This document shows positions 1-27,381 of a DNA stretch of 27,381 nucleotides, one piece after another. The notes beneath the pieces are model-generated. The model saw only the letters and a program-made list of their open reading frames with translations. It was not told the DNA's origin and searched no databases. A program made the position numbers and the translations under genes. The stretch spans positions 1 through 27,381 of IMG/VR virus record IMGVR_UViG_3300042914_001547; one strand, given 5' to 3'. Every line of letters begins with the position of its first letter. The stretch's first letter is position 1. This DNA comes from a virus.

Positions 1-1222
1 TACGCCACAACGGATCAGGTACTTGAATGTATTTCTTTGTTGCAGGATCATAGATTGAGCGTGTTCTATTTACATTATCCTTACGCACATCTAATTCATC
101 TAATGCAGCAAGCATGTCATTCAGCCTGCGAAAGTCATCAATGCCTGTTGTGTTGTCAATGTTAGCGCCACGTAGCTGTGCCGCACGAAACGCTACATCT
201 TTTGGTGGAGTTGTTGCAAGGCCACCAGGAAAGCGTCCAGTGTCCCACACTTCGCGCAGAATGTCGCTATTAACTGACTCATTCGCATGTGTGATTACTG
301 TGCCAATCACGTTATCAGCTTCCGCACGTGTCATGCGGCCTTGCTTTACTGCTTCATCTACACGATTAGACAGAATTGTATGCTGATTAAACAATCCATT
401 CTCAATGCCTTCTACAACTCCTGTCATTGGTACAGCAGATTGCGGTGTTCCTGGCGCAGTTAGTGCATCTACACTAGCTGCTTCAATTTGACGCGATGCT
501 TGTCGCTGTGCAAGCCTTGCAGCACCAGCAACACTTAATACAGTCAAGCCACCTACAATATACGGCAATGCATCATTAAACCGTTCAGCTAATGCTTTGG
601 GTTCAGAGTTAGTAGGTGTCCATGGTGTTTCAGTAGGTGCTACACTCTCTGTAACAGGCGTAAATCCTGTACGCTTAGCTTCTGCTTCCTGCGCAGCATT
701 GCTAAGTTGCTCTGCGCCGTATGATGCACCAGCACCTACTACAGCATTCGCTGCAATGTTTAATGGTGTGTACGGACTAGAGCCAGGAAGTGCTAATTCC
801 ACCGCACGAGCGCCACCACCTGCAATTCCTGACAGCAATGGACTGTTTTTTACAAATTGCGGCATTAACGAAAGCAATCTAGTGCCAAGTGCTGCTTGTC
901 CACCTACAGGAATTAGCGCAGGACCAGCAGTTTGCAGCAATGCACGTGTTGTATCTTCACCAAACTCTGCGCGTGGTGCGATGTTGCGATCTAAAAACTT
1001 ATTTGCGTCACTTCCCCATGACATTAAGCTGTTTGAGCCTGATAGATACCCACCAAGCGTTGCAATGTCAGGAACCGCACCTGCAAAACCACGTGCAACA
1101 TCTAATGCCATACCCACACCGGGCATTGCATTGATTAAACCACCACCACGGCGCCTAGCAGGTGCAACTGGCGCCCATGGATCAGGTTCTACAGGTTTCC
1201 ATTCATCATTTGCACCACTCAT
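1..1222 (-). CDS. Putative internal virion (ejection) protein, partial
   Basis: An open minus-strand frame starts at 1222 and stays open for about 407 codons to the left edge, so the C-terminal part is missing. Its ATG shares a base with the stop of the preceding gene (TAATG), indicating translational coupling. The N-terminus is Pro-rich (MSGANDEWKPVEPDPWAPV), followed by Gly/Ala-rich stretches with several moderately hydrophobic segments (for example around LINAMPGVGMAL, LLQTAGPALIPVGG and LPYIVGGLTVLSVAGAA) and then a more charged region. I recognise no catalytic motif in the visible part. A large, Ala-rich, last-in-line gene after two other such proteins is typical of podoviral DNA-ejection proteins, and the invisible part could carry a transglycosylase or other domain. 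The ejection role is inferred from context. Confidence 0.6.
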   Translation of the reverse strand, partial: MSGANDEWKPVEPDPWAPVAPARRRGGGLINAMPGVGMALDVARGFAGAVPDIATLGGYLSGSNSLMSWGSDANKFLDRNIAPRAEFGEDTTRALLQTAGPALIPVGGQAALGTRLLSLMPQFVKNSPLLSGIAGGGARAVELALPGSSPYTPLNIAANAVVGAGASYGAEQLSNAAQEAEAKRTGFTPVTESVAPTETPWTPTNSEPKALAERFNDALPYIVGGLTVLSVAGAARLAQRQASRQIEAASVDALTAPGTPQSAVPMTGVVEGIENGLFNQHTILSNRVDEAVKQGRMTRAEADNVIGTVITHANESVNSDILREVWDTGRFPGGLATTPPKDVAFRAAQLRGANIDNTTGIDDFRRLNDMLAALDELDVRKDNVNRTRSIYDPATKKYIQVPDPLWR

Positions 1223-2154
1223 TATTCAACCCTCACTGGTTGACCACCGCGCAATGTCCATTTCTGTCCATTTTGAAACTGCGTTACCACGCCTTCACGC
1301 AAATGTTGTCGTGCAGCTTGCGGAAGTGTTGCAGCAGGTGGCGCAGCAGCATTTGGCGGTGGCGCAGCTTCGTCACGCGGCGCTGGTTGTGTTGTTTCTG
1401 GCGCATTATTTGGCGCAGCAGGTGCTTGTGGTGGCGTTTGCATACGTGAGCGATTACGCAAACCTTCTATAGTTGTGCGTGATGCAGCTTCCGCACGTGC
1501 TACTAAATCCGCAGCCGTCTGTCTAATGCGCGCACGATCACTTTCACGGAATGTATTAGCTATTTCACGTGTTGCATTGCTATTTATTGCAGCAATTTCA
1601 CGCTGCAAACGATTATTCTCAGCAGTTACCGCTTGCAAAATACTACGCTCATTGCCTGCATCAAGTCTTGCTGTTTCACCAGCAGACATTACTGTTGGAT
1701 CACGACCACCACTACCGCCGCCACCAGTGCGACGACGTTGATCAATGCCCGCTGCAAGATAATCACGATACATTGAGCGCGTTTCTGGCGAAAGTAGTCC
1801 TGTTACTTCTGGCGCTTCAAGTGCTGCCATGCCAGCAGGATTGTTAATGCCCGCAGTTAGCAATGCTTGCCGATTACGTGTCGCTTGATCAGCAAGAAAA
1901 CGAGCACGATCTTCTTCTCGCATTGCTGCAAGAGTGTCACTGTGTTCTTCTGACGCACGTGTGTAATTTTGTTGTGCATCCATCGCACGTTGCTGCGCAA
2001 GAAATCTATGGCCAATCATTTGATTAGCCCCAGGCTGTGTCATACCTTGCGTAAGTGCGCTTTCTGCCGCCATTGCGCGCGCTAATTCTGTATCGCTTGG
2101 CGGGCTAACCCTGCCAATACGTGTTGGACGTACTACTGTAAGACTATACGCCAT
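1222..2154 (-). CDS. Putative internal virion protein, Ala/Arg-rich (310 aa)
   Basis: The start at 2154 is preceded by GGGAG eight bases upstream, and the stop overlaps the next start (TAATG at 1222). The protein is very rich in Ala, Arg, Gln and Glu. It has a long predicted helical or coiled-coil central region (around ILQAVTAENNRLQREIAAI) and a Pro/Ala-rich low-complexity stretch near residues 240-280 (QTPPQAPAAPNNAPETTQP). It ends in a more ordered tail (LPQAARQHLREGVVTQFQNG). No enzyme motif is visible. It lies second to last among consecutive genes of the same character, after the tail genes, which suggests an internal-core or ejection protein. A scaffold-like morphogenesis factor is the alternative. 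Confidence 0.6.
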   Translation of the reverse strand: MAYSLTVVRPTRIGRVSPPSDTELARAMAAESALTQGMTQPGANQMIGHRFLAQQRAMDAQQNYTRASEEHSDTLAAMREEDRARFLADQATRNRQALLTAGINNPAGMAALEAPEVTGLLSPETRSMYRDYLAAGIDQRRRTGGGGSGGRDPTVMSAGETARLDAGNERSILQAVTAENNRLQREIAAINSNATREIANTFRESDRARIRQTAADLVARAEAASRTTIEGLRNRSRMQTPPQAPAAPNNAPETTQPAPRDEAAPPPNAAAPPAATLPQAARQHLREGVVTQFQNGQKWTLRGGQPVRVE

Positions 2155-2173
2155 GAGATAAACTCCCTACAAA

Positions 2174-3220
2174 TTACTGCAACCAACCACTAGAAGCCCA
2201 TGCATCTTGATATGACACTGGATTTCTTGTGTTACCAAATTGCAGATATGCTGGATTGTTTGTGTACGGTGTGCTGCCGCTGTATGGATTACCACGTGAA
2301 CCAGGTTGCCCGCCTAAGCCTTCACGCCGCGCCATCACGCCAAGCCCTAGCAGATATTGCCCCAAGCTATCCAACGCAACTGGTGTGCGATCTTCACGAA
2401 ATGCAATTGGCGGTGCATCTAAACTCATTGCACTACCAAGGCTTTGTGGTGCCATATTACTGCGACTACGTGTTGTATCTGACAAGCGTTCATCAAGATT
2501 AGTTGGCTGGAATTGCACACCACTAGGCGAAGATGCGCGTGAAACTAGTGACATGTACTGATTTAGTCGTGGATTTACACGCGCGTTTCTGCGATTGTTA
2601 AACTCAGATGGCGCTTCAAGTTTAGCATCTGCAATGGCTGTGCGTGTATCTGCCATGCCCTGCCTGCCTAACTTTGCCAGTGCTTCTTGTCCACCTGTAC
2701 CGCTGCGCAATGACACTAGCCCAATGCGCTTGCGCATATCTTCATTGCCACCAGTAGCACGAGCAACACCAGCCGATATAAGCGCACTGCGTAAATCTTC
2801 AACTGATTGTTGGCCTTCATTCATGCCACCAAGCGTTGCATCAGCTAGCGCACCTTCATTATATTTGCGTGGCGCATCAGCTTCACGCAATCTACGATCA
2901 CGTGGCAAATCTTGTGTAAGACGCAGACGCGCTTCTTGATCACTAGCAGTAGTTAATCCGCGTGTAGTGTCGCTTGGGCGTTCTACCCATCCCACACCTG
3001 GGACATATTCAGTAACATCACCGCGCGCATTGCGTGTACTAGCTGTAGCCATTTCTTCTTGCAGAGCAGCAAGACGCTGTTGCTGATAGAAACGGCGCAT
3101 TGCAATGTCATTTTGCACACGTGACGCAGCAGCGCCTTGTTGTGCATTCATTACACCCATGCCAACACCTGCCGCACTAGATGCAGCAGATGCAAGCATT
3201 GCTATTGTAAAGGGGTCCAT
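2174..3220 (-). CDS. Putative internal virion protein (348 aa)
   Basis: Two adjacent ATGs exist (3223 and 3220). AGGAG lies three bases before the first and six before the second, so 3220 is preferred. The N-terminus is a hydrophobic Ala/Gly-rich helix (MDPFTIAMLASAASSAAGVGMGV) followed by a basic, Gln-rich helical segment. This layout is seen in short-tail-phage internal proteins that insert into the host envelope during DNA ejection. The rest is Arg/Ala/Asp-rich with a disordered Gly/Ser/Asn/Pro C-terminus. I see no catalytic signature. It lies between two other putative ejection proteins in one unit, with no space for another gene. The function is inferred from position and composition only. 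Confidence 0.6.
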   Translation of the reverse strand: MDPFTIAMLASAASSAAGVGMGVMNAQQGAAASRVQNDIAMRRFYQQQRLAALQEEMATASTRNARGDVTEYVPGVGWVERPSDTTRGLTTASDQEARLRLTQDLPRDRRLREADAPRKYNEGALADATLGGMNEGQQSVEDLRSALISAGVARATGGNEDMRKRIGLVSLRSGTGGQEALAKLGRQGMADTRTAIADAKLEAPSEFNNRRNARVNPRLNQYMSLVSRASSPSGVQFQPTNLDERLSDTTRSRSNMAPQSLGSAMSLDAPPIAFREDRTPVALDSLGQYLLGLGVMARREGLGGQPGSRGNPYSGSTPYTNNPAYLQFGNTRNPVSYQDAWASSGWLQ

Positions 3221-3232
3221 CATACACTCCTA

Positions 3233-4159
3233 TTAGAAGGTGCCAGAACCACCAACACCACGCTCTGCATTGCGAACACGCTCACGTTCGGCCATAAATG
3301 CTGGCAGTGATGCAGGATTTACTGGTCCCTGCGCAGTGCCGCCACGTGTCAGAATGTCGCCAATGTCAAAGAAGTTTTGTCCTGCAAGTGCTGTAGTAAT
3401 ATCGCCTTGTAGATTGTTATTCAATGAACCAACCAGCGAGTTTAGTTCTGACTGATAACCACCAAGGTTAAAATCAGAGCCAAGCGTATAACCGCTAGCA
3501 GCACTTCTAGCACGATCACCCACATTGCGCGCTTGGCCACGGTAATCTTGCAGCACTGCGCCACCAAGTTGATTAGCTTGCGCACGGCCAGCAGTTTCCA
3601 TCTGGTTGACTTGCTCCATTGCAGCATCATAGCCTGTTTGATCCAAGCTACCGCGCGCACGTGCTAAATCTAGCGCGCTAACTGCACCGCTGCGCTGTGT
3701 ACTGAGGATGGAATTGATAAACTCATCATCCGCTGTATCAGCAAACAATCCGCGCTCGAAGTTATTAGCGAATGTGCTATTTGTTTGGTTTGTATAATTT
3801 GCTCTACGATCTGATTGCGCACCAGTAATGGCGCTATCAAGCAGATCATCGGTGAAGTATTGCGAAGGATTAGTGTCAAGATTTGGCGTTGCATTGCGTC
3901 CTGCTGTAATGGCACGATCAATTAGATAATTGTAATCGTCACCAGCAAGACCACGCGCATCTAGCCGTGTTCGCGCACGATTGCGAAAGTCTGTAATTGC
4001 TGCATCACGCGCAGTATTAAACTCTGTTCTGCGTGTAGCAGCTTCCTGTTCTTGTCGCTGGCGTTCATTGTTGCGCTGCGTATCTTGATACGCTTGCTGC
4101 TCACGCTGCAACTGAACACTATTATCAGGGGGTGGTTTATATCCGCCGCCGAAACTCAT
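3233..4159 (-). CDS. Putative internal virion protein, Gln/Arg/Ala-rich (308 aa)
   Basis: The start at 4159 overlaps the stop of the acetyltransferase gene by four bases (ATGA). The protein opens with MSFGGGYKPPPDNSVQL, then a highly charged helix (residues about 17-60, rich in Q, R and E). Repeated Asp/Asn/Ala-rich helical segments follow, then a Gly-rich end. There is no signal peptide or membrane segment. The composition and its position as the first of four consecutive large Ala-rich genes after the tail genes fit an internal-virion or ejection protein. No family motif is recognised, so the role is inferred. Confidence 0.6.
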   Translation of the reverse strand: MSFGGGYKPPPDNSVQLQREQQAYQDTQRNNERQRQEQEAATRRTEFNTARDAAITDFRNRARTRLDARGLAGDDYNYLIDRAITAGRNATPNLDTNPSQYFTDDLLDSAITGAQSDRRANYTNQTNSTFANNFERGLFADTADDEFINSILSTQRSGAVSALDLARARGSLDQTGYDAAMEQVNQMETAGRAQANQLGGAVLQDYRGQARNVGDRARSAASGYTLGSDFNLGGYQSELNSLVGSLNNNLQGDITTALAGQNFFDIGDILTRGGTAQGPVNPASLPAFMAERERVRNAERGVGGSGTF

Positions 4160-4620
4160 TGCTTCAACTCCTTGCGCATGAATACACCGAATGTTTGATA
4201 GCCACGCTTATTATATGCGCGGGCTGTTTTGGAAACATCATGTGGAGCAGTAATGCCTAGCATAACTGCATCTGCGCCAACATCATTAGCATGTTTCTCC
4301 GCAGCACGAAGCAGCGCAGCAAACGCTAAAGTATGACGCATCTCTGGCATTACATAAAATGCCAGGTCATGTACAAAGATACCGCCAGTAAATATGTATG
4401 GCATTTGTGCTAGACATATAAAACCGACAATACCACGCTGATTATGCTCTGCAATGTAACCAACCAGCGTGTTATTATCAATCATTTCTAAAAACTCATA
4501 CACACTTTCACGCATAAATGGCTTATGCGTGTACTTGCTTTCGCCATACATCAATTCAGCAAGCATCAACACTCGTGCATAATCATTGTGATGCTTGTAA
4601 GTGCGGATACGTATTGACAT
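4156..4620 (-). CDS. GNAT-family N-acetyltransferase
   Basis: This 154-aa protein has the length and pattern of a single GNAT domain. It has an N-terminal strand-helix (IRIRTYKHHNDYARV), a central strand with VGFICL, and then a motif A-like strand-turn-helix at about residues 85-110 (LAFYVMPEMRHTLAFAALL, with Pro92 and Arg95 in the acetyl-CoA loop position). A motif B-like AYNKRGYQTFGVFMRK ends it. GNAT enzymes transfer an acetyl group from acetyl-CoA to an amine; the substrate here is unknown. The start at 4620 follows AGGGG closely. It is the first gene after the strong promoter at 4651-4678 and is coupled to the ejection-protein genes, so a role in modifying a virion or host protein late in infection is possible. 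That link is inference. Confidence 0.8.
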   Translation of the reverse strand: MSIRIRTYKHHNDYARVLMLAELMYGESKYTHKPFMRESVYEFLEMIDNNTLVGYIAEHNQRGIVGFICLAQMPYIFTGGIFVHDLAFYVMPEMRHTLAFAALLRAAEKHANDVGADAVMLGITAPHDVSKTARAYNKRGYQTFGVFMRKELKQ

Positions 4621-4638
4621 ATAGCCCCTTGCCCTATG

Positions 4639-4650
4639 CGGCCTAGGCCG
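4639..4650. repeat. 12-bp perfect palindrome at the promoter start site
   Basis: CGGCCTAGGCCG reads the same on both strands. It directly abuts the -10 box of the minus-strand promoter, so transcription should start inside it. The location suits a repressor operator or a structure at the 5' end of the mRNA. The first is inferred from geometry alone. Confidence 0.6.
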
Positions 4651-4678
4651 ATTATACCGTACTTGCGGGACTTGTCAA
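4651..4678 (-). promoter_or_regulatory. Near-consensus sigma70 promoter
   Basis: On the minus strand TTGACA (4678-4673) and TATAAT (4656-4651) are both perfect hexamers, separated by 16 bp. The expected start is near 4644, giving a leader of about 25 bases before the acetyltransferase ATG. It lies in the only sizeable gap (4621-4688) in this part of the block and should drive the acetyltransferase and the internal virion protein genes separately from the head and tail genes. Confidence 0.85.
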
Positions 4679-4688
4679 GCCTTTTCTT

Positions 4689-4979
4689 CTAGTCCTGCGC
4701 ATTTTCTCTAGCGATAACACGTTTATTCTTTGAGCGAAACTGTGAAACATCTGGTGCTTGATACAGTATTGCATCTGTCAAACGCTCTACTGCTTTATTT
4801 ACAGCGTTGATTGCTGCTAGCATTTCTGTATTGAGCGTCATTATCTGTTCATCTTTTTTATCCAGTCTGCATAACAGCATTCGGAATATCCGCCAGCATG
4901 CAAAGTAACCTGCCAGCAGGATTACTATGATTACTGGACTGCTTTCGACAACACGGTTTAACCAGTGTATGCGATCCAT
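4689..4979 (-). CDS. Single-span membrane protein, possible holin or spanin-like lysis protein
   Basis: The start at 4979 is chosen because its ATG shares a base with the tail-spike stop (TAATG) and follows AGGAG at good spacing; an upstream in-frame ATG at 5000 lacks these. The 96-aa product has one hydrophobic span at about residues 13-34 (VVESSPVIIVILLAGYFACW). A basic Arg/Lys stretch comes next, then an amphipathic, coiled-coil-like helix (residues about 45-75) and a charged tail. This topology occurs in phage inner-membrane spanins and in some holin-like accessory proteins. No partner outer-membrane spanin with a lipobox was found beside it. Its function is uncertain, and a better holin candidate lies at 16411-16581. 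Confidence 0.65.
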   Translation of the reverse strand: MDRIHWLNRVVESSPVIIVILLAGYFACWRIFRMLLCRLDKKDEQIMTLNTEMLAAINAVNKAVERLTDAILYQAPDVSQFRSKNKRVIARENAQD

Positions 4980-7015
4980 TACACTCTCCTTCTTGTCCAA
5001 CGCACATGCACGTTACCAGCAGCAGTATTGATAGTCCCCGCAGTTATGTTTTGCTGCACAATTGCTAAGTTGTTAGATGATGCACTACCCATACCAGCTA
5101 GCGCATGTAGTATCAAACCGCCATTGTGAAATCCAGTATCAGGATTGAATGCTACCTGCACTTGATCACCTTGACGCATGCCTGCAACTGTGTGGTTCAC
5201 AACGCTATGGCTATTTGGGCCTTGTGATATGCCACCAGCGTAGTTAATGAGAAACTCTTTTACCAACGCACCCCACTTATATTGTCCACCATACAAAATC
5301 TGTGGTGTTTGTGAGCGCGCAGGAACATACAATCGCAATGCACGAAGCCTGCCAGTAATGGGAGACAAGCCTTCACCAAGTACACCAATAAATGCAAACT
5401 GTGCAGTTGGTGCTACGGTTATGCGCTGATGCTCATAATACCGCTGTGCCGCTTCGTATGTTACTGGTGTTGTTGCATCAAAGTTTGTGCCTGCTGCCCA
5501 CCAACGCGCGGTGCCATTGTATGTGCAACTCATGCCAGCAAATCGTACAGGCGCACCACTGCCTAATTCATTTTGTGATCCATCCCACTGTGCAACAACC
5601 ATTTGCAGATTGCTGCCACCAATCACTAATGAAAACTCTTTGCAGGATGAACAGTCAACAATGAACCCCACCGCATACGCACCATTGATGCCAACATCTA
5701 TAGCAGTAGCTTCAAAGCTATCTCGACCGCCAGTTAGCACCATTGCATCTAATGTAGCACCTGCTGCTGTGCCAGCAAGAATTGCTAGCTTCTCAAATGC
5801 TTTGCCATTGACTTCAATTTCTTCATCATAAAACAGTGCTTGCCGTGCAGAGTCCACTTCTGCAACAAGACGCTGTGTTTCTTCTACAGCACCCATTTGG
5901 TGCGTTACGCGCACAATACCGCCCGCACGTGTGACGGCTGCATCGTAATCAACGAATAGGTTATATCCCCACGTACCTACGTAAGCAACACCATAGAAGC
6001 AGTCTTGTGCGTTGTCCATGTGCCGTGCGACAATGTTGCTGCATCCTTCGATGCGTCCATCATGCATTGCAATGCCACGCGCTGTGACTTCAATCAAGAA
6101 TGGGATTGCTTCACGCAGATTGCTACCATCAGTGTTGCGACGTTGCAATTCAAACGCTGGTGCGTAGAATACATGCTGATTATGCAACTCATAGCTGACA
6201 ATATCAGCGCGAGAAAGACGCACACCAAAGCGTGACAACGTAGGATTAGTTGTACTCGCATTTGCAAAGTGACCACCAAACCAGCGATTGCTGTTATTCC
6301 ATGAAAATTGGCCATCTGTGCGAATGTCTATGCCATAGCGACAATCAACAATCTGCCCAATGTATGAGAGATTATCTTCAAAGCCATGCGCAAGCCCTGC
6401 TCCACTACCTGCCGCCGCACCTAGCGCACGTAAGCCAATTGTGAAGCCTTTGATGCGACGAATGTTTAGATAGCAGTTATCTAGGTTACGCGCAAGAATA
6501 CCGATTTCTGCTTCGCTTGTCCAGTCTGTAGTTGTGTTGCGTTCGATGTGAATGCCTTCAAACCATTTGTACTGCACCCGGCTGGTATTACCAGCACTGC
6601 CGATTGTTAATGCGGTTCCGGTGCCGTAGTAAATAATCTTACCACGCATGATCAATCCTGCCGCACCAGCAGGCAGCGTCAATGCAGAATTAACGCGGAA
6701 TGTGCCATCAGGAATAATTGCCAGCTTACCTTGTGATGCAGCAGCATTAAACAGATTTTGCAATGCAGGTTGTGCATCAGATACGCCGGTTACATCTGCG
6801 CCAAAGTCGCCAGCATACAAGCCCAATTCAAGGACTTTGTTTGTCCATGTACGCTGGACTGCGCCTGTACCAGTTTGCGTGAAGTATTCACCGATATTAG
6901 ATACCGATGCTTGCAGTGCAGTTATTTCATTGTAAATAATCTGCAACTGCGCCTTCATACCAGCCTTAGAGACTGGCGCTGTTGTAATAAACTCTGGATT
7001 GACGTTACTGACCAT
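4979..7015 (-). CDS. Tail spike/fibre with pectate-lyase-like beta-helix
   Basis: This 678-aa protein has a short N-terminal virion-attachment and helical segment (residues 1-60), then the hallmark start of many spike beta-helices, DFGADVTGVSDAQPALQ at about 70-86. The next segment, LAIIPDGTFRV, matches the first rungs of a right-handed beta-helix (pectate-lyase or glycosyl-hydrolase type). The rest is Gly/Asn/Ile-rich with strand-like repeats, and a separate C-terminal region (after about 560) may be a trimerisation or receptor domain. Such spikes bind and often cleave host surface polysaccharide. I cannot assign catalytic residues. The start at 7015 follows GGAG. It lies after the tail-stabilisation gene and is coupled to a small membrane protein downstream. 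Confidence 0.8.
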   Translation of the reverse strand: MVSNVNPEFITTAPVSKAGMKAQLQIIYNEITALQASVSNIGEYFTQTGTGAVQRTWTNKVLELGLYAGDFGADVTGVSDAQPALQNLFNAAASQGKLAIIPDGTFRVNSALTLPAGAAGLIMRGKIIYYGTGTALTIGSAGNTSRVQYKWFEGIHIERNTTTDWTSEAEIGILARNLDNCYLNIRRIKGFTIGLRALGAAAGSGAGLAHGFEDNLSYIGQIVDCRYGIDIRTDGQFSWNNSNRWFGGHFANASTTNPTLSRFGVRLSRADIVSYELHNQHVFYAPAFELQRRNTDGSNLREAIPFLIEVTARGIAMHDGRIEGCSNIVARHMDNAQDCFYGVAYVGTWGYNLFVDYDAAVTRAGGIVRVTHQMGAVEETQRLVAEVDSARQALFYDEEIEVNGKAFEKLAILAGTAAGATLDAMVLTGGRDSFEATAIDVGINGAYAVGFIVDCSSCKEFSLVIGGSNLQMVVAQWDGSQNELGSGAPVRFAGMSCTYNGTARWWAAGTNFDATTPVTYEAAQRYYEHQRITVAPTAQFAFIGVLGEGLSPITGRLRALRLYVPARSQTPQILYGGQYKWGALVKEFLINYAGGISQGPNSHSVVNHTVAGMRQGDQVQVAFNPDTGFHNGGLILHALAGMGSASSNNLAIVQQNITAGTINTAAGNVHVRWTRRRV

Positions 7016-7017
7016 TG

Positions 7018-8748
7018 TTATCTCCTAATGGAGCCAGTTATGTACATCATCTGTAACCCAACAAATGCGATATACGCATTACTTGATCCAGTAATACGTA
7101 AGCGCATCTTCTCAAACTTCTGCGGCCATGCATACAACTGCGAATTATTTGCAGGGCGCAGACTTAGCGAAGTATCGGCAGGGATTTCTGTCATTTGAAA
7201 AGCCATTGACAATTCCGCTGTCAAGAAATCATCTACATACATTTCTAGCGAGAAGTTGCCGTTACCTTCACTGACTACTGCCGCGTATTTAGAATACTTC
7301 ACCTTTGCTGGCGCACGTAAATCTGACCACGGCAATGTAAATGAATATGGAATAGGCGTACCAATCGCATTAGCAGCTTCTTCCCATCCAATGTTATCAT
7401 CCCACGGCTGGCCTGTATCCCAATCTTGTGTACCACCTACCGAATAATCATTGTATAATGGATCATTCTGATTGTGGTAGAAGAATACTTTTGTGCCTTG
7501 TGCTAGAAAGATGCGTCCTTCTGTGCTTCGTGTACCACAACGATATGCCATCTGGTCAAAGTATGACCACGCACGAAACTTTTGTCCTTTGTCGAAGCAG
7601 TACACAAACACATTATTATCTGTGGTTGCGGTTATTGTATCACTCTTTGGCACAAAGAACAAAATGTGCTGTGCAATTCGATCATGCACTGCAAAAACGT
7701 GCTGCTCTAACTGAGCCGCTGTTAGCGGCGCCAGGGCTTGCTGCATGTTTTCACTAATCAATGTGCTTTCGCGCTGTGGTGACAGCTTTGCTGTGATTAT
7801 TGCGCGTTGTACGCCAGACATTCCAGCTTGATCTAAGAATAGAATGTCATCACCAAGCGGCACAATGCAACGATTACTCACACTGCCATAGTTTTCGATT
7901 ACATCTTCCACATCAGGAATATGTTTTGGATGGTTGTCAGTAGAATAGACACCAAGTTTCATTGCAACAAGCGTTTCATTGTATGTTACAATCAATGTAT
8001 CACGAAACGCAGAAAGTCCTGTAATGTCAGGGCTACCACGATTGATGTATGTATTTGTGACGAAGTTGATTGCATCATTATCCACACCTGGATCACCAAC
8101 AAAAGTGCCAGCAACACCTTTCATGCCAATATATAGTGTTGTCTTGTCTGTCGGTGTATTTGCCAGGATTAGATAGTTGTCGCATGTTGTGCAATACCGC
8201 GCAATGGGAACATGCACATTACTAGCTGTACCCACATCATATAGATATGATGTAGCATAGTTAGCTTGCATTATTAGTGGTTTATCCACACCATTGCAGA
8301 TAATTAGCTTACCCGCAAATTGTGTGAAGCAAACAAACTCTAACCCTGTTGACCAACCTGTTGGCGTATTATCGCCCGCAGGTGGAACACTTGCATCTGC
8401 AATTGTGTTATCCCAACGAAGCGTTACTGTTCCATTAGCTGTAATGCTTACAATCTTGCCATTCTTACCAACTGCAATGATTGCAGTGTTGAAATAGTCT
8501 AGCGCAATGATTTCATCAAGAATACCTGTTGCATCAGCAAACAACGATGTACCGTAGCGCATGCGCAAGCGGCCATTTGTATCTGGATACAGGTTGCGAA
8601 TTTCTGTTAGAAAGCGTGAGGACAAGTTTAATGGTGTATCAAAGGTGTTCCATCCACCTTTGAACTCTCGTGCTTCACTTATTTGCAGCTTCTCAGTTGG
8701 TGGTGTGCGTCCCACCAATGGAAGTCTTGCACGTGCGCGCTGGCGCAT
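7018..8748 (-). CDS. P22 gp10-like tail/packaged-DNA stabilisation protein
   Basis: The product is 576 aa. The start at 8748 is preferred to ATGs at 8754 and 8772 because it overlaps the preceding stop (TAATG) with a purine-rich GAGGAAGG upstream. Near the N-terminus is FKGGWNTFDTPLNL followed by NLYPDTNGRLRMRYGTS, a pattern common in phage tail hub proteins that plug the portal after packaging. The middle has repeated strand-rich blocks consistent with a beta-propeller (for example the NTAIIAVGKNGKIVSI and DDILFLDQAGMSGVQ regions). It lies directly between the adaptor-like gene and the spike, matching the gp4-gp10-spike order of short-tailed phages. Assignment is by pattern and order. Confidence 0.7.
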   Translation of the reverse strand: MRQRARARLPLVGRTPPTEKLQISEAREFKGGWNTFDTPLNLSSRFLTEIRNLYPDTNGRLRMRYGTSLFADATGILDEIIALDYFNTAIIAVGKNGKIVSITANGTVTLRWDNTIADASVPPAGDNTPTGWSTGLEFVCFTQFAGKLIICNGVDKPLIMQANYATSYLYDVGTASNVHVPIARYCTTCDNYLILANTPTDKTTLYIGMKGVAGTFVGDPGVDNDAINFVTNTYINRGSPDITGLSAFRDTLIVTYNETLVAMKLGVYSTDNHPKHIPDVEDVIENYGSVSNRCIVPLGDDILFLDQAGMSGVQRAIITAKLSPQRESTLISENMQQALAPLTAAQLEQHVFAVHDRIAQHILFFVPKSDTITATTDNNVFVYCFDKGQKFRAWSYFDQMAYRCGTRSTEGRIFLAQGTKVFFYHNQNDPLYNDYSVGGTQDWDTGQPWDDNIGWEEAANAIGTPIPYSFTLPWSDLRAPAKVKYSKYAAVVSEGNGNFSLEMYVDDFLTAELSMAFQMTEIPADTSLSLRPANNSQLYAWPQKFEKMRLRITGSSNAYIAFVGLQMMYITGSIRR

Positions 8749-9446
8749 TACAACCATCCTTCCTCTGTCCACACATCTACGCCATGTGTTTGATCACGCG
8801 GGTCTAGCAGAATGACTGCACTATCATGTGCATACATTAGCTGCTTTAAGCGCTCACCAAATGCATTTTGCAGCGTTGCAACTGATGCTGGATTAGTACC
8901 ATCATCTGCTGCATACTTATATGCCGCACCATTGATCAAGCATGTAGCATCAAACGGCACAACAACTGTTGGGCTGGTAAATAAATTAGGTGGGTCAACG
9001 CGCACATAACAGCGCAATGGTTTATCAACTTCTGTTATTGCAGCAAGAGGCCAAATGCGAAATAGCTTGTTACCTTCTGCATCATCAATCACATTCAACG
9101 GCTCAACAAAACGTGGTATAATACCAGTCAAGCGATATGGATTTACATTGGCAGCAAGTATTGGCAACTCACGGCGCGATGATCCAATGTAAATATGCTT
9201 TACATCGTGAAATCTGTTAGGTGCATTGCTAATTGTGCCAACAATTTGGCCAGTAACACCATCAAGTTGGTGGTTCTCCCACCGCATTAGATGATCCCAC
9301 CAGCGTTCTGAACGCACCATTTCATATGTCTGTTGCAGTTTTTGTGCAATGGCATCTTCTGCATACTGCTGTGTGCTTGGTCCAGAAACCATGCGTAAGC
9401 TGATAATGGTTTCTTGTATCAAGCTAGTAAGCGTCTTGAATGCCAT
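8748..9446 (-). CDS. Head-to-tail adaptor (P22 gp4-like)
   Basis: The product is 232 aa. The start at 9446 is chosen over 9470 because GGAG lies seven bases upstream and no good site precedes the other. The N-terminal half is helical (TLTSLIQETIISLRM...AIAQKLQQTYEMVRSERWWDHLMRW), the usual opening of podoviral adaptor proteins that dock under the portal. A beta-rich part and a final helix with ALNAFGERL-like spacing (LQNAFGERLKQLMYAHD) follow. It is the first gene after a terminator-like hairpin and is coupled to the stabilisation-protein gene. The family call rests on architecture and gene order, not on catalytic residues. Confidence 0.65.
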   Translation of the reverse strand: MAFKTLTSLIQETIISLRMVSGPSTQQYAEDAIAQKLQQTYEMVRSERWWDHLMRWENHQLDGVTGQIVGTISNAPNRFHDVKHIYIGSSRRELPILAANVNPYRLTGIIPRFVEPLNVIDDAEGNKLFRIWPLAAITEVDKPLRCYVRVDPPNLFTSPTVVVPFDATCLINGAAYKYAADDGTNPASVATLQNAFGERLKQLMYAHDSAVILLDPRDQTHGVDVWTEEGWL

Positions 9447-9468
9447 TGCACGGCTCCGTAGTGTTTTC

Positions 9469-9504
9469 AAAAGAGCCTGCCAGTGTTTGCATCACTGACA
9501 GGCT
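9469..9504 (-). terminator. Rho-independent terminator-like hairpin after the head genes
   Basis: On the minus strand a 12-bp stem, AGCCTGTCAGTG with CACTGGCAGGCT (one G-U pair), closes a 7-base loop and is followed by CTTTTG. It occupies the 90-base gap after the head protein gene at 9537. The T tract is short, so termination may be partial, letting some transcription continue into the tail genes. Confidence 0.65.
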
Positions 9505-9536
9505 AAGTTTATTTTCGCTACAGCAAAGGAAGCACG

Positions 9537-10208
9537 TTACGCAGCAAACTGTGCGTTGCCGTGCAAGTTTGAAGTATCGGCAATATACCGCACTTCAAAC
9601 GTGTTTGTACCATCAGGAAGGACGGTAGCAGGCAAGTAAGTACCACGCACATCTGCGTTTGTACCAGTCGGTGCAGTTGCGTTAGCAAGCCCCGCAACAA
9701 ATGTACCAGCGTTTGCACTGGCAGCATTGTTCTTGATTTCACTAACCATGGCTTTACCTTTTTCTGGTAGGCCCATCAAGTTAGTGATGCCAACATCAAT
9801 AGTAGTGCCGGCAGTAGCGCCCCACGCAATACTGTCAATGTAACGGAATGCTTTCACACCAAGCACTGCCGTAGCACCGTTAAGCGTAAGCACTTCTTGC
9901 ATACGCTGACCAAGATAGTCGCGGCCAGTGATTGTTACCAGCGATGTTGCAGCACCAGAAGCAACGACACGAATGCCGCGACCCCAACGCCCCATTTGCG
10001 CTTCGCTTGCAGTGTATGCAGCAAAGTTGACAGCACTACCAGCAGACGCAATGCTTTGCGCAGCAAGCAACGATGTATTGTTTGCAGCAAGCGGTGCGCC
10101 AAATTCGGCAGTGATCAGATCATCGCCTTCAATTCCAGCAGAGTAACGCTTATTCGGCACACGTTGCCGAACACGCTGCGGGAAAAATGTGGGATAACGA
10201 CGCGGCAT
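9537..10208 (-). CDS. Putative head structural protein (223 aa)
   Basis: The start follows a strong AGGAGG site. The N-terminus is basic (MPRRYPTFFPQRVRQRVPNKR), then there are Ala/Thr/Gly-rich strands (GIRVVASGAATSLVTITGRDYLGQRMQEVLTLNG) typical of beta-sandwich phage structural proteins. The end, TFEVRYIADTSNLHGNAQFAA, resembles C-termini of capsid decoration or minor head proteins. It lies two genes after the major capsid gene and is the last gene before the hairpin at 9469-9504. A head decoration or head-completion role is likely but not demonstrated, and I recognise no named family. Confidence 0.6.
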   Translation of the reverse strand: MPRRYPTFFPQRVRQRVPNKRYSAGIEGDDLITAEFGAPLAANNTSLLAAQSIASAGSAVNFAAYTASEAQMGRWGRGIRVVASGAATSLVTITGRDYLGQRMQEVLTLNGATAVLGVKAFRYIDSIAWGATAGTTIDVGITNLMGLPEKGKAMVSEIKNNAASANAGTFVAGLANATAPTGTNADVRGTYLPATVLPDGTNTFEVRYIADTSNLHGNAQFAA

Positions 10209-10211
10209 GTG

Positions 10212-10601
10212 TTAGGCCCTCCTACCAAAGTTTTGCGTTGTGCGTGTATTGCGTTCAACATGTTCTTTGAGGCTCATTGCAGCATGCGGCATAACCGGCA
10301 ATCCTGTTTCAAGATCAACCTCAAAGTTTTCGCTTTCAACAATACCAGCTTGTGCCATAGCTGCTTTAGTTTCAAACCATGTGCTATGGCCGTTAGGGAA
10401 GTACACCATGTAGCTGGTGGGAATTACACGTGTTTGTTCTTCTTCAATGAAGTTTTTGCGGTGATCAAGATTTTCAACTTCTTCACCATCTTCATTGACG
10501 ATAGTTTCTTTGCCACGTGTAGGATTGCGCCGCCGCACAATTTCCGTAACTTCACGATCATGAAGTACTTCAATTTGGAAGCGCAGTGCTTTCTTTGCCA
10601 T
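10212..10601 (-). CDS. Small conserved-type head-region protein (129 aa)
   Basis: The start at 10601 (MAKKALRFQIEVLHDREV) follows GGGG shortly upstream and the major capsid stop. A longer frame from 10655 overlapping the capsid gene is rejected. The protein is acidic, with strands around FQIEVLHDREV and TSYMVYFPNGHSTWF, a basic patch (EIVRRRNPTRGKE) and an Arg/Thr-rich end. There is no membrane segment or enzyme motif. Its position immediately after the major capsid gene suggests a head-assembly or decoration accessory role, by context only. Confidence 0.55.
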   Translation of the reverse strand: MAKKALRFQIEVLHDREVTEIVRRRNPTRGKETIVNEDGEEVENLDHRKNFIEEEQTRVIPTSYMVYFPNGHSTWFETKAAMAQAGIVESENFEVDLETGLPVMPHAAMSLKEHVERNTRTTQNFGRRA

Positions 10602-10603
10602 GA

Positions 10604-11590
10604 TTACCCCACTGTACCATTGCGCAGTACCGCATGTGTACGGAAACAGCGCCAATTACACATGTTACCTTGCCACACAACGCGACGACCAACAGCATCC
10701 ACTGTCCACGGTGCAGTGAGCGTTTTAACACGCATGTTCACGCCCTTGAGGATATGTGTACGCAGATACTTGCTGTTGATAAAGTATGCACGGTTCACAC
10801 CGCAATCTTCATCATACAACATTGGAATGCCGTTGTGTGTCACACCTTCAAAGCCAAGGTCATACATGCCCTTGCCTTTGCTTGATTGCTCAAGCGGGAT
10901 CATAACCTTATCACGCACCGCTTGGCGATACGTGCGCAGGATATTACGCCCAACAAGAATAAGATCAGGCTTGTCGCTTTTCAGTTTCAAGTCAAGCAGA
11001 ATGTCATCGAATGCTTCTTCGATGTTAAGCGGATCAAGCGAGCCAGAATACTGATACGCAGATGTACGCCACTGCAATTCATTTGCACGTGACAAACCAC
11101 CAAGCGTACCAAGTGTAGGATCATCAGCAATGAGCGAAGCAAGTCCAAGCGGATCAGTACCAGTGCCAGCACCGTACAGATATTCGCTAAACTTTTCACC
11201 AATGCTTTCTTCCAACACATTCAGCTTTTCTGTCAGCAATTTGAACAGAGCAGCTTCACCAGTGTTTTCATCAACTTCTTGATCAGAAATGATCATCGTG
11301 CCGCCGACACGCGACCAGCCATAACCAATTGTTGTGAACTCATTGGTTTCATTTACAGGTTGTTCATCGTAATACTGATACGATGCAACATTTGGATTGC
11401 GTCCAACTGTCAATGGATTGGTGATGTTTGCACCGCCATTTTCCAATTCGACACGATCATTTGCCATAGCCCAAGCAACAAGTGCATTGGACTTGACAGA
11501 CGCCATGATCAGCTTGCGACGCGATTTATCAAGCATCGAATGCACGATGCCATCAATTGTGCCGCCAGCAGCGAAAGATGAGTTAATCAT
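10604..11590 (-). CDS. Major capsid protein
   Basis: This 328-aa protein follows the scaffold gene, as in most tailed phages. Features fitting an HK97-fold capsid protein are a long N-terminal helical arm (residues about 10-45) and a central run WSRVGGTMIISDQEVDENTG followed by a long helix (AALFKLLTEKLNVLEESIGEKFSEYLY). Next come DPLNIEEAFDDILLDLKLKSDKPDLILVGRNILRTY, like the spine helix and strand, and a C-terminal axial region with LGFEGVTHNGIPMLYDEDC and AYFINSKYLRTH. The start at 11590 follows GAGG. Expression should be high in the late phase. The alternative that it is a different coat-like structural protein is unlikely given its place. Confidence 0.85.
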   Translation of the reverse strand: MINSSFAAGGTIDGIVHSMLDKSRRKLIMASVKSNALVAWAMANDRVELENGGANITNPLTVGRNPNVASYQYYDEQPVNETNEFTTIGYGWSRVGGTMIISDQEVDENTGEAALFKLLTEKLNVLEESIGEKFSEYLYGAGTGTDPLGLASLIADDPTLGTLGGLSRANELQWRTSAYQYSGSLDPLNIEEAFDDILLDLKLKSDKPDLILVGRNILRTYRQAVRDKVMIPLEQSSKGKGMYDLGFEGVTHNGIPMLYDEDCGVNRAYFINSKYLRTHILKGVNMRVKTLTAPWTVDAVGRRVVWQGNMCNWRCFRTHAVLRNGTVG

Positions 11591-11596
11591 TTTACC

Positions 11597-12667
11597 TCAC
11601 AGATGATCTACCGCAAAACCAGCATCACGCATAGCTTGTTTTACGATGTTTCGGTTGGATACGTCATGATGGCTAATATCTGTTCTGCGCGGGACAACTG
11701 GCATGTCTCCGGTCACAGGTGGAGCAGGTGCGCGAGCGTTGTTTGGGCGCTGTTGACGCGGTTGTTGCTGATTTCCACCAGATTGCGCTGCTGTCCATTG
11801 TTGACGAATGGATTTTTGCAGGTCAAGACCATTGCGCAACGCAAACGCTTCAACTGTCATTGCAGCTTCACGTAGCGTTAGCTTATTGTCAGCTTGCATC
11901 ACTGACATAATTTCTTCCTGCTGATTGCGCGCCCATGGCATTTGCTGGTACAGCGTATTCAAATCAGCGTCAACTCTTGCTGCAATTTCTGCTTCGCGTT
12001 GTGCAGCGGCACGGTCCTGTTGAAATGGGGATACGGCTTCTTCGACTAGGCGCTTGATGGCGCCCATGTCAACTTGGCTTCCCATTCCTTCCACATCATA
12101 GCCCAATCGCCGGGCTTCTGTCAAGACTTCTTTTGCCGCTGCCATTGGGTCTTTCTTCCAATGTGCAAACCATTGTAGTGCATTTGTTGTTTCTTGTGGT
12201 GTTAATTCAAGCTGTCGCGGCAATGCAGCAGCTTCACGAAACGCTGTTAATTCTGCGCGCGCAGTATCTAATTCGCGTGTTACACGAAATGCTTCTTCAC
12301 GTGCGCTACGCATGCCTTCAAAGAAACGGCGCTCATTACCAGCTTTTGCAATTACTGCGCCTGTATTGGGATCAGTTAAGTCTCCGTTGTTGTTGGCAGG
12401 TAAACGACGCTGCGTTTGCTTGTCACCTTCCGCACCTTGCCTTCCCTGCTTGTGTTCCGTGCTAGGCTGTTGCGCAGTGCGCGTGCTATCGCTTCGGTTG
12501 CCTTGTGGCTGTTCAGATTGCGATTGTGCATCGCTGTCTGCATCAGCTTCTTGCTCATTGGCAGGGGTCTGTTGCGTATTTTCATTGCTGCTCTCCTGTG
12601 TTGACACATCACCTGTGCCAAACATAGCATCAATTTTATCTTCAACTGATTTACGTTCGGGGTTCAT
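11597..12667 (-). CDS. Capsid assembly scaffolding protein
   Basis: This 356-aa protein overlaps the portal stop by four bases (ATGA) and precedes the major capsid gene, the classic scaffold position. The first 110 residues are disordered and very rich in Gln, Ser, Glu and Asp. A long helical and coiled-coil section follows (EEAFRVTRELDTARAELTAFREAAAL, then VDADLNTLYQQMPWARNQQEEI), then a Gln/Pro/Asn-rich linker and a C-terminal helix (IVKQAMRDAGFAVDHL) that could contact capsid protein. Scaffolds guide procapsid assembly and leave before or during packaging. No protease domain is visible. Confidence 0.8.
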   Translation of the reverse strand: MNPERKSVEDKIDAMFGTGDVSTQESSNENTQQTPANEQEADADSDAQSQSEQPQGNRSDSTRTAQQPSTEHKQGRQGAEGDKQTQRRLPANNNGDLTDPNTGAVIAKAGNERRFFEGMRSAREEAFRVTRELDTARAELTAFREAAALPRQLELTPQETTNALQWFAHWKKDPMAAAKEVLTEARRLGYDVEGMGSQVDMGAIKRLVEEAVSPFQQDRAAAQREAEIAARVDADLNTLYQQMPWARNQQEEIMSVMQADNKLTLREAAMTVEAFALRNGLDLQKSIRQQWTAAQSGGNQQQPRQQRPNNARAPAPPVTGDMPVVPRRTDISHHDVSNRNIVKQAMRDAGFAVDHL

Positions 12668-14832
12668 TGCATTGTCCTTTGCTGTGCGCCGGATTGTTGA
12701 TTAGCCATTCGCAGTATTTCCGGCAATGCTTCTGCGACTGGTACACCGCGCGCTAGAACTGTGCCTAACGCTTGTTTTGCTTGTGGTGGCAATGCATCAA
12801 TTAGCATTGCTAAACGCTCTAACGATCCATTACCATCGGGCGCAGCGCCGGGAGTACCACCATCGCCACCACCTTGATTATCTGTTCTACCTTTCTGCAA
12901 TGATGCCATTGCTTCTTCACGAACACGCTCTGCCCAATTAGGCGGTAATGTCAATTCATCAAACGCTTCATTGAACAGCTTCAATGCTGTTTCCAACACA
13001 ACGCTTGGTGCGTACTGTGCCATCTGTGATAGCAGCTTTGCCATTTCCAATGCTTGTTGCTTCTTTGCTGCGCTGGTTGGTTTCTGTGTAGAACCGCCAA
13101 CTGCGCGACAATTGAACATACGAAGCAAAGTAGCTGAGTCATAATTCTGCCAAACCTTTGCACGTTCCGCACCAATCAGCGCAGTCACTTCGTCCTTAGT
13201 CATAAACTGCGCACACAAGAAACCTACACCATAGAACACTTCACCAAGCGCATCTTCGATTGCGTCAATCTTTTCATCAAGACGCATGGCAGTGCTGCTA
13301 TTGTAGTTTTCAATAGCGACGTTAGTTGTGTTTGTCTTAAACTGCGCATTGCGCAATACATCAGACACACCACTCAATCTATCTACGGCAGCTAGTGACG
13401 GCGCAGGATCAAACAATGGCAATGCTTTTAACATTGCGTTGGGTTTCTCTAAAATCATATCTTTCAGCGCGCGGCCTTCTGGCACCTTAACACCATGCGC
13501 TGATCCTGATGGGCCACTTAGCCATTTTTCTATTGCTTCACGATTAAACTCAGCGTCATACAAAACATTCTCACGAATGTCCATTCTTGCGCGCCGACGT
13601 TCATCATGTATTTCATTGATCGCATCTTGCTGATCAAGATAGTACACAACATTGCTGCGCGCGTATGCACCAAGCGGTGTTGTATTGAAATACAACGGCA
13701 CAAGCGGATAGAAATGCGGCAAGCCATATGGATCATTCTCTACCCAAATTGGCCATGTCCAATTGTTATCTGCGAACAGATAAATGCGCCGCGTTATTTT
13801 ATCCCAAACACGCCAGCATTTCGTGCTGAACGCTTTGCTCAGTGTAGTTGTATCTTTGTAACCATACGCTGCTGCTTCTGCGTTTGTATTAAACAGCTTG
13901 AAGTTTTTTACATCACCATCTTCTGCTGTGTCATTTGCAAGAAGCACATGCGTAGGTTCATATATACTTTTGTGCTGACCGCTTTCATCCTTCTTACCGT
14001 ACCGCGCATTCAAATATGCAGTAGGATATACTTCGCAAATAGCAATCCACTTTGCATCACTGAAATCTGGTGATACAGAATGCGGATCAACAACAACATC
14101 ATGCGGCGCACGGAAGCGCGCGAATGGTCCAGCAGGTGTAACGAATGCTAGAGTTTCTTCTAGCGCCATCAATTCACCTTCTATTTCACGGATAGTCTTT
14201 GTATCTTTTGCTTCACCAAGTTTCTGTTCCAAACTTGCAAGCGTATCTTGCGCTTGTTCTAGCGATTGTGAACGCTCAGTATATCCATACTCAAGCCAAG
14301 CAAGATTGCACAATTCTGTAGTAAGCACTGCTTGCTTAGCATGCACTTTCAGATTTAATCCTGGTGTTGTTTTCATCGGCGCAATAGCATTGACAAGGCT
14401 TTCCACTGCCGCAACAAATGCTTTGGCTTGATCATCAACAATAGTGAATTGCGCTTGTGGGTTCTTTGCGTACAATGCAGGCATAATAGCGCGCATGTTT
14501 GAATACACTAAGTTTTCTGTCTCAGACCACTTAGCATTGCGCCGCTTTGCAAAGTAACGATTACCGCTGACACCATCACGATTACCTTCACGATGCCCTT
14601 GCTGATCGTGATTGTAATACTTGATAGCTTCATCCCATGCATCAACATGCAGCTTACGCCCTGATAGCGCAGCAGCTATGCGACTTTCCCACAACTTACC
14701 GTAATGCTTACTTACGGGAACTTTGCTTGTAGGATCAATACGGTATATTGGCTCACCCTGTTCTGCAACAGGAATAGGCGCTTCTTCATCAAGCATATCA
14801 GTGATAGGCTTGGGAATGTTTGTATCGCTCAT
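12664..14832 (-). CDS. Portal protein
   Basis: This 722-aa protein matches the size of podoviral portals. It begins two bases after the terminase large-subunit stop, the usual order. The N-terminal half has the portal-type pattern AKRRNAKWSETENLVYSNMRAIMPALYAKNPQAQF, followed by helical regions. YLDQQDAINEIHDERRRARMDIRENVLYDAEFN lies near residues 380-415, and helices enriched in Ala and Gln run to the C-terminus. A Gly/Pro/Asp-rich linker (about 640-665) precedes the last helices. The portal forms the dodecameric ring through which TerL pumps DNA and to which the adaptor binds. Confidence 0.85.
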   Translation of the reverse strand: MSDTNIPKPITDMLDEEAPIPVAEQGEPIYRIDPTSKVPVSKHYGKLWESRIAAALSGRKLHVDAWDEAIKYYNHDQQGHREGNRDGVSGNRYFAKRRNAKWSETENLVYSNMRAIMPALYAKNPQAQFTIVDDQAKAFVAAVESLVNAIAPMKTTPGLNLKVHAKQAVLTTELCNLAWLEYGYTERSQSLEQAQDTLASLEQKLGEAKDTKTIREIEGELMALEETLAFVTPAGPFARFRAPHDVVVDPHSVSPDFSDAKWIAICEVYPTAYLNARYGKKDESGQHKSIYEPTHVLLANDTAEDGDVKNFKLFNTNAEAAAYGYKDTTTLSKAFSTKCWRVWDKITRRIYLFADNNWTWPIWVENDPYGLPHFYPLVPLYFNTTPLGAYARSNVVYYLDQQDAINEIHDERRRARMDIRENVLYDAEFNREAIEKWLSGPSGSAHGVKVPEGRALKDMILEKPNAMLKALPLFDPAPSLAAVDRLSGVSDVLRNAQFKTNTTNVAIENYNSSTAMRLDEKIDAIEDALGEVFYGVGFLCAQFMTKDEVTALIGAERAKVWQNYDSATLLRMFNCRAVGGSTQKPTSAAKKQQALEMAKLLSQMAQYAPSVVLETALKLFNEAFDELTLPPNWAERVREEAMASLQKGRTDNQGGGDGGTPGAAPDGNGSLERLAMLIDALPPQAKQALGTVLARGVPVAEALPEILRMANQQSGAQQRTMQ

Positions 14833-14834
14833 GT

Positions 14835-16406
14835 TTATGCCCTATATCTATGACTGCGCACGTCTTGCTCTACATCATCAACTTCGTGCCACTTGCGCAC
14901 GTCGTTTGGTATTTCATACTTACGCTTCACAAACCACTTAGCAACGGCTGGCTCTTTAGAAAGCATATACTTTGCACTATCCATTGCGTGATTTTTTGCA
15001 TCTACTGGTGTATCAACTGCTTCATCGCTTCTATTCTTTTTCCATCTGTAAGTGTTGACTTCATCTATGAACCATGTTAAACGATGGCTTACATAGAAGC
15101 GAGGCGCACCAAACCTATGCGTGAATGGATTAAGCCTGTTGTGTTGCGGTGTTAAATAACCTTTGACTTTAATAATGCCGTTGAGAATGTTATTATTGCC
15201 GCGCATCATACGGATGCCCTGCTTATTAAACATTTCTGCGACACTATCGCCAACTGTTAATTCAGATGCATTTGATTTCTTAAAGATTGCAGGATCAGCA
15301 AGAATTGGACTAATGCCCATTTCTGGATCAAGAAACACTTGCTCAGGATAATACAAGCTACGAAGGCTTTTCATTTCTTCTGATTGTGTACGTATGCCCA
15401 TGCTTCCTTTATAGAAACCATCAAGCAACAACACATTGCCTTGACTATCTACTAAACTAAGCAAGTAGCAGCTAGGCGCAGTCACACCAAAGTCATAGCC
15501 TTCTAGCAAACGCATGCGCGCACCTTGCATACGTTCCGTTGCAATGTGCTTTAGCAATGTGTCATGATTGACTACATGCAAGTTTTCATCAAACTCGTCA
15601 TAGACAATGCCATCAAACGCTACCCACTTACCAAGCAGATACCTGTCACGCATCTTACCACGGTACGTAGCTTCTAGTAGCTTGATATAATCATTTGCAA
15701 GGTTCTGTGCATTCTCATACGTGCTTGCTTCAAATATCTCAATCAAAGGAATAGGACGACCATTTGCATCAAGCACTGGTTCGCCTTCTTCATCTACTTC
15801 ACAAATTAAGTTTGGATTGTTTATGCCTGCACGAAAGTCATGCACTGGCTTAACTAGATTTTTGTATGGCCAGCCAAGCGTAGGATTGCATGACATTACA
15901 ATCATACGAGGGCCTGTGCGTGGCATTGTAGGATCACTGCCGATATATTCAGCATTGCCGCGCAAACGACCAAGCAAGTTTAAGAAATCTTCGTGTGTGA
16001 TCTGCACATCGTCAATCTGATCAACGACAATGAAATCATAGTTAGCAGATAGCAAGTTGCTAGTGCCTTCACCATCTTCGTTCTTGCTTTGATCAATATA
16101 ACGAAAATCAATGATTGTGCCATTTTTTAATACGCATGTATTGTCACGCGACTTGTCGAATGACTTAATCCATGCAGGTGGACACCACTTGATAAACTCC
16201 CGACGCAGCGTAGCATTCAACTTTGGATAAGTTGCACGTGCCATAAGTATTGCTGCGCCAGGATAATCCTTCGCAATCATCAGCGTTTCAGCAACAATGC
16301 CAGTAGTTTTGCCGTTAGCAAAACCACCAGCAAACAGCCGCACCTTCATGCGGCTTTTGTGAAACTTGTCAGCGTGACTGTCGCCAATGATGCGATAGCT
16401 GCGCAT
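14835..16406 (-). CDS. terL: Terminase large subunit (packaging ATPase/nuclease)
   Basis: This 523-aa protein has an N-terminal ATPase with Walker A GGFANGKT (27-34), a Walker B-like FIVVDQ (125-130) and coupling motif MSCNP (171-175). The C-terminal RNase H-like nuclease has acidic motifs GYDFG (Asp305), ILADPA (Asp371) and HAMDSAKY (Asp476). It translocates DNA into the prohead through the portal and cuts the concatemer. Walker B ends in Asp-Gln where most terminases have Asp-Glu. The following IDD could provide the catalytic acid. The start at 16406 has only a weak ribosome-binding site and lies four bases after the holin-like stop, so translation may depend on coupling. Confidence 0.95.
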   Translation of the reverse strand: MRSYRIIGDSHADKFHKSRMKVRLFAGGFANGKTTGIVAETLMIAKDYPGAAILMARATYPKLNATLRREFIKWCPPAWIKSFDKSRDNTCVLKNGTIIDFRYIDQSKNEDGEGTSNLLSANYDFIVVDQIDDVQITHEDFLNLLGRLRGNAEYIGSDPTMPRTGPRMIVMSCNPTLGWPYKNLVKPVHDFRAGINNPNLICEVDEEGEPVLDANGRPIPLIEIFEASTYENAQNLANDYIKLLEATYRGKMRDRYLLGKWVAFDGIVYDEFDENLHVVNHDTLLKHIATERMQGARMRLLEGYDFGVTAPSCYLLSLVDSQGNVLLLDGFYKGSMGIRTQSEEMKSLRSLYYPEQVFLDPEMGISPILADPAIFKKSNASELTVGDSVAEMFNKQGIRMMRGNNNILNGIIKVKGYLTPQHNRLNPFTHRFGAPRFYVSHRLTWFIDEVNTYRWKKNRSDEAVDTPVDAKNHAMDSAKYMLSKEPAVAKWFVKRKYEIPNDVRKWHEVDDVEQDVRSHRYRA

Positions 16407-16410
16407 GTTC

Positions 16411-16581
16411 TTACTTACGTTTTACTTTGTCATAAGCAGACGCACCTGCAACTGCAAGCGCACCAAGCGCACCAACAATAGCTTCTGCATCAGATGCATT
16501 GATTTGTCCACGAGCAACAAGAAAGCCCGCCATCACTGCGCCGAATGTACGAAATACACCACCTGCAATAGCTGTCCACAT
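16411..16581 (-). CDS. Small two-helix holin-like membrane protein
   Basis: This 56-aa frame begins one base after the endolysin stop (TAA-A-ATG) and ends just before the terminase gene. The sequence runs MWTAIAGGVFRTFGAVMAGFL, a short linker with GQINASDAE, then AIVGALGALAVAGASAY and a basic tail DKVKRK. Two hydrophobic helices split by a short polar turn and a basic C-terminus are the signature of small phage holins. The R-T-F-G pattern and polar turn recall the Pam3-gp28 type of putative holin as I remember it. A holin would form membrane lesions that release the endolysin. The tight link to an endolysin gene supports this, though it is only a homology-by-pattern call. Confidence 0.7.
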   Translation of the reverse strand: MWTAIAGGVFRTFGAVMAGFLVARGQINASDAEAIVGALGALAVAGASAYDKVKRK

Positions 16582-16582
16582 T

Positions 16583-16981
16583 TTACTGCTCCTTGTCTGG
16601 ATATACGTTGCGATCTAATTCATAGTGAGGGCCATCACGAAATGTTCGCCAATCGCCGCCCCATACGATTGACACACCACATTCTTTTGCTACTTGCTTA
16701 ATAACCACCGCAGCAACTTCATACAATGGCCAATGCCAAGTAACTTTACCAGCATGCAAAACAGCAATGTCAACTGCATGACCAGTCAAATGGCGACTAA
16801 GGATATGCTTAGGATTGTCTGGATTTAAGCGTGTAGCTTTGATCCTAAACAATTCACGCTGTTCTGCAATAGTACGCAATCCGCATGTTACAACAAACGG
16901 TGTGCGCTTACGTGCTTCTTTGATGACATGCACCAAGTCAGGATGCACACCAACTAAATTATATGCACGAAAGTTATCCAT
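16583..16981 (-). CDS. Endolysin, M15-family peptidoglycan peptidase
   Basis: This 132-aa protein carries the zinc-peptidase M15 signature SRHLTGHAVDIAV (about residues 62-74, ligands His and Asp in SxHxxGxAxD) and a second site WGGDWRTFRDGPHYEL (about 107-121, D-G-P-H with the third ligand His). Such enzymes cleave L-alanyl-D-glutamate or D-alanyl-D-alanine bonds in peptidoglycan. There is no signal peptide, so a holin would be needed for export. The start at 16981 (second of two adjacent ATGs, 16984 the first) has AGGAG at seven bases, which decides it. It is followed at one base by a holin-like gene, which together look like the lysis cassette. Confidence 0.85.
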   Translation of the reverse strand: MDNFRAYNLVGVHPDLVHVIKEARKRTPFVVTCGLRTIAEQRELFRIKATRLNPDNPKHILSRHLTGHAVDIAVLHAGKVTWHWPLYEVAAVVIKQVAKECGVSIVWGGDWRTFRDGPHYELDRNVYPDKEQ

Positions 16982-16992
16982 CATCTGTCTCC

Positions 16993-18264
16993 TTATACTG
17001 GTGCGGTAAAGCCTTGTGCATTGATATACACGCTTGTAACAGCAGCAGACAAACCTACGTTGACTACTGTTGCAGCAGAACCGCGCAATGGAACAGGGAA
17101 CTCAATACCAATACTGCTGTTAGGTGGAAGCCACCCACGCCAAATTGTTGCTGCGTTATCTTTGATCAACACTTCTGTGCCTGTTGCAGAACTGTTAGAT
17201 AGCTGCAAGCCTGTAATGTAATTACGAATACCCGCAGCACCAGCGGCACGAAGCGGTTCATCCGCAGTAGTAGCTTTTACAACAAATGCTGACCACGTGG
17301 TATCTGGAATGCTATATGGCAGCATTGCAGGACGCCCAATCAAGTCAGCAATGATTTCAACATTGCGACCTGTTGTAATAAGTGCTGGCCATGCAGATAC
17401 ACCAGTCATGATGTACAACGGATTGTTTGGTGATGTAGCATTACGCGCTACTGCACCAGCCACGGTCAATGCATTCACATTCCACACTTGGAAACCAAAT
17501 GCATTGCCTGCGCCATCCGGTACATCAGTAATTTCTACTGGCACCTTCGAGAACATTTCAACTGCAACTTGCGCAATGTTGAAGTTTGTTGATGCAACTG
17601 CCGCAGCATTTTGTATCCGAATACGCAGCTTATAGCGGGTACTTGGATCAGGCAAGCGTTGTGTGCGACGATATGTTACGTTCTTGCCGCTGTTGCTATC
17701 TACTACCTGCGTGAAGAACCTTGCTTCATCAGTATGCAATTCAAACTCATGATGCGCTAATGTGCCAGTGTCGCTAATTGTTGATGCCGAACTAGCTAGC
17801 ACATTGCTTACGAAATTACCTACGCGATAAATACCTTGTGTAGCAACAGTACCATCATACTGCCAACCAATGACATTCTGTTCGTCAACTTCACCATTAG
17901 CGCCAATGCTAACCATTTCAATGAATGCAAGCTGGTTAGCAATACGTGCGCTCAGTGTATGCAGAATAGATACACGCATTGGCGCAGTGAATGTTTCTTT
18001 ACTAAGCAACTGAGCAAAGCCACCAGATGCCGTACCAGAAACAAGCTGCACTTGGTTACGTGTGTCATTTACAGCAGCACCAGCGCCGCTGAATGTTTTA
18101 TCCCACACACGATGATCAGCACCATTGATCATTCCATCACGAAAGAGGCGCCGTTGTCCAGATACATACGACACTTCTTCTGTTTTGCGATCAGTAATCG
18201 GCGCCGGTGTAACTGTTTCATCCACACGCAAGCCAGGAAACGCAAGATCACGAACTTCGTACAT
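16993..18264 (-). CDS. Structural protein of unknown role (423 aa)
   Basis: The start at 18264 (MYEVRDLAFPGLRVDE) is chosen because AGAGAGG lies a few bases upstream and it follows the TerS stop directly (TGATATG). The longer frame from 18291 overlaps TerS. The protein is beta-rich and Ala/Thr/Asn/Val-rich. A block around residues 60-210 contains FSGAGAAVNDTRNQVQLVSG and similar strands, and a later block ends in a repeat-like C-terminus (FPVPLRGSAATVVNVGLSAAVTSVYINAQGF). That C-terminal pattern resembles small beta-sandwich domains that I associate with phage structural and surface proteins. Lying between terminase small subunit and the lysis genes is unusual for a virion protein. Head fibre or surface decoration is a guess. 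Confidence 0.65.
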   Translation of the reverse strand: MYEVRDLAFPGLRVDETVTPAPITDRKTEEVSYVSGQRRLFRDGMINGADHRVWDKTFSGAGAAVNDTRNQVQLVSGTASGGFAQLLSKETFTAPMRVSILHTLSARIANQLAFIEMVSIGANGEVDEQNVIGWQYDGTVATQGIYRVGNFVSNVLASSASTISDTGTLAHHEFELHTDEARFFTQVVDSNSGKNVTYRRTQRLPDPSTRYKLRIRIQNAAAVASTNFNIAQVAVEMFSKVPVEITDVPDGAGNAFGFQVWNVNALTVAGAVARNATSPNNPLYIMTGVSAWPALITTGRNVEIIADLIGRPAMLPYSIPDTTWSAFVVKATTADEPLRAAGAAGIRNYITGLQLSNSSATGTEVLIKDNAATIWRGWLPPNSSIGIEFPVPLRGSAATVVNVGLSAAVTSVYINAQGFTAPV

Positions 18265-18265
18265 A

Positions 18266-18838
18266 TCAACCTCTCTCTGTGTTTTCCACATCTATAACGC
18301 GGCGGTCAACCACTTCGATGCGGAATGTGTGTTGTATCTGTTGTGCTGCGTCAACTTGTTGTTTTGATCCATGACCGCGACGATCAAGAATGCTGTTTGA
18401 TGCAGCTAGTGAAACTTTGTGATCGTCACTATCAAGCAATTCACCAATGCGTTTAGCGGCGCGCACTTCTTTATCTGCTAGTATTGCAGTGACTTGTGAT
18501 TTAGATTGCTCTTGTACAGCTTCAATCATGTATTGTTCAAGCTGTCCATAAGCACTCTGCTCTCTAACGCGATTGATCTGTTCTACAGTCAATCCCATAG
18601 TAGCACTGATTTCTTGATCACTTAAACCGCTTGCAGTGTAAATGAGTAGCACTGCATAGCTGCTCATTGCTTTCTCACTGATAGGCGGTAAATCAATTAG
18701 CTTGCGCCGTGTTGATGCAATAAGCCGCTGCGCTTGCGTATTGCTTGGTATTTCAATACGTCCTTGCGCAGTGCTTGGTGGAATAGAAACACCATTGCCG
18801 ATAAGCAATGGTGCATTTGCATCAGGTAACTTTACCAT
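18266..18838 (-). CDS. terS: Terminase small subunit
   Basis: This 190-aa protein has a helix-turn-helix-like segment SGLSDQEISATMGLTVEQINRV at about 70-91. It also has the terminase-small-subunit pattern AAKRIGELLDSDDHKVSLAASNSILDRRGHG near 135-160, which usually forms the oligomerisation helices. TerS rings bind the packaging site and hand DNA to TerL. Its start at 18838 follows the preceding stop by a few bases. TerL lies three genes downstream, separated by a structural gene and the lysis pair. Confidence 0.8.
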   Translation of the reverse strand: MVKLPDANAPLLIGNGVSIPPSTAQGRIEIPSNTQAQRLIASTRRKLIDLPPISEKAMSSYAVLLIYTASGLSDQEISATMGLTVEQINRVREQSAYGQLEQYMIEAVQEQSKSQVTAILADKEVRAAKRIGELLDSDDHKVSLAASNSILDRRGHGSKQQVDAAQQIQHTFRIEVVDRRVIDVENTERG

Positions 18839-18843
18839 TGCAA

Positions 18844-19368
18844 CTATCCTGCACGTCTTTCATTACGCATACGTGCGCTTAATGACTCACGCAATCCATA
18901 TGGCAATCGTTTGCGTGGCGCAGATTGTTCTTCACGCCTTGGTTGTTCTTCGCGTGTTGACTGTTGTTCACGCGCTGGTTGTTCTTCATCTTTGCCTGCT
19001 TGACGCATATCACGCACTGAACGGTTGCCATCCTCATTAGGATCACCTTCATTCATTGCATCTTCTGCATCAACATCTTGCGTAACCATGCGCACATCAC
19101 GCATTGGTTGCGGTGGTTCTGCCATTTGTGGTTGCGGTGCTGGACGTGGTGCAGGTCTTGCACGTGCAACTTGTGGCGCAGGTTGCATAGAACGTGTTAC
19201 TGCATCTTGTGTTGCATTTGATGCGGGAGCATCATCGCCCCGCATCAACGCATACATTGCATCATTTAGGTTGCGTGTATTCATAGGCAACCCACGTTCT
19301 GCTAAATACTCACGCGCCATTGCCATTTGCTCTTGCGGTGAGTATTCATTAAAGCGTCCTTGTGGCAT
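18844..19368 (-). CDS. Low-complexity protein, possible virion or assembly accessory (174 aa)
   Basis: The ATG at 19368 shares a base with the previous stop (TAATG). The N-terminal 45 residues look ordered and helical (EYSPQEQMAMAREYLAERGLP...NDAMYALMRGDD). The rest is low-complexity: Pro/Ala/Gln/Arg-rich near residues 65-95, then strongly Glu/Arg/Gln-rich with repeats such as EEQPAREQQSTREEQPRREE. The C-terminus ends in basic RKRLPYGLRESLSARMRNERR. No motif is recognised. It is the second gene from the control region in the late block, upstream of TerS, so a packaging or assembly accessory is possible. Confidence 0.5.
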   Translation of the reverse strand: MPQGRFNEYSPQEQMAMAREYLAERGLPMNTRNLNDAMYALMRGDDAPASNATQDAVTRSMQPAPQVARARPAPRPAPQPQMAEPPQPMRDVRMVTQDVDAEDAMNEGDPNEDGNRSVRDMRQAGKDEEQPAREQQSTREEQPRREEQSAPRKRLPYGLRESLSARMRNERRAG

Positions 19369-19814
19369 TAGAAACCTACCTTACCACCGCCACCATTACC
19401 TGACAAATCTACAGGATAACTGGTCGGTGCTTGGTTATAGATAGGATCAATCACAAGATTATCAATGTACGTTTCTTGCGCTGCTGTTGTAACGCCAGAA
19501 TTAAGCGTTGCAGTTTCAATAGCACGTACACCACCGGGACCAATACTTGTTGGTCCTGTTTGATCAGCAGTGCTTACACGTGCGTATGTTTCACTTGCAG
19601 CACCACCAGGAGCAGCACCATTCAGCGCACGCATAACACGACGAGTAGCACGAAAGCCACCCTTCGCTAGCAAACGTGCAATGCTTACTTCACCAGACGA
19701 ACGACCAAAACGGGGCATTGCATTGTAGCTGATTTCCGCACCATTGCCAGGACGCGCAAGTGCAGGATCAAAGAATGCACTGTAACCGCCGACTGCTACA
19801 GAACCGAATGACAT
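19368..19814 (-). CDS. First late-block protein, unknown function (148 aa)
   Basis: Two ATGs lie close together at 19820 and 19814. The Shine-Dalgarno GGAG is only one base from the first but seven from the second, so 19814 (MSFGSVAVGGYSAFFDPAL) is preferred. The protein is Gly/Ala/Ser-rich, with a basic helix KGGFRATRRVMRALNGAAP in the middle and an end rich in Gly (SGNGGGGKVGF). It has the composition of a small virion protein. It is the first gene of the minus-strand late unit, preceded by the candidate late promoter and leader hairpin. I do not recognise the family. Confidence 0.5.
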   Translation of the reverse strand: MSFGSVAVGGYSAFFDPALARPGNGAEISYNAMPRFGRSSGEVSIARLLAKGGFRATRRVMRALNGAAPGGAASETYARVSTADQTGPTSIGPGGVRAIETATLNSGVTTAAQETYIDNLVIDPIYNQAPTSYPVDLSGNGGGGKVGF

Positions 19815-19867
19815 TTGCATACTCCGTTGTTGTGTGTTGTGTGTATTACTGCATTACATATACATAT

Positions 19868-19902
19868 TATATATGATGCGCGCTACGCGCGCTGTATGTA
19901 TA
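19868..19902 (-). repeat. GC-clamped hairpin in the late leader
   Basis: GCGCGC-TAC-GCGCGC (19878-19892) is a perfect 6-bp stem with a 3-base loop. It is extended, after three unpaired positions, by an AT stem (19868-19874 with 19896-19902, one G-T). It lies in the presumed 5' leader of the minus-strand late transcript. There is no T tract, so it is not a typical terminator. Confidence 0.55.
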
Positions 19903-19930
19903 TATAATGCGTAACGCTGTATTATATAGG

Positions 19931-19959
19931 ATGCTAGCCCAAGGGGTGCCGCTTGTCAA
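19931..19959 (-). promoter_or_regulatory. Candidate late promoter
   Basis: TTGACA (19959-19954) and TAGCAT (19936-19931) on the minus strand are separated by 17 bp. The -10 match is only four of six. A perfect TATAAT (19926-19921) lies downstream but at poor spacing. The position fits a promoter for the late block, with a leader of about 110 bases. Confidence 0.5.
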
Positions 19960-19965
19960 TAGGTT

Positions 19966-19993
19966 TTGACGCCTAATCGAAAAGAATTATCGT
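19966..19993 (+). promoter_or_regulatory. Weak candidate plus-strand promoter
   Basis: TTGACG (19966-19971) and TATCGT (19988-19993) are 16 bp apart, back to back with the minus-strand promoter. The nearest plus-strand gene is nearly 600 bases away and has its own promoter, so this may be unused or may make an RNA across the control region. Confidence 0.25.
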
Positions 19994-19998
19994 ATCCT

Positions 19999-20025
19999 CG
20001 GGGCGGATGCATAGCAGACGCCCCG
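19999..20025 (+). repeat. Hairpin CGGGGCG / CGCCCCG
   Basis: A perfect 7-bp GC stem (19999-20005 with 20019-20025) closes a 13-base loop. It is not followed by T residues. It could be an RNA structure just after the weak plus-strand promoter or a DNA-binding site. Confidence 0.45.
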
Positions 20026-20371
20026 CCGCATCCATAGATGCATACCGTTCCCGTCACTTCATTACTAACACATGCAACGCATTGTGATTTATTTTCAGCG
20101 GTGCGAATGTGCATGTGATGGATATTGAGCGGCACACTGCGAAATCATGCCAAGCCCCCCCTTTTGGAATTGCAAGCTAGCCCCCCGTTATGCTAGGGGG
20201 CGGCATTAAATCGCATGCATGCATCAAGGATACGAATAGTGTCTGGCATGATGTTTGCTTGTTATCGCATGCGTTATGTGTGGGGGGCGGCCATGCATTC
20301 ATGTTCAAGCCTTGCACAAGTGATGCAAGCCAGACATGCAAAGCCTAGCTTGCATTGCATTGCGCTTGCTT
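20026..20371. other. Non-coding control region with short repeats
   Basis: I see no convincing gene here. The stretch holds runs of C and G (CCCCCC at 20154 and 20181, GGGGG at 20196, GGGGGG at 20283). Stem GCCCCC/GGGGGC lies at 20180-20201, and GGGGGCGGC recurs at 20196 and 20284. Short repeats such as GCATGC, TGCAT and GCAAGCC are frequent, with ATTGCATTGC-type tandem copies near 20352 and 20408. The layout could suit an origin or a regulatory region. A 71-codon frame at 20215 lacks a ribosome-binding site. Confidence 0.5.
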
Positions 20372-20387
20372 TGTTTCACGTGAAACA
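20372..20387. promoter_or_regulatory. Perfect parS-type site (ParB-binding centromere motif)
   Basis: TGTTTCACGTGAAACA is a perfect 16-bp palindrome identical to the widely conserved bacterial chromosomal parS consensus, the loading site of the CTP-dependent clamp ParB. It lies in the control region, 39 bp before the -35 box of the first early promoter. The sequence identity is direct. Binding by host or phage ParB is inferred, and no ParB gene is in the window. A short T tract at 20397-20403 makes a weak terminator a less likely alternative. Confidence 0.8.
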
Positions 20388-20426
20388 TGCATTTCATTTT
20401 TTTGTATCGCATTGCATTGCAGGCAT

Positions 20427-20455
20427 TTGACTTAGTGTTTTTTATGTGATAGTCT
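20427..20455 (+). promoter_or_regulatory. Early promoter for the coiled-coil gene
   Basis: TTGACT (20427-20432) and TAGTCT (20450-20455) are separated by 17 bp, with a TG two bases before the -10 (extended -10). The start site should fall at the edge of the 17-bp palindrome immediately downstream. Confidence 0.55.
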
Positions 20456-20461
20456 ATTTTT

Positions 20462-20478
20462 GCCTAATCGAATTAGGC
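20462..20478. promoter_or_regulatory. 17-bp palindrome, candidate operator
   Basis: GCCTAAT-CGA-ATTAGGC is a perfect inverted repeat with a 3-base centre at the predicted early start site. Its left half with centre (GCCTAATCGAA) recurs at 19971-19981 beside the divergent late promoter, as expected if one regulator controls both. Confidence 0.6.
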
Positions 20479-20516
20479 TTGTTGTTTGAAATTGCGCATC
20501 AGAAGCATGCGGTAAG

Positions 20517-20531
20517 CTAGCATAATGCTAG
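20517..20531. repeat. Inverted repeat in early leader
   Basis: CTAGCAT-A-ATGCTAG is a perfect 7-bp inverted repeat around one base, in the leader about 48 bases before the start codon at 20579. It may be a second operator-like site; no function is shown. Confidence 0.4.
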
Positions 20532-20578
20532 GCTTGCTTTGTCATGCTTTGCGCTATCATCAGAAGGAAGTATCAAAC

Positions 20579-21790
20579 ATGTCTAATCAATATCTCCCCA
20601 TCTATGCAAAAGCCCATGACAAGGCTAGCGACTATTTGGGCAAGGCTTCAACCTGGCTTTTATTGTCGTCTTATGCTTTGCGCCAATGCATCGCAGGGCA
20701 GGAAGTAACGAAGCATGATGGCAAGCCTTTTCCGTTGCCAGAGGCTTTTGCCAGTGATGACACGAAGGCGCTGCAAGCCTTGCTCATTGCAAAGGCTGGC
20801 GCTGACAGTGCAAGCGAAGCAAAAGCCAAAGCGCGGTTCAAGGGAAACAAGGAAAGGGAAAGGGAAATTACAAAGGAATATCGCAACAAGCGCAATTCCG
20901 CTTTACGTGATATTCTGCCTGCCCTGACCATGGCGCAATTGCGCGTCATATCTGGCAAGGATGCATCGCCGGATTTTAACAAGGGAAGCATCCTTATCCC
21001 TTGCGCTTGGTTCTTGCCAATGAATGCAGCGCCAAGCGAAGCGCAATCCTTGCTGGGGGCTTCAAACCCCATGCAGCGCATGGTTGCAGCAACGACAACA
21101 ACGGAAAAGGAAGAAATCACTTTCTTTACCGTTGAAGGCTTCGCGGATTATGAAAAGGAAGCGAAGCGTTGCAGCGAAGCGCAGGAAGAAAAGCCTTCAC
21201 CTTTTGAATATGTCAGCTTGCTATCCGTTGGCGTCAATGCGGTAGGATTGCAAACCGCGCTTGACCATTACAAAGCCGCAAAAACTGCGCAGGAAAAGTT
21301 ACAGGAAGCAAAAGCAAAAGCCGCGCAAGCCTTGGAAACTGCCAATGCCGCGCAAGCTATCGTGGAAACTGCCAAGGCTTCAAACGCTTCGCCAGAAATG
21401 CTGGCAAAAGCGCAGCAAGCCGCAACGGTGGCAAAAACTGCGCAGGAACAAGCCGCAAGCGAAGCCGCGCAAGCCGCAAGCGAAGCCGACAAGGCTTTGC
21501 CGAAAACTGCGCAGCGCAAGCCGGGCGGTATGGTCAATCAGTCTGGCGCATCAATTCCAATTGCGCCAGAAAACCGCGTTATGACTATTTCCACCGCATG
21601 CGATTTCCTGGCGCATGCTGCTATGGGCGATGACTGCAAGCGCAATTTTGCGCCGAGTGTCATGGAAAACTGGCAGGAATTGGCCAATGCCATCTGGCGC
21701 AATCCAAACCTTGCGCATGCATTCCTTATTGAAAGGAATGCCGTGCAAAAGGAACAAGCGGAAGAACAAGCGCAAAAGAAAAGCGCATAA
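20579..21790 (+). CDS. Ala-rich coiled-coil early protein (403 aa)
   Basis: The start at 20579 (MSNQYLPIYAKAHDKASDYL) follows AGAAGGAAG; an upstream in-frame ATG at 20525 has no site. The N-terminal 230 residues look globular and mixed, with a Lys/Arg/Glu-rich helix (KGNKEREREITKEYRNKRN). Residues about 235-320 form a long Ala/Gln/Lys/Glu helix with near-repeats (AASEAAQ, AASEADK) consistent with a coiled coil. A C-terminal domain rich in hydrophobic helices (FLAHAAMGDDCKRNF...WQELANAIW) follows. A first early gene with its own promoter, operator-like site and strong terminator suggests a product needed promptly and in quantity. I recognise no family. A DNA-binding, host-takeover or scaffold-type role cannot be distinguished. 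Confidence 0.75.
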   Translation: MSNQYLPIYAKAHDKASDYLGKASTWLLLSSYALRQCIAGQEVTKHDGKPFPLPEAFASDDTKALQALLIAKAGADSASEAKAKARFKGNKEREREITKEYRNKRNSALRDILPALTMAQLRVISGKDASPDFNKGSILIPCAWFLPMNAAPSEAQSLLGASNPMQRMVAATTTTEKEEITFFTVEGFADYEKEAKRCSEAQEEKPSPFEYVSLLSVGVNAVGLQTALDHYKAAKTAQEKLQEAKAKAAQALETANAAQAIVETAKASNASPEMLAKAQQAATVAKTAQEQAASEAAQAASEADKALPKTAQRKPGGMVNQSGASIPIAPENRVMTISTACDFLAHAAMGDDCKRNFAPSVMENWQELANAIWRNPNLAHAFLIERNAVQKEQAEEQAQKKSA

Positions 21791-21798
21791 TTGAGAAA

Positions 21799-21831
21799 AG
21801 CCCCAGGGCCAAAAGCCTTGGGGCTTTTTTT
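21799..21831 (+). terminator. Rho-independent terminator
   Basis: AGCCCCAGGGC pairs with GCCTTGGGGCT (one mismatch) around loop CAAAA, followed by a T tract. It sits just after the stop of the coiled-coil gene. Confidence 0.9.
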
Positions 21832-21852
21832 GTGCCAATTTTGCAATGCAAT

Positions 21853-21868
21853 GTGATCACGTGAAACA
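21853..21868 (+). promoter_or_regulatory. Half-conserved parS-like site
   Basis: TCACGTGAAACA in GTGATCACGTGAAACA matches the right 12 of 16 positions of the perfect site at 20372, and the identity runs on through TGCA. The left arm is degenerate. It ends 17 bp before the -35 box of the next promoter. ParB affinity is usually strongly reduced by a lost half-site, so this is a weaker call. Confidence 0.45.
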
Positions 21869-21885
21869 TGCAAGCTAGGCATAAC

Positions 21886-21914
21886 TTGACACAAGACTGG
21901 CGTTGTGGTATATT
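21886..21914 (+). promoter_or_regulatory. Sigma70 early promoter
   Basis: TTGACA (21886-21891) and TATATT (21909-21914) lie 17 bp apart, giving a short leader to the ATG at 21950. Confidence 0.8.
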
Positions 21915-21949
21915 TATCACGTTGTTGTTGAGAAGGAAAGGAACACAAC

Positions 21950-22297
21950 ATGACTAGCAACACACAAAGCATTGTAAAGCGCAGGCATAAAAAGGCTGAT
22001 CCTCCTGTGAAATATCTGCCGCTTATACAATGCTTCGATGCAATCATTGAACACAGCAAGCATAGCAAGGCGCTTAACTATTGCGTCAACTATGCAAAGC
22101 GTGGCATTGAAATGATCCGTGATGAAGAAGATAACCCCAATCCCATAAAGAGTGGGGCGGTCAGTGTGCAATGCTTGTATATCCTGAACAACATGACACA
22201 TTGGCGCGGAGAAACTGCAACGCTGGTTCGGTTATCGCTTCGCCATTACATTACTACTTTTGAAGCGCGGTATGCTGAAAGGCGGAAAAGCATATGA
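21950..22297 (+). CDS. Small basic early protein, unknown (115 aa)
   Basis: The start follows GAGAAGGAAAGGAAC. The N-terminus is basic (TQSIVKRRHKKADPP), followed by helical segments (LPLIQCFDAIIEHSKHSKALNYCVNYAKRGIEMIRDEE) and an Arg-rich C-terminal helix (WRGETATLVRLSLRHYITTFEARYAERRKS). The composition suggests a nucleic-acid or protein-binding helical protein, but no motif is recognised. It is the first gene after the 21886 promoter, and its stop overlaps the next start (ATGA). Confidence 0.65.
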   Translation: MTSNTQSIVKRRHKKADPPVKYLPLIQCFDAIIEHSKHSKALNYCVNYAKRGIEMIRDEEDNPNPIKSGAVSVQCLYILNNMTHWRGETATLVRLSLRHYITTFEARYAERRKSI

Positions 22298-22506
22298 TGA
22301 TCGAAACAACTGCAAAGGTTGTGCGTGTGCATGTGCAGCTAACACACAATCGAATGCCGCGTGTTGACATGCATATACAGGTGTATGACAACAAGACACA
22401 TGAACCAATTGCGCTATTCCCATCACTCACTAACTGCGCATTGTGGTTGCAAGCTAACGCATTCTCATATGTGTCAGGCACAAACGGGATATGGGCGAGA
22501 GCCTAA
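22294..22506 (+). CDS. Small early protein, unknown (70 aa)
   Basis: ATGATG at 22294 overlaps the preceding stop by four bases, with GGCGGA upstream. The protein is beta-rich (AKVVRVHVQLTHN, VDMHIQVYDNKTHEPI) with a C-terminal LWLQANAFSYVSGTNGIWARA that recalls short nucleic-acid-binding or small regulatory folds, though nothing is recognised. The terminator at 22522-22566 follows and closes this two-gene unit. Confidence 0.6.
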   Translation: MMIETTAKVVRVHVQLTHNRMPRVDMHIQVYDNKTHEPIALFPSLTNCALWLQANAFSYVSGTNGIWARA

Positions 22507-22521
22507 GCGCAGCAAACAAGC

Positions 22522-22566
22522 AAGCCCGGCAGCACGTGCTAACCCCACGGATTGCCGGGCTTTTTT
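22522..22566 (+). terminator. Rho-independent terminator
   Basis: AAGCCCGGCA and TGCCGGGCTT form a 10-bp stem followed by TTTTTT. The 21-base loop contains a self-complementary GCACGTGC. Confidence 0.88.
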
Positions 22567-22627
22567 GCGTCTTGTTCTATGCTTTTCAAGTGCATCACAA
22601 GGCGCAAAGTGGTATCCGCTATGCTGT

Positions 22628-22656
22628 TTGACATAAGATTTGCCGTGTGTTATACT
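22628..22656 (+). promoter_or_regulatory. Sigma70 early promoter
   Basis: TTGACA (22628-22633) and TATACT (22651-22656) lie 17 bp apart. This should drive the long run of coupled small genes from 22720. Confidence 0.85.
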
Positions 22657-22673
22657 CTATTCATCAATCAACA

Positions 22674-22694
22674 TTGCGTATATAAATTACGCAA
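22674..22694. repeat. Inverted repeat in early leader
   Basis: TTGCGTA and TACGCAA are a perfect 7-bp pair around a 7-base centre, just after the presumed start site. This could be an operator or a leader hairpin. Confidence 0.45.
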
Positions 22695-22719
22695 GCACAG
22701 CAGAGAAGGATGCAATGCA

Positions 22720-23049
22720 ATGTGTAACAGTGACGAACCAACACTCGATGATTTCTTTGACGCTTATATGGCGTGGATTGATGATGGTGCGCCAGAAACG
22801 CATAAGCATTTCACGCGCATGTGTGGATTGTGTGGTAATCTTGAGTCTTGGGCAAGATACAAAGATAACTTTGAATATCTTTGTAATGAATTGACTTCTC
22901 GATTTCAGCAATCAGAATTGGATGTAAATTATCCATTCTGTTCTAGTGATGAATATGATGAAATGTGGTCAAATAACACGCAACACACGTTCGAGCCTCG
23001 CTTAAAGTGGGTGCGGGAACAAATTGCAATGCGTAAGGAGCGTGTGTGA
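22720..23049 (+). CDS. GLC-YPF family paralogue 1 (109 aa)
   Basis: Of three nearby ATGs, 22720 is the one in frame, with AGAAGG upstream. The pattern is DDFFDAYMAWIDDGAPE, then FTRMCGLCGNL, then LDVNYPF, and a C-terminus ending PRLKWVREQI. This matches three other genes (23049, 23441, 24984): FY/FF-x2-Y-x2-W, GAP, R-x2-GLC, YPF and a final W-V-R. Small proteins with this signature occur in phages but I know no function. It is probably cytosolic, with no membrane segment. It is the first gene of the third early unit and is coupled to the next (TGATG). Confidence 0.75.
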   Translation: MCNSDEPTLDDFFDAYMAWIDDGAPETHKHFTRMCGLCGNLESWARYKDNFEYLCNELTSRFQQSELDVNYPFCSSDEYDEMWSNNTQHTFEPRLKWVREQIAMRKERV

Positions 23050-23441
23050 TGGGGCAATATGAAGGAATAAAAACCATGCTTAATGTGATGGATCAGTATG
23101 AAGAAATAAAAGCCATGCTTAACGCGCATCTTGCTGACTTTTACAAAGCATATGTTGCATGGCTTGACGCCGGCGCGATTGTGATGACCTATCAACCGGG
23201 CAACAAGGCATTCACACGTGAATATGGCTTGTGTGCTAACCTTTCAATCTGGACAGAAAACAAAAACTTTTCTGAGCAGTTGTGTGCTGCTTTAGACACT
23301 GCATTAGAGATGCAGTTTATTCTGGATGGATTAGACAAACTCTATCCATTTGGTGACAAGCAGCTTTATGTAAGGGAATGTGAAAAAAGAACACAACACT
23401 TAAATCCAAAGCGTGTTGCTTGGGTAAGGGGGAAAGTGTAA
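23049..23441 (+). CDS. GLC-YPF family paralogue 2, with tandemly duplicated N-terminus (130 aa)
   Basis: The start at 23049 overlaps the preceding stop (TGATG) with AAGGAG upstream. It carries LADFYKAYVAWLDAGA, FTREYGLCANL, GLDKLYPFG, YVRECEKR and HLNPKRVAWVRGKV, the full family pattern. The first 25 residues are a 13-residue unit repeated: QYEGIKTMLN then QYEEIKAMLN. The DNA shows a 39-nt tandem duplication (from 23055 and 23094; 26 of 29 bases identical). The family core would begin near MLNAHLADFY, so the extra repeat may be recent and could alter the start or add a helix. Function unknown. Confidence 0.75.
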   Translation: MGQYEGIKTMLNVMDQYEEIKAMLNAHLADFYKAYVAWLDAGAIVMTYQPGNKAFTREYGLCANLSIWTENKNFSEQLCAALDTALEMQFILDGLDKLYPFGDKQLYVRECEKRTQHLNPKRVAWVRGKV

Positions 23442-23761
23442 TGTCACCACAGTTGTATGGATTTTATTTGGGCTATCTCGCCTGGATAAACGATGGTGCG
23501 CCAGAGCATGATGTTTTCACACGACACAATGGATTGTGTGACAACTATCGTGATTACTTTCGCAGTTTGTATCGTGATCGTGATGCGTCTGGTGATTTAT
23601 CAGAAATGGTGCAATCATTCAGGAATGCAGGACTCAATCGCTTGTATCCCTTCAATTTTGGATCACCATACGCATTCAGTGAAGAATGTAATAAGGGATA
23701 TGCGCATCTAAATCCACAACGCATTGCGTGGGTAAGGAAGAAAGTAGCAGATGGCAGCTAA
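23441..23761 (+). CDS. GLC-YPF family paralogue 3 (106 aa)
   Basis: The start at 23441 shares a base with the preceding stop (TAATG), behind a GGGGGAAAG site. The pattern is YGFYLGYLAWINDGAPE, FTRHNGLCDNY, GLNRLYPF, YAFSEECNKGY and HLNPQRIAWVRKKV. It is closest in its C-terminus to paralogue 2 (HLNPxRxAWVRxKV), so these two neighbours likely arose by tandem duplication. No catalytic site or membrane segment is visible. It overlaps the next gene by 11 bases. Confidence 0.75.
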   Translation: MSPQLYGFYLGYLAWINDGAPEHDVFTRHNGLCDNYRDYFRSLYRDRDASGDLSEMVQSFRNAGLNRLYPFNFGSPYAFSEECNKGYAHLNPQRIAWVRKKVADGS

Positions 23762-23969
23762 CAACAAACGCGGCTATGTAGCGAAGGGCTATCGCTACAA
23801 AAAGGCAGATAGCTTTGTCAAGACTGTCATACTGCTAGACCCTGAGACATTCGCTCAAGTGCAAGAACGCGCGCTCAAAGCTAACACTAGCTTTGCAGCG
23901 CAAGTGCGTGAGTTACTTGAGATTGGCTTGGAAACAGTCAGCATTGATGAAAGGAATGTGAAATGGTAA
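23751..23969 (+). CDS. Ribbon-helix-helix DNA-binding protein
   Basis: This 72-aa protein has a basic N-terminal arm (NNKRGYVAKGYRYKKADSF), a strand KTVILLD (24-30) and helix A PETFAQVQERALKA. Helix B follows as SFAAQVRELLEIGLE, the standard Arc/CopG/MetJ ribbon-helix-helix layout. Such dimers insert a beta-ribbon in the DNA major groove and usually repress promoters. It overlaps the preceding gene by 11 bases and the next by 7. Candidate targets are the palindromes at 20462 and 4639, but that link is inference. Confidence 0.75.
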   Translation: MAANNKRGYVAKGYRYKKADSFVKTVILLDPETFAQVQERALKANTSFAAQVRELLEIGLETVSIDERNVKW

Positions 23970-24364
23970 CGGATCAAAAGCTGATATACATGGTGTTCGC
24001 AATAGAAGAATACTACCCTAGTGGTGGTATGAGTGATTGCGTTGGTGTGCGTCACACAATGGAAGAAGCAGTGCAATGTGCTGATACTATTCGCAGCCAT
24101 GGCAGTGTGGAAATATGGTCAATGAATATGCAAACACTTGAATACCAATGTGAAGAATATGAAAGACCCCCACGACCTGCACCAACACCCGAACTTCTGG
24201 AAGTATCAGCAAAAATGAAGCAACGCTTGGTGGATAATGTTGCAAAATCTAATCCACTTGTTGCACATTCACTTCGCTTTGCTACAACAAGTAAGCAGTA
24301 CGGAAAACTGAATGCAACAGCAGCATTCATTAGCAGTGGAATAAAGCCAGATGCAAAAGAGTAA
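23963..24364 (+). CDS. Unknown early protein (133 aa)
   Basis: The start at 23963 follows AAGGA and overlaps the preceding stop. An N-terminal compact domain (IYMVFAIEEYYPSGGMSDCVGVRHTMEEAVQCADTI) with a strand-helix alternation is followed by a Pro-rich linker (ERPPRPAPTPELLE). A helical, Lys/Ala/Asn-rich end follows. The family is not recognised. The first domain has the length of a small phage nucleotide- or protein-binding fold, but I will not assign it. It overlaps the next gene by 14 bases. Confidence 0.6.
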   Translation: MVTDQKLIYMVFAIEEYYPSGGMSDCVGVRHTMEEAVQCADTIRSHGSVEIWSMNMQTLEYQCEEYERPPRPAPTPELLEVSAKMKQRLVDNVAKSNPLVAHSLRFATTSKQYGKLNATAAFISSGIKPDAKE

Positions 24365-24590
24365 TAACAAATGGATCGAAGGCCCAAAGAAATGGGCTAT
24401 TCGATCAGTAAATGGTGGACCATTTACTGAGTATCCCACACGCACCATGGCACGAGCAGCAGCAAAGCATCGAAGTCGCTTCGATGATTGCGCATATGAA
24501 GTTTTGCGTCGAGACAAAATGCCAAATGGTATCTGGCATTGTGTGGAAACGCATGACTTTCACAAACACCTTCGCAACGCAATGAAATGA
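24351..24590 (+). CDS. Unknown small basic protein (79 aa)
   Basis: The start at 24351 overlaps the preceding gene by 14 bases and has only a weak site. The protein is basic and aromatic (KWIEGPKKWAIRSVNGGPFTEYPTRTMARAAAKHRSRF) with HCVETHDFHKHLRNAMK at the end. The early part resembles small nucleic-acid-binding or phage early proteins only in charge. There is no known domain. Confidence 0.55.
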   Translation: MQKSNNKWIEGPKKWAIRSVNGGPFTEYPTRTMARAAAKHRSRFDDCAYEVLRRDKMPNGIWHCVETHDFHKHLRNAMK

Positions 24591-24603
24591 GGAGAACAAT
24601 CCA

Positions 24604-24969
24604 ATGTATGCACAAACACAGCATGCGCCAATCATAGGCGTAAGCATCAATAACTTTCGCAGCACATACATCAAAGGCCCTGTTACGGTGCTGCGTAAGG
24701 ATTATGCCAACCGCCGCATAGCACTGGCGCTTGTCACACCAAAGTCAGCACGTGCAATGATGCCAGATGTGCTGGCTGTTGCTACTGTCAATGTTCCTGC
24801 ATACAATCCTGTCGGCACATACGATGTGCTGATTAAGAATTGGAGTGAGAACGAAGGCATCGCTGATGAATTGGTGAAGCATGGCATCATCAAACCAGCG
24901 CACAAGACATTTCGCACAGGTAGCTTTGATGCTAAAGTTACCGTGCATGAATTGCTGCAACTGCGATAG
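24604..24969 (+). CDS. Unknown early protein (121 aa)
   Basis: The start follows AGGAG nine bases upstream. The protein alternates strands and helices (APIIGVSINNF, GPVTVLRKDY, RRIALALVT, PDVLAVATVNVPAYNPVGTYDVLIKNWSENEG) and ends with a basic segment and KVTVHELLQL. This order suits a compact alpha/beta fold. No motif recognised. It lies between two members of the operon and is followed at 15 bases by paralogue 4. Confidence 0.6.
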   Translation: MYAQTQHAPIIGVSINNFRSTYIKGPVTVLRKDYANRRIALALVTPKSARAMMPDVLAVATVNVPAYNPVGTYDVLIKNWSENEGIADELVKHGIIKPAHKTFRTGSFDAKVTVHELLQLR

Positions 24970-24983
24970 AAGGAAACACCGCA

Positions 24984-25478
24984 ATGGAATTGAAACTCAT
25001 TGACTTCTACAAGTCATACTTCGATTGGCTTAGTGGGGGTGCGCCTGACAAGTGGCACAATTCACGTGACATTGGATTGTGCACTGCCATTGATGCATTC
25101 GTGTATAAGCTGTCATTCCTTGGAAAAAACTGGTTCGACAAGGATGACAGAAAAGCAGTGCTTTTACTGCGAGAGAAAGATGAAAAGGTGCTTGATGCAT
25201 ACAATCGGTTTCCTGGTAGAGCTGTGCGCATGTGCACAGAAATGCGCGAGCAGTTTGAAGATGCAGGACTTGATCCTGTTTATCCATTCGGCGGTGCTGT
25301 GCGTTATGATACTGAGGCAAAGCGCAAACAAATGCATGAGAATAAGATGCGCATTCGCTGGATAAATGCGAGACTGAACAACGAGAAGTTGGGAACCTTC
25401 ATTGAGTTGCATTGCCGTGACTTGACGAAGGAAGGTTACTATATCTCAACACTCGATGATGCACCAGGAGAAATGTGA
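24984..25478 (+). CDS. GLC-YPF family paralogue 4, longer variant (164 aa)
   Basis: The start at 24984 follows AAGGAAA. It shows the family pattern: IDFYKSYFDWLSGGAPD, SRDIGLCTAI, GLDPVYPFG, YDTEAKRKQMHENKMRIRWINARL. Relative to the other three it has an insertion of about 35 residues in the middle (NWFDKDDRKAVLLLREKDEK region). It also has a C-terminal tail of about 30 residues. It is separated from the other copies by four genes, so it is the most diverged. Its stop overlaps the next start (TGATG). Confidence 0.7.
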   Translation: MELKLIDFYKSYFDWLSGGAPDKWHNSRDIGLCTAIDAFVYKLSFLGKNWFDKDDRKAVLLLREKDEKVLDAYNRFPGRAVRMCTEMREQFEDAGLDPVYPFGGAVRYDTEAKRKQMHENKMRIRWINARLNNEKLGTFIELHCRDLTKEGYYISTLDDAPGEM

Positions 25479-25675
25479 TGAAAGGATTTGTGCAGGTTGC
25501 TTGTGTGTTCTTTGCGCCCGTTGCATTCCTAGCTTATTGCTATGGATTGTATAAGGCACTGATGTGGATGTTTGATTTTGCATCTAATGCAACTGGCATT
25601 GGACTTACATTGTCAATTGTATTGGTGCAAGTAATCGCTGTCTTTTCAGCAACACCAGTCACCCATGAAGAATGA
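25478..25675 (+). CDS. Small two-span membrane protein (65 aa)
   Basis: The ATG at 25478 overlaps the preceding stop (TGATG) with AGGAG seven bases upstream; GTG at 25475 is the alternative. Two hydrophobic spans are apparent: about residues 5-28 (FVQVACVFFAPVAFLAYCYG) and 41-58 (GIGLTLSIVLVQVIAVFSAT). It is probably an inner-membrane protein of the early set. Function unknown. It overlaps the next small gene by 11 bases. Confidence 0.65.
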   Translation: MKGFVQVACVFFAPVAFLAYCYGLYKALMWMFDFASNATGIGLTLSIVLVQVIAVFSATPVTHEE

Positions 25676-25811
25676 TGCGTCGGTCGGCTTCTACCCGACA
25701 CAAGAGAAGCCACATGTGTCATTGACACACCGCGAGATTACACTGTTAATCTCGATCTGCATAGCAATAGGCATGTCAATTGCTGCATTCGTTGCAGCAA
25801 TCTTGACATAA
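25665..25811 (+). CDS. Small single-span membrane protein (48 aa)
   Basis: A 48-codon frame starts at 25665 (MKNDASVGFYPTQEKPHVSL) and ends at 25811. It has a polar N-terminus and one hydrophobic helix near residues 25-47 (ITLLISICIAIGMSIAAFVA). It overlaps the previous gene by 11 bases in another frame and has no clear ribosome-binding site, so coupling is needed. Its codons ATC TTG ACA TAA contain the -35 box of the next promoter. A real small membrane gene is likely but unproven. Confidence 0.5.
   Translation: MKNDASVGFYPTQEKPHVSLTHREITLLISICIAIGMSIAAFVAAILT
25733..25754 (+). repeat. Hairpin inside the 48-aa gene
   Basis: CGAGATTA and TAATCTCG form a perfect 8-bp stem around CACTGT. No T tract follows, so a terminator is unlikely. 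A TTGACA at 25722 overlaps its start. Confidence 0.35.
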
Positions 25812-25831
25812 GAATATAGCTATGCTATAAT
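25803..25831 (+). promoter_or_regulatory. Near-consensus sigma70 promoter with dyad
   Basis: TTGACA (25803-25808) and TATAAT (25826-25831) are perfect hexamers 17 bp apart. A near-palindrome, AAGAATATAGC and GCTATAATTCTT around TAT (25810-25835), covers the spacer and -10, a typical operator placement. Confidence 0.9.
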
Positions 25832-25867
25832 TCTTACACTGAACAAACGCAAGAAGGAAACAGCAAC

Positions 25868-26314
25868 ATGTCAACTGAAACTCACCTTGAACAGTTGGAT
25901 TTGCGCAGCAATCCAACAGTGCATGTCAGCATTGCAATGCGTGATGGAGAAGCGCAGCGCAATCTCACACCAGACGAATACAACAGCATCATGCGCCGCG
26001 CATTCTCTGATGTGCCACATGAACACATTGCGCAGACATATGCCAATGGCTTCCTTGTTCCATTGGAAAAGTTGCAGGTAGTCATGTTACATATTGGTGT
26101 GACATGGGCTGCTTACTTCAAGAAGATGAGTGTTGTTCCGGTGTACAGCATTGAATTGCTATTCAATACAACACCACGCACACGCGGCTTGATGATCATG
26201 CTGCTGCCTGCTTATGCATATCCTGGTATGTCAGACAAGAACAAAGCATCACACATGCTGGACTGGCTTGACAACATGATCAGTGACTTGTCCAAACGCG
26301 CAATCAAGGAGTGA
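25868..26314 (+). CDS. Unknown early protein (148 aa)
   Basis: It is the first gene after the 25803 promoter; the start follows AAGAAGGAAAC. The N-terminus is polar (THLEQLDLRSNPTVHVSI), then NLTPDEYNSIMRRAFSDVPHEHIAQTY. A more hydrophobic centre (LQVVMLHIGVTWAAYFKKMSVVPVYSIELLF) and a helical C-terminus follow. I recognise no motif. Being under the strongest promoter of the right arm suggests abundant early expression. Confidence 0.65.
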   Translation: MSTETHLEQLDLRSNPTVHVSIAMRDGEAQRNLTPDEYNSIMRRAFSDVPHEHIAQTYANGFLVPLEKLQVVMLHIGVTWAAYFKKMSVVPVYSIELLFNTTPRTRGLMIMLLPAYAYPGMSDKNKASHMLDWLDNMISDLSKRAIKE

Positions 26315-26321
26315 CATTGCA

Positions 26322-26774
26322 ATGGATGAACGCTCACCACCTGAACATGCCAATGTAACCATGCCAATATGTATGTGGTGTGGGCAAGAGCATGGCTCCA
26401 TAATTATTGGCAAACGTCTTGTGCGCGAAGCTGACAAATGGCCACGCAATGTGGTCTTTGATGCAGAACCATGCACTAGCTGCCAAGAAAAGATGGCACA
26501 AGGCATCACTGCAATTGAAGTAACTGATGTGGAAAGACAAAGCAATGGCTTTGAAATAAACCCAGGTTACTACATGACAGGCAGATGGGCAGTGCTTACT
26601 GAGGAAGGCTACAATCAATGGCATGATTGGTTCAAAGTACAGTTGCCACCTGCTGCACTGGAAAAGCAAGAGCAGTTGCATGCTCACTGCCTCAAGGTGC
26701 GCAAGTTTCTTTGTGTCAAAGCAATGTATGAAGCCATCAATCCTACATTGATCAATGACAGAACCGCCTCGTAG
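26322..26774 (+). CDS. Zinc-ribbon protein (150 aa)
   Basis: The start at 26322 (MDERSPPEHANV) follows AGGAG; an earlier in-frame ATG at 26283 overlaps the previous gene. Two CxxC knuckles, PICMWCGQ (Cys17, Cys20) and PCTSCQEK (Cys51, Cys54), form a probable zinc ribbon. The spacer between them is KRLVREADKWPRNVVFDAE. The rest has NPGYYMTGRWAVLTEEGYNQWHDWF and a helical end. Zinc ribbons often bind nucleic acid or protein partners in phage regulation. The exact role is unknown. Confidence 0.65.
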   Translation: MDERSPPEHANVTMPICMWCGQEHGSIIIGKRLVREADKWPRNVVFDAEPCTSCQEKMAQGITAIEVTDVERQSNGFEINPGYYMTGRWAVLTEEGYNQWHDWFKVQLPPAALEKQEQLHAHCLKVRKFLCVKAMYEAINPTLINDRTAS

Positions 26775-26964
26775 CTTTCCACTGCAACCGACACGTGAAT
26801 TACATACGCGCCGTGTTGCAGATGGCTGGCTGGTGTGGTTGTATGGTTCACCATACACCAAGCACCATACGTATCTATACTTGCGCGATAATGGATCAAT
26901 CGAGCGAGTAACCGAAAGCATTGACGGTGAGTTATCAGTGCTACGCATTACAACCCAAACATGA
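26755..26964 (+). CDS. Unknown small protein (69 aa)
   Basis: The start at 26755 overlaps the zinc-ribbon gene by 20 bases. The protein is beta-rich and basic in its N-terminal half (LHTRRVADGWLVWLYGSPYTKHH), with RDNGSIERVTESIDGELSVLRI later. The strand-rich pattern suits a small domain, but I do not recognise one. No strong ribosome-binding site; coupling to the preceding gene is likely. Confidence 0.55.
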   Translation: MTEPPRSFPLQPTRELHTRRVADGWLVWLYGSPYTKHHTYLYLRDNGSIERVTESIDGELSVLRITTQT

Positions 26965-26975
26965 AGGAGAGTATC

Positions 26976-27284
26976 ATGACTAAGCATTGCCTAACTCGCA
27001 TAGGTATTGATGTGTTTGTCAACTTCTATGAAGTTGCATCAGTCGAAAGCCAAGGCGACAACGATGTGTTGATCGTTCTCAAGAATGGCCACAAGATTGA
27101 AGTGTCCGACACAACACCGGCATCAGTCAACTTTTGTTTGGCATCACACATTGCATATGTGAACCATGCAACCAATGATGTTGGTGCGTATGGTGAAACA
27201 TCATATCGTTCTGCAATGAACGATGGCTATGATGATTTGCGCGCAAGGGATGGTCATTCTTTCCGCGCTGGATTGCGGTGGTAA
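26976..27284 (+). CDS. Unknown early protein (102 aa)
   Basis: The start at 26976 (MTKHCLTRIGIDVFVNFYE) follows AAGGAGAG; an ATG at 26961 is rejected for lack of a site. The first half has a strand-rich pattern (VFVNFYEVASVESQGDNDVLIVLKNGHKIEVSD), like a small beta-barrel or PH-like fold, and the rest is polar. No family recognised. The stop is followed at once by the next ATG (27285). Confidence 0.6.
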   Translation: MTKHCLTRIGIDVFVNFYEVASVESQGDNDVLIVLKNGHKIEVSDTTPASVNFCLASHIAYVNHATNDVGAYGETSYRSAMNDGYDDLRARDGHSFRAGLRW

Positions 27285-27381
27285 ATGTCTCTGTTGTGGG
27301 ATAATTACGCACAGCTATGGCTGCTTGTAGTGCAAACGCTCGTGTTGTGTGGGCAGTGGTATCTGCTCACACTAATTCGTG
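27285..27381 (+). CDS. Partial small membrane-type protein
   Basis: An ATG immediately after the preceding stop opens 32 codons to the right edge: MSLLWDNYAQLWLLVVQ, then TLVLCGQWYLLTLIR. Hydrophobic residues dominate, suggesting a membrane span. It is truncated by the window edge, so length and function are unknown. Confidence 0.45.
   Translation, partial: MSLLWDNYAQLWLLVVQTLVLCGQWYLLTLIR

Follow-up and report, generated by a model that had tools for sequence, protein, structure and literature searches.

The window (the whole 27,381-nucleotide stretch that was analysed) is a 27-kb linear IMG/VR record representing an incomplete contig. Hits to PHROG families were obtained for its large terminase (TerL), portal and major head protein, and the gene content predicts a short-tailed phage. 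The nearest isolates are only 20–30% identical, and a TerL search placed the phage in a large environmental, uncultured group, comprising a set of relatives at 68–69%, another at 60% and many at 45–50%. Two long relatives, G007 (42 kb) and G024 (45 kb), show the same layout as the window. The replication and recombination set of G024 comprises a primase-like protein, a RecD/Dda-like helicase, a Sak4-like protein and a PolA-type polymerase that bears a uracil-DNA-glycosylase domain; a deoxynucleoside kinase is encoded as well. The start of the G024 contig (L153, 1–240) is a long GAGGT repeat, and control-region sequence is duplicated at both of its ends, probably an assembly artefact. In the window, a parS site lies within the intergenic gap that separates the leftward structural block from the rightward early block (Table 1).

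Table 1. Features of the control region and neighbouring genes in the window.
Feature	Position	Strand	Remark
parS, TGTTTCACGTGAAACA	20372..20387		exact 16-mer; exact also in G005 and G006
Decayed parS, GTGATCACGTGAAACA	21853..21868	+	same intergenic gap as the perfect parS of G005/G006
Early sigma70-type promoter, TTGACT-17 nt-TAGTCT	20427..20455	+	starts 39 bp downstream of parS
Second early promoter, TTGACA-17-TATATT	21886..21914	+	downstream of decayed parS
e1, first early gene, 403 aa	20579..21790	+	no known family; 57–63% identical in G005/G006/G024
Intergenic control region, 758 bp	19821..20578		between divergent structural (-) and early (+) blocks
GC-rich stem and T-tract, likely intrinsic terminator	21790..21840	+	by eye; aligned in relatives
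Large terminase (TerL)	14835..16406	-	defines the phage group

The 16-mer is a complete palindrome that matches chromosomal-type parS at 16 of 16 positions on both strands, confirming an earlier note on this DNA, and no other perfect copy exists in record IMGVR_UViG_3300042914_001547. The match is scored against the bacterial consensus, from which the parS specificity of the host may differ; exactly the same sequence is listed as parS of the alphaproteobacterium Hyphomonas neptunium (PMC7022226). The chance estimate of the earlier note, about 6 per million, was reproduced with uniform base frequencies (6e-6 copies expected in the window) and becomes 2.2e-5 under a first-order Markov model of the window. 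The second, decayed site retains 12 contiguous parS bases (12/16) and is the second-best parS-matching run across the entire window.

The early promoter that had been reported 39 bp from parS is present with the boxes and spacer given in Table 1, and a TTTGAC(A/T)TAG block at this promoter is aligned in all four phages compared. Neither this promoter nor the putative terminator, which sits between e1 and the second parS and promoter, was listed by a generic consensus scan. The CATTGCAATG motifs seen near the promoters show no over-representation (4 observed vs 4.0 expected), and the AlphaFold prediction of e1 was uninformative (mean pLDDT 48). Several further elements were observed in the early region. 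A GCCTAATCGAATTAGGC palindrome at 20462–20478, located at the likely e1 transcript start, is a possible operator or leader hairpin. The e1 leaders of G005, G006 and G024 carry a boxA-like TGTTCTTTAA(C/A)AAG element (L148, 5427, minus strand; L149, 9020, plus strand; L155, 4319, minus strand) that suggests Nus-type antitermination, and a degenerate version occurs in the window. The four early proteins e4, e5, e6 and e11 (22552–25478) all hit the same regions in relatives and form an apparent duplicated family, and a 72-aa early protein encoded at 23751–23969 appears ribbon-helix-helix-like by eye, with no family match.

The absence of a visible ParB gene, also remarked upon earlier, holds and extends to ten relatives. 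None of 11 records (the window and these ten) yielded ParB_N (PF02195), ParA AAA_31 (PF13614) or tyrosine integrase; among them, the parS-bearing contigs are incomplete and the relatives include the 42-kb and 45-kb contigs. HTH_ParB (PF17762) was likewise not detected in seven records of the group. The group is probably virulent: it has replication genes of its own, and neither Par genes nor tyrosine integrase, the one marker of a temperate lifestyle that the search covered, turned up. For the same reasons, the phage-plasmid status that the earlier note had coupled to recruitment of host ParB is unsupported; the recruitment itself persists as the best reading (see below).

Conservation of the site was analyzed in relatives. 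A single-sequence e1 search of IMG/VR gave no matches, and with an alignment query the only e1 carriers among viral contigs besides the window were G005, G006 and G024. Exact TGTTTCACGTGAAACA is found in two of these three, G005 and G006, in a search that covered 24 TerL records, and is shared with them despite e1 being only ~62% identical. In G005 and G006 it lies downstream of e1, 47 bp upstream of the -35 box of the next early promoter, whereas in the window it lies on the opposite side, upstream of e1, so that its position differs by 1.5 kb and by early promoter. In the gap that holds the perfect site of G005/G006, the window has the decayed GTGATCACGTGAAACA. The lineages therefore display either a perfect site at position 2 (G005/G006) or a perfect site at position 1 together with a decayed position 2 (window). 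G024, whose contig ends look misassembled, has e1 and both promoters, yet no parS within two mismatches. Another 50 TerL-related records, a good part of which are fragments, gave no parS match closer than two mismatches; two-mismatch parS-like sites occur in G075, G076 and G089. Within this phage, carriers comprise only three contigs, the window included, in two independent lineages. Two other candidates were rejected: three-mismatch look-alikes in G005/G006 fall inside the portal gene, and a TGTTTCA half-site that precedes e1 in G006 was weighed as another relic, but the alignment lends its homology no support. The conservation that the earlier note had proposed to look for in the same intergenic region accordingly applies to the sequence in G005 and G006 and not to its place, on the other side of e1, nor to G024 and distant TerL relatives, where the site is absent. 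Judging from these genomes, parS is a subclade feature that was gained or lost, its sequence being kept exact as the surroundings changed. A site that moved while one perfect copy was kept fits selection for having parS more than a fixed operator.

Base composition provides hints of the host. GANTC, the site methylated by CcrM of Alphaproteobacteria, is 9-fold depleted in the window (6 observed vs 54 expected) and missing from two relatives (0 vs 34 and 0 vs 42 expected). No other palindrome of its class is as strongly depleted in the window, G024 or G007; for Caulobacter phage Kuura, 31 were observed vs 98 expected. An alphaproteobacterial host is plausible on this signal, which a GANTC restriction system would yield equally, and the depletion points weakly away from a spore-forming host. 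A terminase search of genome contigs returned two remote matches, both in metagenome bins, and no host.

We also searched other phages for the 16-mer, which is present in 286 of 50,697 phage records (824 strand hits, equal to 412 sites), compared with none for both its mirror and a permuted palindrome of the same composition. These 286 records are redundant, including 87 of Listeria phages alone, and therefore do not represent 286 independent events. In IMG/VR, at least 120 stretches contain the 16-mer vs one for the mirror palindrome. ParB_N is missing from 15 of 16 isolates with the 16-mer that were picked for diversity, the exception being Microbacterium phage Quhwah, and from 35 of 39 larger IMG/VR contigs, many of which are fragments and any of which can include host flanks. 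Non-coding gaps, comprising 9% of bases, hold 45 of 104 sites (43%) in 80 IMG/VR loci; parS is likewise intergenic in most isolates examined, and some isolates carry it at several positions per genome. TTGAC was found 25–55 bp from the 16-mer in 10 of the 120 stretches of the first scan (about 8%), about as frequent as the ~6% that a hand estimate covering both strands gives for chance; carriers of the 16-mer thus do not generally pair it with a -35 box.

The carriers are phages of unrelated hosts and genome types. The 5.9-kb inovirus genome of bajarodino virus 6 (PQ006149, L258) contains six exact parS, nearly all between annotated genes, and exact sites occur in microviruses of 4–6 kb, including several gokushovirus records. 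In Spiroplasma phage 4 (SpV4, L261), parS at 693–708 directly precedes an apparent ribosome-binding site. The T5-like Vibrio phage phi 3 (L260) has an exact site at 801–816 in the terminal repeat, where it is flanked by the A1 and A2 genes; a T5-like phage is expected to inject this part first. Orphan parS sites are hence recurrent in phages. A survey of them was not found in the openly licensed literature; one may exist. The earlier impression that such a site is unusual in a short-tailed phage was only partly right, given this recurrence and the phi29 precedent as described in PMC9437464.

Host ParB, a CTP-driven DNA clamp present in most bacteria, very likely binds the parS of the window, judging from the identical sequence. 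Since the site is parS and the phage group is without detected ParB, the best reading is that a captured chromosomal parS lets the phage recruit host ParB for partitioning or positioning its genome, a reading to which we assign a probability of about 0.5. After injection, CTP-bound host ParB would load at the captured site and slide onto flanking phage DNA, yielding a partition complex that host ParA, nucleoid, polar or SMC partners could position or partition. With a slow or deferred lytic cycle, both daughter cells might thereby retain the phage; alternatively, the phage might replicate at a favourable cell location. The turnover of position, together with the lack of a general promoter linkage, favours a centromere-like role over an operator. 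That the benefit lies in partition or positioning rather than in regulation or titration is the most speculative part. Against partition, G024, which has e1, and more distant relatives are without parS, and perfect sites 39–47 bp upstream of a -35 box also suit regulation. Moreover, the value of partition to a group that looks virulent is not obvious.

The same spacing keeps alive the promoter control that the earlier note had listed, even if the mobility of the site argues against an operator. Host ParB at parS may repress or tune the adjacent early promoter, so that expression is tied to ParB level or cell cycle, much as ParB represses promoters beside the intergenic parS3 and parS4 in Pseudomonas aeruginosa (PMC5521831). 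The perfect sites of the window and of G005/G006 are both suitably placed for such a switch. However, they adjoin different promoters in different lineages, the second promoter of the window having a relic only, and TTGAC follows the 16-mer at near chance frequency across IMG/VR, with parS at several places per genome in some isolates. We therefore regard a transcriptional switch as unlikely, if a serious contender. A further rival is a decoy, in which replicating phage parS copies would titrate host ParB and disturb host segregation or SMC loading. Hosts have one to about 20 parS (PMC10197239), which an assumed ~100 phage genomes per burst would outnumber, and SGI1 destabilises its helper partly by titration (PMC10954446). 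Titration is less likely because there is one perfect copy per genome, which would titrate little early in infection where several copies are expected of a decoy, and because host segregation would soon be irrelevant given lysis; we consider it improbable. More doubtful still is that the palindrome serves as operator for some regulator other than ParB, of phage or host, with the same recognition sequence. Operators are normally found where this palindrome lies, ahead of an early promoter, and the regulator could be phage-encoded, such as the small RHH-like protein at 23751–23969. However, no homologue of this protein was detected in the one parS-bearing relative whose contig spans the early region, and all 16 bases equal parS, also in phages that differ in host and genome type. 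A functionless site that arose by chance or through history, consistent as it is with the missing parS of G024 and more distant relatives, is largely refuted by an expectation of about 2e-5 copies per window and by the exact 16-mer recurring elsewhere in the genomes of sister phages, plus the relic.

Recruitment of host ParB can be extended to a tentative general reading, which we find plausible though somewhat less likely than not: in such ‘centromere borrowing’, a general strategy of virulent phages, unrelated phages would independently have acquired exact host parS without ParB. It might include podoviruses, large myoviruses, T5-like and phi29-like phages, and microviruses and inoviruses of 4–6 kb, and host ParB, ParA or SMC might position, partition or protect their genomes. 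The window's group would then display the gain, move and loss of parS. If virulent phages load host ParB, segregation proteins become an infection host factor, comparable to the co-option of Xer/dif or LexA, and phage DNA placement in the cell becomes testable by a single 16-bp mutation. The enrichment of the 16-mer over control palindromes suggests that the effect reaches far beyond the window phage, and this wider enrichment, in phages that lack ParB, is of greater interest than the window site itself.

The window site is real and functional-looking, and is best filed as a variant of host-ParB exploitation already known from precedents. Bacillus phage phi29 uses the host ParB homologue Spo0J while its lytic cycle is deferred (Meijer et al. 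2005, as cited in PMC9437464). The likeness, as far as that account goes, is a virulent, short-tailed phage exploiting host ParB, as is predicted here from sequence, and the feature shared within the available sequence is a parS-bearing genome without detected ParB. In the same account, phi29 differs in its ~19-kb, protein-primed genome, spore-forming host and Spo0A control; the window group has ~43 kb, PolA-type replication genes and hints of a non-sporulating alphaproteobacterial host. SGI1 carries parS mimics bound by IncC ParB and thereby gains stability (PMC10954446). It is likewise a mobile element with parS copies for another replicon's ParB, but a genomic island paired with a plasmid for which binding and stability were demonstrated, whereas the predicted pairing here is of phage and chromosome. 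The bacterial chromosomal parS (Livny et al. 2007, as cited in PMC10197239) has the identical 16-bp sequence; the window site differs in being a single perfect copy in a phage genome and not beside the host ori. Extrachromosomal mycobacterial prophages exemplify ParABS of phages and phage-plasmids (PMC7157519); such cassettes also place a partition site on a phage genome, yet they encode the partition proteins, none of which was found in the window group. The parS3/parS4 type of P. aeruginosa, finally, has parS beside a promoter whose activity depends on ParB; the spacing of 39–47 bp in the window group would suit such control.
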